From the NCBI RefSeq assembly GCF_020424085.1, contig NZ_CP080203.1, positions 1,550,001 to 1,614,000 on the forward strand: DNA of 64,000 nt, given 5' to 3'. The position numbers were made by a program, and so were the translations under genes. Each line of letters starts with the position of its first letter. Positions within the stretch are counted from its first letter, which is position 1. Below, piece after piece: positions 1 to 64,000 of this stretch. The notes below the pieces were generated by a model. That model was not told where the DNA came from. It was given only the letters and a program-made list of their open reading frames with translations, and made no database searches. The stretch comes from Mycetocola spongiae. GTDB lineage: Bacteria > Actinomycetota > Actinomycetes > Actinomycetales > Microbacteriaceae.

Positions 1-314
1 CCTCATCCACATCAGACTCATCCACGGATTCTGCCGAGGCAGCGCCCGGCACCGCCTCGTCAACGGCATCACCACGACGCGCCACAAAGACCGTCGCCTC
101 CTCGGGCTCCGCATCTTCCGCCTCCGCCGCAGCAGAAGCCTCGACGGACACCGCCGCCTCCGCGCGCATCCGCTGGACAAACACTGTCGCCTCATCCGCA
201 CCGGACTCATCCCCGGATTCTGCCGAGGCAGCGCCCGGCACCGCCTCGTCAACGGCACCACCGCGGCGCGCCACAAAGACCGTCGCCTCCTCGGGCTCCG
301 CAGCCTCCGCGGAG
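1..314. repeat. 189-bp (63-codon) tandem repeat inside the acidic repeat protein
   Basis: Bases 1-125 recur almost unchanged at 190-314, an offset of exactly 189 bp or 63 codons, so the frame is kept. The two copies differ at few positions and both encode EEATVFVARRG followed by a DEAVPGAASAES stretch. A third, more diverged EATVFV motif lies between them, giving a half-period of 31-32 residues. More units may lie to the left of the window. Confidence 0.85.
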
Positions 315-547
315 GCGGGAACCGCGGCGGACGCCGATTCCTGCTCCCCCGCGGATACGCCCCGGGAGCGACGCGATCCCGGCGCGCTGCCCGCTCCGGC
401 GTCTGCGCCGTCTCCGCCGTCTGCGGTCGCGGGGATCCCCGCGGTCCCCTCCGTCTCCCTGACCGCCCGCGCGCGCTCGCGTGCCGCGCGGCGCGAGGAT
501 TCCCCGGACCCGGACTCCCCCGGCGTGGCCTCGTCCCGGTTAGTCAT
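1..547 (-). CDS. Acidic Ala/Glu-rich repeat protein with ATVFV motifs (C-terminus beyond window)
   Basis: This is the last gene seen of the envelope phosphosignalling operon, and it runs off the left edge. ATG at 547 lies inside the end of the PP2C gene (8-bp overlap), which implies translational coupling. The 182 visible codons begin MTNRDEATPG and are rich in Ala, Glu, Ser and Gly, with no membrane segment or fold visible, so the region is probably disordered. The short motif EATVFV recurs with threonines at residues 89, 121 and 152. The FHA protein of the same operon carries the same string (DDATVFV, Thr77). A threonine before hydrophobic residues in an acidic tail resembles kinase acceptor sites such as that of GarA, so these are candidate phosphorylation sites; that is inference. 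The domain following this tail is not visible. Confidence 0.75.
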   Translation of the reverse strand, partial: MTNRDEATPGESGSGESSRRAARERARAVRETEGTAGIPATADGGDGADAGAGSAPGSRRSRGVSAGEQESASAAVPASAEAAEPEEATVFVARRGGAVDEAVPGAASAESGDESGADEATVFVQRMRAEAAVSVEASAAAEAEDAEPEEATVFVARRGDAVDEAVPGAASAESVDESDVDE

Positions 548-1385
548 CGGTCCTCCGTACCTCCGCGGTCGCCGTGACCGAGTGCTCCCAGCCCGAGGCG
601 GTACCCCCGGAGGTATTCTCGCGGCGCATGGGCGCGCCCTCGCGCGCATGCACATCCACCACGATGGCCGAAATATTATCCCGACCCCCCGCCTCATTGG
701 CGAGCCGCACCAGCTCCGATACCGCCGAGCGCGGCCGCCCCGACATCGTCAGGACCGCGCGAATACGCTCCTCCGTGAGCTCATCGTGCAGGCCATCCGT
801 GCAGATCAAAAAGCGCACCCCCGGCACCAGCGGCAGCAGCCAGGAATCCGGCACGCTCTCCTCCGAACCAATCGCCCGGGTGATGATATTGCGCGCCGGA
901 AGGCTCGGGGAATCCCCGGTCACCCCGCGCGCGATCATCTCCGCACGCAGCGAATGATCCGCGGTCAGCTGCACCAGCTCGCTGCCCACATGCTGATATA
1001 CCCGCGAATCCCCCACGTTTAACAGTAGCCAGTTCAGCCGCTCCTCGTGCCGAATCAGGATCAGCCCCGAAACCGTGCTCCCCGCGCCGCGCGGCGTATC
1101 CGCGGCCACGCCACGCACCTCGCGCCGGGCGTCCTCAAGCGCCGCCCATACCTGATCCAGCGTGGCCGGCGCCGATTCCGGCAAACCCGCCAAAAACGCC
1201 TCGGTCACCGCTCGGCTCGCGCGATCCCCCGCATCGTAGCCGCCCATCCCATCGGCCACCAAAAAATACGGACCGCCCACCGCGATCGAATCCTCGTTCC
1301 GGGTGCGCGTGCGCCCGGCATCGCTCAGCGCCGCGGCCTCGCAGGACACCCGCTCCGAGAGCACACTCTCCCCGCTCCACGGCAC
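540..1385 (-). CDS. PP2C-family Ser/Thr protein phosphatase
   Basis: Metal-dependent phosphatase, presumably reversing the operon's kinase. The PP2C motifs are present in order: TRNEDS, VADGMGG, GSTVSG, NVGDSR, CTDGLHDEL and GRDNIS. They supply the usual metal-binding aspartates, so it should be active. There is no membrane segment, so it is cytosolic. The frame stays open to 1451, but that would overlap the upstream FHA gene by 55 bp. GTG at 1385 and GTG at 1364 (GGAG about 10 nt upstream) are more likely starts, and a TTG at 1400 overlapping the FHA stop is also possible. The stop overlaps the start of the repeat-protein gene. Function is clear; the start is uncertain. Confidence 0.9.
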   Translation of the reverse strand: MPWSGESVLSERVSCEAAALSDAGRTRTRNEDSIAVGGPYFLVADGMGGYDAGDRASRAVTEAFLAGLPESAPATLDQVWAALEDARREVRGVAADTPRGAGSTVSGLILIRHEERLNWLLLNVGDSRVYQHVGSELVQLTADHSLRAEMIARGVTGDSPSLPARNIITRAIGSEESVPDSWLLPLVPGVRFLICTDGLHDELTEERIRAVLTMSGRPRSAVSELVRLANEAGGRDNISAIVVDVHAREGAPMRRENTSGGTASGWEHSVTATAEVRRTDD

Positions 1386-1396
1386 CGCGGCGGCAC

Positions 1397-1999
1397 TCAA
1401 CGCGCCGCCCCGTCCGCCGGCGCATCGGCTATCCGCTCGATGCGCATACACACGGTCCCGATCAGCATGCTGCCCAGCACCGGCGTCTCAATATGCGGCT
1501 CGATCGGCACCTCCGTGCCGTCGTCGGCACAGAGCAGCACACCATTGGTCGCGCCCAGATCGGTGATCAGCCAGGAGTCCTCCACAAACCGCAGCCGGGC
1601 ATGGGTCTTGGAGATGGTGCGGCTGGGATCGGGAATGATCAGCGCCTCGGTCCCGGCCAGCGCGCGCGGCTTGCGGCCCAGGATCAGGTCCTCCGCGGGC
1701 AGCTCCAGCGCCGCGCCCTCCTCCGGCACCAGCCGCCAGCGCGGCGGCGGGGTGCGATCCACAAAGACGGTGGCATCGTCCTCCTCGGTCCCCGCCGACA
1801 GCGGCGCGATCATCACCGTGCCCTCCTCGGGAGCCACCCCGCCCTCGCCCGGATCCACATAGGTGGGCAGGGGCGGCGCGGCCCTCCAATAGGAGTTTTC
1901 CAGCACGGCCGGACCGGAAATCTCCCAGTCGTTTTCGGCGGGGGGCGGCGGGGGTGGGACCATCGCGCCCGGAGTCTGTCCGGGATATGTGTTTTTCAC
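1397..1999 (-). CDS. FHA-domain protein with proline-rich N-terminus and ATVFV motif
   Basis: A 200-residue cytosolic protein. The N-terminus is proline-rich and acidic and contains EEDDATVFVDR (Thr77). The C-terminal half is an FHA phosphothreonine-binding domain: ILGRKP, then SRTISKTHARL, then LGATNGV. The layout of a threonine-bearing acidic tail before an FHA domain is that of GarA/OdhI-type kinase substrates, whose phosphorylated tail binds their own FHA domain; applying that here is inference. The GTG start at 1999 has AGGAG at good spacing. The gene begins 11 bp after the transglutaminase-fold gene and precedes the phosphatase gene, so the tail could be a shared target of the operon's kinase and phosphatase. 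Confidence 0.9.
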   Translation of the reverse strand: MKNTYPGQTPGAMVPPPPPPAENDWEISGPAVLENSYWRAAPPLPTYVDPGEGGVAPEEGTVMIAPLSAGTEEDDATVFVDRTPPPRWRLVPEEGAALELPAEDLILGRKPRALAGTEALIIPDPSRTISKTHARLRFVEDSWLITDLGATNGVLLCADDGTEVPIEPHIETPVLGSMLIGTVCMRIERIADAPADGAAR

Positions 2000-2010
2000 C
2001 TGTGTCTCCT

Positions 2011-4557
2011 TTAATCCGCGGGGGTATCCGCGGCTGTGGGTTGATGGGGCCGGCGCGCTGACCGGCGGATCGCGGAGGGTAGCCCGCGCAGCATCGCGCG
2101 CGGATCGATTCCGCCCAGCAGCGACCGCGGGCTCAGCGCCCGCCGCAGCCGTTCGCGGCGCGTGGTCTCCGCGTCCAGCTCGGCCAATTCGGCCTCGGTG
2201 TCCTCCCAGAGGCGGTCCACCGCGGATTCGGAGATATCGCCGCGGGCAAAAACCGCGCGGTCCACCCCGGCCGCGATCTGCCCGGCCCGCGGGCCGCCGA
2301 TCTGTTCGGCCTGGGCCGCGCGCGGCAGCCCCGCGGTAACCGCCATTCCGGCATCGCGCTGCCTATCCAGCAGCTCCGCCCAGGCGCCGAGCGCCCGGAT
2401 CTCCGGGGAGCCCTGCGCGCGTCGCCGCCGATACCGGATCCGTTTAGCCACCGGCAGGAACAGCACCGGCAGCAGGAGCAGGAGCAGCGCCCCCGTCCCC
2501 AGCAGGATCGGGCGCAGCACGGGCCATACCGCGAGCCACCAGGAGGGGCCACGATCGGCATCGGCCTCGCCCGCCTCACCCTCGCCCTGGCTCAGCAGCG
2601 GATCGCTGGACTGCGCGTTCAGGTCCTCGGGCACGGTGGCAAACTCGGGCAGCTGCTCACCCTCGATCAGCTCGATCGGAATATTATCGTGTTGCGGGGT
2701 CGCGTCGATGCTGCGCCAGTTCCGATCCGCGCCGCGCACCTCGATCCACGCCGCCATATTCTCGCCCGTGCACTCCTCGATACATGCCGGGACCCCCGGA
2801 ACGCCGGCGTTCTCGCCGAGCCGCACGCCCACAACCACGCGGGAGTCATAGCCCAGGGCGCGGGCAATCAGCGCCGCGGCGGCGGCAAATTGTTCGTCAT
2901 CGCCCACCGCCGCGACCAGCTGGGCGCCGTCCTGGCCGTCGCCCACCACGCGCTGCTGCCGGTTCAGATCGGAGAAGAGGCCCTCGAGGCGAGAGCCGTT
3001 ATGGCCCGCGAAGCTCGGCGCAAAACGGTAACCATCGGTCTCGGCCAGCGCGGCGATCCAGCGCGAACTGCCCTCCTCGGCGGTGATCGAATGGCTCAGG
3101 AATCCCCGCTCGCGCAGCCGCTCGATCAGGGTGAGCAGGCCGCGCTCATCGCGCGGCTGATCCTGCGCCCGAATCCAGGCGGTCAGTTCGGGGAGCGCCT
3201 CCGCATCGATCTGCGGCCCGGAATGCGCCGGTGCGCCGAGCGCGCCCGCGCCGGGAGCGGTGGGCACCGCGCGCACCCGATAGCCATCCCCGTCACGCAC
3301 GCCGTTTTCCGGGTCCTCGGGCACGGGGGTCACGATGCCCGAGCCCGTGGCGCGGTTAATATAAAAGGTATCCGCGAGGGCCTCGGCGCGCGGGCCGCGG
3401 AACCGCGGCGGCTCGGCGATCTGCGCGGGCAGCGGCAACCAGATCTGCTCATAGCCGGCCTCGATCTGCACGCTCAGCTCCACGGTATCCTCGCCGCCGA
3501 TCCCGCCCGGATAGCGCGTATAGCGCTCGCCCCCGGAGGCGCCATCGGCCACATGAAACTCGCTGCCATCGAAGCTATCCAGCACGGCGATGCGCAGCCG
3601 CTCGGGGAGCGCCCCCGAGGAGGACACCCGAAACAGGGGCCGATCAAATTCGATATCGCGCTTCCAGATGCGATAGCCGGCGAGCGGGCCCGGCTGGGAC
3701 TGCACCACCAGATCGGGATCGATATATTCGCGCGGTACCCGGCGTTCACCCGCCTCGGCCAGCACGGGCGCGGCGGTCAGCGCGGCCCCCACGGCGAGCG
3801 CAAGCAGCAGGATTCCGGCCACGGGCCGCCAGAGGGCACCACGGGTCCGGCGCGCGGACGCGGTATCCGCACCGGCCAGCCCGCGGCCGCGGCGCAGCGC
3901 CGCACGCCGCCCGGATTCCGAGGCCACCCGCACCCAGGCCAGCGCCAGGATAAAGGCCATCCCCCACAGGCCGATCTCCCGGGGCGCGGGGATGCTCGCC
4001 CCGATTCCCGGTATCAGCACCGGGGCGCTCAGCTCGCTCCCGCCCCAGATCAGGCCAAATAGTAGAGGGGCAAAGAGGGGAAGGACCGCGAGCGAGGAGG
4101 CCCGCGGCCCGCCGCCCAGCAGCAGCACCGCGCCGGTTTGGGCGGCCAGGAGCACCACAAAAAACGGCACCAGCACGGCCTGATACTCGCCCACCGGCAG
4201 GCCCAGCGTGAGCAGCTGTTTCCAGCCGGTGACCACGGTGACCAGCCCGTCGCGTTCCCCCAGGAGGATCCCGCGCGGGCTGCCGCCGAGCGCCGAGGGC
4301 ACCGCGAGCGGCACCACGGCCAGCACAAAAATAAGCGGGGCGATCAGAAGGATCCGCCGCGGCGACCAGCCCAGGCGGGTGCGCGCCCAGAGCAGGGCCG
4401 CGGCCATCACGCTGATGGTGGCGGCGATCAGCCAGAGCCGCTCGCTGCGATAGATCGGCCAGGCGGCCGCCACCGCGAGCGCGGCAAAGGCCAGCATCAG
4501 CAGCACCTGCGCCAGATAGCGCGAGAGCGCGGGGGTCTCCCGGGTACGCTTTGACAT
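2011..4557 (-). CDS. Transglutaminase-like membrane protein (TgpA type), probable pseudoenzyme
   Basis: An 848-residue membrane protein. The N-terminal ~240 residues hold about six or seven hydrophobic segments, then comes a long extracytoplasmic part, a C-terminal membrane helix near residues 675-700, and a basic cytoplasmic tail. Residues about 540-625 are a transglutaminase core, recognisable from FAAAAALIARALGY, RVVVGVRLG, AAWIEV and SIDATP. In active members the pattern is G-x-C-x-x-F-A and H-A-W. Here the cysteine position is Asp554 and the histidine position is Ala602; only Asp618 of the triad remains. TgpA-like proteins normally accompany MoxR and DUF58 genes, as here. The ATG overlaps the DUF58 stop (TGATG). 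The fold call is strong; loss of catalysis is inferred from the substitutions. Confidence 0.9.
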   Translation of the reverse strand: MSKRTRETPALSRYLAQVLLMLAFAALAVAAAWPIYRSERLWLIAATISVMAAALLWARTRLGWSPRRILLIAPLIFVLAVVPLAVPSALGGSPRGILLGERDGLVTVVTGWKQLLTLGLPVGEYQAVLVPFFVVLLAAQTGAVLLLGGGPRASSLAVLPLFAPLLFGLIWGGSELSAPVLIPGIGASIPAPREIGLWGMAFILALAWVRVASESGRRAALRRGRGLAGADTASARRTRGALWRPVAGILLLALAVGAALTAAPVLAEAGERRVPREYIDPDLVVQSQPGPLAGYRIWKRDIEFDRPLFRVSSSGALPERLRIAVLDSFDGSEFHVADGASGGERYTRYPGGIGGEDTVELSVQIEAGYEQIWLPLPAQIAEPPRFRGPRAEALADTFYINRATGSGIVTPVPEDPENGVRDGDGYRVRAVPTAPGAGALGAPAHSGPQIDAEALPELTAWIRAQDQPRDERGLLTLIERLRERGFLSHSITAEEGSSRWIAALAETDGYRFAPSFAGHNGSRLEGLFSDLNRQQRVVGDGQDGAQLVAAVGDDEQFAAAAALIARALGYDSRVVVGVRLGENAGVPGVPACIEECTGENMAAWIEVRGADRNWRSIDATPQHDNIPIELIEGEQLPEFATVPEDLNAQSSDPLLSQGEGEAGEADADRGPSWWLAVWPVLRPILLGTGALLLLLLPVLFLPVAKRIRYRRRRAQGSPEIRALGAWAELLDRQRDAGMAVTAGLPRAAQAEQIGGPRAGQIAAGVDRAVFARGDISESAVDRLWEDTEAELAELDAETTRRERLRRALSPRSLLGGIDPRAMLRGLPSAIRRSARRPHQPTAADTPAD

Positions 4558-5957
4558 CAGTTATTCCCCCGGATCAGCAGCTGTCCGAGGTCGCCCACGG
4601 CCCCCACGGTCAGCACGGTTCCGGTATCCACGCGCAGCGCTGCCGGTTCGGCCAGCTGCTGCGCGCGCACCACAACCACGCCGATATTCGCGGCAAAGGC
4701 GGAGGCGGCGCGGCGCAGCCGGGACATATCCGGGATCGACCCGGTCACGATATATACGATCGACAGGTGTGCCTGGCCCTGGGCCACGGTCGCGGCGAGG
4801 CGCTCCAGCCGCGGCCCCGAGGCCACCGCCTCCAGCTCGGCCCAGGAGTCCAGGAGCGCGGGCACCCCCAGCCCGCCGATCTCGGTGACCCCGAGCGGTC
4901 CCGGGCGTCCGCGGTCGGGGCACCAGGCGGAGGCGATATACCGATCGCGCCCGTTGCGCACTGCCTGCACCGAGAGCGAGGCGGCGGCGCTCACGGCCAA
5001 TTCAAACTCCTCATCCGAGGCGTATTCCGCGCGCACCGCATCAAAAAGCACCGCGACGCGGGAGAGCTGGGACTCCTCGTATTGGCGCACCATCAGCGCG
5101 CCGGTCTTCGCGGTGGAACGCCAGTGCACGTGGCGGAAGGAATCGCCGCGCACATAGGCGCGCACGGCGTGAAAGGACAGATCGGAATCGGTCAGCCGGC
5201 GGCTGGACTGGCCCTCCAGATCGCGCACCATCCCCGCGCTATTTTGGGGCAGGGCCGCGATCGCTGGATGTACGTGCAGGAGGTGGCGTTGATTCCAGGT
5301 GACCGCGCGACGAAACAGCCCAATCGGATCGCGCCGGGACACGGTGACCGGGCCCACCGGGATCACCCCGCGCCGCGGCGCCCGCAGCGGCACCGGGATG
5401 CGGCGTTCGGCCCGCGGCCCGAGCAACGGCACCGGGATTTGCAGGATCGCCGGGCCCACGCCGAGCTCCGCAATCGCGGGCAGCGCCGGGCCCGCGGCCA
5501 GATTACGCACCTCGAGCCAGGCGGCGGTGTCCTCGCCCGCAAATACCCGGTCCCGTTCCAGCCCCAGCGTCATGGCATAGGCGCGCCCGCCGAGCAAAAA
5601 CGGTCCCGCGAGCAGCACCAGCGCGAGGCTGAGCCCCGCCAAAAACCAGCCCTCCACCCAGCCCAGCAGCGCGCCGGCCAGCAGCCCGGCCGCGCCGCAG
5701 GCCAGCACAAACCAGCCGGTCGCGGTGACCAGCTCGGCGATGTTTTTCTGCACGCGGATAAGCCGCACGCGCGCGCGGCGCAGCAGCCTTGCGGCGCGGC
5801 GACGCAGCAGCTCGCCGCGTCCCGGCGCGGCCGAACGCACCGCGGTCCGGGTCACGGTGGCCGTATATTCCCCCGCACCCCGGGTCCGGGTGGTCGAGGT
5901 TTTTCTCCGCGTGCGGTGCCGGGTCGAGCCGGTGCCGCGCTCCGTGTTCTCGCTCAC
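4557..5957 (-). CDS. DUF58 domain membrane protein
   Basis: A 466-residue partner of MoxR ATPases. A basic, Thr/Arg-rich N-terminus of about 75 residues precedes two hydrophobic helices (about 78-125). The DUF58 core follows, with the family hallmark AYVRGDSFRHVHWRSTAK near residues 265-285 and a von Willebrand A-like C-terminal part. DUF58 proteins of this layout are taken to be membrane-anchored substrates or adaptors of MoxR AAA+ proteins; their precise role is unknown. The GTG start overlaps the MoxR stop by 4 bp (GTGA) and the stop overlaps the start of the next gene by one base. Confidence 0.92.
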   Translation of the reverse strand: MSENTERGTGSTRHRTRRKTSTTRTRGAGEYTATVTRTAVRSAAPGRGELLRRRAARLLRRARVRLIRVQKNIAELVTATGWFVLACGAAGLLAGALLGWVEGWFLAGLSLALVLLAGPFLLGGRAYAMTLGLERDRVFAGEDTAAWLEVRNLAAGPALPAIAELGVGPAILQIPVPLLGPRAERRIPVPLRAPRRGVIPVGPVTVSRRDPIGLFRRAVTWNQRHLLHVHPAIAALPQNSAGMVRDLEGQSSRRLTDSDLSFHAVRAYVRGDSFRHVHWRSTAKTGALMVRQYEESQLSRVAVLFDAVRAEYASDEEFELAVSAAASLSVQAVRNGRDRYIASAWCPDRGRPGPLGVTEIGGLGVPALLDSWAELEAVASGPRLERLAATVAQGQAHLSIVYIVTGSIPDMSRLRRAASAFAANIGVVVVRAQQLAEPAALRVDTGTVLTVGAVGDLGQLLIRGNN

Positions 5958-6931
5958 TCCGCCGGGTTCTCCTCGGGCACGGGCACGTCCATCAATACCT
6001 GACCGATCACGTCCACCGCGCTGACACCGTCAAACTCGGCCTCGGGTTCCAGTACCAGGCGGTGCGCGAGCACCGCCACGGCCAGCTCCCGCACGTCCTC
6101 GGGCAGCACATAGGCGCGGCCCTGGCAGGCGGCCCAGGCCATCGCCAGGCGCGAGAGCGCAACCGCGCCGCGCACGCTCGAGCCCAGGCGCACCTCGGTG
6201 GCCGCGCGCGTGGCGTCCACGATCCGCATGATGTAATCGGAGATCAGCGGGCTCACATAGGCCTGCCGGGCGAGTGCCGCTGCCTCCACGAGGTTAGCGG
6301 TGGAGATCACCGGGTTCAGGTCGTCCTGATCGCGGTTGAGCCCCTGCAGGATGCGCATCATCGCCGCACCATCGGGATAGCCAATCGAGGTTTTGATCAT
6401 AAACCGGTCCAGCTGGGCCTCGGGCAGCCGATAGGTGCCCGCCTGCTCCACCGGGTTCTGCGTCGCAATCACGAGGAAGGGTGCGTCGATGCGGTGGGTG
6501 GTGCCGTCCACGGTCACCTGGCGCTCGGCCATGACCTCCAGCAGTGCCGACTGGGTTTTGGGGCTTGCCCGGTTAATCTCATCGGCCAGCACCACATTGG
6601 CGAAGATCGGCCCCGGATGAAACTCAAAAACATTCGCGGACTGATCAAATACGGTGATGCCGGTGACATCCCCGGGCAGCAGATCGGGCGTGAACTGGAT
6701 GCGCGAATCGGTGCCCTCCACCGATTGGGCGAGGGCCCGCGCGAGCGCGGTTTTTCCGGTGCCGGGCACGTCCTCAAGCAGCACGTGGCCGCCGGCCAGG
6801 GCCGTGGCAAATACCAGCTGCAGGACGCGGCGTTTACCGTGGATGGCCTGCTCCATATTATCCACCACGGCGCGTTGCACGCCGTGAATCCAGGCTGCCT
6901 GTTCGGTGCTGAGTGCGCCGGATGCGGTCAT
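5954..6931 (-). CDS. MoxR-family AAA+ ATPase
   Basis: A 325-residue AAA+ ATPase with Walker A DVPGTGKTA (about residues 54-62), Walker B VVLADEINRA (about 113-122), sensor ATQNPVE and a PEAQLDRF arginine-finger region. MoxR proteins act as chaperones that activate or insert cofactors into partner complexes, often with DUF58/VWA proteins; the DUF58 gene follows directly. A GTG at 6958 is in frame, but ATG at 6931 is preferred because AAAGGA lies about 8 nt upstream and the family usually begins there. It follows the Ig-like gene after 37 bp. Confidence 0.94.
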   Translation of the reverse strand: MTASGALSTEQAAWIHGVQRAVVDNMEQAIHGKRRVLQLVFATALAGGHVLLEDVPGTGKTALARALAQSVEGTDSRIQFTPDLLPGDVTGITVFDQSANVFEFHPGPIFANVVLADEINRASPKTQSALLEVMAERQVTVDGTTHRIDAPFLVIATQNPVEQAGTYRLPEAQLDRFMIKTSIGYPDGAAMMRILQGLNRDQDDLNPVISTANLVEAAALARQAYVSPLISDYIMRIVDATRAATEVRLGSSVRGAVALSRLAMAWAACQGRAYVLPEDVRELAVAVLAHRLVLEPEAEFDGVSAVDVIGQVLMDVPVPEENPAE

Positions 6932-6968
6932 GAGGGGGTGTCCTTTCGGGAATACCACGAGTGGTGAA

Positions 6969-9900
6969 TCATTTATCGTCCTCGTCCGGGTCCTCGGGCG
7001 GGACAGTACACAGCGGGAAGCTCAGTTCCAGGGGTGGCAGCGCGGAGAACGCGCCGCTCCACGTGATCATCGCAAAACGCAGCCCGGGGCGGGAGGGATC
7101 GCTCATCAGATCGGAGACGCGCGCATCGCGGTTCGCGCCCGCGGTCACCGTCGGAAGCGGCCGCAGCACGGTCTGATCCGCGGCCACACACTCGGCGATG
7201 CCGCTCACGATCACCTCGGTGGGTACCGTGAGCGCCCCCACCGGGACCGGATCGGAACAGCGCGTAAGCTCATCGGCAAAACACTGCCGTGCCTCCACGC
7301 GGGTCGCGCGCGAGTTCGGGTCCAGCACCAGCTCGGATCGCCAGTCGGCGCCCTGCTGCCGGTATTGCAGCACCATATCCGAGAGCACCTCCACCACGGG
7401 GGCGGTGCGCAGGCGATATGCATAGTCCCCCTCGGGGGTGCGCGTGGGCGTGGTGGCGACCTCATAGCCGGAGACCACCACCGGGGTGGGGAGTTTACCT
7501 CCCGTGCGCATCGACACCACGTCGCTGCCCACCACGCCATAGCCGTTGCTCACGCAGGCGCGCACATCGTGATGCCGGCGGCGGCTGAGCCCGGAGAACT
7601 CGCCCGAGGCCAGATCGCCGCTCTCGGCGATCAGCGCCCCGCCATCGTCCACGCGGCATTCGGGCACCGCGGCGGGCCGCTCGGCCACCCGATAGATCAC
7701 GCTCAGGGGCCGGTCGCTGCCATTGGCATCGCCGCCGATTCCCGAGGCCACGAGGCCGGTATCTCCCTCGGCGCGCACGCCGAGACGGCCCGTGATCCGC
7801 GGCGCACCGGCCACCGTGACCGCGGCGGTTCCGCGGTCGCCCTCCGCGTTTCCCCCCGGCATCGGGGGTTCAAAGGCGCTCAGCGGGGTCACCCGAATCT
7901 GGGTGGAGCCCACGGGCAGGGTCATATCGATGATGGTTGTCCCGCCCGAGCGCGGCACCTCGCCCTCGCGTCCGTCGATGCGGAACGCTCGGGTATCCGC
8001 GGCCGCGGCGATGCTCACCCGGACCGAGCCCTGCGACTCGGAGGTCACGCCCGGCTCATAGCGGGGCGCGGCATTCACGGAGTCGATGCGCGGGGCCTGA
8101 TAGGCCCAGGCGGTGACCGGGCTGGTCTCCGCCGAGGCTCCCACCGCGTTCACCGCGCGCGCGGTGAAGCGATGCTGCTGGCCGTTGGTCAGTCCCGTGA
8201 CCTCGCAGCGATACGTGCCCGGGGTGGACGGGGCGCAGCTCGCGGAGGAGGATCCGTCCCCGCCCAGGCGCACGCCGGTCACCTCGGGATGGGCGCCCAG
8301 CGCCTCGCCGAGCGCCACGTCCAGCGTGAGTGAGGAGCCGGTATAGGCGGCCGTGGTGATCGCGGCGGGGGCCTGCGGCAGGCCCTGGGCATCAAATTCG
8401 ATGCGGCCCTCACCCAGGCGACCCTGCGAATCGCGCACGGTAAACGGCACGGTACAGGTGGCCCCATTGGTCTGGCCCGAGGGCCAGGTGATCTCCACGG
8501 CGTCCTCGCCCGCGCGGCCAAAACGGGCCACGGGGCAGGAGGAGCCGCTGATCGAGTCGAGCACCAGCCCGCCGCCGGGTCGCCCGGCAAAGGGATCAAA
8601 TTCCCCCGGAACTCCCACGACGCGCACGCGGCATCCGCCCGCGCCCACCGTGCACTGCGAGGACACGGTGGCGCCCCGCGGGGTTTCGCGCGGGGCATCC
8701 CCCACGCGCAGGATCAGCGTGGCCCGGCCCTCGCCGGCGCCGCGCACGTCCACGATCACGCGCTCCTCGGAGCCGGGCGGAGCATCCGCGCGCGCCACCA
8801 CGCGCAGCACGGTGCCCTCCTGGCTGAGCTGGAAGAGCGAGCCCCGCTCGCCGAGGGAGAAGCGCAGCGCGGACATATCGCCCACGCGGCCACCCTGCCA
8901 GCGCACCATATCGGCGGCAAGATCCACGCTCTCCTCGCCGCCCGGGCGGATCACCCGGGTCAGCCCGTCCAGTTCCACCTGCGGTTCGCGCGGGCTGATC
9001 TGGATCGGCAGGGATAGCGCGGTCCAGCGGTTCTGGCCCGGCAGCCGAACATCGATCAGGCAGCGGTCCTGCCACGGGGCCTCGGCCCCCGCCGAATAGC
9101 GAATATCCTGGCCGGAGGCGCTGCAGGAGGCGGCGGCGCGCTGGGTGGGCAGGGCGCCCGGGCGCAGCTCGATCCGCTCCCCCGGGACGCGCTCCACCAC
9201 GTCCTCCACCGATACGGTCACGGAGTTATTTTCGTCCACCTCAATCGGGCGCAGGCCCGCACGCAGGCCCACCCGGATCTCCTCGAGCGGAGGCACCACC
9301 AGGAAGCCGAAGGTTTCCACGGCGGCCCCGGTATTATCGGTTCCCGCAAGTCGGAAGGGCACCAGGTCGCCGCTCGCGCGATACTCTCCGATCAGCCGCG
9401 GTCCGGCCACCCGGAAGCGCGAGGCCGCGTCTCCCCAGACGCTCAGCGCAAGCCCCTCGGGATCTCCCGAGGACCAGCGCACGCGGCCGGTCAGCACATC
9501 CACGCCGGCCCCCGCGAGCACCGCGCGATCGCGCGCGGTGAGCGTGGTATCGGCCACGATCGGGGCCTGGGTTCCCACCCGGTCCGAGATCTGCACCACG
9601 ATCAGGCCCTCCGCGGTGCTGCCGCTGCGCGTGGAACGCACGGTATAGCGATAGGAGTGGCTTCCGGCATCCGGCCCGGAGTGCAGTACCACGCGGCCGG
9701 AGGCGAGGTCATCGAGGGTGATCATCGCGCGCAGGCGATCGTATTCGGGGGTGCCGGCGGCACCGGAAACATTGGGTTCCACCGAGATCAGTTCAAGCGT
9801 GCCCAGCGTGGGGTCCACGTCGTTTAGCAGCGGTTCCACGGTGGTGGTCGCGGAGGTTCCGCGCATCAGGCGCACCTGATCGCTCACCGTGATCGGCGCG

Positions 9901-12900
9901 CTATCCCGCTCGGCGGCGGCGCTCACGGCGACGCGCAGCTCGCCGGTGGCATCGGCCCCAAAGCCATCGCGCACGGTATAGCCGAGGCGGAGCACGCCGG
10001 GTTCGGCATCCTCGGAGGCCTCCACGAGGATCTCATCGCCGGTGGCGGCCACGGTCGCGGTGATCCGTTCGGAGGAGTCCACCGCGATCAGGCGCACGCG
10101 GTCCCCATCGGGGTCCACCCCGGTGAGCGGGACGGCGACGCGGGTATTTTGTCCCGGCACCAGCCGCGCGGTGAGCACCGCGGGCTGGGGCGCGCGGTTA
10201 TTATCCTCGGCGATCACGTTGACCCGCACCTGGCCGGTATCGCGGCGCTCGGGCGAGTTTTCCAGATAGCTGGAGTAGGTCAGGGTATAAACGCCGGGCC
10301 GATTCGGGGCCAGATAGCGCAGCGTATCGCCGGAGATAAAGGCGAGCTCGCCCTCCGCACCCGAGCCGCCCACCACGGGGTCCAGCAGCAGGCGTTCGGC
10401 GCCCGTGCTGACATCATTGGCAAGCACGTCGATATCCACGACGCTGCCGGCGCGCACGGTGGCATAATCGGCCACGGCGATCACCGCGGAATCGCTCACC
10501 TCGGGGAGCTGAAATACGGTGAGCTGGCCCGTGGCCTGCTCCCCCGAGCCATCGCCGATGCGTAGCTCGGCGGTGCCCACGCGGCCCGCCGCCCCATCGG
10601 GGCTATAGCCGGTCACACGCAGCCGCTCCTGGTTCAGGGTCTGCACGGCCAGATCGCCCGAGCTCACGCTCGCGTCTTCCAGTAGTAGCACCCGGTCGCC
10701 GGGATCGGGCACCGCGTCCAGCACGTTCACGATGGTGTCCTGCTGGGCGCGCACATAGGCGCGCGTGGGCGGCAGGGTCAGCCGCGGCGCGGTCTCGGTC
10801 GCGATCACCCGCAGCTGCCCGCCAAATTCGGTCTGGGTGAGGGTATCGCGCACCGTGAGCTGCACGTCGAAGGAGCCCGCGACGGAGGGTTCCACCTCGA
10901 GGGTCGCGGTGCCCGGCTGCGGGGTGAGCCGCAGCTCGGAGGACCCGGCCCCCTGGGGCAGCACGGCGTCCACGAGCTGGAACGAACCGGAGCCGCCGCT
11001 GGCCTGCTCCAGCGGGTGCAGGCTCAGGCGCTGGCCCACGGGAATCGTGACGGCAGCGGATTCCATCCGGGCGCTCGCTGCAGCGAGAATATTCAACATC
11101 AGGGTGCGTTCGCGCTCGTTGCCATTGGCATCGCGCACCACGATATCCACTGCAATCGCTGCATCGGCGGCATTGGGATCGGTATGGCGCACGGCGACGC
11201 GGCCGTCCTCGGTGGCCACCACGCGCACGGGGGCCTCGGGATCGCGCGCGCGGGCCGAGGCGAGAAATAGCGGATCGCCCTGGGGGTCCACCCAGCCGGC
11301 GAGAATCGGCAGCACCAGCGTGCCGCCGGGGGTCAGTTCGGGGCTCGGCCAGGCCAGCTGGCAGCCCTCCACGCCACACCATTCAGGCGCGCTATCGGTG
11401 CCCTCGGGGGCCACCGTGAGCGTGACCGTCGCGGGTTCCGAGACGTGGGTGCCATCGGTGATCTGATAGCTAAAGCTCGCCGTTCCACCGGCGTTTTCGG
11501 CCACCCTGATCGCGAGTCCCTGCGCGCCCGGGAGCACCTCCACGGCACCAAATTCGGCGGGGCTGATCGCTCCGATCAGCTCGGGGATAATCGTGAGGAT
11601 GTCCTTGCGGTTGGGGTCATAATCATTCAACAGCACGGGCAGCAGCGCGTGTCCTCCCGCGCGCACCCCGAAGCTATCGGGCACGGCCACGGGCGGCAGC
11701 GATTCGCTCACATCCTCCACCACCACGGTTCCGCTGTCCTCGCGCGGGGGCTGCGCGAGCGTCCACAGCGAGAGCGGGATCAGGGTGCCCGCGGGCAGGG
11801 TCCACAGCATTCCGGTATCGCGTTCGCTCAGCACCGCTCGGCTGCCATTGCTCTGGATCACCGGGTTCAGGCGGCGGCCCGCGGCCCCGGCCTCGGGGTC
11901 ATAGTCCAGGGTGGTGGTCGCGCCGCTCGCGGAGGACCACAGGGTGCCCTCGGCGGCGTCGAGCCACGCGGCATAGCGCTGCCCGTCCACGCCGCGCGGG
12001 CGCGCGGGAATCCCCGCGGCCTCGACCAGGCGTTCGGGGGCCTCGCCGCCGGCGACCTGCCAGAGTCCGCGGCTATCGGCGATCAGGAGCGGTTCCTCGC
12101 TGCCCGCCGAGGCATGCTGTAATTTGGCGTCCTCGCCCAGCTCCAGGGTCACGGGCTGGCCGATTCCCTGCCGCCAGAGGGTGCCCGATTCGGGTTCCAG
12201 CAGGGCCCAGTCGCCGCCGCTCAGGGTCAGCTGGGGGTCGCGTGCCGCGGCGGCCTCCCGGGGGACCGCGCGCGTGCCGCCCGTGAACTCGCCGCTGGCT
12301 GCGTCATAGGTGCGCACGGCGCGTTCCTCCGCGGAGAACAGGGCCAGCCGCCCGCGCTCGTCCAGGGCGATGGCCGTGGCCAGATAGCCCGCGTTGCTCT
12401 CGCCCGAACCGGCGCTCTCGGTATCCCCCGCCGACTGCTCGGCGTCGGGTTCCTCGGGGCCCGCCGCCGCGGTGCCGGCGAGCGGGTCGATCCGGGTGGC
12501 CCCGGCGATCCGGCCCGCGGCGGTGCCCTCGCGCAGCGAGAGTCCCCCCTCCGCGGCCTGCCCGGGATTATCCTCCAGGCGCCCGGCATAAACCTCGCCG
12601 TTTTCGGTGCGCAGCGCAAAATAGGGTCCCGCGCTCAGCACCTCGCGGGTTCCACTCGGGGTGTTCTCGGCCTGGGTGGAGCGGGCCTCGCTCGCCGCGC
12701 TGGCGCCCTGATCCCCCGCCTCGGAATCGCCGGAGCCCGCGGTATCCAGGGCAAAATCGGCGGGGAATGCCGGGTTGATGGGCCAGGCCCGGCTCAGCCC
12801 GGAACCCAGGATGATGCCGTTTTCTCCCGATTGCAGGACCTGCGCGGGCTCCACCGCCTGACGCACGGTATCAATCTCGCCGGTTTCGGTATTCACCCGG

Positions 12901-13094
12901 GCATACTGGCCGGAGTCCCGGGTCACCCAGACGGAGGTTTCCAGCCGGGGCAGCTCGCGGGTATCAAAGCCCTCGGCAAAAACCGCGAGGGTCACAAGCA
13001 TCAGCACGGCCACGCCGCCCGCGATCCCCGCGATGAGTTTTTTTCTGCCGCCGATGCGGGCTTTGCGCGCGCCGCGCGTGGAGAGCCAGGACAC
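6969..13094 (-). CDS. Giant membrane-anchored Ig-like/fibronectin-type envelope protein (2041 aa)
   Basis: Residues about 19-41 form one hydrophobic helix after a basic N-terminus with no evident cleavage site, so the rest probably lies outside the membrane. Residues about 45-460 have a beta-rich pattern with acidic Ser/Gly-rich inserts. From about 470 there are many beta-sandwich units of cadherin/Ig type, seen in recurrent phrases such as PVLLNDYDPN, DIDVLANDVS, GVDPDGDRVRL and PLLNDVDP. A fibronectin-III-like domain lies near 1575-1665 (GLTNGQQHRFTARAVN). The C-terminal part has several cysteines, possibly disulphides. It is co-transcribed with a kinase, MoxR and DUF58, so it may be the surface structure these proteins control. 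GTG start overlaps the kinase stop (TAGTG). No specific ligand can be predicted. Confidence 0.88.
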   Translation of the reverse strand: MSWLSTRGARKARIGGRKKLIAGIAGGVAVLMLVTLAVFAEGFDTRELPRLETSVWVTRDSGQYARVNTETGEIDTVRQAVEPAQVLQSGENGIILGSGLSRAWPINPAFPADFALDTAGSGDSEAGDQGASAASEARSTQAENTPSGTREVLSAGPYFALRTENGEVYAGRLEDNPGQAAEGGLSLREGTAAGRIAGATRIDPLAGTAAAGPEEPDAEQSAGDTESAGSGESNAGYLATAIALDERGRLALFSAEERAVRTYDAASGEFTGGTRAVPREAAAARDPQLTLSGGDWALLEPESGTLWRQGIGQPVTLELGEDAKLQHASAGSEEPLLIADSRGLWQVAGGEAPERLVEAAGIPARPRGVDGQRYAAWLDAAEGTLWSSASGATTTLDYDPEAGAAGRRLNPVIQSNGSRAVLSERDTGMLWTLPAGTLIPLSLWTLAQPPREDSGTVVVEDVSESLPPVAVPDSFGVRAGGHALLPVLLNDYDPNRKDILTIIPELIGAISPAEFGAVEVLPGAQGLAIRVAENAGGTASFSYQITDGTHVSEPATVTLTVAPEGTDSAPEWCGVEGCQLAWPSPELTPGGTLVLPILAGWVDPQGDPLFLASARARDPEAPVRVVATEDGRVAVRHTDPNAADAAIAVDIVVRDANGNERERTLMLNILAAASARMESAAVTIPVGQRLSLHPLEQASGGSGSFQLVDAVLPQGAGSSELRLTPQPGTATLEVEPSVAGSFDVQLTVRDTLTQTEFGGQLRVIATETAPRLTLPPTRAYVRAQQDTIVNVLDAVPDPGDRVLLLEDASVSSGDLAVQTLNQERLRVTGYSPDGAAGRVGTAELRIGDGSGEQATGQLTVFQLPEVSDSAVIAVADYATVRAGSVVDIDVLANDVSTGAERLLLDPVVGGSGAEGELAFISGDTLRYLAPNRPGVYTLTYSSYLENSPERRDTGQVRVNVIAEDNNRAPQPAVLTARLVPGQNTRVAVPLTGVDPDGDRVRLIAVDSSERITATVAATGDEILVEASEDAEPGVLRLGYTVRDGFGADATGELRVAVSAAAERDSAPITVSDQVRLMRGTSATTTVEPLLNDVDPTLGTLELISVEPNVSGAAGTPEYDRLRAMITLDDLASGRVVLHSGPDAGSHSYRYTVRSTRSGSTAEGLIVVQISDRVGTQAPIVADTTLTARDRAVLAGAGVDVLTGRVRWSSGDPEGLALSVWGDAASRFRVAGPRLIGEYRASGDLVPFRLAGTDNTGAAVETFGFLVVPPLEEIRVGLRAGLRPIEVDENNSVTVSVEDVVERVPGERIELRPGALPTQRAAASCSASGQDIRYSAGAEAPWQDRCLIDVRLPGQNRWTALSLPIQISPREPQVELDGLTRVIRPGGEESVDLAADMVRWQGGRVGDMSALRFSLGERGSLFQLSQEGTVLRVVARADAPPGSEERVIVDVRGAGEGRATLILRVGDAPRETPRGATVSSQCTVGAGGCRVRVVGVPGEFDPFAGRPGGGLVLDSISGSSCPVARFGRAGEDAVEITWPSGQTNGATCTVPFTVRDSQGRLGEGRIEFDAQGLPQAPAAITTAAYTGSSLTLDVALGEALGAHPEVTGVRLGGDGSSSASCAPSTPGTYRCEVTGLTNGQQHRFTARAVNAVGASAETSPVTAWAYQAPRIDSVNAAPRYEPGVTSESQGSVRVSIAAAADTRAFRIDGREGEVPRSGGTTIIDMTLPVGSTQIRVTPLSAFEPPMPGGNAEGDRGTAAVTVAGAPRITGRLGVRAEGDTGLVASGIGGDANGSDRPLSVIYRVAERPAAVPECRVDDGGALIAESGDLASGEFSGLSRRRHHDVRACVSNGYGVVGSDVVSMRTGGKLPTPVVVSGYEVATTPTRTPEGDYAYRLRTAPVVEVLSDMVLQYRQQGADWRSELVLDPNSRATRVEARQCFADELTRCSDPVPVGALTVPTEVIVSGIAECVAADQTVLRPLPTVTAGANRDARVSDLMSDPSRPGLRFAMITWSGAFSALPPLELSFPLCTVPPEDPDEDDK

Positions 13095-14227
13095 TAGGCA
13101 CCCCCGCCGAGCACGCGGGTCAGGAGGAATCCGGCGAGGCCCAGGATCAGCATGCCGCCGGCGCCGAGGCCCAGCGCGGCCCCCGTGGACAGCGAACGTT
13201 TTTTCTCGGGCCGGGCGCGCGTCGCTGTGCGCGAGGTTGTGGCCTGGCCGCGGGCATTTTCGCGGGCCACGCGGCGCGAATCCGGGCGCACCGTGGAGAC
13301 CACGGGGCCGCGCAAACGATCGTCATCGCCGCGCGGGGCCGCGCCGGCCCACTCCTCGGAGATCACATCCACCGGGGTCACGTCATAGCCGTAGAGCCGC
13401 TGCATCGCCCGCAGCGCCTCGGCAAATTCCAGCATGCTGCCATAGCGTTCCTCGGGGTTTTTCCGCAGGGCCCGCGAGAGTACCTCGTCCAGCTGGCCAT
13501 AGGATTCGCCATTGGGCAGCCCCACATAGAGGGCGCGGCTGATGCGGGCCGCGAGGCGGCGGCGCTCGTTTTGTTCCCGGTCCGGGGATTCAAACGGCGA
13601 TCTTCCGGCGGCGAAGGTATAGAGGGTGGCGCCGAGCGACCAGATCTCGCTCGCGACAGAACCGGAGATTTTGGTCTCCACCACCTCGGGGGCGGCCCAG
13701 GGATAGGACAGCGCGATCTGCTCGTGTTCGCGCACGGCGCCGCGCACCTCGGCGATGCCAAAATCGGCCAGGACCGGGCGGCCCAGCGCGGTGACCAGCA
13801 CATTGGAGGGTTTAATATCGCGGTGTAATACGCCGCTGCGATGCGCGGTTTCCAGCGCGCCACATAGGCGCACGCCCACGTCGAGGATCTGTTCCAGGGT
13901 CAGCGGGGTGGCCTTCATCCGCGTGCGCATGGTCTCGGGGCAGAACTCCATCGCGATAAACGCGCGCCCATCCGCGGAGATGCTCGCCTGATAGATCGAG
14001 ATGATCGCGGGATGCGCGCTCAGCCGGGCCATCACATCGGCCTCGGCCTGGAAGGCATGCCGGGTGCGTTCGGTCCACGCCGTGCCGTCCAGCACCTTCA
14101 CCGCGACCACGCGGCGCGGCATGTCCTGCTCATAGAGGAATACCTCGGCAAAGCCCCCGGCGCCGAGCGGGCGCACATAGGTATGGCCGGCGATCACCGG
14201 TGGGGTGCGCGGGGTGCGGCGGGTCAT
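13094..14227 (-). CDS. Membrane-anchored Ser/Thr protein kinase without sensor domain
   Basis: The kinase domain occupies residues about 17-290: glycine loop GAGGFAEVF, Lys44 in VAVKVLD, HRDIKPSN with Asp137, DFG at 155-157 and APE at 179-181, so catalytic residues are complete. The stretch from DFG to APE contains no threonine and only Ser174, unlike PknB-type kinases that autophosphorylate on activation-loop threonines. A Lys/Arg-rich linker leads to one membrane helix (about 350-372), and the protein ends five residues later, so there are no PASTA repeats or other extracellular sensor. Input may come from the adjacent giant envelope protein; this is inference. The ATG overlaps the upstream FHA stop by 4 bp. 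Confidence 0.93.
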   Translation of the reverse strand: MTRRTPRTPPVIAGHTYVRPLGAGGFAEVFLYEQDMPRRVVAVKVLDGTAWTERTRHAFQAEADVMARLSAHPAIISIYQASISADGRAFIAMEFCPETMRTRMKATPLTLEQILDVGVRLCGALETAHRSGVLHRDIKPSNVLVTALGRPVLADFGIAEVRGAVREHEQIALSYPWAAPEVVETKISGSVASEIWSLGATLYTFAAGRSPFESPDREQNERRRLAARISRALYVGLPNGESYGQLDEVLSRALRKNPEERYGSMLEFAEALRAMQRLYGYDVTPVDVISEEWAGAAPRGDDDRLRGPVVSTVRPDSRRVARENARGQATTSRTATRARPEKKRSLSTGAALGLGAGGMLILGLAGFLLTRVLGGGA

Positions 14228-15189
14228 TTCGGGTCCTCCCCGGTGTCCTGGGTTTCGGGCGAGCGCGGGCCCTCGGTACTCTCCCCGCTCCGGTCGATCA
14301 CGCGAATCTCAAAATCCTCGCCGAGTTCCAGCCGGTCGCCATCGCGCAGGGTGGTCTCGGCGCCCTCGATCAGGTGGGTGGTGCCATGCGCGCCGTTCAC
14401 CAGGGTGCCGTTTTTGGAGGCGAGGTCGCGCGCCAGCAGGCCCACCGCAGTGGGCACCAATTCGAGGTGTCGGGCGGAGATCTCGCGGCGCGGTGACCCG
14501 ATCCGGATCCGAATCAGCCCGTCGCCGCCGCGCGTTCCGTCATCGGGGGACCCGCGGCGGCGACCGAAGCGGATGCGCTGATCCACGAGCAGTTCCCGCC
14601 CATCGGGGAATCCCAGCCACCAGTTACTCTCGGTGGGCACGGGATCGGTGCAGGGCGCGGGTTCATCCGAGGGGAACATCACGGCAAAGGCATTGGGGTC
14701 CAGCACGGGGGCGGCGGCCGGGGCTGCCAGCGCCACGGCCCCGGGGTTGCCTATGCCGGCGCGCGCGGCACCATAGCCTCCCCGCTCGGCGGTGCGCACG
14801 CCCACCAGGGCGGCGCGGACGATGCCGTGTCCCAGCGGCAGCAGGCTCAGCTCCGCGGAGGGGCCGTCCTCGCCGTGGCCGGGGAGGGAGAGCAGCGGGC
14901 GCTCGGCATAACCGTGGAGTTCCAGATCCCCGGCGAGCCCCATCCGTTCGCCGCCCTGGGCCTGGGGCACCAGCGTCACGAGTCCAAACGGAATCTCGCC
15001 GCAACGGGAGGCGAGTTGGCGCACCAGATTTTCGGCCGTGAGTTCAGCATCGTGCCTCGCGCGCGCGAGCAGCAAAAAGACCTCGCGCGCGATTTCGGGC
15101 GAGGCGGAGGGCGGCAATAAACACAGTCGCGGGCCCGTGGCAACGGCATAACCCGGCTGCGAACTCGCGGAATCGGCATAGACGAACAC
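14224..15189 (-). CDS. FHA-domain protein, first gene of the envelope operon
   Basis: A 321-residue cytosolic protein. Residues about 1-175 match no family I recognise; residues about 200-305 are an FHA phosphothreonine-binding domain with IRFGRRR, REISARHLEL and LASKNGTLVNG. It should read phosphothreonines made by the neighbouring kinase. The GTG at 15189 follows a 224-bp divergent gap shared with the phosphohexomutase gene, so the operon promoter should lie there; no clear -35/-10 pair stands out. The stop overlaps the kinase start by 4 bp. Confidence 0.9.
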   Translation of the reverse strand: MFVYADSASSQPGYAVATGPRLCLLPPSASPEIAREVFLLLARARHDAELTAENLVRQLASRCGEIPFGLVTLVPQAQGGERMGLAGDLELHGYAERPLLSLPGHGEDGPSAELSLLPLGHGIVRAALVGVRTAERGGYGAARAGIGNPGAVALAAPAAAPVLDPNAFAVMFPSDEPAPCTDPVPTESNWWLGFPDGRELLVDQRIRFGRRRGSPDDGTRGGDGLIRIRIGSPRREISARHLELVPTAVGLLARDLASKNGTLVNGAHGTTHLIEGAETTLRDGDRLELGEDFEIRVIDRSGESTEGPRSPETQDTGEDPK

Positions 15190-15413
15190 CGTTGCAGGGT
15201 ATGTGAGTCTGGCGGCCTCGGGGCCGGAAGTGCGCGTAGTGCACCATGGGCGGTCACATGGGTGTGGATTACCGGCCGCGGTTTCCTGATTTTTCGCCCG
15301 GTGTCGGCCCGTTTGGGCGCGGGGCCCGTTAGAGTATCTTCAATGTCAGAACAGTTCTTAAACCCGCTCCCCGCTCCCCGAGTCGTATGCCCGTGCGGCG
15401 CGGGATTTTGGGC

Positions 15414-17099
15414 ATGAGCGCCGCGGAGCGCGCGGAACTCTTCGCGCAGGCGGAGCGGTGGCTGGCCGAGGATCCCGATCCCGAGACCCGCGCCGAGCTC
15501 GCCGAGCTGATCGCCGAGGCCGCGGAGGGCGAGGTCGCGCTGGCCGTGCTGCGCGAGCGTTTTGCGGGCACCCTGAGCTTTGGTACCGCCGGATTGCGCG
15601 GCGCGCTTGCCGCCGGCCCCACCCGGATGAACCGGGTCGTGGTGGCCCGGGCCGCGGCGGGGCTCTCGGCCTATCTGAATGCGCGCCCGCTGGATGAGCG
15701 CCCGAGCCTCGTGATCGGCTATGACGGCCGCAAAAACTCGCGGATCTTCGCGCTGGATAGCGCCGAGATTGCGGCGGGCGCGGGCCTGAACGTGATCCTG
15801 CTTCCGCGCGCGCTGCCCACGCCCGTGCTCGCGTTTGCGGTGCGCTATTTTGGGGTATCCGCGGGGGTCATGGTCACCGCGAGCCATAATCCCCCCGCCG
15901 ATAACGGCTATAAGGTCTATCTGGGTGATGCCGATGCCGGCTCGCAGATCATCTCCCCCGTGGATGCGGAGATCGCCGGGCATATCCGCGCGGTGGCCGC
16001 GGCGGGCCCGGTGGGGGACCTGCCGCGTTCCACGGAGTATCACACAGCCGATGATGCGGTGCTGGAGGAGTATGTGCGGGCCACCGCGGCGCTGATCGGC
16101 GAGGCCCCCGTGCACCCGGAGGTTCCGCTGAACGTGGTGTATACCGCGATGCACGGCGTGGGCTGGGAGACGTTCTCGCGGGTGCTGCCCGCCGCGGGGT
16201 TCCCGGTGCCCGAGGTGGTGCCCGCCCAGCGCGATCCCGATCCCGCGTTCCCCACCGTGGATTTCCCCAATCCCGAGGAGGACGGCGCGCTGGAGCTGAG
16301 CTATCGGCGGGCGCGCGAGGTGGGTGCCGATCTGATCATCGCGAATGATCCCGATGCCGATCGCTGCTCCATCGCGATCCCCGACCCCACCCGGCCCGAG
16401 GGCTATCTGCAGCTCACGGGCAATCAGATCGGCCTGCTGCTGGGCTGGGAGGCGGCCCGCGGCGCGGGCGGCACGGGCACGCTCGCGTGCACCATCGTGT
16501 CCTCCCCCGCACTCGGCACGGTCGCGGCACACTATGGTCTCGATTTTGTCGAGACGCTCACCGGCTTTAAGTGGGTATCGCGTGTGCCCGGGCTGATCTT
16601 TGGTTATGAGGAGGCCATCGGCTATCTGGTAAACCCGCAGACAGTGCGCGATAAGGACGGCATCTCGGCGGGCCTGGCGTTTTTAGCGCTCGCCTCGCGC
16701 GCCCGGCGGGCCGGTAAAACCGTGCACGATCTGCTGGCCGAGTTCACGCGGCTCTTTGGCTATTTTGCGAGCGATCAGGTGGCAATCAGGGTATCCGATA
16801 CCGCCAAGATTCCGCGCCTGATGGCCGCGCTGCGGGCCGCCCCTCCCACCGAGTTTGCCGGGTCCGCCGTGACGGGCGTGACCGATATGCTGCGGCCCGC
16901 GGGCGGCGGCCCGGGCACGGATGCGCTGCGCTTTAGCCTCGCCGATGGTTCGCGCCTGATGGCCCGCCCGAGCGGCACCGAGCCGAAGATTAAGTTTTAT
17001 CTGGACGTGCAGGCCCCGGCCGAGCGCGCGGCCGAGGCCGATATCCGGCTCGCCGAGCTGCGCACAGCGGTGGGCGAGCTGGTCGCGGCGCTCGGTTAG
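15414..17099 (+). CDS. Phospho-sugar mutase (phosphoglucomutase/phosphomannomutase family)
   Basis: A 561-residue alpha-D-phosphohexomutase that should move phosphate between C1 and C6 of a hexose. The active-site serine loop is TASHNPPADNGYK, the Mg loop NDPDADR, the sugar loop GYEEAIGYLV and the phosphate-binding loop RPSGTEPKIK, all in the standard order. The length fits the PgmB/ManB-type long family rather than short GlmM. An upstream in-frame ATG at 15387 exists; ATG at 15414 is preferred because the family starts near MSAAERAELFAQAERWL. Substrate preference (glucose or mannose) cannot be read from sequence. A mannose-1-phosphate guanylyltransferase lies at 22273-23388. Confidence 0.92.
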   Translation: MSAAERAELFAQAERWLAEDPDPETRAELAELIAEAAEGEVALAVLRERFAGTLSFGTAGLRGALAAGPTRMNRVVVARAAAGLSAYLNARPLDERPSLVIGYDGRKNSRIFALDSAEIAAGAGLNVILLPRALPTPVLAFAVRYFGVSAGVMVTASHNPPADNGYKVYLGDADAGSQIISPVDAEIAGHIRAVAAAGPVGDLPRSTEYHTADDAVLEEYVRATAALIGEAPVHPEVPLNVVYTAMHGVGWETFSRVLPAAGFPVPEVVPAQRDPDPAFPTVDFPNPEEDGALELSYRRAREVGADLIIANDPDADRCSIAIPDPTRPEGYLQLTGNQIGLLLGWEAARGAGGTGTLACTIVSSPALGTVAAHYGLDFVETLTGFKWVSRVPGLIFGYEEAIGYLVNPQTVRDKDGISAGLAFLALASRARRAGKTVHDLLAEFTRLFGYFASDQVAIRVSDTAKIPRLMAALRAAPPTEFAGSAVTGVTDMLRPAGGGPGTDALRFSLADGSRLMARPSGTEPKIKFYLDVQAPAERAAEADIRLAELRTAVGELVAALG

Positions 17100-17116
17100 C
17101 CGCGCGCCGCGGGAGG

Positions 17117-18298
17117 CTACGCGGCGTGTGCGCGCGCTGCCGCGGCCCCGCGCGCGGCGGGCAGCATCAGGATCAGCGCGATCAGCACCAGCCCGGCCCC
17201 CAGCCACAGCGGCGAGACATAGCCCAGGCCCGCCGCGATGCCCAGCCCACCGAGCCAGGCACCCAGCGCATTACCGAGGTTAAACGCGGCGATATTGGCG
17301 CCCGAGGCGAGCGTGGGTGCGCCCGGCGCAGAGATCATCACGCGCGTCTGAAGGCCGGGCACCGAGCCAAAGCCGATGCCTCCCATCAGCAGCAGCGAGA
17401 GGATCGTGAGCCGGGGCGAGGCCGCGCTGAGGGCAAAAAACACCAGCACAAGCGCGAGCAGCGCAAAGAGGGCGATCAGGGCGCGGTCGCCAAAACGATC
17501 CGCGGCCCAGCCCCCGCCGATATTGCCCAGGAACTGCCCCAGCCCAAAAACGATCAGCAGCCAGGGCACCGCCGTCACCGCGAATCCACTCACCTCGGTG
17601 AGGGTATAGGCGATATAGGTGAAGGCCCCAAACATGCCGCCAAAACCAAAGACGGTCACGCCGAGCGTGAGCCAGACCTGGGAGCTGCGGAACGCGGAGA
17701 GCTCGCGGCGCAGCGAGGGCGTCGCCCCGGTATTAACCGAGCGTGGCACCAGGGCGAGCACGCCCAGCAGCGCGATCACGCCGATCACGGTGATCGCCCA
17801 GAACGTGGAGCGCCAGCCGGCCGCCTGGCCGAGGAAGGTTCCCAGAGGCACGCCGAGTACATTGGCGGTGGTGAGCCCACCAAACATCACGGCCACGGCA
17901 AAATTGCGGCGCTCGGGGGCCACCAGGTTGGCGGCCACCACGCTGCCGATGCCAAAAAATGCGCCGTGGCACAGGGCGGCCACGATCCGACCGAGCAGCA
18001 TGATCGTATAGGTCGGGGCGAGGGCGCTGATCAGGTTGCCCAGGATAAAGAGGATCAACAGCCAGGCGAGCACCCCCTTGCGCGGGCGGCGGATGGTGAG
18101 CACGGTGAGGCCCAGCGCCCCGGCGATCACGCTCAGCGCATAGCCCGAGATCAGCCAGCCCGCGGCGGCCTCGCTGACCGCAAAATCGCGGGCGACCTCG
18201 GGCAGCAGACCCATGATCACAAATTCGGTGAGCCCGATGCCAAAGCCCCCGAGCGCGAGGGCGATCAGCCCGGCCGGGAGCGAGCGAGTGGAAGTCAT
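17117..18298 (-). CDS. MFS transporter, DHA1/AraJ-type exporter
   Basis: A 393-residue protein with twelve predicted membrane helices and the short N-terminus of AraJ/YdhP/PbuE-like drug:H+ antiporters (ALGGFGIGLTEFVIMGLLPEVA). It is likely a proton-driven exporter of small molecules; the substrate is unknown. It is divergent from a MarR-family gene across a 129-bp gap with repeated TAGTTGC/GCAACTA sequences, which suggests control by that regulator. Confidence 0.9.
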   Translation of the reverse strand: MTSTRSLPAGLIALALGGFGIGLTEFVIMGLLPEVARDFAVSEAAAGWLISGYALSVIAGALGLTVLTIRRPRKGVLAWLLILFILGNLISALAPTYTIMLLGRIVAALCHGAFFGIGSVVAANLVAPERRNFAVAVMFGGLTTANVLGVPLGTFLGQAAGWRSTFWAITVIGVIALLGVLALVPRSVNTGATPSLRRELSAFRSSQVWLTLGVTVFGFGGMFGAFTYIAYTLTEVSGFAVTAVPWLLIVFGLGQFLGNIGGGWAADRFGDRALIALFALLALVLVFFALSAASPRLTILSLLLMGGIGFGSVPGLQTRVMISAPGAPTLASGANIAAFNLGNALGAWLGGLGIAAGLGYVSPLWLGAGLVLIALILMLPAARGAAAARAHAA

Positions 18299-18319
18299 GC
18301 GGATTTTTCCCCGTCTTGA

Positions 18320-18385
18320 TAGAGTTAGTTGCAGGCGCGGGATAAATCATTGCACACGCAACTATCCAGCGCAAGCAACTATCTG
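18320..18385. promoter_or_regulatory. Probable MarR operators: TAGTTGC and GCAACTA repeats
   Basis: The gap between the MFS gene and the MarR gene holds TAGTTGC at 18326-18332 and GCAACTA at 18358-18364 and 18375-18381. The first is inverted relative to the other two, and the last two are 17 bp apart. MarR repressors commonly bind such inverted heptamers in divergent promoters. Confidence 0.55.
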
Positions 18386-18427
18386 CGTGGCGGGGTCCTC
18401 CCCCGCCCCAAATACCAAGGAGCGCAC

Positions 18428-18865
18428 ATGGGTATCGCCGACGGAGCCGTGGAATTACGCGCCCGGGGCTGGCGCACGCTGGCCGCGCTGCACGGCCGCA
18501 TCGAGGGTGCGCTCGAACGCGCGCTCGGCGAGGAGCTCTCCCTCTCGGTCGTGGAATATACAGTGCTCGACGCGCTCCAGCGCCAGGACGGCTGGCATAT
18601 GCGCATGCAGCAGCTCGCGCATGCGGCCGCCCTGAGCCCCAGCGCCACCACGCGCCTGGTCACCCGGCTCGAGGATCGGGGGCTCCTCACCCGCATTCTC
18701 TGCGCCGATGACCGCCGCGGAATCTATACCGAACTCACCGCCGCGGGACGCGATCTACTCGCGCGGGCGGCCCCCGTACACGAGGCCACACTGAAGCGCG
18801 TGCTCGCCGAGGCCCGCGAGGACCCCGAGGTCGCGCCGCTCGCCGAGGCGCTGGGCACGCTCTAG
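18428..18865 (+). CDS. MarR-family transcriptional regulator
   Basis: A 145-residue dimeric winged-helix regulator. Recognition helix region: HAAALSPSATTRLVTRLEDRG; wing: CADDRRGIYTELT. ATG at 18428 has AAGGAG 5 nt upstream, so a longer frame from 18329 is not used. It is divergent from the DHA1 exporter, a classical arrangement for repression of an efflux pump relieved by a ligand. It converges on the PTS EIIB gene. Confidence 0.93.
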   Translation: MGIADGAVELRARGWRTLAALHGRIEGALERALGEELSLSVVEYTVLDALQRQDGWHMRMQQLAHAAALSPSATTRLVTRLEDRGLLTRILCADDRRGIYTELTAAGRDLLARAAPVHEATLKRVLAEAREDPEVAPLAEALGTL

Positions 18866-18890
18866 CCCGGCGGCCCGCCGCGGCGCGGGG

Positions 18891-19166
18891 CTAGCCGAGC
18901 GCGCGCAGCAGCTTCTCGGAGAGCTCCTCCAGGTCAAAATAGTTATTAATCACAACCACATCGGCATAGGTTTTTCCGATCGCCGAGACCAGCTCGGGCG
19001 AGGTCAGAATCACCTGGGCATCGGCCGCGGCGGTCTGCACCGAGGCGGCATCGGAGGCCGTGACCTCGGCCTCGATGCCGAGGCGCTGCAATACCCGCTC
19101 GGCATTCACCTTGAGGATGCCGGAGGTGCCCACGCCGGCGCCACAGATTGCCACGATATGCATCAT
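18891..19166 (-). CDS. PTS EIIB component (ascorbate/galactitol-type fold)
   Basis: A 91-residue phosphocarrier with the phosphocysteine loop ICGAGVGTSG (Cys8), typical of the LicB/SgaB/GatB-like group. It would take phosphate from the adjacent EIIA and pass it to a sugar in an EIIC permease. No EIIC gene is present next to it: the pair ends here and the next gene converges. ATG at 19166 is followed by a second ATG; GAGGAG lies inside the end of the EIIA gene. Confidence 0.88.
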   Translation of the reverse strand: MMHIVAICGAGVGTSGILKVNAERVLQRLGIEAEVTASDAASVQTAAADAQVILTSPELVSAIGKTYADVVVINNYFDLEELSEKLLRALG

Positions 19167-19168
19167 GA

Positions 19169-19627
19169 TTACTCCTCGGAGGTCGCGCGGGCGCCCAGAA
19201 TCTCGCGCACGCGTTCGGGGGTGGTGGCTTCCGCGAGTGCCGGGATCGACCGGGCATCGTTAAAAACATTGGCCAGCTCGGCCACGCTCGTGACGTGTTC
19301 CTCGGCGCCGGTCACGGCCAGCCCGATCAGCACGTTCACCGGATCATTATGCGGGTGCCCGAAGTTGACAGGCTCGGAGAGCGTCACGACGCTCACGCCC
19401 GGGGAGAGCACATCCGCGCCGGGCCGGGCATGGGCAAGCGCGAGGCCCGGAGCGATCACAATATAGGCCCCGTATTCCTCCACCACCTGCACCATGCGGG
19501 CGGAGTATTCCTCGGTGGTGAACCCGGCATGGGCCAGCGCGTCCCCGGCCAGGCGCACCGCCGAGCGCCAGTCCTCGGCGGCGGCGTGCAGGCTGATGGC
19601 GGAATCGGGAAGCGGGGGCAACGGCAT
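19169..19627 (-). CDS. PTS EIIA component (fructose/mannitol/ascorbate-type)
   Basis: A 152-residue PTS_EIIA type-2 domain with the phosphohistidine motif GLALAHARPG (His66) and HPHNDPVNVLIGLAV. It should be phosphorylated by HPr and pass phosphate to EIIB, whose gene begins 2 bp downstream. TTG at 19639 is in frame, but ATG at 19627 has GAGGA 6 nt upstream. Enzyme I is encoded at 33565-35202; HPr and a matching EIIC are absent from the window, so this pair is orphan or regulatory. Confidence 0.9.
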   Translation of the reverse strand: MPLPPLPDSAISLHAAAEDWRSAVRLAGDALAHAGFTTEEYSARMVQVVEEYGAYIVIAPGLALAHARPGADVLSPGVSVVTLSEPVNFGHPHNDPVNVLIGLAVTGAEEHVTSVAELANVFNDARSIPALAEATTPERVREILGARATSEE

Positions 19628-19669
19628 TGTGATCCTCAAACGGGCTGTGTGATGCTGACGAATCGGGTG

Positions 19670-19694
19670 AGAGAACCCTGGGTTAGGGCTCTCT
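19670..19694 (-). terminator. Stem-loop downstream of add
   Basis: Ten-base arms at 19670-19679 and 19685-19694 pair with one mismatch around a 5-nt loop. It lies about 50 nt past the add stop and 43 nt before the EIIA start. There is no clear T-run, so it could also be an operator. Confidence 0.35.
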
Positions 19695-19741
19695 GTGCAA
19701 CAGGCTACCCGTTCCGACCTGGGAGTTCGGGTATATCGACG

Positions 19742-20866
19742 CTATGCGTTGGCCGCCGCATCAAATCCGGCCTTGATCTGCTCGATCAGGAACTCGCGAT
19801 CCTCGACCGGCATAAACGCTCCGGCCGCGGCGTTGAGCTGCAGGATCTCCAGATCCTCCAGGTCATAATCGAAGGCCTCGACCAGGAGGGCCAGCTCGCG
19901 CGTGAGGGTGGTGCCGCTCATCGTGCGGTTATCCACGTTGACGGTGACCTTAAAGCCGAGCTGATAGAGCATGTCAAAGGGGTGGTCGATCAGTTCCTCG
20001 CCCCAGGCCTCGATGGCGCCGGTCTGCAGGTTGGAGGAGGGGCTGAGCTCCAGGACGATCTCGCGGTCGTTGATCCAGTGCGAGAGATTGCCCATGGTCA
20101 CATAGACGTTATCGTCGTCGCTGCGCTCCACGTTGATATCCTCGGCCAGGCGCACGCCGTGGCCCAGGCGCAGGGCGCGGCCGTCAAAGAGCGCGCTCTT
20201 AATCGACTCGATGCCCGCGGCCTCTCCCGCGTGCACGGTGACGGGGAAGTATTCCTGGGCCAGATAATCAAAGGCCACGCGGTGCTTGGAGGGCAGGAAG
20301 CCGTCCTCGGCCCCGGCAATATCAAAGCCCACCACTCCGCGGTCGCGGTGGCGCACGGCGAGCTCGGCGATCTCCAGCGCGCGGTCGGCATGGCGCATCG
20401 CGGTGACCAGCTGGCCCACCTCGATATCGCGGCCGATGGCGCGGATCGCGTCGACGCCCTGCTCCAGGCCCTCCTGCACGGCCTCGACGGCCTCGTCCAG
20501 GCTCAGGCCGCGGGCCAGGTGCTGCTCGGGGGCCCAGCGCACCTCGCCGTAGATCACGCCATCGGCCGCGAGGTCCTCAACAAATTCGCGGGCCACGCGC
20601 GTGAGGCCCTCGCGGGTCTGCATCACGGCGGTGGAGAGGTCAAAGGTTTTGAGGTAGTCCACGAGGTTGCCCGCGTTGCACTGGTCGAGAAACCACTCGG
20701 CCAGGTCGGCGGCGTTATCGGCGGGGGTGTCCAGGTCGATGGCCGCGGCCAGGTCGAGGATGGTCTGCGGGCGCAGGCCACCGTCGAGGTGGTCGTGCAG
20801 GGATACCTTGGGCAGGGCGCCCAGGTCGATACCGCCGGGCAGGGTGTACTTCGCTGAATTACTCAC
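19742..20866 (-). CDS. add: Adenosine deaminase
   Basis: A 374-residue zinc hydrolase converting adenosine or deoxyadenosine to inosine forms. Motifs: HDHLDGG with zinc ligands His24 and His26, TVHAGE, RLGHGVRL, and VDNRTMSGTTLT at the position of the final catalytic Asp; the D-N-R variant is the usual actinobacterial form. GTG at 20866 sits 6 nt after TAGACT (20873-20878), so the transcript is likely leaderless. Thymidine phosphorylase upstream on the same strand makes this a nucleoside salvage pair. Confidence 0.95.
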   Translation of the reverse strand: MSNSAKYTLPGGIDLGALPKVSLHDHLDGGLRPQTILDLAAAIDLDTPADNAADLAEWFLDQCNAGNLVDYLKTFDLSTAVMQTREGLTRVAREFVEDLAADGVIYGEVRWAPEQHLARGLSLDEAVEAVQEGLEQGVDAIRAIGRDIEVGQLVTAMRHADRALEIAELAVRHRDRGVVGFDIAGAEDGFLPSKHRVAFDYLAQEYFPVTVHAGEAAGIESIKSALFDGRALRLGHGVRLAEDINVERSDDDNVYVTMGNLSHWINDREIVLELSPSSNLQTGAIEAWGEELIDHPFDMLYQLGFKVTVNVDNRTMSGTTLTRELALLVEAFDYDLEDLEILQLNAAAGAFMPVEDREFLIEQIKAGFDAAANA

Positions 20867-20949
20867 GTAATTAGTCTAGTGCGCGACACGCCCGTGATGG
20901 CGGTAAATTAACTCATTCGACAGGGTGTGCACGCGCGCCCCGCGCGGCG

Positions 20950-22251
20950 TCAGGCGAGGCGCTCGGCGATCAGCGGTTCCGCGCGATAATTGGTGCCCAC
21001 GGGGGAAATATCCCAGGCATTCTGCAGGGCCTCAAGCGCCGCGGGGAAACGATCCTCCGAGCGCGCGGACAGCGTGAACAGGAGATCCCCCGTGCGCACG
21101 GCATCCCCGGGCTTGGCCGCGAGGTCGATTCCCACATCGTGCAGCACCGGATCCTGGGCGCGGGCCCGGCCCGCGCCCAGCCTCCACGCGGCCAGGCCAA
21201 AGGCCAGCGCGTCCTGGCGGGTGAGGATGCCATCGCGCGCCGCACGCACCTCGTGGCGCTCGGGCGCGCGGGCCAGCGGCGCATCGGGATCGCCGCCCTG
21301 CGCGCGCACCGCGCGCCGCCAGCGGTCCATCGCGCGGCCGTCATCCAGCGCGGCGGCCACGTCCTCGCCATCGCGCCCGGCCGCCGAGAGCATCTCCCGG
21401 GCCAGTTCCAGCACCAGCTCGCGCACATCCGCGGGGCCGCCCCCGGCCAGGACCTCCACCGCCTCGCGCACCTCATTGGCATTGCCGATGGCCAGGCCCA
21501 GCGGGGAGTCCATCCGGGTCAGTAGCGCGCGCGTGCTCACGCCCGCGTCGGTTCCCAGCTCCACCATCGTGCGGGCCAGCTCGCGCGCATCCGCGCGTCC
21601 CACCATAAACGCGCCCGCGCCAAATTTTACGTCGAGCACCAGTGCGCCGGTGCCCTCCGCGATCTTCTTGGACATGATGCTTGAGGCGATCAGCGGGATC
21701 GAGCGCACGGTTCCCGTGGCATCGCGCAGCCGGTAGAGCTCGCGATCGGCGGGGGCCAGCTCCGCGGTCGCGGCGCAGACCACGCCGCCAACCTCGCGCA
21801 GCGCCGCAAACATCTCCTCGCGGGTCAGATCCGCGCGCCAGCCGGGAATCGCTTCGAGCTTATCCAGGGTGCCGCCGGTATGCCCCAGGCCGCGGCCGGA
21901 GAGCTGGGGCACCGCCACGCCAAAGCTCGCCACGAGCGGCATCAGGGGCAGCGTGGTTTTATCGCCCACGCCGCCCGTGGAGTGTTTATCGGTGGTGGGT
22001 TTTCCGAGGCCGGAGAAGTCCAGCCGCTCCCCCGAGTCCACCATCGCGAGGGTCAGATCGCGGATCTCGCGGCGGTCGCAGCCGTTAAGCAGGATCGCCA
22101 TCGCGAGCGCCGACATCTGTTCGGGTGCCACATAGCCGCGCGTGAACGCGTCCACGACCCAGCGAATCTGTTCGCCGGAGAGCACCCCGCCCTCGCGCTT
22201 TATGCCGATAATATCCACGGCCGCAAAGGGCTCGTTCCGGTTCTGCGACAT
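20950..22251 (-). CDS. deoA: Thymidine/pyrimidine-nucleoside phosphorylase
   Basis: A 433-residue enzyme that splits thymidine or uridine with phosphate into base and (deoxy)ribose 1-phosphate. The family signature SGRGLGHTGGTLDKLE is present, with KHSTGGVGDK as the phosphate-binding loop and the C-terminal PYNP domain near 345-415. ATG at 22251 has GGGAGGGG upstream. It lies 21 bp after the manC-like gene and 83 bp before add. Confidence 0.94.
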   Translation of the reverse strand: MSQNRNEPFAAVDIIGIKREGGVLSGEQIRWVVDAFTRGYVAPEQMSALAMAILLNGCDRREIRDLTLAMVDSGERLDFSGLGKPTTDKHSTGGVGDKTTLPLMPLVASFGVAVPQLSGRGLGHTGGTLDKLEAIPGWRADLTREEMFAALREVGGVVCAATAELAPADRELYRLRDATGTVRSIPLIASSIMSKKIAEGTGALVLDVKFGAGAFMVGRADARELARTMVELGTDAGVSTRALLTRMDSPLGLAIGNANEVREAVEVLAGGGPADVRELVLELAREMLSAAGRDGEDVAAALDDGRAMDRWRRAVRAQGGDPDAPLARAPERHEVRAARDGILTRQDALAFGLAAWRLGAGRARAQDPVLHDVGIDLAAKPGDAVRTGDLLFTLSARSEDRFPAALEALQNAWDISPVGTNYRAEPLIAERLA

Positions 22252-22272
22252 GGGGTCCCCTCCCGAAGGTAT

Positions 22273-23388
22273 TTAGAGTAGGTCGTTACGTCCCGAGATT
22301 TTCAGCGCGTCCACCACGCTTTTTACGCGCTGGGCATTCTCGCTTGTGGTCACCAGCAGGGCATCCTCGGTATCCACCACCACGATGTTTTTTACGCCGA
22401 TCAGGCTGATCACGCGGCCGGTTTCGCTCACAACGATTCCGCTCGAGGAATCGGCCAGCACGCGGGCATTCTCGCCGAGGATCGCGAGGTCCCCGGAGTT
22501 GCCATTGGTATTCAGCTTCGCGAGCGAGGCAAAATCTCCCACATCGTCCCATTTAAACTCGCCGGGGATCACCGCGAGGCGGCCCGCGGCGGCGGCGGGC
22601 TCGGCCACCGAATAATCGATCGCGATCTTTTTGAGCGTGGGCCAGAGCCGGTCCACGGCGGGGCCCCGGGTAGCGGCATCGTCCCAGGCGGCCGCGAGCT
22701 CCAGGAGGGTATCGCGCAGCTCGGGCTGATTGCGGCCCAGTTCCTCCAGCAGCACATCCGCGCGGGTGATGAACATTCCGGCGTTCCAGAGGTAGCCGCC
22801 ATCGCTCAGATAGCCCTGCGCGGTGGCCAGATCGGGCTTTTCCACAAAGCACTCCACGCCGAGGGCGCTGCCGGCGCCGGCGATATCCAGCGCCCCGGAG
22901 GACTTGATATAGCCAAAGCCCACGGCGGGTTCGGTGGGGGTGATACCGATCGTGGCGATGAAGCCGGCATCGGCGGCCAGCACGGCCTCGTTTACAGCGG
23001 CGCGGAACAGCCGGTCGCCCGAGATCACGTGGTCGGCGGCGAAGGAGCCGATGATCACATCGGGGTCGCGGCGCACGAGGATCGCGGCGGCCAGGCCGAT
23101 GGCCACCGAGGAATCGCGCGGGTCTGCCTCGAGCACAATATTGCTATCGGCCAGCCCCGGGAGCTGCTTTTCCACGGCGGCGCGGTGCGCGCGGCCGGTG
23201 ACCACCATGATTTTTTGGTCACCCGCGATCGGCGCGAGCCGATCCCAGGTGGCGCGCAGCAGGGTGCTGCCCGATCCGGTCAGGTCGTGCAAAAACTTGG
23301 GAGCGTCGGCCCGGGAGAGCGGCCACAGACGGGACCCCACTCCCCCGGCCGGAATAACGCTATAGAAACGATCTAGTGCGGATCTCAT
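22273..23388 (-). CDS. manC: Mannose-1-phosphate guanylyltransferase
   Basis: A 371-residue nucleotidyltransferase making GDP-mannose from GTP and mannose 1-phosphate, for glycan and lipoglycan synthesis. The pyrophosphorylase motif PAGGVGSRLWPLSR and APKF are at the N-terminus, with FVEKP and WNAGMF further on and PGEFKWDDVGD near 270. There is no C-terminal isomerase domain, so it is the monofunctional type. The open frame reaches 23493, but ATG at 23388 matches the family start. It may work with the phosphohexomutase at 15414. Confidence 0.93.
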   Translation of the reverse strand: MRSALDRFYSVIPAGGVGSRLWPLSRADAPKFLHDLTGSGSTLLRATWDRLAPIAGDQKIMVVTGRAHRAAVEKQLPGLADSNIVLEADPRDSSVAIGLAAAILVRRDPDVIIGSFAADHVISGDRLFRAAVNEAVLAADAGFIATIGITPTEPAVGFGYIKSSGALDIAGAGSALGVECFVEKPDLATAQGYLSDGGYLWNAGMFITRADVLLEELGRNQPELRDTLLELAAAWDDAATRGPAVDRLWPTLKKIAIDYSVAEPAAAAGRLAVIPGEFKWDDVGDFASLAKLNTNGNSGDLAILGENARVLADSSSGIVVSETGRVISLIGVKNIVVVDTEDALLVTTSENAQRVKSVVDALKISGRNDLL

Positions 23389-23493
23389 GGGCCCTAGCTT
23401 AACCGGCGGCCCGGGCAATCGCCGGAGCGGCGGGCCGCCCGGGGCCAAGAACACCCGTTTTCCGCGGAAATCCGGCCACGCAAAACCCGACAA

Positions 23494-23555
23494 CTAAGGG
23501 TCGCCTTAGCTGTAACCGACGCACTGTCGGCCTACAATTAGGCACTAGCGCCTAA
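23494..23555 (+). promoter_or_regulatory. Putative sdh promoter bracketed by two palindromes
   Basis: TACAAT at 23533-23538 is a good -10 box, with TGTAAC at 23511-23516 as a possible -35 (16-bp spacer). A perfect inverted repeat CTAAGGGTCGCCTTAG (23494-23509) lies at the upstream edge, and TTAGGCACTAGCGCCTAA (23538-23555; one mismatch) begins at the last base of the -10. Their centres are 45 bp apart. The placement suits a repressor; identity unknown. Confidence 0.55.
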
Positions 23556-23615
23556 AAGACGCACGGCGGCCCGTGTGGCAGCCGTATTGAGGCTTCAAAA
23601 ATGGGAGGGCCGTTC

Positions 23616-24035
23616 GTGTCAGTGCAGACTGCAGGGACTCCGCCGAAGGCAAATAAAAAGGCACCTCGACCCGCGGGTACTCTGTACCGGGGTCGCGAGG
23701 GAATGTGGTCGTGGGTACTGCACCGAATTACCGGTGTGGCTATCTTCTTCTTCCTCCTCGTACACGTGCTGGACACTGCCCTGGTGCGAGTATCGCCGGA
23801 GGCGTATAACGCCGTCATCGGAACGTATCAGACGCCGATCATGGGTCTGGGCGAGGTGGGCCTCGTGGGCGCCATCGTTTTCCACGCGTTTAACGGTATC
23901 CGCATCATCCTCGTGGACTTCTGGTCCAAGGGAACGCGCTATCAGAAGCTGATGTTCTGGGTCGTGATCGCCCTCTGGGTCATCACGATGCTCGCCTTTG
24001 TGCCGCGGCACCTGATCAACGTGTTCAGTCACTAG
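23616..24035 (+). CDS. sdhC: Succinate dehydrogenase cytochrome b subunit
   Basis: A 139-residue membrane anchor of complex II with three hydrophobic helices. WSWVLHRITGV and FHAFNGIRIILVDF (probable haem-ligand histidine) are family signatures. GTG at 23616 is preferred over ATG at 23601 because GGGAGG lies about 7 nt before it. First gene of sdhCDAB. Confidence 0.94.
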   Translation: MSVQTAGTPPKANKKAPRPAGTLYRGREGMWSWVLHRITGVAIFFFLLVHVLDTALVRVSPEAYNAVIGTYQTPIMGLGEVGLVGAIVFHAFNGIRIILVDFWSKGTRYQKLMFWVVIALWVITMLAFVPRHLINVFSH

Positions 24036-24051
24036 AACGGGGAGCTTCATT

Positions 24052-24492
24052 ATGACTTCAACAGCACTCCAGGCCCCCCGCAGCGCGCGCGGCCGCTCCA
24101 CCGGTGTTAACTGGGAAAAATGGGGCTGGCTCTATATGCGAGTCTCCGGCGTTATCCTCGTGGTCCTGATCTTCGGTCACCTCTTTGTGAACCTGTGGTC
24201 GGGCACCGGCGTCAGCGCCATCAACTTTGGTTTTGTGGCCGGTAAGTGGGCCGAGCCGTTCTGGCAGTGGTGGGATGTGGCCATGCTCTGGCTCGCCCTG
24301 ATCCACGGCGGCAACGGCATGCGCACGATCGTGAACGACTACGCCCGGGGCAAGACCACGCGCGGCGTCCTCAAGGTGGCCATCCTGGCCGCCGTCGCCA
24401 TCCTCATCATCCTGGGTACCCTCGTGGTATTCACGTTTGATCCCTGCCCGACCGGTGGCCCGGCCGAGCTTCTCCCGTCGTTCTGCAAATAG
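24052..24492 (+). CDS. sdhD: Succinate dehydrogenase hydrophobic membrane anchor
   Basis: A 146-residue subunit with three membrane helices (about 29-50, 70-93, 107-130). FGHLFVNLW and [16 protein letters not shown] carry the conserved histidines expected for haem or quinone contact. Begins 16 bp after sdhC with a GGGGAG site upstream. Confidence 0.94.
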
Positions 24493-24512
24493 TTTCAACA
24501 TTGGATACATCA

Positions 24513-26315
24513 GTGACTAACGAGAACTCAGACTCCACGATCATCGACGGTGTGCACTATCACCAGTTCGACATCGTCATCATCGGTGCCGGTGGCGCCG
24601 GTATGCGTGCCGCGATCGAGGCCGGTCCCGGCGCCAAGACCGCCGTTATCTCCAAGCTCTATCCCACGCGCTCCCACACCGGTGCGGCCCAGGGCGGCAT
24701 GGCCGCCGCCCTCGCCAACGTCGAGGAGGACTCCTGGGAGTGGCACACGTTTGACACCGTGAAGGGTGGCGACTACCTGGTAGACCAGGATGCCGCCGAG
24801 ATCCTCGCGAAGGAGGCCATCGACGCGGTCATCGACCTCGAAAACATGGGCCTTCCGTTCAACCGTACGCCCGAGGGCAAGATCGATCAGCGCCGCTTCG
24901 GTGGCCATACCCGCGATCACGGTAAGGCCCCGGTTCGCCGCGCCTGCTATGCCGCCGACCGCACCGGGCACATGATCCTGCAGACGCTGTATCAGAACTG
25001 CGTGAAGCACGGCATCAACTTCTTTAACGAGTTCTATGTGCTGGACCTGATCATGACCGAGGTGGACGGCGTTAAGCAGCCCTCCGGCGTTGTGGCCTAT
25101 GACCTGTCCACGGGTGAGCTGCACGTCTTCCAGGCCAAGGCGATGATCTTCGCCACCGGTGGTTTTGGAAAGATCTATAAGACCACCTCCAACGCCCACA
25201 CCCTCACGGGTGACGGCGTGGGAATCATCTGGCGCAAGGGCCTCCCGCTGGAGGACATGGAGTTCTTCCAGTTCCACCCGACCGGCCTGGCCGGCCTGGG
25301 AATCCTCCTCACCGAGGGTGCCCGCGGCGAGGGAGCCATCCTGCGTAATGCCTCGGGTGAGCGCTTCATGGAGCGCTATGCCCCCACCATTAAGGACCTC
25401 GCACCGCGCGATATCGTCGCACGCTGCATGGTTCAGGAGGTGGCCGAGGGCCGCGGCGCCGGACCCCATAAGGACTATGTCTACCTGGACTGCACACACC
25501 TCGGTGCCGAGGTGCTGGAGACCAAGCTGCCCGATATCACCGAGTTTGCGCGCACCTATCTGGGCGTGGACCCCGTGGTTGAGCCCGTCCCCGTGATGCC
25601 CACCGCTCATTATGCGATGGGTGGCATCCCGACCAACGTGAACGCCGAGGTCCTGCGCGATAACACCACCGTCATCCCCGGCCTCTATGCCGCGGGTGAG
25701 TGTGCGTGTGTCTCGGTGCACGGCTCCAACCGCCTGGGCACCAACTCGCTGCTGGATATCAACGTTTTTGGTAAGCGCGCCGGCAATAACGCCGTCGAGT
25801 ATGTCAAGACCGCCGAGTTTGTCCCGCTGCCCGAGGATCCCGCCAAGGAGGTGCGCGAGCTCATCGAGCACGTGCGCAGCAACGACGGCTCCGAGCGCAT
25901 CGCCGACCTGCGTCGCGAGCTCCAGGAGCACATGGACCGCAGCGCACAGGTATTCCGTACCGATGAGTCGCTGGCCGAGGTCACGCAGACCATCCACACG
26001 CTGCGCGAGCGCTATAAAAACATCGGTGTGCAGGATAAGGGCAAGCGGTTTAACACCGACCTGCTTGAGGCCATCGAGCTCGGCTTCCTGCTGGACCTCG
26101 CCGAGGTTGTTGTCTTCTCCGCCCGGAACCGTAAGGAGAGCCGCGGCGGCCACATGCGCGACGACTATCCGAACCGTGACGACGAAAACTATATGAAGCA
26201 CACCATGGCGTATCTCACGGGTGACCCGCACTCCGCCGACGCCGGTGACCACATCACGCTGGACTGGAAGCCCGTGGTTGTCACGCGTTACCAGCCCATG
26301 GAGAGGAAGTACTAA
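24513..26315 (+). CDS. sdhA: Succinate dehydrogenase flavoprotein subunit
   Basis: A 600-residue FAD subunit oxidising succinate to fumarate. FAD-binding [12 protein letters not shown], the covalent flavin histidine in [10 protein letters not shown] (His55), the active-site region HPTGL and FMERYAP, and the C-terminal cap with [16 protein letters not shown] are all in place. TTG at 24501 and GTG at 24513 are both possible starts; GTG is preferred, with GGA about 9 nt upstream. Confidence 0.96.
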
Positions 26316-26317
26316 TC

Positions 26318-27079
26318 ATGGCTACCGCTGCCTCCGCCGTCGCCACCCCGGATTCCGACGCGATTCCGTCCTTCACCGTGACCCTCATCATCCGCCGGTT
26401 CAACCCCGAGGTGGACGATGAGCCGCGCTGGGAGGACTTCGATGTGGAGCTCTACGGCACCGACCGGGTGCTCGACGCGCTGCATAAGATCAAGTGGGAG
26501 CAGGACGGCACGCTCACGTTCCGTCGCTCCTGCGCCCACGGCATCTGTGGTTCGGATGCCATGCGCATCAACGGCCGCAACCGCCTGGCCTGCAAGACGC
26601 TGATCAAGGACCTCGATATTTCGAAGCCGATCTATGTTGAGGCCATTAAGGGTCTGCCCCTCGAGAAGGACCTGATCGTGGACATGGAGCCGTTCTTCGA
26701 GTCCTTCCGCGAGGTTCAGCCGTTCCTGCAGGCCTCCTCGGCCCCGGGTGCGGGCAAGGAGCGCGTGCAGTCGGTGGCCGACCGCGCCCGCTTCGACGAC
26801 ACCACCAAGTGCATCCTGTGCGCAGCGTGTACCTCGTCCTGCCCCGTGTTCTGGACCGATGGCCAGTACTTCGGCCCGGCCGCAATTGTCAACGCCCACC
26901 GCTTCATCTTTGATAGCCGCGACGACCAGGCCAAGGTGCGCCTGGACATCCTCAACGATAAGGAGGGTGTGTGGCGCTGCCGCACCACCTTCAACTGCTC
27001 CGAGGCCTGCCCCCGTGGCATCCAGGTCACGCAGGCGATCGCCGAGGTCAAGTCGGCAATCATGCGCGGCAAGCCCTAA
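26318..27079 (+). CDS. sdhB: Succinate dehydrogenase iron-sulfur subunit
   Basis: A 253-residue Fe-S subunit passing electrons from FAD to quinone. [2Fe-2S] ligands are in SCAHGICGSD...LAC (Cys72, Cys77, Asp80 position, Cys92); the later clusters use CILCAACTSSCP and CSEACPRGI. Starts 2 bp after sdhA. A strong hairpin terminator follows. Confidence 0.96.
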   Translation: MATAASAVATPDSDAIPSFTVTLIIRRFNPEVDDEPRWEDFDVELYGTDRVLDALHKIKWEQDGTLTFRRSCAHGICGSDAMRINGRNRLACKTLIKDLDISKPIYVEAIKGLPLEKDLIVDMEPFFESFREVQPFLQASSAPGAGKERVQSVADRARFDDTTKCILCAACTSSCPVFWTDGQYFGPAAIVNAHRFIFDSRDDQAKVRLDILNDKEGVWRCRTTFNCSEACPRGIQVTQAIAEVKSAIMRGKP

Positions 27080-27093
27080 CGCTCGCCGTCTCG

Positions 27094-27136
27094 ACGCCCG
27101 TTTCCCCGCGAAGTTTTGCGGGGAGGCGGGCGTTTT
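27094..27136 (+). terminator. Intrinsic terminator of sdhCDAB
   Basis: Two stacked stems pair ACGCCCG (27094-27100) with CGGGCGT (27127-27133) and CCCCGC (27104-27109) with GCGGGG (27118-27123), followed by TTT, 15 nt after the sdhB stop. Confidence 0.85.
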
Positions 27137-27214
27137 GCGTGCCGCGGGTACGCCGCGGGTCGGCGCCGACCCGAGCCTGAAGATTTTCTGGGAACTTTTT
27201 CAGGAAACCTCCGC

Positions 27215-27315
27215 TAATATCGGTCCCATAATGGATGATATTCCTTCTCATAGTCCCAGGCTCCTTCCGCCCCTGACCGCGCATGCGGCCACCGCCCGGA
27301 AGGAGCGCCTCCCCC
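27215..27315 (+). promoter_or_regulatory. Structured leader of the CNNM operon that can sequester the SD
   Basis: TAATAT at 27215-27220 may be a -10 box. In the leader, 27260-27269 (GCTCCTTCCG) is fully complementary to 27297-27306 (CGGAAGGAGC), and the latter contains the AAGGAG ribosome-binding site of the ATG at 27316. A small hairpin (CCGC/GCGG, 27277-27288) lies in the loop. Formation of the 10-bp stem would block translation. No known riboswitch consensus was recognised. Confidence 0.55.
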
Positions 27316-28644
27316 ATGAATGAGTGGCTCCTCGTAGCGATCGGCCTCGTGCTGACCGCCGGAACCGGAATGTTTGTGGCCAGCGAGTTTGCGCTCGTCA
27401 ACCTCGACCGGCACGAACTTGAGGCCCGGCAGGCCCGCGGCGAAAAACGCCTGGGCCCCACCATCAAGGCCCTGAAGATCACGTCCACGCACCTCTCCGG
27501 CGCGCAGCTCGGGATCACCCTCACCACGCTGCTGACCGGCTATACATTTGAACCGGCCGTGAGCTCCCTCCTGCGCGGCCCCCTCGAATCCGCCGGGCTT
27601 CCCGCGGGCCTCGTGCCCGGAGTGGGCTCGGTCGTGGGTATCCTGCTCGCCACGTTCTTCTCGATGGTGATCGGCGAGCTGGTTCCCAAAAACTTCGCCC
27701 TCGCCCTGCCCCTCGCCACCGCAAAATTTGTGGTGCCGTTCCAGGCGGCATTCACCACGGTCTTTGGCCCCGTGATCCGACTGTTTAACAACACCGCAAA
27801 TGCGCTGATTCGCGCCGTGGGCATAGAGCCACGCGAGGAGCTCTCCGGGGCCCGCAGCGCCGAGGAACTCACCTCGCTTGTGCGCCGCTCGGCCCTCGAG
27901 GGAATCCTCGACCGGGATCATGCCGAGCTGCTGCATCGCACGCTGCGCTTCTCCGATCGCAGCGCCGCGGATGTGCTGACCCCGCGCGTGCGGGTGGCAA
28001 CCGTGCCGCACACCGCAAACGCCCACGAGATCCTGGCGGCCGCCGTGGCCACCGGGTACTCGCGCTTCCCGGTGATCGGGCGCGATACCGATGACATCCT
28101 CGGGGTCGTGCACGTCAAGCATGCATTTGCCGTCCCCCTGGCCGAGGCCGCGGCCGTGGATGCCGCGAGCCTGATGGTGCCCGCGCTGCGCGTGCCCGAG
28201 TCGATGGGCGTGGATACGCTCCTGGGCCTGCTGCGCCAGCAGGGTCTTCAGATCGCGGTGGTCTCCGATGAGCACGGCGGCACCGCCGGAATCGTGACCC
28301 TGGAAGATCTGGTGGAGGAGATCGTGGGCGAGCTGGAGGATGAGCATGACCGCGCCCGCATCGATATCGTGCGCAGCTCCGGCACCGTAGTTTTTGATGC
28401 CTCGCTTCGTCCCGATGAGCTGGCCGAACGCGCGGGTATCCGCGTGCCCGCCCACGGCGATTATGACACGATGGCCGGCTTTGTGACCGACCGCCTGGAC
28501 CGCATTCCCGCGGTGGGCGAGGAGGTCGCCATCGACGGCGGAATGCTGCGCGTGGAGCGCGTGGAGGGCACCCATGTGGAGCGGATCCGCTTTATCCCCG
28601 CCCCGATCCCCGCCGTAACCCCCGAGAAGGGTCGCACCCGATGA
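27316..28644 (+). CDS. CNNM/CBS-domain membrane protein with CorC_HlyC domain
   Basis: A 442-residue protein of the hemolysin-like CNNM family, whose members transport or regulate Mg2+ and other divalent cations. The N-terminal CNNM membrane domain spans about 1-190 (FVASEFALVNLDR, QLGITLTTLL, GELVPKNFAL). Two CBS repeats cover about 205-330, with TLEDLVEEIVGE ending the second, and the C-terminal CorC_HlyC domain is at about 345-425. ATG at 27316 is chosen for AAGGAG 10 nt upstream. The stop overlaps the next CNNM gene by 4 bp. Confidence 0.93.
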   Translation: MNEWLLVAIGLVLTAGTGMFVASEFALVNLDRHELEARQARGEKRLGPTIKALKITSTHLSGAQLGITLTTLLTGYTFEPAVSSLLRGPLESAGLPAGLVPGVGSVVGILLATFFSMVIGELVPKNFALALPLATAKFVVPFQAAFTTVFGPVIRLFNNTANALIRAVGIEPREELSGARSAEELTSLVRRSALEGILDRDHAELLHRTLRFSDRSAADVLTPRVRVATVPHTANAHEILAAAVATGYSRFPVIGRDTDDILGVVHVKHAFAVPLAEAAAVDAASLMVPALRVPESMGVDTLLGLLRQQGLQIAVVSDEHGGTAGIVTLEDLVEEIVGELEDEHDRARIDIVRSSGTVVFDASLRPDELAERAGIRVPAHGDYDTMAGFVTDRLDRIPAVGEEVAIDGGMLRVERVEGTHVERIRFIPAPIPAVTPEKGRTR

Positions 28645-29681
28645 GCGAGTATCTGCCCGGAATCATCTGGCTTTTTGTCCTGCTGATCGTTAACGCCTTT
28701 TTTGTGGGCGCCGAGTTTGCGGTGATCTCCGCGCGCCGCTCGCAGATCGAACCGCGCGCCGAGGCGGGCAGCCGCGCCGCGCAGACCACGCTCTGGGCGA
28801 TGGAAAATGCCACCCTGATGCTGGCCACAAGCCAGCTGGGTATTACCGTCTGCTCGCTCGTGATCCTGAATGTGTCCGAGCCGGCGATCCATCACCTGCT
28901 GGAGATTCCGCTGGGCTTCACCACGCTCTCGGGGGAGGCCATCGGGGTGATCGCGTTTATCGTGGCGCTGCTCTTGGTGACCTTCCTGCACGTGGTGCTG
29001 GGCGAGATGGTACCCAAAAATATCTCCTTCTCGGTGCCCACCCGGGCCGCCCTGATCCTCGCCCCGCCGCTGGTGCTGGTCTCCAAGATCGTGCGACCGA
29101 TCATCTGGACGCTGAATACCATCGCCAACGGGGTGCTGCGCCTGTTCCGGGTGCAACCCAAGGATGGCGCCACGAGCGCCTATACGCTGGATGAGGTGGC
29201 CACCATCGTGGAGCAGTCCACGCGCGAGGGTGTGCTGGTGGATTCCACGGGCGCACTCGGCGCCGCATTTGAGTTCACCAGCAAGCGCGTGGCCGAGGTG
29301 GAGGTGCCCATCTCCCAGATGGTCCTGCTGCCCGAAAACGCCTCGCCGGCCGATATCCAGGCGGCCGTGGCCGAGCACGGATTCTCGCGTTATATCCTCA
29401 CCGATACCGCGGGCGTGCCCTCGGGCTATCTGCACCTGAAGGATGTCCTCACCCTGACCGAGCCGGAACGCTTTAAGCTGCCGGTCCCGGCCAAGCGTAT
29501 CCGCCGCCTGGCCGCGGTATTCCGCGAGAGCGAGCTCGAGGATGCACTCGCGTCGATGCGCCGCACGGGCACCCACGTGGCCCGGGTCCTGGATGCCGCG
29601 GGCGAGACCACGGGGGTGCTATTTCTTGAGGATATTATCGAGGAGCTGGTGGGCGAGGTGGAGGACGCCACCCGGCTCTAG
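28641..29681 (+). CDS. CNNM/CBS-domain membrane protein, short form
   Basis: A 346-residue paralogue of the preceding gene, translationally coupled through a 4-bp overlap (ATGA). It has the CNNM domain (FFVGAEFAVISARR, QLGITVCSLV, GEMVPKNISF) and a CBS pair ending FLEDIIEELVGEVED, but stops before any CorC_HlyC domain. Paired CNNM genes of unequal length may form heteromers; that is inference. Confidence 0.93.
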   Translation: MSEYLPGIIWLFVLLIVNAFFVGAEFAVISARRSQIEPRAEAGSRAAQTTLWAMENATLMLATSQLGITVCSLVILNVSEPAIHHLLEIPLGFTTLSGEAIGVIAFIVALLLVTFLHVVLGEMVPKNISFSVPTRAALILAPPLVLVSKIVRPIIWTLNTIANGVLRLFRVQPKDGATSAYTLDEVATIVEQSTREGVLVDSTGALGAAFEFTSKRVAEVEVPISQMVLLPENASPADIQAAVAEHGFSRYILTDTAGVPSGYLHLKDVLTLTEPERFKLPVPAKRIRRLAAVFRESELEDALASMRRTGTHVARVLDAAGETTGVLFLEDIIEELVGEVEDATRL

Positions 29682-29694
29682 GCCCGCGACTTAA

Positions 29695-29748
29695 AACACC
29701 GCCGCCCGGGGTGGGACAGAATGCTGTCCCACCCCGGGCGGCGGTGTT
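29695..29748. terminator. Bidirectional terminator hairpin with 25-bp perfect stem
   Basis: Arms 29695-29719 and 29724-29748 are fully complementary around the loop AATG. It lies between the convergent CNNM and DUF4190/4352-like genes. On the minus strand the stem is followed by a T-rich run, so it fits that gene best, but it is placed to serve both. Confidence 0.85.
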
Positions 29749-29762
29749 ATGGTGCCGGGTTA

Positions 29763-30563
29763 CTACTTGGTGTTATAAAACACGTCATCGGCGAAGATTC
29801 CGGGGGATACGCGCAGGGCACCCTCGGCTCCGGCCGGCAGGCTGATCACAATATTTCCGGTGGTACCGGCGCCTGCGAACAGCTCACCCGTGCCCAGCGC
29901 GGGGGCGGGTGCCTCGGGCAGGAATACGGAGGCGTCATATACGGTGCCATCGGTGGTGACAAACGAGAACGGAACCAGCAGCACGCTCGAGGAGCCCTCG
30001 CCGGTATAGGCCAGGGATACGTTCAGCAGGCCATAAACCATGCCGGCCTCGGGCTCGCTATTGATGGGGCTTGCGGCCATCACATCGGCGGTGGCATCGG
30101 GCGTGAAGGAGTTGATCGTCACGGTCCAGTCCTTGCCGGCAACCTCGGTACCGAGGGCCAGCGGGTTTTCGCGGGTTCCGGCATCGCCCGAACCGGTGGT
30201 TCCGGCGTTCTCGTCCACGGCCACCTGGGTCTGCTGGGCGAGCTCGCCCACCGAGCTCACCACGGCACCGGCAACGATGGTGGCGAGGATCGTCACGATC
30301 ACCGAGACGATCAGGCCGACTCCACCGAGGATGGTACCGGTCAGGGCAAAGCCCTTGGGCTGCTTCTTCACAAGCGCGATGATTCCGAGGACCACGGCCA
30401 CGGCTCCCACGATGATTCCCGCGATCGGGACAAGGCCCAGCAGGAACGCCACGATGCCCACCACGAGGGCGGCAATCGCGAGCCCCTTGGCCTGGTTCGG
30501 GACGGTGCCCGGAGCATAATTGGGGGCTACCGGGGGTGCATAATACGGTTCATTATTAGTCAT
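29763..30563 (-). CDS. Small membrane protein: DUF4190-like helices plus DUF4352-like exodomain
   Basis: A 266-residue protein. A Pro/Tyr-rich N-terminus (about 1-26) precedes two or three hydrophobic helices (about 27-125: GLAIAALVVGIVAFLLG, then IAGIIVGAVAVVLGIIAL), as in DUF4190 proteins. Residues about 150-266 form an extracytoplasmic beta-rich domain like DUF4352, with DWTVTINSF and VSLAYTGEG. Function unknown. The open frame extends far upstream, but ATG at 30563 matches the family N-terminus. No SD is seen; TAAAAC ends 5 nt before the ATG with TGTGAA 17 bp further up, so the mRNA may be leaderless. Confidence 0.85.
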   Translation of the reverse strand: MTNNEPYYAPPVAPNYAPGTVPNQAKGLAIAALVVGIVAFLLGLVPIAGIIVGAVAVVLGIIALVKKQPKGFALTGTILGGVGLIVSVIVTILATIVAGAVVSSVGELAQQTQVAVDENAGTTGSGDAGTRENPLALGTEVAGKDWTVTINSFTPDATADVMAASPINSEPEAGMVYGLLNVSLAYTGEGSSSVLLVPFSFVTTDGTVYDASVFLPEAPAPALGTGELFAGAGTTGNIVISLPAGAEGALRVSPGIFADDVFYNTK

Positions 30564-30743
30564 TATGGGTTTTATGCTAATGGGCTTTAAATTCACAGCA
30601 GACTCCAAGCACGACCGCCACCCATAATTCACGTAACTTGTTATGTATTTGTGACCCGCGCCGCCCGGCGGCCCCCGCGACGGATCCCGATAAACTGGGG
30701 GCCGGTCGCATCCGGCGTCCGTTTTACCTCGGAGCCGATTCCC

Positions 30744-31166
30744 GTGACCGCACGCACAGAGCGCACCCGACTCATCCCCACCCTGCTCTCCCTGAGCCTG
30801 CTCGCCTGGCTCATCCTGGCCCTCTGGGTCCCGGGCCCGGTGCGCATCCAGTTTGGCTCCGACCGTCCCGGCATCCCCACCCATGCGCCCACCTGGCTGA
30901 TCGCGGTGTTTATCCTCCTCGTCTCGGCGGTCACCGTCTGGTCCTTCCGCAGCGGCCATGCCCGTAAATCCCTGCGCGAGCGCCGCGGAGATCTGGCCGC
31001 ACTGCTGGTCGCCCTGAATCTTTTTGGCATCGTTTTGGTGCTTGTGGGCGGGGTCGCCGCCGATGTGGAACCGGGCTGGATTCCGCTCCTCTCGGCCATT
31101 GCCGCCACCGTTCCCGGCTATTTTGGCACCCACGGCGTGCTCCGCCGGCTCGACGCAAGAGAGTAG
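30744..31166 (+). CDS. Hypothetical four-helix membrane protein
   Basis: I do not recognise the family with confidence. From GTG at 30744 the protein has 140 residues and four hydrophobic segments: LIPTLLSLSLLAWLILALW, WLIAVFILLVSAVTVW, LLVALNLFGIVLVLVGGV and WIPLLSAIAATVPGYF. A longer frame begins at 30651; the GTG is favoured by GGAG about 9 nt upstream and by the hydrophobic profile. It stands alone between the DUF4352-like gene and cmtR. Confidence 0.6.
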   Translation: MTARTERTRLIPTLLSLSLLAWLILALWVPGPVRIQFGSDRPGIPTHAPTWLIAVFILLVSAVTVWSFRSGHARKSLRERRGDLAALLVALNLFGIVLVLVGGVAADVEPGWIPLLSAIAATVPGYFGTHGVLRRLDARE

Positions 31167-31220
31167 CCCGGGCCCGCGCGGGCACCAACCTCGCGGATTG
31201 CGCGCCACCGCCCCGCGACG

Positions 31221-31240
31221 TATAGTCAGCGTATGCTGAC
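31221..31240 (+). promoter_or_regulatory. cmtR promoter and operator overlapping the start codon
   Basis: TATAGT at 31221-31226 is a -10 box whose expected start site falls at or next to the ATG at 31233. A perfect inverted repeat GTCAGC-GTAT-GCTGAC (31225-31240) covers the -10 edge and the start codon, an ideal place for autorepression by CmtR. Confidence 0.65.
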
Positions 31241-31604
31241 CATTCCCGCCCGCCTGGACGTTATGAACCGCCTCGGCCGCGCCCTCTCCGATCCCACGCG
31301 CTCCCGCATCCTGCTGGCGCTCCTCGACGCCCCCGGCTATCCCGGGGCGCTCGCACGGGACCTCGGGCTGACCCGGAGCAATGTCTCCAATCACCTGGCC
31401 TGCCTGCGCGGCTGCGGCATCATCGTGGCCGTTCCCGAGGGACGCAGCACCCGCTATGAGATCGCCGATGGCCACCTCACGCGCGCCCTCTCCCTCCTGA
31501 TGGACGTGGTTCTTGCCGTGGATGAGGGCACCGTCTGCACCCGGCCCGAGTGCCTCCCCTCCGAGTGCTGCGCCGCGCCGAACACGGCCCCCGAGGAACG
31601 ATGA
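31233..31604 (+). CDS. cmtR: ArsR/SmtB-family Cd/Pb sensor, CmtR type
   Basis: A 123-residue winged-helix repressor. NVSNHLACLRGCG places Cys57 and Cys61 in the recognition-helix region, and Cys102 lies in the C-terminal tail. These are the same residue numbers as the Cd(II)/Pb(II) ligands of Mycobacterium CmtR, so metal binding should release DNA. Extra cysteines (107, 112, 113) follow. Its stop overlaps the P-type ATPase start (ATGA), so the pump is its target. Confidence 0.92.
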   Translation: MLTIPARLDVMNRLGRALSDPTRSRILLALLDAPGYPGALARDLGLTRSNVSNHLACLRGCGIIVAVPEGRSTRYEIADGHLTRALSLLMDVVLAVDEGTVCTRPECLPSECCAAPNTAPEER

Positions 31605-33568
31605 GCGAGGAGTGCTGCGGCACCTCCCCCGCGGAGAGCGCCGACCGGGAGGAGCCGCGATCCACCCCCTGGTGGCGCGATCGGGCACTTCTGCTCCCCG
31701 CGCTCTCCGGGCTTCTCCTGGCGCTGGGTTATGGCCTCGCCCCGGCCCCGGCGGCGGCCGCCGCGGTCTGGGTCCTGGCCCTGATCGCCGGGGGCAGCAC
31801 GTTTATCCCCGGCGCGATCCGGGGCCTCCTGCGCCGCAAGATCGGCGTGGGCCTGCTGATGACCATCGCCGCCGCGGGGGCACTCGCGCTGGGCCATCCC
31901 GGGGAGGCCGCGGCCCTGGCCTTCCTCTTTTCGCTCGCGGAGGCCCTCGAGGAACGCGCATTCTCGCGCGCGCAGGGTGGGCTGCGCGCGCTCCTGGCGC
32001 TCATTCCCGATCGCAGCCGGGTGCTGCGTGATGGCCGCGAGCTCGCGGTCGCGAGCGCCGAGGTGCGGGTGGGTGATCTGCTCCGGGTGCGCCCGGGCGA
32101 GAGGGTCTCCACCGATGGCATCCTGCGCGGGGAATCGGCCACCCTGGATATCTCGGCGGTCACGGGGGAATCGCTACCGCGCGAGGTGGGCGCGGGCGAT
32201 ACCGTGCCCGCGGGGTCGATCGCATGGGGAACTCCGCTCCTGGTGGAGGCCACCGCCGCGGGAAGCGATAACTCGCTGACCCGCATCGTGGAGCTGGTGC
32301 AGGGCGCGCAGGAGCGCCGAGGCACCCGGGCACGCCTCGCGGATCGGATCGCACGCCCCCTGGTCCCGGCCGTGCTCCTCGCGGCACTCGCCGTATTCCT
32401 CTGGGGGCTGCTGAGCGGCGATCCGGGCACCTGGACCGAGCGGGCCCTCGTGGTGCTGGTCGCCGCCTCGCCCTGCGCGCTTGCCCTCGCCGTCCCGGTC
32501 ACGGTGATCTCGGTGATCGGCGGGGCCAGCCGCATGGGCCTGGTGATCTCCTCGGGGCGGGCCTGCGAGACGCTCGGGGCCGTGAACCGGGTGGCGCTGG
32601 ATAAAACCGGCACCCTCACGCGCAACCGGCCGCGCGTGGTGGAGGTGGTCACCGCCGGGGGCGTCTGCGCGGATCGGCTCCTGTCCGCGGCCGCCGCGCT
32701 CGAGGCGGAGAGCACCCATCCGCTGGCCGCGGCTGTCCTCGAACGGGCCGGCCGGGAGGCCGCGGGCGGCCCGGAATCCCCGACCGCGCGCGGGGTACAC
32801 GAATACCCGGGCCGCGGTCTCACGGGCATCGTGGGCGAAGACGAGGTGCGCCTCGGCAGCCCGCGCTGGGTGCCGCCCCGCGGCCTCGGAGCCGCTGCCT
32901 CCCGGCTGGAGGACGCCGGATGCACGGTGATCGTGGTGGAGATCGGGGGCGCGGTTGCGGGCCTGCTGGGCCTGCGCGATGAACCCCGCGCGGAGGCCGC
33001 GGAGGCAGTGGCCGCGCTGCGGGCGCGGGGCAGCAGCGTGCTGATGCTCACCGGGGATAATGCCCGCACGGCCCGCGCCCTCGGCGATGCGCTCGGGATC
33101 ACCGATATTCGCGCGGAGCTTCTCCCCGAGGATAAGGCCGCGGCGGTCCGCGAGGCCCCGCCCGGATCCGTCACCGCGATGATCGGCGATGGCATTAACG
33201 ACGCACCCGCGCTGGCCCTCGCCGATGTGGGCATCGCGATGGGCGCGGGCGGCTCCGCGGCGGCGATCGAATCCGCCGAGGTGGTCTTCACGGGCTCGGA
33301 CCTGCGGCTGCTGATCCGCGGCCTGGATCACGCCCGTCGCGGCCGTCGCATCATGACCCAGAATATTCTGCTCTCGCTCGCGATCATCCTGGTCCTGGTG
33401 CCGCTCGCGTTCCTCGGGATCTTGGGCCTCACCCAGGTGGTCCTGATTCACGAGCTCGCCGAGGTGGCGATCATCGCCAACGGGCTGCGTGCGGCCCGGC
33501 TCCCCCGCGATCCCACGCGGCCCGAGCGCCATCTCCCGGCGCAAAACCCGCCGCGGGATGCCGCCTAG
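31601..33568 (+). CDS. P1B-type heavy-metal-transporting ATPase (CtpG-like)
   Basis: A 655-residue cation pump, probably exporting Cd2+/Pb2+ or Zn2+. It has TGES (actuator), DKTGTLT with the phosphorylated Asp, STHPLAA, MLTGDN and GDGINDAPAL. The metal-site motif in the membrane is SPC (AASPCALALA) rather than CPC. There is no N-terminal HMA domain, only a short EECC stretch at residues 3-6. TM8 carries HELAEVAIIANGLR. Coupled to cmtR by a 4-bp overlap; in mycobacteria CmtR controls the related pump CtpG. Its stop overlaps the convergent ptsI stop. Confidence 0.92.
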   Translation: MSEECCGTSPAESADREEPRSTPWWRDRALLLPALSGLLLALGYGLAPAPAAAAAVWVLALIAGGSTFIPGAIRGLLRRKIGVGLLMTIAAAGALALGHPGEAAALAFLFSLAEALEERAFSRAQGGLRALLALIPDRSRVLRDGRELAVASAEVRVGDLLRVRPGERVSTDGILRGESATLDISAVTGESLPREVGAGDTVPAGSIAWGTPLLVEATAAGSDNSLTRIVELVQGAQERRGTRARLADRIARPLVPAVLLAALAVFLWGLLSGDPGTWTERALVVLVAASPCALALAVPVTVISVIGGASRMGLVISSGRACETLGAVNRVALDKTGTLTRNRPRVVEVVTAGGVCADRLLSAAAALEAESTHPLAAAVLERAGREAAGGPESPTARGVHEYPGRGLTGIVGEDEVRLGSPRWVPPRGLGAAASRLEDAGCTVIVVEIGGAVAGLLGLRDEPRAEAAEAVAALRARGSSVLMLTGDNARTARALGDALGITDIRAELLPEDKAAAVREAPPGSVTAMIGDGINDAPALALADVGIAMGAGGSAAAIESAEVVFTGSDLRLLIRGLDHARRGRRIMTQNILLSLAIILVLVPLAFLGILGLTQVVLIHELAEVAIIANGLRAARLPRDPTRPERHLPAQNPPRDAA

Positions 33569-35202
33569 CTTTCGAGCATCACGGCACGGGCCTCGCCCGC
33601 GGTGGAGGCGGCGAGCGCGCGGACGGCGAGCGCGCGGGCGTGTTCCAGGGTGTGCTGGCGCAGCTCGGTGCGCACATCGGCCATCGCCTCGGGGGTCATC
33701 GAGAGGCTCGTCACGCCCAGGCCCACGAGGATCACGGCGAGCAGCGGATCGGCCGCGGCCTCCCCGCAGACCCCCACCGAACGACCGGACTGGGCCCCCG
33801 CATCGCCGAGCATCTTGATCAGGCGCAGCACGGCGGGATGCCACGGGTCCTGATAGTGCGCCACGGTGCCCAGGAGCCGATCGGCCGCGAGCGTATACTG
33901 CGTGAGGTCATTGGTGCCGATGGACACAAAATCGGCGATGCCGAGGATCTGCGCGGCCAGCAGCGCGGAGGAGGGCACCTCCGCCATCACCCCGGCCACG
34001 GGCAGATCGTATTCGCGCGCGAGCGTCACAAAATAGGCGGTCTCGGCGGCATCGGCAATCATGGGGGCCATGACCCAGAGCTCGGCCGAGGACTCGGCCG
34101 CGGCCAGGGCAAGCGCCGCGAGCTGATCGCGCAGGATCTGCTCGTTATCCCGCATTGCACGGATCCCGCGCAGGCCCAGTGCGGGATTGGTCTCGGGGCC
34201 GCCACGCAGGAAGGGCAGCGGCTTATCGGCCCCGGCATCCAGCGTGCGCACCACAACCTTTTGCCCGGGGAAGGCGCGCAGCAGGCGCGCATAGTGTTCG
34301 TGCTGCCGTTCGCGGCTGGGCGCGACCTCGGAGCCCAAAAAGAGGAACTCGGTGCGGAACAGGCCTACCCCCTCGGCCCCCAGCTCGCGAGCGCGCTCGG
34401 CGTCCTCCACGCGCTCCAGGTTGGCCAGCAGCGGAATCGCCACGTCATCGGCGAGGCAGCCCGGGCCAATCGGCACCTTCAGCCGCCTCCGGTTGAGGCG
34501 ACGCTGGGCCGCCTCGATGGCCTTCTCGCTGGGGTTGGTGGTGACAACTCCCTCGCCGGCATCCACCAGCACCCGCACACCATCGTCGAGATCGGCGGCC
34601 CCCGCCACGCCCACCACGGCCACGATGGACTTGGAGCGGGCCAGAATGGCGGTATGCGAGGTGGGGCCGCCGCCCGCGGTGATCAGCCCCAGAACCTTGG
34701 TGAGGTCCAGATCGGCGGTATCGGCCACGGCCAGGTCGCGCGCAACGAGGATAAACGGATAGTCCACCTGCGGCACCTCGGGCATGGGCACCCCGCGGAC
34801 GTGGGCGATCGCGCGCTGGGAGAGATCCCCCAGGTCGCTCGCCCGCTCGGCCATATAGCCGCCCATGGACAGCAGCATCTGTTGGAACGTATTAAAGGCC
34901 TCAAATACGGCCCTTTCGGCCGTTTTGGAGGCATCGATGCGCGCCCGGACATCCTCCAGCAGGGTGGGGTCCTGGGCCATCAGCGCCTGGGCCTCCAGGA
35001 CATCCTTGCCCTCCCCGCCGAGCCGATCGGCCCGCTCGGTGAGGTCCAGGGCCGTGGCCCTGAGCGCGGCCGCGGCCCGCTCGTATTCCTCATCGGCGCT
35101 CACGGTGCGCGGACTATCGGAGGGTTCGGGCAGGGGTTCGGGCATGCGCAGAACGGGTCCGGTGACCACACCGCGCCCCACACCCACACCCTGTAACCGC
35201 AT
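33565..35202 (-). CDS. ptsI: PTS enzyme I, phosphoenolpyruvate-protein phosphotransferase
   Basis: A 545-residue cytosolic enzyme transferring phosphate from PEP to HPr. The phosphohistidine motif GGPTSHTAIL (His183) and the PEP-binding elements GVGLFRTEFLF, DAGADKPLPF, PVAGVMAEVPS and VGVCGEAAADP are present. ATG at 35202 has GGAGGAG upstream. No ptsH lies beside it. It would energise the orphan EIIA/EIIB at 18891-19627. Its stop shares bases 33566-33567 with the opposing ATPase stop. Confidence 0.95.
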   Translation of the reverse strand: MRLQGVGVGRGVVTGPVLRMPEPLPEPSDSPRTVSADEEYERAAAALRATALDLTERADRLGGEGKDVLEAQALMAQDPTLLEDVRARIDASKTAERAVFEAFNTFQQMLLSMGGYMAERASDLGDLSQRAIAHVRGVPMPEVPQVDYPFILVARDLAVADTADLDLTKVLGLITAGGGPTSHTAILARSKSIVAVVGVAGAADLDDGVRVLVDAGEGVVTTNPSEKAIEAAQRRLNRRRLKVPIGPGCLADDVAIPLLANLERVEDAERARELGAEGVGLFRTEFLFLGSEVAPSRERQHEHYARLLRAFPGQKVVVRTLDAGADKPLPFLRGGPETNPALGLRGIRAMRDNEQILRDQLAALALAAAESSAELWVMAPMIADAAETAYFVTLAREYDLPVAGVMAEVPSSALLAAQILGIADFVSIGTNDLTQYTLAADRLLGTVAHYQDPWHPAVLRLIKMLGDAGAQSGRSVGVCGEAAADPLLAVILVGLGVTSLSMTPEAMADVRTELRQHTLEHARALAVRALAASTAGEARAVMLES

Positions 35203-35351
35203 CCGAACTCCTCCCGCGGGAAACTCCGCGTGTCCTCAGACTATGCCCGGTCTTGATTCCCGATGCAAACGTGTCGGGCAATTCATCCTCGCGCTGCCCG
35301 CGCGCGGGGTAATCCTGGGCACGGCTGGCCGCGGGCCGATACAGTATTGGG

Positions 35352-36533
35352 ATGACCGAGCGCCAACACAGTCTCCCCCGGGACGAGCCTGCACCCACCG
35401 CGCACGATAACGCGTTAATGGCCGCCGCCCGGAAGAGCGATAACGCCCTGGTGCAGCGCTTGGAGAAGCCCATCGAAAAGGCCTCGGGGGCGGTGGAGAC
35501 GGTGACCAAGACCCGCGTGGTGCGCACCGTCCTGCGCTTTAACGCCGCCGAGGGAAATCTGCTGGCCGCGGGCATGAGCTTTCAGGCCGTATTTGCGGTA
35601 TTTGCCGCCCTGTATGTGGGTTTTGCCGTGGCGGGCATTTGGATCAGCACCAATTCGGAACTCTTTGACACGCTGATCGACATCATCAATACGGCCATCC
35701 CCGGGTTGATCGGCACCAATGGCGAGGGGCTGATCCAAAAAAGCGCGCTGACCGGCCTGGGTATTTTTGGGTGGACCGGTTCGATCGCCCTCGTGGGTCT
35801 GCTCTATACGGCCATCGGATGGTTGGCCTATACGCGGCAGGCCGTGCGCTCGATTTTTCAGCTGCCCAAGATCAGCACCAATTTTTTCCTGAAAAAACTG
35901 AGCGACCTGGCGCTGGCGTTGAGCTTTGGGGTGGTATTGGTGCTCGCCGCCATTGCCTCGATGCTGAGCACGCAGGCGGTGAGCTGGCTTCTGGGGCTCA
36001 TCGGGGTGGACTCGCACTCCTATTGGGGCAATCTTGCCGTGGGTGCGGTGGGTCTGACGGTCTCGGTGGGGCTGAACCTCGTGACGCTTGCCTCGCTCTA
36101 CCGGGTGCTGGCGCGCATCCCCATTCCGTTGAAGGATCTGGTGATCGGGTCGCTGATCGGCAGTGCGGCGCTCTCCGTGCTCTCGATTGCGAGCGGTGCG
36201 GTGCTGGGCGGGGCCTCGCGTAACCCCCTGCTGGCCACGTTTGCGGTGTTTATCGCGCTGCTGATCTGGTTTAACCTCGTCTGCCGCGTGATTTTGATTG
36301 CCGGGGCCTGGATCGCGGAGGGCCTCGCCCGCCGCGGGGTGGTCCTGCAGGAGCAGACCGAGGAGGAGCGCCTGGCAGCGCTGCGCGAGGCCCGGGTGCT
36401 GCTGGCCAAGACCGAGCTGGAGCAGGCCAGCGCGCAGGCGCGGGCGGCCCGCGGGCTGGGAAAGCTGCGCGCCCGCCGCCGCCTCGAACGGGCGCGGGCA
36501 GGTCTTCGCGCGGCGCGGGACGCCACGGACTAA
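35352..36533 (+). CDS. YihY/BrkB-family inner membrane protein
   Basis: A 393-residue membrane protein of the family once called ribonuclease BN; that activity is not established for this family. About six helices occur between residues 70 and 325, with AAGMSFQAVFAVFAAL and WTGSIALVGLLYTAIGWLAY typical of YihY. A C-terminal Ala/Arg/Glu-rich, probably coiled-coil region covers about 335-393. TACAGT at 35340-35345 ends 6 nt before the ATG and there is no SD, so a leaderless mRNA is likely. Confidence 0.9.
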   Translation: MTERQHSLPRDEPAPTAHDNALMAAARKSDNALVQRLEKPIEKASGAVETVTKTRVVRTVLRFNAAEGNLLAAGMSFQAVFAVFAALYVGFAVAGIWISTNSELFDTLIDIINTAIPGLIGTNGEGLIQKSALTGLGIFGWTGSIALVGLLYTAIGWLAYTRQAVRSIFQLPKISTNFFLKKLSDLALALSFGVVLVLAAIASMLSTQAVSWLLGLIGVDSHSYWGNLAVGAVGLTVSVGLNLVTLASLYRVLARIPIPLKDLVIGSLIGSAALSVLSIASGAVLGGASRNPLLATFAVFIALLIWFNLVCRVILIAGAWIAEGLARRGVVLQEQTEEERLAALREARVLLAKTELEQASAQARAARGLGKLRARRRLERARAGLRAARDATD

Positions 36534-36542
36534 ACTGGGGGC

Positions 36543-37391
36543 ATGTCTCACGCGCCTCTTCGTCTGGTTTCGGTAAACGTCAACGGCATCCGTGCCGCCT
36601 ATCGCAAGGGTATGGGTGAGTGGCTTGAGGGCCGCGGCGCCGATATCGTGGCGCTTCAGGAGGTGCGCGCGGGCGATGCCGATCTGGAAAAGCTGGTGGG
36701 CGAGGGCTGGTTTATCCTGCACGATGAGGCCAGCGCCAAGGGCCGCGCCGGTGTGGCCCTGATTAGCCGCAGCGCGCCGCTCGCGCACCGCACCCGGCTG
36801 GGTGCCGATGATTTTGATAGCGCGGGCCGCTGGCTTGAGGCCGATTATGAATTTAACGGCAAGGCCGTGACGGTGGTCTCCACCTATGTGCACTCCGGCG
36901 AGGTGGATACCCCCAAGCAGGTGGAGAAATATAAGTTCCTCGAGGCCATGCTGATTCGCCTGCCCGAGCTGCGTGCCCATTCGGAGCATGTTGTGGTGGT
37001 GGGCGACCTGAACGTGGGTCACCGCGAACTCGATATTAAAAACTGGAAGGGCAATCGTAAAAACGCCGGCTTCCTGGTCGAGGAGCGCGCCTATTTTGAT
37101 CGGTTCTTTGGCCCCGAGGGCCAGCCCGTGGAGTGTGTGGATGGCAGCACCGGGACCGGCCTCGGCTGGGCCGATGTGGGCCGCAACTGGGCCGGCGAGG
37201 TGGACGGCCCCTATACCTGGTGGTCCTACCGGGGACAGGCCTTTGATAATGACGCGGGTTGGCGCATCGACTATCACATGGCCTCGCCCGCGCTCGCCCA
37301 TACCGTGGTGGATTATGGGGTGGATCGCGCGGAGGCCTATGACCAGCGCTGGTCGGACCACTCCCCCGTGGTTGTGGACTACGCGCTCTAA
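36543..37391 (+). CDS. xth: Exodeoxyribonuclease III (AP endonuclease, Xth family)
   Basis: A 282-residue DNA repair nuclease cleaving at abasic sites and 3' blocked ends. EEP-family motifs: VNVNGIRAA, VALQEVRA (metal-binding Glu), STYVHSG, GDLNVGH, WRIDYHMAS and the catalytic WSDHSPV. TAAACT at 36531-36536 overlaps the yihY stop and ends 6 nt before the ATG; with no SD present the gene is probably leaderless. Confidence 0.95.
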   Translation: MSHAPLRLVSVNVNGIRAAYRKGMGEWLEGRGADIVALQEVRAGDADLEKLVGEGWFILHDEASAKGRAGVALISRSAPLAHRTRLGADDFDSAGRWLEADYEFNGKAVTVVSTYVHSGEVDTPKQVEKYKFLEAMLIRLPELRAHSEHVVVVGDLNVGHRELDIKNWKGNRKNAGFLVEERAYFDRFFGPEGQPVECVDGSTGTGLGWADVGRNWAGEVDGPYTWWSYRGQAFDNDAGWRIDYHMASPALAHTVVDYGVDRAEAYDQRWSDHSPVVVDYAL

Positions 37392-37438
37392 CACCACGCT
37401 TTTCTCCTCTTTTTCGCGTTTTATTTAGTATTGGATTT

Positions 37439-38446
37439 GTGATGACCAAGCCTCGCCTGTACTCCGGAATGCAGCCCTCCGCGGATTCCCTTCAGCTCGG
37501 TAATTATGTGGGTGCGCTCAAGCCCTGGAAGGCGCTTCAGGAGGAGCACGATGCGTTCTTCTCCGTGGTGGATCTGCACGCCCTGACCGTGCCGCAGGAT
37601 CCGGCAACGCTGCGCGAGAAGATTCGCCGCACCGCCGCGCAGTATATTGCCGCCGGAATCTCCCCCGAGAAGTCCACGCTCTATGTGCAGTCACATGTGC
37701 CCGCCCATACCGAGCTGGCCTGGATTCTTAATACCATCACCGGATTTGGCGAGGCCGGGCGGATGACGCAGTTTAAGGACAAGTCTTCGCGCCAGGGAGC
37801 GGATGCCACCAGCGTGGGGCTATTTGCCTATCCCGTGCTGATGGCCGCGGATATTTTGCTGTATCAGACGGAGGTGGTGCCGGTGGGAGACGATCAGCGC
37901 CAGCACGTGGAGCTCACCCGCGACCTCGCGGAGCGCTTTAACTCCCGCTTTGGCAAGACCTTCACCATTCCCAAGGCGCTGATCGGCGGCGATGACGCCC
38001 GCATCTACGACCTGCAGAACCCCACCTCGAAGATGTCTAAATCGGCCGAGTCGATGGCCGGGGTGATCTGGGTATTGGACGAGCCCGCGGTGAGCGCCAA
38101 GAAGATCATGCGCGCGGTGACCGATGATGAGGGTGTTGTGGCCTATGACCGCGAGAAGAAGCCCGGGGTGTCCAACCTGCTGTCGATCTATTCCTCGCTC
38201 AGCGGCCGGGCGATCCCCGAGATCGTGGCGGAATACGAGGGCCAGGGCTATGGCTCGCTGAAGAAAAACCTCGCGGAGCTGGTTGTGGCCGAGTTTGGCC
38301 CCGTGCGCGAGCGCGCCCACGAGCTGATGGCCGACCCGGCGGAGCTGGATCGACTGCTCTCGCGCAATGCCGATCGCGCAAATGAGGCGGCCCAGACCAC
38401 CCTGGCCGCTGCCTATGACGCGGTGGGCCTGCTCCGCCGCGGCTAA
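37439..38446 (+). CDS. trpS: Tryptophanyl-tRNA synthetase
   Basis: A 335-residue class I synthetase. The signatures are GNYVGALKPW (HIGH-like region), the tryptophan pocket region VGDDQRQHVELTRD, and KMSKS at about 200-204. Starts GTG 37439 and ATG 37442 are adjacent. TAGTAT at 37426-37431 ends 7 nt before the GTG, which suits a leaderless GTG start. Confidence 0.95.
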   Translation: MMTKPRLYSGMQPSADSLQLGNYVGALKPWKALQEEHDAFFSVVDLHALTVPQDPATLREKIRRTAAQYIAAGISPEKSTLYVQSHVPAHTELAWILNTITGFGEAGRMTQFKDKSSRQGADATSVGLFAYPVLMAADILLYQTEVVPVGDDQRQHVELTRDLAERFNSRFGKTFTIPKALIGGDDARIYDLQNPTSKMSKSAESMAGVIWVLDEPAVSAKKIMRAVTDDEGVVAYDREKKPGVSNLLSIYSSLSGRAIPEIVAEYEGQGYGSLKKNLAELVVAEFGPVRERAHELMADPAELDRLLSRNADRANEAAQTTLAAAYDAVGLLRRG

Positions 38447-38933
38447 CCGCCGCGGCCCGGCGCCGAACACCCGGTGCCGAACGCCCGGCACCGAGCGATA
38501 TAGAAGACCTCCCCGGTAGGGCCCGCGCGGCCCCGCCGCGGGAGGTTTTCTGCAGCCGGCGGCGCACGCACCGAGAACCCGGGCCGCGCGGCCGGCCGAT
38601 ACCCGCGGGGACGGGGAGCGGGAGCGGCGCACCGCTCGGGGTGGGGCTCAGGGGAGAATGATTCATGCCCCCAGTCCAGCACCTCCGCGCGGCCCGGGCA
38701 CGGCTCGCGGCGCCGCTGTGGAGAACCCGGCCACGGGCCACGCCCTGTGCATAACGGCTGCTCGCCGCGGGCCTTCCCCGGGCCGGACCCCCGCAACCCG
38801 CCCCCCAAAGTGGGCTGCGGGGAGGTTTTTGGGCCCTCCCGCCCCCACTTTGCACGTTTTGCCCACTAAAGTGGCGAGAAACCGGCCGAAAGTCCCCCTA
38901 AAATAAGGGCACCCACTCATTTCGGAGGATGCA
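38447..38933. other. 487-bp intergenic region with stem-loops and repeated AAAGTGGG
   Basis: No convincing gene is seen. An 8-bp perfect hairpin (38472-38479 with 38486-38493) lies 25 nt past trpS and may terminate it. A larger stem pairs 38502-38513 with 38540-38551. The stretch 38560-38800 is very GC-rich without clear features. From 38807 the AAAGTGGG/CCCACTTT repeats and the promoter of the GntR gene begin. Confidence 0.6.
38807..38904 (+). promoter_or_regulatory. Candidate GntR operator cluster and promoter
   Basis: AAAGTGGG at 38807-38814 faces CCCACTTT at 38844-38851, and the arms can form a stem-loop. A third site, CCCACTAAAGTGG at 38862-38874, is a compact palindrome just upstream of TAAAAT (38899-38904), a likely -10 box. 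The GntR start lies 30 nt on, so autoregulation is likely. Confidence 0.5.
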
Positions 38934-39590
38934 TTGGTCATCGAACGTAAAACTCTTCGCTCCCAGGTACGCGAGGAGATCCTCGCGCGCATGCGCACCG
39001 GTGCCGTGCAGCCCGGAGAGAGCATCAACGAGGTCCTTCTTGCCACCGAGCTGGGCGTGAGCCGCACCCCGCTGCGCGAGGCGCTGATCGGCCTCGAGGC
39101 CGAGGGCCAGATCACCAGCGAAAATGGCAAGGGCTTTCGTTTTGTACGCCTGAGCGCCACCGATTTTGCAGAGCTGGGCCCGATCATGGCCACGCTCGAG
39201 GCCCTCGCAATCGAGCTCACCCCCGCCGCGGAGCTTGAGGGCATCGGCCGTCGCCTCCTCGCGATGTCCGCCGCAAACGAGGCCCGCGAGGCCGAGCCCT
39301 CGCTCGCCGTATCCCTCGACGATGAGTGGCACGAGACCATGATTGGCGGCTGCCCCAATCAGCGCCTCCTCGAGGTCATCGCCAATAACCGCGAGCTGGT
39401 GCACCGCTATGAATCGGTTCTCACCGCCGACCGGGATACCATCGAGCGCGAGGCGGCCGAACACACCCTGATCGCCGATGCCATGATCGCGGGGGATGTG
39501 CCCGCGGCCAAGGCCGCCCTGCTGGCCAATTGGCAAAACGGCGTGGTGCGCCTCCTGGAGCACGCCCGCACGTCCTACGTCACGCCCTGA
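38934..39590 (+). CDS. GntR-family regulator (FCD/FadR subfamily)
   Basis: A 218-residue regulator. An N-terminal winged helix (about 1-70; LLATELGVSRTPLREALIGLEAEG) precedes an all-helical FCD ligand domain (about 75-210) with the metal-binding histidine-type pattern EWHETMI and EAAEHTLIADAM. Ligands of this subfamily are usually organic or sugar acids. The TTG start at 38934 is supported by GGAGG 5 nt upstream. No target gene lies beside it on the same strand; the next gene converges. Confidence 0.9.
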   Translation: MVIERKTLRSQVREEILARMRTGAVQPGESINEVLLATELGVSRTPLREALIGLEAEGQITSENGKGFRFVRLSATDFAELGPIMATLEALAIELTPAAELEGIGRRLLAMSAANEAREAEPSLAVSLDDEWHETMIGGCPNQRLLEVIANNRELVHRYESVLTADRDTIEREAAEHTLIADAMIAGDVPAAKAALLANWQNGVVRLLEHARTSYVTP

Positions 39591-39624
39591 GCCGCCGACC
39601 CGCCGCCGGGAACGGCGGCGGCTC

Positions 39625-40212
39625 CTAGCGCCCGATAATGGCGCGCCCCGAGGCGAGCAGCGCCTCCCGTACCGCGCGCGGATCATCGAGATTCCCGGCG
39701 ATCATCGCCCCGTCCCGGAGCATCACCAGCTGCGTGGCCACCGCCGCGGGCTCCGCCACGCCCATCTCGGTGAGCAGCCCGGCAAGCAGGCCGTGAAACC
39801 ACTCCCGGTGCCGCTGCACGGTGAGGCGCACGGGATGCCCGGGATCGGCAAACTCCGCCGCCGCATTCAGGAAGGCACAACCGCGGAAGCCCGGTTGGCA
39901 ACTGCGCGAGCCGATGGCCTCCGCGATTGACCGCAGCACGTCCTCGGGGCGCTCCTCGCGCTCGGCCACCTCCTCGGCCGCGCGGCGCTCGTGCTCCCCG
40001 AGCCGCTCCAGATAGGCCACGATCAGGTCGTCCTTGGAACGAAAATGGCGGTAGAAGGTCACCTTGGTGATGCCCACCTCGGCGATGATCTTATCGGCGC
40101 TGACCGCGCGCAATCCCTGGCGATAAAACAGCTCGGAGGCGGCCTCGAGGATGCGCTCGCGCGTGCCCACCGCCGCGGCGGGAGCGGGTGCGCTCCGGAT
40201 CGTAGATGTCAT
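39625..40212 (-). CDS. TetR-family transcriptional regulator
   Basis: A 195-residue repressor with an N-terminal helix-turn-helix (VSADKIIAEVGITKVTFYRHFRSKDDLI) and a helical ligand domain containing Cys residues in GSRSCQPGFRGCAFLNAA. ATG at 40212 is used; the frame extends to 40335 through the divergent promoter region. It is divergent from ohr, where a MarR-type OhrR is the usual regulator, so its cysteines may sense oxidants; that is inference. Confidence 0.9.
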   Translation of the reverse strand: MTSTIRSAPAPAAAVGTRERILEAASELFYRQGLRAVSADKIIAEVGITKVTFYRHFRSKDDLIVAYLERLGEHERRAAEEVAEREERPEDVLRSIAEAIGSRSCQPGFRGCAFLNAAAEFADPGHPVRLTVQRHREWFHGLLAGLLTEMGVAEPAAVATQLVMLRDGAMIAGNLDDPRAVREALLASGRAIIGR

Positions 40213-40276
40213 TTTGCCCCGAGTTTTTCCAGTGACTTGCGTTTTGCTGATTCCTGTTCCAGTATAGAACACGTTG

Positions 40277-40298
40277 GTAGAGTTACTAGTTCGTCTAC
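40277..40298. promoter_or_regulatory. Inverted repeat between tetR-type gene and ohr
   Basis: Arms GTAGA (40277-40281) and TCTAC (40294-40298) flank the palindromic core ACTAGT (40285-40290), with 3-nt gaps on each side. A 22-bp dyad in a divergent promoter fits a TetR operator. Confidence 0.5.
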
Positions 40299-40349
40299 AT
40301 AGCTTTTCCGGCACGCATCGCCCGTCTTCGACCAAAGGAACGCATCATC

Positions 40350-40778
40350 ATGACAGATACCCTCTATACCGCCGTTGCCACGTCCACCGGAGACGGCCGC
40401 GCCGGGGGCCGCGTGCTCTCGAGCGACGGCGTACTGGATCTCACCCTCGCCGTGCCCACCGAGATGGGTGGCCGCGGCGGTGGAACCAACCCCGAGCAGC
40501 TTTTTGCCGCGGGCTGGGCCGCCTGTTTCCACTCGGCCCTGAAGGGTGTGGCCGCGGCCGAGAAGATCACCCTGAACGATTCCGCGGTGGTAGCCGATAT
40601 CGGCATTAAGCCCAACGGCCAGGGCGGCTACGGCCTCGAGGCCGCGATCCACGTGGAGCTCGCCGATATCGATCAGGCCACCGCCGATCGCCTCGTGGCC
40701 ACCGCCCACCAGGTCTGCCCGTATTCCAATGCCACGCGCGGAAATATCGACGTCCGCATCGATACCACCGTCGGCTAG
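40350..40778 (+). CDS. ohr: Organic hydroperoxide resistance protein Ohr (OsmC family)
   Basis: A 142-residue thiol peroxidase that reduces organic hydroperoxides. The two catalytic cysteines are Cys59 in GWAACFHSAL and Cys123 in QVCPYSNATRGN, with GGRGGGTNPEQLFAAG typical of Ohr rather than OsmC. AAAGGA lies 10 nt before the ATG. Confidence 0.94.
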   Translation: MTDTLYTAVATSTGDGRAGGRVLSSDGVLDLTLAVPTEMGGRGGGTNPEQLFAAGWAACFHSALKGVAAAEKITLNDSAVVADIGIKPNGQGGYGLEAAIHVELADIDQATADRLVATAHQVCPYSNATRGNIDVRIDTTVG

Positions 40779-40839
40779 GTCCCCGCACGACCCTCCGGCG
40801 CCACTCCCCCGTCCGGGCGCCGGCGGGTCCTCCCATCAC

Positions 40840-40875
40840 AACGGCCCGGTATCCCTCGCGGGATACCGGGCCGTT
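40840..40875. terminator. Bidirectional hairpin between ohr and glpK
   Basis: A 16-bp perfect stem (40840-40855 with 40860-40875) with loop TCGC lies between two convergent genes. No long T-run follows on either strand. Confidence 0.75.
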
Positions 40876-40891
40876 GCCCGCGTGGTGGAGG

Positions 40892-42406
40892 TTAGTTTAC
40901 GTCCTCGTCCACCCAGTCGAAGGTCTTGGTCACGGCCTTCTTCCACGAGCGATAGAGGCGGTCGCGCTCGGCCCGGTCCATCTCGGGCAGCCAGCGCTTA
41001 TCCTCCTGCCAGTTCGCGGAGAGCTCGTCCAGGTCCTTCCAGAACCCCACCGCCAGGCCCGCGGCATAGGCGGCCCCCAGCGCGGTGGTCTCGGCCACCA
41101 CCGGACGCACCACGGGAACGCCGAGCATATCGGCCTGGAACTGCAGCAGCAGGTCATTGGCCGTGGCCCCGCCGTCCACGCGCAGCTCGGTCAGGTCCAC
41201 CCCGGCATCGGCATTCACCGCATCCAGTACCTCGGCCGTCTGATAGGCGATCGATTCCAGCGCGGCCCGGGCAATATGGCCCTTATTGACATAGCGGGTC
41301 AGGCCCACCAGCGCGCCGCGCGCATCCGAGCGCCAATACGGCGCAAAGAGGCCCGAGAACGCGGGGACAAAATACGCCCCGCCGTTATCCTCCACGCCGC
41401 GCGCCAGCTCCTCCACCTCGGCGGCCGAGCTGATCAGCCCGAGGTTATCGCGCAGCCACTGGATGAGCGATCCGGTCACCGCAATCGACCCCTCCAGCGC
41501 GTAGTGGGTCGGGCCATCGCCGATCTTATAGCCGATCGTGGTGAGCAGCCCGTTCTCCGAATGGATGATATCCGTGCCGGTGTTAAAGATCAGGAAGTTA
41601 CCGGTGCCATAGGTGTTTTTGGCCTCGCCCTTCTCAAACGCGGCCTGACCAAATGTGGCCGCCTGCTGATCGCCGAGGATACCGGCAATGGGTACCTCGC
41701 GCAGCAGGCTATGGGTATCGGCCTCGCCATATACCTCGGAGGAGGAGCGCACCTCGGGCAGCATCGAGGCGGGAACTCCAAAGGCCTCCAGGATTTCGTG
41801 ATCCCATTCCAGGGTTTCCAGGTTGAGGAACAGCGTGCGGCTGGCATTGGTGACATCGGTCACGTGCAACCCGCCCTCCACACCGCCCGTGAGGTTCCAC
41901 AGGATCCAGGTATCGGTGGTGCCGAAGATCAGGTCCCCGGCCTCGGCGCGCTCGCGCGCACCCTCCACGTTTTCGAGGATCCAGACGATCTTGGTGCCCG
42001 AAAAATAGGTGGCCAGGGGCAGGCCCACGGTCTTTTTAAAGCGCTCGATGCCGCCATCGGCCGCGAGTCGCTCCACGATGTCCTGGGTGCGGGTATCCTG
42101 CCAGACAATCGCGTTATAAACGGGCTCGCCGGTGTTTTTATCCCAGACCACGGCGGTCTCGCGCTGATTGGTGATGCCGATGGCCGCGATATCGTGCCGG
42201 GTCAGATTGGCCTTGGACAGCGCCTGCCCAATCGCCTCGCGGGTATTGTCCCAGATCTGCTTGGGGTCGTGTTCCACCCAGCCTGCCCGCGGAAAGATCT
42301 GTTCGTGCTCCAGCTGTCCCGAGGACACAATATTTCCCGAGTGATCAAAGATGATCGCCCGCGAGGAGGTGGTGCCCTGGTCGATGGCGATAACGTAGTC
42401 GGCCAT
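40892..42406 (-). CDS. glpK: Glycerol kinase
   Basis: A 504-residue FGGY-family kinase converting glycerol to sn-glycerol 3-phosphate. [36 protein letters not shown] and [15 protein letters not shown] are standard GlpK signatures; the length is typical. ATG at 42406 has GGGAG upstream. It lies 54 bp after glpF in a glpF-glpK operon. Confidence 0.96.
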
Positions 42407-42460
42407 ATGAGTTACTCCCTTATCGATGATAAAAAATAATGAAGGCGCGGTTCGCGCAGT

Positions 42461-43225
42461 CTAGCTCAGCAACGGGAGCAATACCGGTGCGGCAAATCCC
42501 GCGATGGCCCCGCCGATCAGCGGGCCCACTACGGGGACCCAGGAATAGGACCAGTCGCTGGTGCCCTTGTTTTTAATGGGCAGGATCGCGTGTGCGATGC
42601 GCGGACCCAGGTCACGCACCGGGTTAATCGCATAGCCGGTGGGGCCACCCAGAGAGACACCAATCGCGATCACCAGCAGCGCCACGGGCAGTGCGCCGAG
42701 CGCCGCGAGACCCGCGGCATCGCCGTTGCGGCCAAAGCCGATAATCACAAAGACCAGCACAAACGTGCCGATGATCTCGGTGATCAGGTTCCAGCCATAG
42801 GAGCGAATCTCGGGGCCGGTGGAGAAGACGCCGAGCTTCAGTGCCGGGTCCTCGGTGATATCAAAATGCTTCTTATAGGCGAGGAAAACAAAAACGGCGC
42901 CCAGGAAGGCGCCGAGGAGTTGAGCCGCAAAATAGACCAGCGTGGCCCCGAGCGTGATGGCGATCTGTCCGTCCACAAACCACTCATTACCCGAGGTGAT
43001 GATGCCCACCGTAACCGCGGGGTTCAGATGTGCACCCGAGGCATAGGACGCGATCACACCGGCAAATACGGCCAGGCCCCAGCCGATATTAATCATCAGC
43101 GGGCCGCCGGCGAAGCCCTTGGTTTTGGTGAGCAGCACATTGGCCACCACACCTCCTCCGAGCAGTGTCAGCAGCGCGGTGCCCACCGCCTCCGAGATAA
43201 ATACCGTCCCTAGCGTTATGTCCAT
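42461..43225 (-). CDS. glpF: Glycerol uptake facilitator (aquaglyceroporin)
   Basis: A 254-residue channel with six helices and two half-helices. The first pore motif is HLNPAVT (68-70) and the second is [10 protein letters not shown], where NPA is changed to NPV (201-203). Asp205 after Arg204 is kept, as in glycerol channels. ATG at 43225 has AAAGG 6 nt upstream; a longer frame to 43282 crosses the promoter and is rejected. First gene of glpF-glpK. Confidence 0.93.
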
Positions 43226-43251
43226 GAGGTGCCTTTCCCAAATCTGTATTG

Positions 43252-43266
43252 TGGAAAACGTTCTCA
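43252..43266 (-). promoter_or_regulatory. LacI/CcpA-like operator upstream of glpF
   Basis: TGGAAAACGTTCTCA is a near-palindrome centred on CG, the shape of LacI-family operators. It lies 26 bp upstream of the glpF ATG, near where the promoter should be. Confidence 0.45.
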
Positions 43267-43416
43267 GGGGACACGCCCGCATTCGCTGTCAGAACGGCCG
43301 TGAGTTATTTCCCCCCGTGCACCGATTCTGCGAAATTAGGCACCCTTTGGCAAGGGATTTGGATAAATCCCCTCAAAAACGGCGTTCCGTGACGCCCCCA
43401 CCCGGCAGAAACCACA

Positions 43417-43463
43417 GCGCGCCCGGCCCGGCATCCGGAGAGAGGGATGCGGGGCGGGCGCGC
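43417..43463 (-). terminator. GC-rich terminator hairpin after the tetritol-type operon
   Basis: Arms near 43417-43436 and 43445-43463 pair with a few mismatches around a short loop, 20 nt past the stop of the last dehydrogenase gene. No T-run follows on the minus strand. Confidence 0.55.
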
Positions 43464-43482
43464 CGGGTAAAACGGGTGTGGC

Positions 43483-44514
43483 CTAGGCGTTGGGCGTGAC
43501 CACGGACTTCAGGGTATCGGGGTTGCGCGTGGAGTTCAGCGCATCCGCGACGTGATCCAGGTCGAAGCGACCGGTCACGAGGGCGTCCAGGTCCACCTTG
43601 CCGCTGGCCACCAGCTCGATGGCCGTGGGCCAGGTGTTGTTATAGCGGAAGATCCCGGTAACGATGAGCTCGTTATTCTGAATCGTGGTCACGGGCAGCG
43701 GAATCTCGCTGGCTCCCATACCCACCAGCACCACGGTGCCTCCGGGGCGCACCTCGCCGAAGCCCGAGCGCACCGCGGCGGCGGCACCCGAGGCGTCGAT
43801 GAAGGAGTCCACGTCCAGGCCCAGCGTGCCCACGGGCTCCGCAATCGGGTCGATGGTCTTGGTGGCACCAAAGCGCTCGGCCTGCTCGCGGCGGCGGGCG
43901 TCCACATCGGTCACGATGATCTCGCTTGCGCCATAGGCCTTGGCCACCTGGGCGGTGATGATGCCGATCGGGCCGGCACCGGTGATCAGCACGCGCGAAC
44001 CCACGGTGAACCCGGCCTTGCGGGCGGTGGCGATGGCCACCGAGAGCGGCTCCAGCAGGGCGGCGGCCTCGAGGCTCACGTGATCGGGAACCGTGTGGGC
44101 GAAGTGGCTCTGGATCGTGGCGTACTGCGCAAATGCACCGTCCACGCCGGGAACCGCATAAAACTCCATGTGCGGGTCGAGGTTGTAATTACCCGAGAGC
44201 GATTCGCGCGAGGTGGGGTCGGGACGCTGCGGCTCGATCGAGACGCGCTCGCCCACGCGGGCGGGGTCCACATCGGCGCCCACGGCCACGATCACACCGG
44301 CCGATTCGTGGCCCAGCACGAGGGGCTCCTCAACGATCCAGTCGCCGAGCTTTCCCTCGTGATAGAAGTGAACATCGGAGCCACACACGCCCACGGCCTC
44401 GATGCGCACCAGGACCTGGTCGGCATCGGGAACCGGTACCGCACGGTCCTGGATTTCGAGCTCCTCCGCGGCGAGCAGCACGCTCGCACGCATGGTTTCG
44501 GGAAGCTGGCTCAT
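43483..44514 (-). CDS. Zinc-type polyol dehydrogenase (sorbitol/xylitol dehydrogenase-like), last gene of tetritol operon
   Basis: A 343-residue medium-chain dehydrogenase. Catalytic zinc ligands Cys44 (GVCGSDVHF), His69 and Glu70 (LGHESAG), and the NAD fold at ITGAGPIGII are present. The loop near 94-113 that usually holds four structural-zinc cysteines has none (QRPDPTSRESLSGNYNL), as in animal sorbitol dehydrogenase. It likely oxidises a polyol such as a threitol to the ketose. GAAGGAG precedes the ATG, and the gene follows the DeoR gene after 36 bp. Confidence 0.9.
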   Translation of the reverse strand: MSQLPETMRASVLLAAEELEIQDRAVPVPDADQVLVRIEAVGVCGSDVHFYHEGKLGDWIVEEPLVLGHESAGVIVAVGADVDPARVGERVSIEPQRPDPTSRESLSGNYNLDPHMEFYAVPGVDGAFAQYATIQSHFAHTVPDHVSLEAAALLEPLSVAIATARKAGFTVGSRVLITGAGPIGIITAQVAKAYGASEIIVTDVDARRREQAERFGATKTIDPIAEPVGTLGLDVDSFIDASGAAAAVRSGFGEVRPGGTVVLVGMGASEIPLPVTTIQNNELIVTGIFRYNNTWPTAIELVASGKVDLDALVTGRFDLDHVADALNSTRNPDTLKSVVTPNA

Positions 44515-44550
44515 GGGTGTTCTCCTTCGTTCTTGATAAGGCTGGGGGGA

Positions 44551-45360
44551 TTAGGGGTGGCCCGTATAGGGCGGGGCCACCACGATATTTACGCCCTCGG
44601 CGCGCAGGGCCTCGATCTCGCCGGTCTCGGTGAGGCTGTCCACGATCACCACGTCAAACTCCCGCAGGTGGGCGAGGGCGTGCAGTGCGCGCTTGGCAAA
44701 TTTGGTGTGGTCCACCAGCAGGATGCGGGTGGCCGCGGCATCAAGCATGGCCCGCTTGGTATCCACGGTTTCCAGCGCCTGGAAATACAGGGTGCCGCCG
44801 GTCACGGCCGGGGCGGACATGATCACCACGTCGCCGCGCAGCTTCTGAATCGCGTCATTGGTCATCCGCCCCATAAAGGAGGAGCACCAGTTGTGATACG
44901 TGCCGCCGAGCGCGATCAGGGAGATCCGGGACATGGTATTCACCTCGTTGATCGCCACCAGGGAGTTGGTGATCACGGTGAGCGGGGTGCGGTCCTTGAG
45001 GAAGGGAAGCAGCTGATGGGCCGTGGTGGAATCATCGAGGAATACCGATTGTCCGGCCTCCACATAGTCCAGCGCGGCGGCCGCGAGCGAGCGCTTATTA
45101 TCTAGGCGCTGCCCCTGCCGATAGACGATGCTGGACTCCACCAGGGTGGAGGCCAGGGCCGTGGCGATACCGCGAGACTTGCGCAGAATCCCGCGCTCCT
45201 CGAGGTCGTCCAGGTCGCGGTGCACGGTCATCAGGCTGATATCAAAACGCTCCGCGAGATCCTCGATGCGCACGGCACCCTGCTCCATGACGGCCTCGGC
45301 GATGCCCTTGCGGCGGTCGTCTCTCTTATGGTTACGCGAATTCGTCGCCATAATGCTCAT
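44551..45360 (-). CDS. DeoR-family transcriptional regulator
   Basis: A 269-residue regulator. The N-terminal helix-turn-helix is EDLAERFDISLMTVHRDLDDLEERG; the C-terminal DeoRC sugar-phosphate sensor has DDSTTAHQLLPFL, TNSLVAINE and VDHTKFAKRA. DeoR proteins usually respond to a phosphorylated intermediate of the pathway they control, here plausibly a tetrulose phosphate. It is encoded within the operon, between the TIM-like isomerase and the last dehydrogenase. ATG at 45360 or 45351. Confidence 0.92.
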   Translation of the reverse strand: MSIMATNSRNHKRDDRRKGIAEAVMEQGAVRIEDLAERFDISLMTVHRDLDDLEERGILRKSRGIATALASTLVESSIVYRQGQRLDNKRSLAAAALDYVEAGQSVFLDDSTTAHQLLPFLKDRTPLTVITNSLVAINEVNTMSRISLIALGGTYHNWCSSFMGRMTNDAIQKLRGDVVIMSAPAVTGGTLYFQALETVDTKRAMLDAAATRILLVDHTKFAKRALHALAHLREFDVVIVDSLTETGEIEALRAEGVNIVVAPPYTGHP

Positions 45361-45393
45361 CTCTGCGTCCCTGCATTTCTCCGTGGCTGGTTT

Positions 45394-46179
45394 TTAGTGT
45401 GCCGGTGAGACCGTTTCGTGCTGTGCATCGGCCTCCACCAGGATGCTGCGCAGCGCCTCGGGGTCATGCGCGAAGCGGCCCAGGAACAGGCCATCCACGT
45501 CCTCGCCGAGCGTGTCCAGCACACCGGGTCCGGCACTTCCCCCATAGATTACCGTGCCGCGGCCGATGCGCGGATGGGAATCCAGCTCGGCCCGAATCTC
45601 GCGGCAGACAGCGCGCACATGCTCGGGATCGGCGGGCTTGGCCGCGCCGATTGCCCAGACGGGCTCATAGGCCACCACGAGGTGATCCAGGGTGCCCTCA
45701 AGCTCGGACAGGGCCGAGCGCAGCTGGGCGATGCTCACGGCGGCGGCCGAGGCTGCGCTGCCGTGCGCGGGCTCGCCCACGCACAGGATCGGCGCGAGGC
45801 CGTTACGCGCCGCGGCCGCGAGCTTGCGGGCCACCACACCCTCGTCCTCGCCAAAGAGCGAGCGACGCTCCGCATGGCCGATCTCCACGTAGCCGCAGCC
45901 GATCTCGGCGAGCGTCTGACCGCTCACCTCGCCGGTGAAGGCTCCGTTATCCTCCCAGAACAGGTCCTGGGCGCCGATGGCCACGGGGGTTCCCGCGGCC
46001 AGGGCGAGCGAGGCATCCAGCGACACAAACGTGGGCAGAAGCGCCACGGTGGTGCGGCCGGCGCTCACGCCGGGATCGGCCCGTGCGATGTCTACCACCG
46101 CGCGGGTCCAGTCGAGGGTAGCGCGGTGCCCCAGGTACATCTTGAGGCTGATACCCACGAAGGTATGGTGTGCCGCCAC
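45394..46179 (-). CDS. Triosephosphate isomerase-like protein (LerI/EryH-type tetrulose-phosphate isomerase)
   Basis: A 261-residue TIM-barrel isomerase with Lys13 (ISLKMYLG), His102 (EIGHAERRSLFG) and Glu172 (AYEPVWAIG). The N-terminal SLKMY replaces the NWKMN of glycolytic TIM, a feature of the catabolic paralogues that interconvert L-erythrulose 1-phosphate and D-erythrulose 4-phosphate. Neighbouring DhaK-type kinase and RpiB-like genes support this. GTG at 46179 follows the RpiB-like stop with no gap. A housekeeping TIM role is less likely given the context. Confidence 0.88.
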   Translation of the reverse strand: MAAHHTFVGISLKMYLGHRATLDWTRAVVDIARADPGVSAGRTTVALLPTFVSLDASLALAAGTPVAIGAQDLFWEDNGAFTGEVSGQTLAEIGCGYVEIGHAERRSLFGEDEGVVARKLAAAARNGLAPILCVGEPAHGSAASAAAVSIAQLRSALSELEGTLDHLVVAYEPVWAIGAAKPADPEHVRAVCREIRAELDSHPRIGRGTVIYGGSAGPGVLDTLGEDVDGLFLGRFAHDPEALRSILVEADAQHETVSPAH

Positions 46180-46677
46180 CTAGCAGCCCTGCCCTTCGCC
46201 CTCGCCGGGGGTACCGTGCGTGGACTCATAGGCCACGATCTCGGCAACCTTCTCGGCCGAGGCGGAGGTCTCGTCGAAACGGTAGGTGAGCCACTCGCGG
46301 GCCAGGCGGCGGGCGAGCTCCAGGCCCACCACGCGCTGGCCGAAGGTGAGAACCTGGGCGTTATTGGACAGGATGGCGCGCTCCACGGAGAAGCTATCGT
46401 GGGCGGTCACGGCGCGGATGCCGGATACCTTATTGGCGGCGATTGCCACACCCAGGCCGGTGCCGCAGACCAGGAGCGCGCGGTCGGCCTCGCCGCGCGC
46501 CACCATCTCGGCGGCCGCGATCGCGATCGTGGGATACGCGGTGTGACCGTCGGCGTTTACGCCCACATCGGTCACCGAGGCCACGAGGTCATTGCCCTCA
46601 AGATCGGCCTTCAGGACCTCTTTATAGTCAAATCCGGCCTCGTCCGAGCCGACGACAATACGCAGTTTTTCGGTCAT
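46180..46677 (-). CDS. RpiB/LacAB-family sugar-phosphate isomerase (DerI/EryI-type)
   Basis: A 165-residue isomerase with [13 protein letters not shown] at the N-terminus and catalytic Cys71 in [16 protein letters not shown]. RpiB proteins isomerise ribose 5-phosphate; the close relatives DerI and EryI convert D-erythrulose 4-phosphate to D-erythrose 4-phosphate. The TIM-like gene next to it supplies the preceding step, so the second reading is preferred. ATG at 46677; the kinase stop is just upstream. Confidence 0.9.
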
Positions 46678-46678
46678 G

Positions 46679-48397
46679 TTAGTTCTCTTCCTTCTCAAGA
46701 TTTTCGGCGATTGCGGTCACGATCAGCGCGAGGGAGATCGCGCCGGGATCGGGGGTCCCGAGGGCCTTCTCGGCGTGCGGACGGGCGCGGCCCATCTTCG
46801 GCATCATGTCGGCGGTCTCGCGGGCCACGCGGGTGGCATCGGCGGCGGCTCCGACCCAGGCGGGCACCAGGTCGCTGCCCGCACCCACGCGGTTTTCGAG
46901 CGAATCGGCGAAGGCCACGAGGGAGTCAACCATCGTCTTATCTCCCGGGCGGGCGCCACCAAACTTCATGACGGCATCGCTCGCGGCGCGCACGGCGGCG
47001 GAGACGGACGCTGCGTCCGGGGTCGACTCGTTGCCGAGGCTGCGGCCGAGGGTGCCGAGGATCGCTCCCCAGAGCGCTCCCGAGGTTCCGCCGGCGTGAT
47101 CGGCCCAGGCATCGCCCGAACCCACCAGCAGTCCCTGCGCGCCGGCTCCGGCGGCGAGGTAGGGTGCCACGGCTGCGGCGGCGGCGCGCGAACCGCGCTG
47201 CATACCGATGCCGTGATCGCCGTCTCCGGCAATCGAGTCGAGGCGGCCCAGCTCCTCGGCGTGCTCGTCCACGGTTGCGGCGACCAGCGCGATCAGCTCG
47301 CCGATGCGCGCGGCGGCGCCGCGCGAGTCATCGGTTGCGGGAGCCACGATCAGCTCCTCCTCGGCCTCGGCGGTGCGGTCTGCGGCCTCGCCGGAATCGA
47401 TCACCGAGCCCTTGCGGTAGGCGGGGGTATAGGCGGGGGCGGACCACAGGGACTCGAGTTCCTCATCGGTCCAGAACAGCGTGAGGGATACTCCGGCCAT
47501 TTCGAAGCTGGTCACGAGCTCGCCCACCTCGGGCTGGAGCAGCGTGACGCCATCGCGTGCGGCAAGCTGGCGGAACTCGTTATAGAGGACAAAAAGTTCC
47601 TCGTTTTTGACCGAGCCGAGGCCGTTCACAAAGATCACGGCGCGGTCGCCGGCCTCCGCGGGCTTCTCGGCCAGGACGCGGGTCCACATCAGGTCGGCCA
47701 GCTCGCGGGCGCGCATCATATCGGCCTCGCCGATACCGGGCTCGCCGTGGATTCCCATGCCGAGGGCCATCTTGCCGGCGGGGACGCTGAAGAGCGCATC
47801 CTCGGCACCGGGGAGGGTGGCGCCGCCGAAGGCCACACCAAACGTGCGGGTGCGGGCATTGGCGCGGGCGGCCACGGCCACAACCTCCTCGAGCGAGAGG
47901 CCGGCGTCGGCGGCCACGGCGGCGGCCTTAAACACGGCCAGGTCGCCGGCGATGCCGCGGCGCTTATGAATCTCGGCGAGCGAGGCGCTGGAGATGTCAT
48001 CGGTCACGGCCACGGTCTCGCACGCGATTCCCTCGGAGCGCAGTCGCTCCTGGGCCTGGTTAAAGTTGAGGACGTCACCGGCGTAATTGCCATAGGTGAG
48101 CAGCACGCCGCCGCCGTTTTCCACGGACTTGGCTACGGAATAAATCTGGAGTGCGGAGGGCGATGCAAAGACGTTTCCCATCGCCGCACCGTGTGCGAGG
48201 CCGGGGCCCACGAGGCCACCAAAGGCCGGGTAGTGGCCGGAGCCTCCACCGATGACCACGGCGACGTTTCCGCGCGGGGTCTTCGAGGAGCGGGCCACAC
48301 CGCCGTGCACGGGACGAACAATATCGGAATAGATGTCGAGGAATCCCTCGATCGATTCCTCCGCGAATTCACTTGCGGAGTTGAAGATATACGCCAT
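46679..48397 (-). CDS. DhaK-DhaL fusion kinase (dihydroxyacetone/erythrulose kinase)
   Basis: A 572-residue ATP-dependent ketose kinase. DhaK domain, about 1-330: [10 protein letters not shown] and the substrate-binding His217 in GIHGEPG. DhaL ATP-binding domain, about 360-570: GDGDHGIGM (391-399) and GGTSGALWG. The fused form uses ATP rather than the PTS. In the threitol pathways of Mycobacterium smegmatis, kinases of this family (DerK, LerK) phosphorylate D- or L-erythrulose; the isomerase genes that follow favour such a substrate over dihydroxyacetone. GAAGGAG precedes the ATG. Confidence 0.92.
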
Positions 48398-48475
48398 GAG
48401 CGGTGGGCTCCTTCGAAAATGAGGTACTGGGGCAGAGCGTGTTGAGACGCGGTATTACGGGTATTGCGGGGGTGA

Positions 48476-48504
48476 GTGGGGCGGCGCACGGGGCGCCGCC
48501 CCAC
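48476..48504 (-). terminator. Intercistronic GC-rich hairpin after the binding-protein gene
   Basis: A perfect 12-bp stem (48476-48487 with 48493-48504) with 5-nt loop lies 11 nt past the binding-protein stop in the operon's largest gap (117 bp). It probably attenuates or stabilises the upstream transcript rather than ending the operon. Confidence 0.6.
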
Positions 48505-48514
48505 CCGGGGCTAG

Positions 48515-49498
48515 CTAGCCCTTGTGCTGGAAGTCAACCCACTCGGAGGCGGTGTCCTTGGTCACGAGGAAGCAGTCAAAGCTCTGCTTCTCGTTGTCCA
48601 CGCCGGTCTTGCCGGTCTTCAGGTAGGAGTCGATCTGCTCAACCACGGCGGTGGAGAAGTCCACAACGGGCTGCACAACGGTATAGGCCATCTCGCCGGC
48701 ACCAACCGCGGTCACGGCATCGGGGGCGCCATCAAAGCCACCCACAACGACCTTATCGAGCATGCCGGCCTGCTTCAGGGCGGCAATCGCACCGAGGGCC
48801 ATCTGGTCGTTACCGGAGATTACGCCGGTGATGTCGGGGTGAGCCTGCAGCATCAGCTGCATCTTGTCGAAGCCCTTCTTCTGGTCCCAGTCAGCGGTCT
48901 CCTGCTGCACGAGCTCCATGTCGGGGTACTGGCCCAGCACCGATGCATAACCGCTCGAGCGAACCTCGGCGTTGGTATCGGTGGACAGACCCTTGATCTC
49001 GACGTACTTACCGGTGGAGCCCATGGCCTCCACAAACTGCTGGGCGCCAAGCACGGCACCCTGCGCGTTATTCGATACCAGCTGAGCCTTGGCGATGCCC
49101 GACTCGTTGATCTCGGCGTTGACGAGGAATACGGGGATTCCGGCGTCGGTGGCCTTCTTCACGTTACCGATCGAGGAATCGGCACCGGCCGGGTCCAGGA
49201 CGATCGCAACCGACTTATTGCTGATCGCGGTGTCGATCAGGTCGGACTCCTTCTTGGGGTCCTGGTTATGCGAGGCCACGTTGACCTTATAACCCAGCTT
49301 CTCGCCCTCGGACTTCACCGTGTTTGCCTCGGTGGTCCAGTAGGGGTTGTCGAGGGGCGAGGTCACGAGCGAGATGAGTCCGCCCTTGGTGTCGCCGCCC
49401 GCTGCGGGCTTGTCATCGGAGGTCGAGGAACATCCTGCGAGTGCGAGTGCGGCGATAGAACCAATCGCCAGCGCCTTTGCTGCCTTCAAGCGAAACAT
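48515..49498 (-). CDS. Sugar ABC transporter substrate-binding lipoprotein (RbsB type)
   Basis: A 327-residue lipoprotein with signal peptide and lipobox LALAGC (Cys23). The mature part is a Peripla_BP_4 two-lobe fold with SPLDNPYWTTEAN, AIVLDPAGADS, GNDQMALGAIAAL and GGFDGAPDAV. It delivers a pentose-, tetritol- or similar-sized polyol to the permease. AAAGGA precedes the ATG and the permease stop is 1 bp upstream. Confidence 0.93.
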   Translation of the reverse strand: MFRLKAAKALAIGSIAALALAGCSSTSDDKPAAGGDTKGGLISLVTSPLDNPYWTTEANTVKSEGEKLGYKVNVASHNQDPKKESDLIDTAISNKSVAIVLDPAGADSSIGNVKKATDAGIPVFLVNAEINESGIAKAQLVSNNAQGAVLGAQQFVEAMGSTGKYVEIKGLSTDTNAEVRSSGYASVLGQYPDMELVQQETADWDQKKGFDKMQLMLQAHPDITGVISGNDQMALGAIAALKQAGMLDKVVVGGFDGAPDAVTAVGAGEMAYTVVQPVVDFSTAVVEQIDSYLKTGKTGVDNEKQSFDCFLVTKDTASEWVDFQHKG

Positions 49499-49499
49499 G

Positions 49500-50660
49500 T
49501 TATTCCTTTCGGGTGGTGCTGTTCGGGGTGTCCGTGGTGCCTGCGGCGGCCACGGGGGTCTGGGTGGGTACGGGTGCCGGTGCGGCCCCGACCTTTTTGA
49601 GTGCGCTGTCCTTCTTGGAGGACTTCTTCGCCTTATATTCCACGGCGTTGAGCATTACGGCGAGGATGATTACCGCGCCCTTGAAGACCATCTGCCAGTA
49701 CTCGGAGATTCCGATGATGACAAGGCCGTCGGAGAGGAAGCCGATCACAAAGGCACCAAGCAGGGTGCCGCGGATGGTTCCCTTACCGCCCATCAGGCTC
49801 GCTCCACCGATAACCACGGCGGCGATTGCGGTGAGCTCATAGGAGTTACCCGCCTGCGGGGTGGCGCTCGTGAGCTCCGAGGTGAGGATCAGACCGGCGA
49901 TTGCGGCAAAGGCACCCGAGATCACATAAACGCTGATCTTCACGCGCTTCACGGGGATACCCGACAGCTCGGCGGCGCGCTCGTTTCCACCGGAGGCGTA
50001 GAGCCAGCGGCCGAAGGCGGTCTTATTCAGGACAAAGCTGGAGCCACCGGCGATGATGATCATCACGATCACGCCGACCGGAACCATCAAGACGGTGTTA
50101 AAGCCGACCCAGTCAAAACCGGTATTGCCGAGGCTCTCGGATCCGCCCAGCTTGGGGAAGGTGAGGCCGTTGGTGATGAGCAGTGCAATACCACGCACCA
50201 CGTACATCATTCCCAGGGTGGCCACAAACGGCGCCACTTTAAACCGGGAGACCAGTATTCCATTCACGTATCCGACCGCGGCTCCGATGGCGATCGAGAT
50301 GATCACCACAACCCAGACGGCGGGATAGGCCACGGCCTCCCAGAACGGCAGGTTCACACCCTGCAGCAGATAACCGGCCACCACGCCCGAGAGTGCCACG
50401 GTGGAACCCACCGAGAGGTCGATACCGGCGTTCAGGATCACCATGAGCATACCGATCGCGAGGATCGCGTTCACGGCCACGTGCCGGGTCATCACCACGA
50501 GGTTATCGGCGGTGAAGAAGTTCGGCGACAGCGAGGAGAAGATAATAATGATGACGAGCAGGGCGATAAAGGCGCGTCCCTCAAGGAGCAGGCGCCCGAT
50601 GGTCATGCCCTCCGGGAGAAGGCCCTTCTTGCCCCCGGTAGCAGCGGTTGAGCTGGTCAT
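49500..50660 (-). CDS. Sugar ABC transporter permease (RbsC type)
   Basis: A 386-residue inner-membrane permease of the BPD_transp_2 family with about ten helices. NAGIDLSVGSTVALSGV and GGTSLMGG-like GGASLMGGKGTIRGT are family signatures. The C-terminal ~45 residues are a Lys/Ser/Pro-rich tail. The ATG overlaps the ATPase stop by 4 bp. Confidence 0.94.
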   Translation of the reverse strand: MTSSTAATGGKKGLLPEGMTIGRLLLEGRAFIALLVIIIIFSSLSPNFFTADNLVVMTRHVAVNAILAIGMLMVILNAGIDLSVGSTVALSGVVAGYLLQGVNLPFWEAVAYPAVWVVVIISIAIGAAVGYVNGILVSRFKVAPFVATLGMMYVVRGIALLITNGLTFPKLGGSESLGNTGFDWVGFNTVLMVPVGVIVMIIIAGGSSFVLNKTAFGRWLYASGGNERAAELSGIPVKRVKISVYVISGAFAAIAGLILTSELTSATPQAGNSYELTAIAAVVIGGASLMGGKGTIRGTLLGAFVIGFLSDGLVIIGISEYWQMVFKGAVIILAVMLNAVEYKAKKSSKKDSALKKVGAAPAPVPTQTPVAAAGTTDTPNSTTRKE

Positions 50661-52213
50661 TTGTCGGATCCGTTCATGTCTTCGATGTCGACAGCCTCAC
50701 CGGAGGCGGCCATAATGTCTTCCTTGATGGCGTTGGCCGAGCTGAACTCGGCGGCAAATTCGCCCTTGCGCATCACGAGGACGCGGTTGGCCACACCGAG
50801 GCATTCCACGACCTCGGATGTGGTGTAGACCACGGCCAGTCCCTCGGCAGCGAGCTCGGCGAGGAGTGCAAAGACCTCGGTCTTTGCGCCGATGTCGATG
50901 CCGCGGCTCGGCTCGTCCAGCAGGATGACCTTGGGGCCGGTCTGCAGGATCTTGCCGATGACCACCTTCTGCTGGTTTCCGCCCGAGAGGGAGGTCACCG
51001 GGGCATCGGGGCCTGCGGTCTTGATGTGGATATCCGCGATGGACTTCAGGTTGCGCTCTTTTTCCTTGCCCTGGTTCAGGACCAGGCGCTTGGTGATCGC
51101 ACCGAGGCTCGCGAGCGAGAGGTTACGTCCCACGCTCAGGGCCTGGACCATGCCGTCGCGCTGACGGTCCTCGGGAACGAGGGCCAGTCCGCGGCCGATG
51201 CGCTCGGAGATGCTGAGGCCCACGAGGTTCTCGCCGTCCACCTCGATCTTTCCGGTGAGCAGTTCGCCGCGACCCGCGAGGGCCTCCAGCAGCTCGGTGC
51301 GGCCGGCACCCATCAGGCCGTAGATGCAGACGATCTCGCCGCGGCGGACGGTGAGGTCCACGTTTTTTACGGCGATACGGTCGGGATTATTCTTATCGGC
51401 CACGCTGATATCGGTCAGTTCCAGCGCGGTCGCGCCGAAGCCTGCCTCATCGGGAGGGGTTCCGAGGTCGAAGTTGGCTCCCACCATGTGGCCCACGATC
51501 CAGGGCAGGTCCACATCCGCGGCGGTCTCGGTGGCGACCAGCGAGCCGTCACGGAAGACCACCACATAATCGGAGACCTGCAGGGCCTCCTCGAGGTGGT
51601 GGGAGATATATACGATCGACACACCGGCGGCGGTCAGATCGTCGATGACCTTAAAGAGCACCTCAACCTCGGCGGCGGAGAGTGCACTCGTGGGCTCATC
51701 CATGATCAGGATGCGGGCCTCCTGTGAGATCGCGCGGGCGATCTCCACAATCTGCTGCTGGCCCAGGCGCAGGTCCGAGACGGGCGTGCGGGGATCCACG
51801 TCCTCCTCAAGCTGCGTCATGAGCTCGCGCACGATCTTCTCCTCGGCCGCGTAGTCCACGGTTCCGAAGGGGGTCATGATCTCGCGACCCATGAAGATAT
51901 TGTCCCGAACGTTGAGGTTCGGGGCCAGGCTCAGCTCCTGGTGGATGATGCCGATACCCTGCGCCGAGGCCTCGCTCGTGGAGTCGAAGGTCACGGGGCG
52001 ATCGTAGAGCTCCAGGGTTCCGCTGGAGGGCTGCTCCACACCCGAGAGGATGCGCATGAGCGTGGACTTTCCGGCACCGTTCTCGCCAAAGAGCGTGGTG
52101 ACCTTGCCCTTGTGAATCTCGAAGTTCACGCCCTTCAGCGCCCGCGTACCACCGTAGTTCTTGGTGATGTCGTGGGCCCGGAGGATGACGTCGCCGACGT
52201 TATAGTCGGTCAC
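50657..52213 (-). CDS. Sugar ABC transporter ATP-binding protein (RbsA/MglA type)
   Basis: A 518-residue protein with two ATPase domains. First: Walker A GENGAGKST (about 43-51) and Walker B ILIMDEPTSAL. Second: degenerate Walker A GLMGAGRTE, signature LSGGNQQKV and VILLDEPSRGID. Such double-domain subunits power ribose/galactose-type importers. The start overlaps the DUF2291 stop by 4 bp. Confidence 0.95.
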   Translation of the reverse strand: MTDYNVGDVILRAHDITKNYGGTRALKGVNFEIHKGKVTTLFGENGAGKSTLMRILSGVEQPSSGTLELYDRPVTFDSTSEASAQGIGIIHQELSLAPNLNVRDNIFMGREIMTPFGTVDYAAEEKIVRELMTQLEEDVDPRTPVSDLRLGQQQIVEIARAISQEARILIMDEPTSALSAAEVEVLFKVIDDLTAAGVSIVYISHHLEEALQVSDYVVVFRDGSLVATETAADVDLPWIVGHMVGANFDLGTPPDEAGFGATALELTDISVADKNNPDRIAVKNVDLTVRRGEIVCIYGLMGAGRTELLEALAGRGELLTGKIEVDGENLVGLSISERIGRGLALVPEDRQRDGMVQALSVGRNLSLASLGAITKRLVLNQGKEKERNLKSIADIHIKTAGPDAPVTSLSGGNQQKVVIGKILQTGPKVILLDEPSRGIDIGAKTEVFALLAELAAEGLAVVYTTSEVVECLGVANRVLVMRKGEFAAEFSSANAIKEDIMAASGEAVDIEDMNGSDK

Positions 52214-52860
52214 TTGGCCACCTCAATCGAGACGGGCATGACCAGCAGGAGCTTGGGGTTGAGCGGCTGGAAGGCGCCAACCACGGTGATCTCCTGGCCC
52301 GAGAGGGACTTGATGTCGAGCTTATCCAGCAGCTCGGTCTTCATCTGGGCGTTGAGCTTATCGCCCACACCCTGGAAGTCGAGCTGGTTGGTGAACATCT
52401 CAAAGGTGGCCTTGCCGGTGGCATCGCGCAGGGCGGTTCCCAGCAGCGCGGGTCCGGTCTGCACCGAGACGCCCACACCCTCGGGCATGCCCTCCACGGT
52501 GATCGGGAGGTAGCCGCTGGGGGCCAGCTCGCCGGCGATACCGGTGAACTTCACCGAGTAGGTCGCGGTCGGGCCGCTGCCCACGGCGAAGTCCTTTGCT
52601 GCCTGTGCCGGGTCGGCCTGGAGGGCCTCGGCCACGGTCACAACGTCCTCGGCGCGCTCGGTGATGCCGCCGACGATCACGTCGTCATAGCTTTCGGTGA
52701 CAAAGGTCTGCGGGTCAAGCCCCGAGGCGGTGGCCGCGGCCACGTCGTTCTCGTTGATGACCTTGGTACCCAATGTTCCCATCGCGACGAGGAGCACCAC
52801 GATCACCCCCGAGGTGATCCAGGCCCCGCGATGGGACTTCTTCTTCGTTCCTTGAGACAC
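52210..52860 (-). CDS. DUF2291 family membrane-anchored protein
   Basis: A 216-residue protein with one N-terminal helix (about 14-32) and an exported domain containing SGYLPITVEGMPEGVGVSVQTGPALLGTALRDATG. DUF2291 proteins are repeatedly encoded beside RbsA/B/C-type transporters, but their role is unknown; they may be an accessory lipid-anchored or periplasmic factor. It starts 66 bp after the dehydrogenase gene. Confidence 0.88.
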   Translation of the reverse strand: MSQGTKKKSHRGAWITSGVIVVLLVAMGTLGTKVINENDVAAATASGLDPQTFVTESYDDVIVGGITERAEDVVTVAEALQADPAQAAKDFAVGSGPTATYSVKFTGIAGELAPSGYLPITVEGMPEGVGVSVQTGPALLGTALRDATGKATFEMFTNQLDFQGVGDKLNAQMKTELLDKLDIKSLSGQEITVVGAFQPLNPKLLLVMPVSIEVAK

Positions 52861-52926
52861 GTAAAATCTCCTGCCTGCGTCTTTGCGAGTATTTGCTTGG
52901 GGGGGGTGAGCGTGCTGCGTGAGGGC

Positions 52927-53967
52927 TTAGAGGTCCATGAACACGCGAGACTGCGTGTCATTCGGACGGATCTGGAGCTTGCGGCCGGTTCCGGCGCGGA
53001 ACTTCTCGAGCGCGAGCTCATAGTCGTCCAGGGTGAAGGAGTGCGAGATCATGGCCTCGGGCTTGATGGCTCCGGCCTCGAACATCTCGACGGCGCGGCC
53101 GAAGGAGTTCAGCACGGCCATGGTGCCCACGATGTTGATCTCGTCGCGGTAAACGCGGAAGGGCGAATAGCCGGCCTTGGCCTCGGCGGGGGCCACACCG
53201 AAGTGCTGGAAGGTTCCGCCGGCCTTGACACGGGGAAGCGCGTTCTCGATCGCGGCGATCACGCCGGTGCAGTCGATAACGACGTCCCAGTTCTCGCGCT
53301 CGGAGTCATCGGCGTTGGTCAGGGTGTGCTCGACTCCGACGTCGCGGGCGGCCTGCAGGCGGTTCTCGTTGAGGTCCACCACGGTGACGCTCGCGGCGCC
53401 GGCGCGGGGGGCAAGCTGGGCCATCAGGAGGCCCATGGTGCCGGCACCGTAGATGAGGTAGTGCTCACCCATCTTGCGGGGCAGGATGTCATAGCCGCGG
53501 ATGGCGCAGGCGAGGGGCTCGATCAGGGCCGCATAGTTCAGGTCGGTCTCGGGGCGCAGCTTAAAGGCGTTGGCGCGGGGCACCGAGACGTATTCGGCGG
53601 AGGCTCCGTCGCTGGCAACCACGCCGAGGCCGTTCCAGGCGCGGCAGAGGTTTCCGCGGCCGGTGAGACAGAACTCACACTCGCCACAGGTGGTGGAGGG
53701 GTTGATCGCCACGTGGTCGCCCACGCTGAGGTCGTGCACATCGGAGCCCACCTCGGTGACCACACCGGTGGCCTCGTGGCCCGGGATCAGGGGGTAGATG
53801 GTGCCCTCGAACTCGCCGTCAAAGACGTGGGTATCGGTGCCGCAGATACCAACCGCGGCCACCTTGATGATGACGTCCTTGGGCCCGGCCTTCGGGGTCG
53901 CAACCTCGGTCAGCGAAAGCTCGTGTGCCTTATCGAAAACTATTGCTCGCATCTTCGTCAATGCCAT
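52927..53967 (-). CDS. Zinc-dependent alcohol/polyol dehydrogenase, first gene of tetritol operon
   Basis: A 346-residue medium-chain dehydrogenase. Catalytic zinc: Cys42 (GICGTDTH), His64 and Glu65 (PGHEATG). Structural zinc: Cys94, 97, 100 and 108 (TTCGECEFCLTGRGNLC). NAD fold at IYGAGTMGLL. It probably oxidises an imported polyol to a ketose, like DthD or LthD of the threitol pathways. ATG at 53967 is chosen; GTG at 53979 and ATG at 53952 are also in frame. It differs from the operon's other dehydrogenase in keeping the structural zinc. Confidence 0.88.
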   Translation of the reverse strand: MALTKMRAIVFDKAHELSLTEVATPKAGPKDVIIKVAAVGICGTDTHVFDGEFEGTIYPLIPGHEATGVVTEVGSDVHDLSVGDHVAINPSTTCGECEFCLTGRGNLCRAWNGLGVVASDGASAEYVSVPRANAFKLRPETDLNYAALIEPLACAIRGYDILPRKMGEHYLIYGAGTMGLLMAQLAPRAGAASVTVVDLNENRLQAARDVGVEHTLTNADDSERENWDVVIDCTGVIAAIENALPRVKAGGTFQHFGVAPAEAKAGYSPFRVYRDEINIVGTMAVLNSFGRAVEMFEAGAIKPEAMISHSFTLDDYELALEKFRAGTGRKLQIRPNDTQSRVFMDL

Positions 53968-54340
53968 TTCCGTCACCAATTCAGCTTTGATTGGCGACTG
54001 TCGCGGGTGTCAACGTCGAGACTGGGGTGGTCCGGCGTCATCTGGTTGTTATCTACTTATCCCAAACTAACACAACTCGTGAGGCTTACCGGCACCAGAA
54101 GCGTGATAACGGTGTCTAATCGTGATATTTTGCGTGAAATCGGGAGTAAGTTAACACAAGGGTTAACCGTTAACGAGGGATAACCCCCCGGAAACTCGCG
54201 GATTTTCGGCCCCAGGCGGCGCGAAGCGGCGTTCGTGAGATATTTACCCCGGAACGCCAAAACGCGGTTATCCCCCGGGATTCCGGGCGATAACCGCGTA
54301 TGACTGGATATTCCCGCGTGATTTATCACACGGGAGTTAC
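53968..54340 (-). promoter_or_regulatory. 373-bp control region of the tetritol-type operon
   Basis: TTGTGT (54070-54075) and TAACAA (54046-54051), 18 bp apart, are a possible minus-strand promoter. TAACACAA occurs at 54068-54075, over the -35, and again at 54152-54159, 84 bp upstream. Three GTTAAC palindromes cluster at 54150-54155, 54162-54167 and 54169-54174. Closer to glpD are a hairpin (54263-54272 with 54289-54298) and a dyad at 54313-54334 that can end glpD transcription. No gene is seen. Confidence 0.5.
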
Positions 54341-56089
54341 CTAGGCGACGGGCAGATCCTCGTGCCGCGGCGCCGGGCGCACCCAACCGGCGTCAAGAAT
54401 GCCGTGATCCTCGGCCAGCTCGGCCACGGTGGCCGCCACCTCGGCGGCCGTGCGCTCCGCGTCCCAGCCCAGGGCGGGCGCGATTGCCGCGGCCACCTCC
54501 TCCAGCACGGGGCGGTGCCCGCGCCCGGTGAAGGCCAGGCTCGTGCGGCGCTTCATCATGTCACTCAGGCTCACCACGCGCTCCTCGGCCGCGAGGATCG
54601 CAAGCTCCTGCACGCCATAATCCGGTGCGCTGCGCAGCGCGGTATCCCCCGCGGCGAGCGCCAGGATCAGCGGCTCGGCCCGGGTGCCATAGCGCGTGAG
54701 CAGCTGCTCCACGCGCGCGGTGGACAGGTGGGAGGCGCGCGAGCGCACCCACTGCTCGCGGGCGGAATCGGTGGCCGGATAATCGCGGCCGCCACCGATT
54801 GCCAGCCCCGCGGTTGAGGAGGTGCGGGTGCGGCCGAGCCGCTCCAGCGCCTCATTGGCGAGGTGCTCGGCGAGCGCGCGGAACGTGGTCCACTTGCCCC
54901 CCACGAGGCTCAGCAGCGGGGTGCCGCCGAGCTCGGTGGGAACGATGCGGTAGTCCCGCGAGACAAATCCGGGCTGGGTATCGCCGTGGCCGGGCAGCGG
55001 GCGAATCCCCGAGAAGCGATAAACGATCTCATCGCGGCTCACGGCCACGGCGGGGAAGACGTGGTTGATCAACTCAAAGAAGTAGTCCACCTCCTCCTCG
55101 GTGCAGCGCGCGGGCTCGGCGGGATCGGCCTCGAGGTCAGTGGTACCCACCATCACGCGATCCTTCAGCGGATAGATCAGCACGATGCGGCCATCGCTGT
55201 GCTCAAAGAAGATCTCGCGCCCGGCGGTGGCCGCAAGCAGCTCGGGGTTATCCAGCACGATATGTGAACCCTTGGTGCCGCCCATATAGGTGGTGCCCTC
55301 GCCGAGTGCCGCATTGGTGAGGTCGGTCCAGGGACCGGAGGCGTTGATGATCACATCGGCGCGCAGCGTAAAGGTATCGCCGCTGACGGTATCGCGCACG
55401 CGCACTCCCCCGCCCTCGGCGGCCCCCACGGCCTCAAGATAATTGGCGGCGCGCGCGTGCTCGCCCGCGGCGAGACCATCGTGCAGCACGTCCAGGGCGA
55501 GGCGCTCGGGATCGTGCACCGAGGCGTCAAAATATGTGGCCGTGTATTTCAGGTCGGCGTTGAGGTGCGGCAGCGCCGCGAGCGACTTCTTTTTTCCGTG
55601 GAATCGGTGGCGCGGCACGGTGCCCCCATCGCGGGAGAAGGAGTCGTACATCATCAGGCCCATTTTGATCAGGAGGGCGCCGCGCTCATTGGGCTTGCCC
55701 TGCTTATGGGTGAGGAAGCGCAGCGGCGCGGTGATGATGCCGGAGAAGGTCGAAAAAATCGGCACGGTGGTCTCGAGGGGCTTCACATAATGGGGCGCGA
55801 TCTTAAGCAGGCCGTTGCGCTCCTGGACCGATTCCTTCACGAGCCGGAACTCGCCATTTTCGAGGTAGCGGATGCCGCCGTGGATCATATGACTCGACGC
55901 GGCCGACGCTCCCGAGCAAAAGTCGTTACGCTCAATAAGAGTCACATCGATTCCCTGGAGAGCCAGGTCGCGAAATGTGGCTAGACCGTTGATCCCTCCC
56001 CCGATGATCAGAACCTGAGATTCGGGGTGGGATCGCAGCACCTCGATCGAGGCTCGGGTGATCCCCTGGTTCTCCGACTGAGACGACAT
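54341..56089 (-). CDS. glpD: GlpD-family FAD-dependent glycerol-3-phosphate dehydrogenase
   Basis: A 582-residue flavoprotein oxidising sn-glycerol 3-phosphate to dihydroxyacetone phosphate and feeding electrons to quinone. FAD motif LIIGGGINGLATFRDLALQG, then SHMIHGGIRYLENGEF, and a GlpD-type C-terminal helical domain (about 450-570). Upstream GTG (56107) has no SD; ATG at 56089 has GAAGGG upstream. EryB of erythritol pathways belongs to the same family, so a tetritol-phosphate substrate is an alternative given the neighbours, but no EryA-type kinase is seen here. Confidence 0.9.
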   Translation of the reverse strand: MSSQSENQGITRASIEVLRSHPESQVLIIGGGINGLATFRDLALQGIDVTLIERNDFCSGASAASSHMIHGGIRYLENGEFRLVKESVQERNGLLKIAPHYVKPLETTVPIFSTFSGIITAPLRFLTHKQGKPNERGALLIKMGLMMYDSFSRDGGTVPRHRFHGKKKSLAALPHLNADLKYTATYFDASVHDPERLALDVLHDGLAAGEHARAANYLEAVGAAEGGGVRVRDTVSGDTFTLRADVIINASGPWTDLTNAALGEGTTYMGGTKGSHIVLDNPELLAATAGREIFFEHSDGRIVLIYPLKDRVMVGTTDLEADPAEPARCTEEEVDYFFELINHVFPAVAVSRDEIVYRFSGIRPLPGHGDTQPGFVSRDYRIVPTELGGTPLLSLVGGKWTTFRALAEHLANEALERLGRTRTSSTAGLAIGGGRDYPATDSAREQWVRSRASHLSTARVEQLLTRYGTRAEPLILALAAGDTALRSAPDYGVQELAILAAEERVVSLSDMMKRRTSLAFTGRGHRPVLEEVAAAIAPALGWDAERTAAEVAATVAELAEDHGILDAGWVRPAPRHEDLPVA

Positions 56090-56150
56090 AACGTGCGGGC
56101 CCTTCACTAGAGTTTTAAGTGTTCCCCTCGATTGTCACCCCCCATTCAAC

Positions 56151-56180
56151 AACGTGCAAAGTCTGTGCACAAACGTGCAA
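56151..56180. promoter_or_regulatory. Operator-like repeats upstream of the SorC-type gene
   Basis: AACGTGCAA at 56151-56159 and again at 56172-56180, exactly 21 bp or two helical turns apart, with the palindrome TGTGCACA (56164-56171) between them. This fits a SorC-type regulator controlling itself and the divergent glpD. Confidence 0.55.
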
Positions 56181-56189
56181 GGAGCAATA

Positions 56190-57176
56190 ATGTCACTTCC
56201 GGACTCGTTCTCGCTCAGCGGGAAGACCCGCGACGCGCTCACCGCTGCCCAGCTCTACTACCTGCAGGATCTGACGATGGACGCGATCGCGGCGGAGCTG
56301 CACACCTCGCGTTCCAGCGTTTCCCGGCTCCTCGGCCACGCCCGCGATACGGGCCTCGTGGAGATCCAGGTGCGTTCCCCGCTCGACGCACCGCGCCAGC
56401 TGGAAAACGATATTCGTCAAAAATTTGGTGTGGTCGCCCACGTGGTATCCGTGCCCGATCAGATCAGCGACGTGGATCGTCTCGACCGGGTCGCGCTCTA
56501 CGCTGCACGGATTCTCGGTGGCTTTTTTGACTCCAATATGTCGATGGGTGTGGCCTGGGGCTCCACGATGAGCGCGATCTCCCGCAATCTCTCCTCCAAG
56601 CCCACCCATAACTCGCGCATCGTGCAGCTCAACGGCGCGGCCAATCCGCGCACCACCGGCATCGCCTATGCCAGCGAGATCCTGCAGCGCTTTGGTGCCG
56701 CCTTTGGCGCGGCCATCCAGCAGTTCCCCGTGCCCGCGGTCTTTGATGACCCGGCCACCAAGACGGCGATGTGGCGCGAGCGCAGCGTGAGCCGCGTGGT
56801 CGAACGCCAGCGCTCGCTGGATATCGCCGTATTTGGCCTGGGCTCCACGTTTGCCGAGGTGCCCAGCCACCTCTACGCCGCGGGCTATATCGACGATGCC
56901 GACCTCGCCGAGCTGCGCGGCAGCGGCGTGGTGGGAGACGTGGCCACCGTGTTTTATCGCGAGGACGGCACAAGCGATAACATCGCGCTGAACGACCGTT
57001 CCTCGGGCCCGGGCATGACGGTGCTGCGCGGAATCGCGCGCCGCGTCTGCGTGGTCTCCGGCACCGGCAAGCTGCGCACGCTGCGCGGGGCCCTCGCCGC
57101 GGGCCTCGTGACCGATCTGATCGTGGACGCCGGCACCGCCCGCCGCCTCGTGGACCAGGGCCCCAGCGACGCATAA
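56190..57176 (+). CDS. SorC/DeoR-type sugar-binding transcriptional regulator
   Basis: A 328-residue regulator. The N-terminal helix-turn-helix (QLYYLQDLTMDAIAAELHTSRSSVSRLLGHARDTG) precedes the SorC sugar-phosphate-binding domain (about 60-325) with GVAWGSTMSAI, FGLGSTFAEVPS and GIARRVCVVSGTGKLRTLRGAL. EryD of Brucella is of this type. ATG at 56190 has AAGGAG 5-6 nt upstream. Divergent from glpD, so a glycerol phosphate or tetritol phosphate is the likely ligand. Confidence 0.92.
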   Translation: MSLPDSFSLSGKTRDALTAAQLYYLQDLTMDAIAAELHTSRSSVSRLLGHARDTGLVEIQVRSPLDAPRQLENDIRQKFGVVAHVVSVPDQISDVDRLDRVALYAARILGGFFDSNMSMGVAWGSTMSAISRNLSSKPTHNSRIVQLNGAANPRTTGIAYASEILQRFGAAFGAAIQQFPVPAVFDDPATKTAMWRERSVSRVVERQRSLDIAVFGLGSTFAEVPSHLYAAGYIDDADLAELRGSGVVGDVATVFYREDGTSDNIALNDRSSGPGMTVLRGIARRVCVVSGTGKLRTLRGALAAGLVTDLIVDAGTARRLVDQGPSDA

Positions 57177-57202
57177 GTAATTTTATGACGCGGGAATAAC
57201 CC

Positions 57203-57232
57203 CGGACACGCGGTGTTGTCCTACGATAGATA
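57203..57232 (+). promoter_or_regulatory. Possible rib operon promoter
   Basis: CGGACA (57203-57208) and TAGATA (57227-57232) are separated by 18 bp and lie just before the riboswitch. The match to consensus is modest. Confidence 0.35.
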
Positions 57233-57238
57233 CGAAAT

Positions 57239-57400
57239 GTGCTCCGGGGTCGGTGAGAGTCCGAACCGGCGGTGAAAGTCCGCGAGCCGTGAAGAAACGG
57301 GAGAAAACTCCCCGCTCAACGCGGTTGAGCCGGCGAAATTCCGGCACCGACGGTTATGGGTCTGCTCCCGCAGGCTCGAGTCCGGATGAGAGGCAGCACA
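57239..57400 (+). ncRNA. FMN riboswitch (RFN element)
   Basis: P1 pairs TGTGCT (57239-57244) with AGCACA (57395-57400). Between them are the conserved RFN blocks: CGGGGTCGGTGAGAGTCCG, ACCGGCGGT, AAAGTCCGCGAGCC, GCCGGCGAAATTCCGGCACCGAC and GTCCGGATGAGAGGCAG. FMN binding should lower expression of the rib genes. About 80 nt of expression platform follow before ribD; with no strong terminator seen, control may be at translation. Confidence 0.95.
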
Positions 57401-57479
57401 CGAGAATCACCGCTATTCGGCGACCGCCGGTGGGGGTGACCTCGCGACCCGGAGCACGCCCGACCAAAGGCACACTCCG

Positions 57480-58547
57480 ATGATTTCCGATACTCAGCTC
57501 GAACCGGCCATGCGCCGCGCGTTTGAGCTTGCCGCCCGCGGCCCCGAGCGCGGGGTTAATCCGCGCGTGGGCTGTGTCATCCTCTCCCCCGGGGGCGAGG
57601 TGCTCGCCGAGGGCTGGCACCGCGGCTCGGGCACCGCGCATGCCGAGGTTGATGCGCTGGGCCGCCTGGCCGATCCCGGGCTCGCCCGCGGCGCCACCGC
57701 CGTGGTCACGCTGGAACCGTGTAATCACACGGGGCGCACAGGTCCGTGTGCGCGCGCCCTGATCGCCGCGGGTATCGCCCACGTGGTGTACGCCGTCTCC
57801 GATCCGGGGGCCGCCCGGGTGGTTCCCGATCCCGTGACCGGCGAGCTCGCCGCGAGCTCCGCCCACGGCGCACAGACGCTGCGCGATGCGGGCGTGAGCG
57901 TGCGCGCGGGGCTGCTCCGCGCGGAGGGTGAGGCCCTGCTGGGCGATTGGCTCGCGAGCGCCCGCCTGGGACGCCCCGTGGTCACCGTGAAGTGGGCGTC
58001 CAGCCTGGACGGCCGCGGGGCCGCGGCGGATGGCTCAAGCCAGTGGATCACCGGCCCCGAGGCGCGCGCCGATGTGCACGCCTGGCGCTCGCGCGCCGAG
58101 GCCATCGCGGTGGGCACCGGAACCGTACTCGCCGATGATCCCGCGCTGACCGCCCGCATCGAGGGCGTCCTCGCCGAGGACCAGCCGATCCCCGTGGTCT
58201 TCGGGCGGCGGGCAATCCCCGCGGATGCTCAGCTCAAGAGCCACCCACATACCCCGATTCAGGTCTCCGGGGCCGACCTGGAGGCCGATCTGCGCGAGCT
58301 CTATGCGCTGGGCATCCACTCGGTATTTGTGGAGGGCGGCCCAGCCCTCGCCTCCTCTTTCCTCGCGGCCGGCCTCGCCGATACCGTGCTGGTTTATCTT
58401 GCCCCCACCCTGATCGGCGGACCCCGCGTGGCCGTGACCGATCTGGGCATCACCTCCATTACCCAGCAGCAATACCTCGTCTTTGATGACGTGCAGCGCC
58501 TCGGCTCCGATCTGCGCATCGTGGCCCATACGACGGGAGAAAAATAG
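57480..58547 (+). CDS. ribD: Bifunctional diaminohydroxyphosphoribosylaminopyrimidine deaminase / 5-amino-6-(5-phosphoribosylamino)uracil reductase
   Basis: A 355-residue two-domain enzyme for steps two and three of riboflavin synthesis. Zinc deaminase domain (about 1-150): TAHAEVDAL (His54, Glu56) and EPCNHTGRTGPC (Cys81, Cys90). Reductase domain (about 160-355): KWASSLDGR, SSQWITG, GTGTVLADDPALTAR and VFVEGGPALASSF. AAAGG lies 9 nt before the ATG. Stop and ribE start share a G (TAGTG). Confidence 0.95.
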   Translation: MISDTQLEPAMRRAFELAARGPERGVNPRVGCVILSPGGEVLAEGWHRGSGTAHAEVDALGRLADPGLARGATAVVTLEPCNHTGRTGPCARALIAAGIAHVVYAVSDPGAARVVPDPVTGELAASSAHGAQTLRDAGVSVRAGLLRAEGEALLGDWLASARLGRPVVTVKWASSLDGRGAAADGSSQWITGPEARADVHAWRSRAEAIAVGTGTVLADDPALTARIEGVLAEDQPIPVVFGRRAIPADAQLKSHPHTPIQVSGADLEADLRELYALGIHSVFVEGGPALASSFLAAGLADTVLVYLAPTLIGGPRVAVTDLGITSITQQQYLVFDDVQRLGSDLRIVAHTTGEK

Positions 58548-59179
58548 TGTTTACCGGAATCATCGAGGAGCTCGGTGTGATCACCCAGATCACGCCCGGC
58601 CCGGATGCCGCGCGCTTCAGCGTGCGCGGCCCGCTGGCCGTCTCCGATGCGCGGCACGGCGATTCCATCGCCGTGAGCGGCGTCTGCCTCACCGTGATCG
58701 AGCAGACCGCGGAGGGGTTCACCGCCGATGTTATGGCCGAGTCCCTGCGCGTCTCCGCGCTCGGCGATGCCGGCGTGGGCACCCGCGTGAACCTGGAACG
58801 CGCGGCCCGCGTGGGCGATCGCCTGGGCGGACATATCGTCCAGGGCCATGTGGACGGCACATCCACGCTGCTGAGCATCACTCCCGGCGAGGCCTGGCGC
58901 GTGCTGCGCTTCTCGCTGGATTCCGAGCTGGCCCCGCTGGTCACCGGCAAGGGGTCGATCACGGTGGACGGGGTGTCCCTGACCGTGAGCGCCATCTCCG
59001 ATCCGGCCGAGCCGGAGCAGTGGTTTGAGGTCTCCCTCATCCCCGAAACCCTCGTGGCCACCACCCTCGGCGAGCGCGCCGTGGGCGACCGCGTCAATAT
59101 TGAAACCGATATCCTGGCCCGCCACGTTGAGCGCATGCTCGCCCTGGCCGCCACCCCCAACAAAGGACAGAACCGATGA
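58547..59179 (+). CDS. ribE: Riboflavin synthase alpha chain
   Basis: A 210-residue enzyme that dismutates two lumazines to riboflavin. Two homologous lumazine-binding repeats are visible, the first from MFTGIIEELG and the second from LGGHIVQGHVDGT; VSGVCLTV and VDGVSLTVS are the paired motifs. GTG start overlaps ribD; stop overlaps ribBA by 4 bp. Confidence 0.95.
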   Translation: MFTGIIEELGVITQITPGPDAARFSVRGPLAVSDARHGDSIAVSGVCLTVIEQTAEGFTADVMAESLRVSALGDAGVGTRVNLERAARVGDRLGGHIVQGHVDGTSTLLSITPGEAWRVLRFSLDSELAPLVTGKGSITVDGVSLTVSAISDPAEPEQWFEVSLIPETLVATTLGERAVGDRVNIETDILARHVERMLALAATPNKGQNR

Positions 59180-60453
59180 GCCTGGGAACCATTCACGACG
59201 CACTTGAGGCGCTGCGCGCCGGAAAGCCGGTCCTCGTGGCCGATGACGAGGGCCGCGAAAACGAGGGAGATGTCATTCTCTCGGCCGCCCTCGCCTCGCG
59301 CGAGTGGCTCGCCTGGACCGTGCGTCATACCAGCGGCTATATCTGCGCCCCGATGCCCAATGAGCTCGCCGATCGGCTGGAACTGCCGATGATGGTGGAG
59401 CATAGCGAGGATATCCGGCGCACCGCCTATACCGTCACGGTGGATGCCGCGAGTGGCGTGACCACCGGCATCAGCGCGGCCGATCGCGCCCGCACGCTGC
59501 GGGTGCTCGGCGAGCCCGGCTCGGTCGCCACCGATCTGATCCGCCCGGGTCATATCGTGCCGCTGCGCGCCGTGGACGGCGGGGTGCTTGAGCGCGCCGG
59601 CCATACCGAGGCCGCCGTGGACCTGATGCGCCTGGCGGGGCTTCCCCCGGTCGGCGCGATCGGCGAGGTGGTCGCCGAGGACGGCGAGATGATGCGCCTG
59701 CCCGGGCTGATCGCCCTCGGCGTGGAATTTGACCTGCCCGTGATCACGATTGCCGATCTGATCGAGTATCGTCGCGGCCTGGAGATCGTCGAGGCGGTCT
59801 CGCTGACCGAGCCGATTAACCGCACCGAGCCCTCCTCCGTCACGTTTGAGGTGGAGACGCTGCTGCCCACGATCCACGGCGATTTCCGGGTGCGGGCCTA
59901 TCGCGACCGCGAGACCGGGGCCGATCATGTTGCGCTGATTAAGGGCGAGCCGGGGGCCCATGCGCTCCTGCGGGTGCACTCGGAGTGCCTCACCGGGGAG
60001 GCCTTTGGATCGCTGAAATGCGAGTGCGGGCCGCAGCTGGACGCGGCACTGCAGGCCATTAACGTGGACGGCGGCATCGTGATCTACCTGCGCGGCCAGG
60101 AGGGTCGCGGCATCGGCCTGATTAATAAACTGCGCGCCTATAGCTTGCAGGAATCCGGCATGGACACCCTGGACGCCAACCTGGCGCTGGGCCTGCCCGC
60201 GGATGCCCGCAGCTATCACGCGGCGAGCGCGATCCTCGAGGACCTCGGGGTGAGCAGCGTGAACCTGCTCACCAATAACCCGGAGAAGGTGCGCCAGCTG
60301 GAGCAGTACGGCATCACCGTCGCCGAGCGCACCCCGCTGGTTGTGGGTGTCGGCGAGGTTAACGCCGGCTATCTGCAGGCCAAGCGCGACCGCATGGGTC
60401 ACCAGTTTGCCGGCGAGGCGGGTTCCCCCGTGGTCGCCCTCCCCCGCCCCTAA
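59176..60453 (+). CDS. ribBA: Bifunctional 3,4-dihydroxy-2-butanone-4-phosphate synthase / GTP cyclohydrolase II
   Basis: A 425-residue fusion making both riboflavin precursors. RibB domain (about 1-205): [10 protein letters not shown] acid cluster, [10 protein letters not shown] and [11 protein letters not shown]. RibA domain (about 210-425): zinc site [29 protein letters not shown] and LTNNPEKV. Both active sites look complete. Coupled to ribE by a 4-bp overlap (ATGA). Confidence 0.96.
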
Positions 60454-60479
60454 TTTCCCCCAGTAAAGGACACAGCATT

Positions 60480-60950
60480 ATGGCCAGTGAAGGCGCACCC
60501 CAGAACTCTCTCCCGGTGGATGGCACCGGGCTCAACGTGGTCGTGATTGCCGGCACGTGGCACGAGGAAATCAGCAACGGCCTGATCGCGGGGGCCGAGC
60601 GCGCCCTTGCCGAGTCCGGTGCCGCGTTTAGCGTGATCCGGGTGGCGGGCAGCTTTGAGCTGCCCGTGGTGGCCCGGCGCGTGCTGGATGCCGGTGCGGA
60701 TGCGGTGGTCGCGCTCGGCGTGATCATCCGCGGCGGCACCCCGCACTTCGAGTATGTCTCGGATGCGGCCACCTCGGGCCTGACCCAGGTCTCGGTGCTC
60801 ACCGGAAAGCCCGTGGGCTTTGGTGTGCTCACCCTGGACGATGAGCGGCAGGGGCTGGACCGCGCGGGCCTCCCCGGCTCGAAGGAGGATAAGGGGCGCG
60901 AGGCCGCCGAGGCCGCGGTCACCACCGCGGCGCTGCTGCGCTCGCTCTAG
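60480..60950 (+). CDS. ribH: 6,7-dimethyl-8-ribityllumazine synthase
   Basis: A 156-residue enzyme, usually forming large oligomers, condensing the RibB and RibD-pathway products. [46 protein letters not shown] with the catalytic His, and [16 protein letters not shown] are family motifs. Starts 26 bp after ribBA with AAAGGA upstream. Last gene of the rib operon. Confidence 0.95.
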
Positions 60951-60959
60951 CTTCTCCCG

Positions 60960-60990
60960 CGGCGGGGGCATGATTCTCATGCCCCCGCCG
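60960..60990 (+). terminator. Hairpin at the end of the rib operon
   Basis: A perfect 14-bp stem (60960-60973 with 60977-60990) with a 3-nt loop lies 10 nt after the ribH stop. There is no T-run, so efficiency is uncertain. Confidence 0.7.
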
Positions 60991-61091
60991 CCGTGGTTAA
61001 CCCCTAAATAGGGGCCCGCCCCGGGGCCCCGGCGCACCCCGGATTCGGGCTAATGCGACAAAACACCGTCGCCATCTCGTAATAAATATTG

Positions 61092-61121
61092 TTGAACACG
61101 CCGAATAATTATTGCTATACA
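61092..61121 (+). promoter_or_regulatory. Promoter of the MHS transporter gene
   Basis: TTGAAC (61092-61097) and TATACA (61116-61121), 18 bp apart, are close to consensus and sit in an unusually AT-rich patch (about 61075-61140) for this genome. The leader would be about 118 nt. Confidence 0.6.
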
Positions 61122-61144
61122 AAATACCGGCGTATATTAACGGA

Positions 61145-61174
61145 GGTCCCACACAACGGGGACCACTCTTTTTT
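61145..61174 (+). promoter_or_regulatory. Terminator-like hairpin in the leader of the MHS transporter gene
   Basis: GGTCCC (61145-61150) pairs with GGGACC (61159-61164), and a run of six Ts follows shortly after. It lies between the promoter and the start codon, so premature termination could limit expression. The stem is only 6 bp. Confidence 0.4.
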
Positions 61175-61245
61175 CCGCAGTTCTCGATCGCGCCACCCCT
61201 GCATCGGCACTACGGCATACCTCATTCTCTTTTCAGGAAGTGACT

Positions 61246-62652
61246 ATGTCAGCCACCGCAACCGGCGCGCCCCAGGCCGCCCCCGCCAATCCCCGCTCGC
61301 GCGTAATTCTCGCGAGCCTCATCGGCACCACGATCGAGTTCTACGACTTCTACGTCTACGCCACCGCGGCGGTCCTCGTTTTCCCCGCGCTGTTTTTCCC
61401 CACCGGCAACGAGACCACCTCGCTGCTGGCCTCCTTCGCCACGTTTGGTGCCGCTATGGTCGCCCGCCCGATCGGCGCGATGGTCTTTGGCCACTTCGGC
61501 GATAAATACGGCCGCAAGGCCACCCTCGTCGCCTCGCTGCTGACGATGGGTATCGCCACGTTCCTGATCGGTGTGCTGCCGACCTTCGATAACATCGGCT
61601 GGTGGGCGGCCCTGATGCTCCTGGTGCTGCGCCTCGGCCAGGGCTTCGCGCTGGGTGGCGAGTGGTCCGGTGCGGCCCTCGTGGCCACCGAGAACGCCCC
61701 CGCGGGCAAGCGCGCCTGGTATGGCACGTTCCCGCAGCTGGGAGCCCCGCTGGGCTTTATCATCGCCAACGGCCTGTTCCTCATCATCAACGCGATGCTC
61801 CCCCACCCCGAGAACCCCGCACTGCAGTCCGAGGCCTTCCTCGAGTGGGGCTGGCGGATTCCGTTCCTGTTCTCCGCCGTGATGGTAGTTGTTGGCCTGT
61901 GGGTGCGCCTGCGCCTCGTGGAGTCCTCCAGCTTCCAGAAGAACGCCGATAGCGGCAAGCTCAAGAAGGCCCCGCTGGCCGAGGTCTTTAAGAACCACTG
62001 GAAGAACCTCATCCTCGGTACCTTCATCATGCTGGCCACGTATGTGCTGTTCTACCTGATGACCAACTTCACCCTGACCTTCGGTACCCGCGCCTCCTCG
62101 GTTGAGGTTGCCCGCGCCACCGCCGAGGCGGCCGGCAAGCCCTTTAACGCCGATACCTGGTTCCCGGGTGGTGGCTTCGGTTATGTGGACTTTGTGCTGA
62201 TGCTGATCATCGGCGTGGTGTTCTTCGGAATCTTCACGCTGGTCTCCGGCCCGCTCGCGGATCGCTTCGGCCGCCGCAAGACCCTGATCGTGGTGACGAT
62301 CCTGATCATCGGCTTTGGTTTCCTGTTCCAGCCGATGCTCACCACCGACCCCGCGATGACCCAGATCTTCCTGATCCTCGGCTTCACCCTGATGGGTGCC
62401 ACCTTTGGCCCGATGGGCGCGCTGCTGCCCGAGCTCTTCCCGACCAATGTGCGCTATTCGGGATCGGCGATCAGCTATAACGTCAGCTCGATCCTCGGTG
62501 CCGCCGTGGCCCCCCTGATCGCCCTCAAGCTGTGGGAGGCCGGCGACGGCAGCCCGTTCCTCGTGGGTATGTATCTCTCGGTCATGGGTGTGCTCACCCT
62601 GATCGCCCTGCTGCTGTCCAAGGAGACCAAGGACATCAACATGGATAACTAG
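61246..62652 (+). CDS. MFS transporter, metabolite:H+ symporter (MHS) family
   Basis: A 468-residue protein with twelve helices. IGTTIEFYDFYVYATAA, GHFGDKYGRK, RLGQGFALGGEWSGAAL and LFPTNVRYSGSAISYN are hallmarks of the MHS subfamily, which imports compounds such as proline, citrate, shikimate or alpha-ketoglutarate with protons. Substrate cannot be assigned. ATG at 61246 has AGGAAG 5 nt upstream; an in-frame GTG at 61240 overlaps that SD and is less likely. Confidence 0.92.
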   Translation: MSATATGAPQAAPANPRSRVILASLIGTTIEFYDFYVYATAAVLVFPALFFPTGNETTSLLASFATFGAAMVARPIGAMVFGHFGDKYGRKATLVASLLTMGIATFLIGVLPTFDNIGWWAALMLLVLRLGQGFALGGEWSGAALVATENAPAGKRAWYGTFPQLGAPLGFIIANGLFLIINAMLPHPENPALQSEAFLEWGWRIPFLFSAVMVVVGLWVRLRLVESSSFQKNADSGKLKKAPLAEVFKNHWKNLILGTFIMLATYVLFYLMTNFTLTFGTRASSVEVARATAEAAGKPFNADTWFPGGGFGYVDFVLMLIIGVVFFGIFTLVSGPLADRFGRRKTLIVVTILIIGFGFLFQPMLTTDPAMTQIFLILGFTLMGATFGPMGALLPELFPTNVRYSGSAISYNVSSILGAAVAPLIALKLWEAGDGSPFLVGMYLSVMGVLTLIALLLSKETKDINMDN

Positions 62653-62668
62653 GTCCCCGCGGACCACC

Positions 62669-62714
62669 CCGCCCCCTCGGTTTTTGTGATGACAAAAACC
62701 GAGGGGGCGGTTTT
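62669..62714 (+). terminator. Strong intrinsic terminator of the MHS transporter gene
   Basis: A perfect 19-bp stem (62669-62687 with 62692-62710) around loop GATG is followed by TTTT, 17 nt after the stop. Confidence 0.9.
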
Positions 62715-62863
62715 CGTCCGCGGTTGTCCCGGCGAATCCCACCGCGCGCGCGTGGCTTAAGATAGAGCGGGGGCCCGCCGCCAGCTGGCCGCCCCCTTTA
62801 GAGCATCAGCCCCGGGCGGCCGCAGGTATCGCGGCCAAAGCGCGCGGCTCCCAGAAAGGCAGC

Positions 62864-64000
62864 ATGTCCTCCACCGAGTCCCCCACGCCGCCGCCCTCGC
62901 GGTCGCCCTTCGGCCGCCGCCGCACGGAACCCACCGGCCCCCGCGCCACGTTCCGGCAGCTGCTCCCCTATCTGTTTGAACATAAGCCGATGCTGTGGTT
63001 CATCATCGCGCTGTCGATCCTGGGGGCCGCCGCCTCGCTGGCCCAGCCGCTGCTGGTCAGCCAGGTCATCGGCATCGTGGAGAAAAATCAGCCGCTCGGG
63101 TCCCTGGTCTGGGTCCTGATCGGCCTGGTGATCGTCTCCGGGCTGCTCTCGGGCTATCAGCACTATCTATTGCAGCGCACGGGTGAGGGGGTCGTGCTCT
63201 CGAGCCGCCGCCGCCTGATCGGCCGGATGCTGCGCCTGCCCATCTCCGAGTTTGATGCCCGCCGCACGGGCGACCTGGTCTCGCGCGTGGGCAGCGATAC
63301 CACGCTGCTGCGCGCGGTCCTCACGCAGGGGCTCGTGGAGGCCGTGGGTGGGGCCGTCACCTTCATCGGGGCGATCATCGCGATGGCCATCATCGACCCC
63401 GTCCTGCTGGGCCTCACGGTGGGTGTGGTCGCGGTATCGATCATCATCGTGGTGGCGCTGTCCAGCCGCATCCGCGCGGCGAGCGCCGCCGCCCAGACCA
63501 AGGTGGGTGAGCTGGCCTCCGCGGTGGAGCGCGCCATCAGCTCCGTGCGCACGGTGCGTGCCGCGGGCGCCACCGAGCGCGAGATCGCCGATGTGGATCG
63601 GCACGCGACCGGCGCCTGGCGAATGGGTATCCGCGTGGCCAAGATCTCCGCGCTCGTGGTACCGGTGGCCGGTATCGCGATGCAGGCCTCGTTCCTGGTG
63701 GTTCTGGGTGTGGGTGGCTTCCGGGTGGCCTCGGGCAGCATCTCGGTCGCGAGCCTCGTGGCCTTTATCCTGTTCCTTTTTATGATGATCATGCCGCTCG
63801 GCCAGGCATTTGGCGCGATCAGCGCCACCAACCAGGCGCTCGGTGCGCTCGGCCGCATCCAGGAGATCATCGATCTGCCCACCGAGGATGCCTTCGACGC
63901 CGAGATCCGCGCGGGTCTCGCCTCCCCGGGTACTCCCTCGCCCGAGGCCCCGGCCATCGAGTTTGACGGTGTGGAATTTGGCTATGCCGAGGCCCCCGCG
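62864..64000 (+). CDS. ABC exporter, fused permease/ATPase (5' part, truncated by window)
   Basis: ATG at 62864 has AAAGG 5 nt upstream; the frame stays open to the window end (379 codons). Residues about 42-320 form a six-helix type-1 ABC exporter membrane domain (LPYLFEHKPMLWFIIALSIL, then DARRTGDLVSRVGSDTTLLR, the usual coupling-region motif). From residue about 365 the nucleotide-binding domain begins (IEFDGVEFGYAEAPA), but Walker A lies outside. It resembles LmrA/MsbA-type multidrug or lipid exporters. TAAGAT near 62758 may be its -10 box. Confidence 0.92.
   Translation, partial: MSSTESPTPPPSRSPFGRRRTEPTGPRATFRQLLPYLFEHKPMLWFIIALSILGAAASLAQPLLVSQVIGIVEKNQPLGSLVWVLIGLVIVSGLLSGYQHYLLQRTGEGVVLSSRRRLIGRMLRLPISEFDARRTGDLVSRVGSDTTLLRAVLTQGLVEAVGGAVTFIGAIIAMAIIDPVLLGLTVGVVAVSIIIVVALSSRIRAASAAAQTKVGELASAVERAISSVRTVRAAGATEREIADVDRHATGAWRMGIRVAKISALVVPVAGIAMQASFLVVLGVGGFRVASGSISVASLVAFILFLFMMIMPLGQAFGAISATNQALGALGRIQEIIDLPTEDAFDAEIRAGLASPGTPSPEAPAIEFDGVEFGYAEAPA

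Follow-up and report, generated by a model that had tools for sequence, protein, structure and literature searches.

The last gene of a kinase operon in Mycetocola spongiae encodes a protein with 16 copies of a short threonine motif, and the same motif stands directly before the FHA domain of another protein of this operon. In the explanation that best fits the data, and which we consider probable, the motif is phosphorylated by a kinase, bound by FHA domains and reset by a PP2C phosphatase on a tail-anchored scaffold; here phosphorylation, the responsible kinase, FHA binding, the topology in the membrane and an effect on secretion are all inferred from sequence. The window analysed is 64 000 nucleotides long and corresponds to C1:1550001-1614000 of a genome that consists of one contig of 3.2 Mb (Table 1).

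The edge of the window truncates the array gene, and the partial protein begins at position 547 on the minus strand (MTNRDEATPG...). The complete translation contains 16 TVF[VIL] motifs set in acidic sequence, spaced 28-36 residues apart, with the threonines at positions 89, 121, 152, 184, 214, 246, 277, 309, 340, 372, 402, 438, 466, 494, 529 and 558, followed by a Pro/Ser/Glu-rich stretch and then a C-terminal hydrophobic helix; 13 of the 16 motifs, the Pro-rich linker and the C-terminal transmembrane (TM) tail lie beyond the window. The protein matched no family in Pfam or NCBIfam (E 0.001), and no paper describing it was found in the non-subscription literature searched. Its predicted C-terminal TM helix suggests that it is tail-anchored. 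The initial annotation had placed Thr89, Thr121 and Thr152 in EATVFV and Thr77 of the FHA protein in DDATVFV; translation bears out both placements, with spacings of 32 and 31 residues in the array, and an alignment of orthologues agrees for Thr77.

Table 1. Coordinates of the array gene, its operon and the related FHA-array gene; plain numbers are window positions
Feature	Position	Strand	Basis or remark
Thr-array protein, N-terminal 182 codons	1..547	-	Window translation; motif Thr89, Thr121 and Thr152 inside window
Thr-array protein, full 802 aa	C1:1548139-1550547 = L009:13139-15547	-	DNA left of window
ATVFV codons, Thr152	87..101	-	Translation
ATVFV codons, Thr121	180..194	-	Translation
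ATVFV codons, Thr89	276..290	-	Translation
PP2C-type phosphatase	540..1451	-	Pfam PF13672; start codon uncertain; 8-nt overlap with array gene
FHA protein	1397..1999	-	Pfam PF00498; alignment A4; AF2 model; fold matches
Transglutaminase-like membrane protein (TgpA-like), PFNA 'tgm'	2011..4557	-	Pfam PF01841; alignment A1
DUF58 protein	4557..5957	-	Pfam PF01882
MoxR-type AAA+ ATPase	5954..6958	-	Pfam PF07726
2041-aa membrane protein, Big_9/cadherin-like Ig domains	6969..13094	-	Pfam PF17963
Ser/Thr kinase, C-terminal TM segment, HRD and DFG intact	13094..14227	-	Pfam PF00069; alignment A3
Second FHA protein, first cluster gene	14224..15189	-	Pfam PF00498
Five-motif FHA protein	L189:16978-18996 = C1:1024977-1026995	-	DPDxTVVRPQ-type motifs in cis

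The first eleven array motifs derive from a tandem repeat. A 189-bp in-frame duplication had been proposed initially; the repeat is real, yet it comprises about five to six diverged units and not a single duplication, since Tandem Repeats Finder detects 5.6 copies of period 189 at L009:14254-15302. The units are 70-88% identical and each carries two motifs. When like copies were compared, the motif codons (-2 to +5) showed 17 synonymous versus three non-synonymous differences, and the flanks 25 versus 65 (Fisher p = 3e-6, the copy pairs being non-independent). We conclude from this contrast that the motif is held by selection and is more than a copied sequence; judged from these substitutions, its codons are under purifying selection within the array.

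The motif is also concentrated in the operon. Pattern searches in six frames of the whole genome returned 19 matches to [DE]xTVF[hydrophobic], of which 17 fall in the operon (16 in the array and one in the FHA protein) and two in folded enzymes, one acyl/AMP-ligase-like and one acyl-CoA-dehydrogenase-like; the reversed control pattern had no match in the same genome-wide, six-frame search. Other genome-wide matches to the consensus (pantothenate-kinase-like, PspC-like and in antisense frames) were discarded as lying in folded domains or non-genes.

Scanning of named genomes with the transglutaminase alignment yielded 80 loci, from Mycetocola, Leucobacter, Microbacterium, Leifsonia, Agromyces, Cryobacterium, Demequina and others, and nearly all complete loci retain the kinase-Ig-MoxR-DUF58-transglutaminase set, with FHA and PP2C genes in most. 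Array orthologues, defined as the gene after PP2C, could be extracted from 59 loci; a hydrophobic C-terminal helix is present in 59 of 59, a hydrophobic C-tail having been a criterion of selection, and PSxxRRxRR precedes it in most. These orthologues keep the form [DE]-x-T-[VIR]-V-V-x-R, and vary in copy number and surroundings. The 59 proteins and the window protein together contain 216 strict motifs, against a mean of 3.6 and a maximum of 10 in shuffles that ignore the relatedness of the loci and were scored with regular expressions tuned after inspection of the sequences, an effect so large that neither the tuning nor the relatedness is likely to matter for the motif itself. Strict motifs occur in 55 of the 60 proteins (zero to seven per orthologue, and 16 in the window protein), and the apparent zero-motif proteins mostly have variants such as DETIVTPR and DDLTVVQPRR. 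The profile of the motif is acidic from -6 to -2, Ala or Arg at -1, Thr, three Val, any residue and Arg; Arg occupies +1 in 17% of motifs, and a basic residue at +5 is nearly fixed. The strict motif occurs in none of the kinase, Ig, MoxR, DUF58, transglutaminase, EccB, EccD and MycP orthologues. One locus from another family of the same order (L187) encodes a short form with two motifs and a TM tail. Loss of the motif amid conserved surroundings, which the initial annotation had named as evidence against its proposal, is the reverse of what we observe: the 59 loci keep the motif and the surroundings diverge.

A selfish tandem expansion of an acidic low-complexity repeat, in which the motif has no function and its sharing with the FHA protein is due to chance, would account for the 189-bp tandem units and the highly variable copy number. 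It is very improbable, being contradicted by conservation: the motif codons mostly change synonymously, dozens of species keep the motif but not its flanks, and independent copies exist in the FHA protein and in a second FHA-array gene. Chance or low-complexity origin was rejected on the basis of the genome-wide pattern counts, the conservation in orthologues and the selection on the motif codons.

The central residue of the motif is almost exclusively threonine. In the context [DE]xX...R we counted Thr 177 times, Ala five times and Ser never, in proteins whose overall contents of Ser (6.3%) and Thr (6.7%) are about equal. FHA domains are specific for Thr over Ser, and a Thr-only centre is as expected of an FHA ligand. 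Ser/Thr kinases, on the other hand, usually tolerate Ser to some degree, so that exclusion of Ser favours an FHA reader over a plain substrate. If the motif were only a substrate or docking site of the kinase, the array would buffer the activities of kinase and PP2C as a phosphate sink or decoy and recruit no FHA protein. This is rather unlikely, because the full exclusion of Ser and the copy right before an intact FHA domain are better explained by a reader, even though the kinase and PP2C share the operon, the PP2C tails of relatives bear a related motif, and the motif resembles actinobacterial kinase sites. Its flanks are similar in composition to the PknA-dependent sites of Mycobacterium tuberculosis, which have acidic residues at -1 and from -3 to -6, Leu or Val at +3 and Lys or Arg at +4 (PMC7164672).

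The hydrophobic VVV/VFV core could also act as an unphosphorylated beta-addition motif, and this counts against our preferred explanation. The motif would then be a beta-strand ligand (acidic-x-T-V-V-V-x-R) adding to a beta-sheet of a partner such as MoxR, DUF58 or EccC, as its beta-branched TVVV/TVFV core and almost fixed +5 basic residue might suggest. We regard such a ligand as unlikely, given that the central Thr is strict, that the Arg found at +1 in a minority of motifs fits a beta-core poorly, and that the motif occurs in the FHA protein, a reader of phospho-Thr, and in related form in PP2C, its eraser.

The FHA protein carries EEGTVMI and DDATVFVDR (Thr77) in its N-terminal tail, the latter immediately in front of the FHA domain. 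An alignment of 30 orthologues that had been chosen for presence of the motif (A4) shows no variation at Thr77 and Arg82, nor at the phospho-Thr-binding residues G108 R109, S130, H133 and T151 N152 G153. The GR, SxxH and NG of the binding face are intact in 64 of 64 FHA proteins, from which the FHA domain is predicted to bind phospho-Thr. In these 64 proteins the strict pattern finds the motif in 46-48, usually 31-33 residues upstream of the FHA 'GR'; most others have variants such as DRTVVAPRR, and those of L091, L098 and L101 lack it. The AlphaFold2 model shows an FHA sandwich at residues of about 87-190 (pLDDT about 96) and places Thr77 in a low-confidence tail, which is probably disordered. 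Thus the proposal that array and FHA protein share a recurrent phosphoacceptor and FHA-ligand motif gains support from the conservation of the motif, its Thr-only centre and the invariant Thr of the FHA protein. In the window species both also share Phe at +2 (16 of 16 array motifs and the FHA copy, versus none of 208 orthologous array motifs), which is suggestive as a single case. Strict residue-by-residue covariation between FHA and array motifs was considered and is not general (e.g. EATVVVDR versus ERTVIVDR in L113).

The phosphatases of relatives end in acidic-Thr tails resembling DDTTIPVR or DETLEVTRPVR. A related motif is present on 39 of 62 PP2C tails, compared with 3.4 in shuffles, for a pattern that was picked after inspection; the tail of the window species is weaker (SVTATAEVRR). 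This conserved acidic-Thr C-tail (L044-L148) has apparently not been reported previously.

Fold and profile searches matched the FHA domain to Rv0020c, GarA, OdhI, MDC1 and DgcB, several of which have been solved with phospho-tails. GarA and OdhI, whose targets are metabolic enzymes, use an ETTS motif. GarA (Rv1827) and OdhI resemble the window protein in their fold and as actinobacterial FHA proteins whose N-terminal tail bears a phospho-Thr site, a predicted one in the window protein; however, the ETTS of that family was not found in the window FHA protein, whose motif is DDATVFVDR, and the acidic-x-TVVVxR motif is placed immediately in front of the FHA domain and recurs on a separate, multi-copy membrane protein. 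FHA domains capture the phospho-Thr of a membrane partner in FhaA-MviN (Rv0020c-Rv3910; 3oun), and one on an N-terminal tail in MDC1 and Bdellovibrio DgcB (3unn, 6hc1), but all three involve single phospho-Thr sites, in contrast to the arrays of up to 16 described here. TIFA offers an analogy only, in that an N-terminal Thr together with an FHA domain could chain molecules head to tail; it is non-homologous beyond the FHA fold and has no membrane-anchored array partner.

On the minus strand the genes are ordered FHA, kinase, Ig/cadherin-like protein, MoxR, DUF58, transglutaminase, FHA, PP2C and array, and are tightly packed; neighbouring genes overlap or stand apart by about 11 nucleotides at most, the start of PP2C being uncertain. 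The operon kinases have no conserved activation-loop Thr (AxSxPW[SA][SA]PEV), unlike PknB, and their activation may therefore differ from that of PknB. The operon resembles the PFNA operon of Bifidobacterium, pkb2-fn3-aaa/MoxR-duf58-tgm-prpC-hypothetical-fha, in which Pkb2 has been reported to phosphorylate the MoxR protein (PMC8430577). Kinase, large surface protein, MoxR, DUF58 and transglutaminase form the same set in the same order, as seen from Pfam matches in the window and synteny in most of the 80 loci, and PP2C and FHA genes are added to them. We call the operon PFNA-type rather than PFNA, because the surface protein matches Big_9/cadherin-like Ig models in Pfam and no FN3 domain was found in it. 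The core genes of the window are 23-55% identical to those of Bifidobacteriaceae-like loci, and the 2041-aa Ig protein, with 23-26% identity at the same position, is the counterpart of the Bifidobacterium FN3 protein. The Bifidobacteriaceae-like loci have an FHA protein with DSTVL before the FHA domain and PP2C tails ending in sequences like DATVQT or DATLQT. The gene order differs, the window FHA gene preceding PP2C and the tail-anchored Thr array replacing gene 7 as the last gene. In the sampled Bifidobacteriaceae-like loci the gene after PP2C encodes an LRV-like repeat protein with neither a Thr array nor a TM tail, and four such loci led us to reject PFNA gene 7 as the array protein. The gene 7 proteins of these loci (L178, L180, L181 and L182) carry an LRV-like repeat region (NPxxYPxLxxWL) at each end and are rich in Gln, Ala and Pro in between. 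Also set aside were order-level clusters of MoxR-DUF58-transglutaminase followed by FHA-PP2C-kinase (L149-L157), which have no Thr arrays and resemble the fhaB-pstP-...-pknB region.

In the mechanism that we propose, the Ser/Thr kinase of the operon would phosphorylate the Thr of the [DE]xTVFVxR short linear motif, FHA domains of the cluster would bind the phosphorylated motif, and the operon PP2C would reset it. A disordered, cytoplasmic N-terminal array would be held at the membrane by the one C-terminal TM helix, and its phosphorylation would turn it into a surface on which the FHA protein can dock multivalently. The FHA protein has its own copy of the motif right in front of its FHA domain and may therefore also bind itself, either in cis, as a GarA/OdhI-like switch, or in trans, by MDC1/TIFA-like chaining, and so compete with or extend the array. 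In relatives, the motif on the PP2C tail would bring the phosphatase to the array platform. The phosphorylated array would thereby collect the FHA protein, and perhaps PP2C, close to the MoxR/DUF58/transglutaminase complex and, in loci that have one, to the type VII secretion machine. The likely purpose would be to cluster and switch the MoxR-DUF58-transglutaminase-Ig membrane complex, and the platform would probably also switch the adjacent type VII secretion machine. The genome encodes further kinases of the operon-kinase family, so a kinase other than that of the operon may be responsible. Most of what is known of multivalent phospho-Thr/FHA scaffolding comes from DNA-damage and immune signalling in animals. 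If our explanation is true, it provides a bacterial case of such scaffolding, a function for the unannotated last gene of PFNA-type operons across Microbacteriaceae and Demequinaceae, and a kinase-reader-eraser motif that is recognisable by sequence alone, and it allows direct tests, in harmless soil species, of whether phospho-Thr controls type VII secretion in actinobacteria.

Convergent to the operon are genes for EccD and EccB, both above the Pfam cut-offs, and for a mycosin-like S8 peptidase. EccC is encoded close to the operon at C1:1530317-1532329 (above the NCBIfam cut-off), and two ORFs (L009:8330-8623 and L009:8662-9072), recognised by size and sequence and unscored, are WXG100-sized. 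With EccB, EccC, EccD, MycP and WXG100-like genes present, the neighbouring region is identified from its gene content as an actinobacterial type VII secretion cluster. Beside the WXG100-like genes lie two closely similar, tandem mycosin-like S8 peptidase genes (L009:4481-6079 and L009:6468-8228, minus strand), in addition to the mycosin gene at L009:11795-13123, and the cluster also includes a gene (L009:2047-3069, minus strand) whose product is predicted to be of the secreted type and contains a long low-complexity tract of Asp, Glu and Gly (DEDGDED). Secretion control is the weakest step of the mechanism, because type VII genes are adjacent in only 22 of the 80 loci, as scored by EccB. The review of the PFNA operon does not mention type VII secretion (PMC8430577), and the non-subscription literature searched yielded nothing on MoxR, DUF58 or FHA proteins together with it beyond the PFNA papers, and no paper that connects these operons with it.

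We only tentatively extend the phosphorylation mechanism to the whole tail-anchored family, as polyvalent phospho-Thr platforms: a single motif would be common to one kinase, one phosphatase and one FHA adaptor, whose multivalent assembly at the membrane, possibly as a condensate, would switch type VII secretion and the MoxR/transglutaminase surface complex on or off. It is possible, short of probable, that the array is instead a phosphorylation-regulated organiser of the transglutaminase/Ig surface complex at the membrane cortex, unrelated to type VII secretion. The array is still present in most loci without adjacent Ecc genes (38 of 59), as such an organiser would be; within the window genome, a single case, each of the two Thr-array clusters has an EccC gene at a distance of about 4-18 kb, and a third cluster of this type has neither an array nor a nearby EccC, which argues for the link to secretion.

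That genome has two MoxR-DUF58-transglutaminase-kinase clusters besides the window operon. The one at about 1.01-1.03 Mb encodes, just upstream of its kinase, a protein in which five related motifs (GDPDLTVVRPQK, GDPDQTVLRAVP, EDSDLTVVRGRG, PEETIIRR and PDPESTVLRE; e.g. of the GDPDLTVVRPQ type) are joined to an FHA domain. About 4 kb away is a second EccC-like gene (C1:1030945-1032843). This fusion of array and FHA domain in cis is the best circumstantial support for a joint action of Thr arrays and FHA domains. The other cluster, at about 1.28 Mb, is of the MoxR-DUF58-transglutaminase-kinase-PP2C-FHA type, and no array and no nearby EccC were found in its region (L188, C1:1276500-1296499). 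A genome of the same genus (G001) encodes a further FHA protein with DKTIFVRR directly before the FHA domain (L175, about 2020-2045, plus strand); its gene lies ~6 kb upstream of the operon kinase, and the motif shares Phe at +2 with those of the window species.
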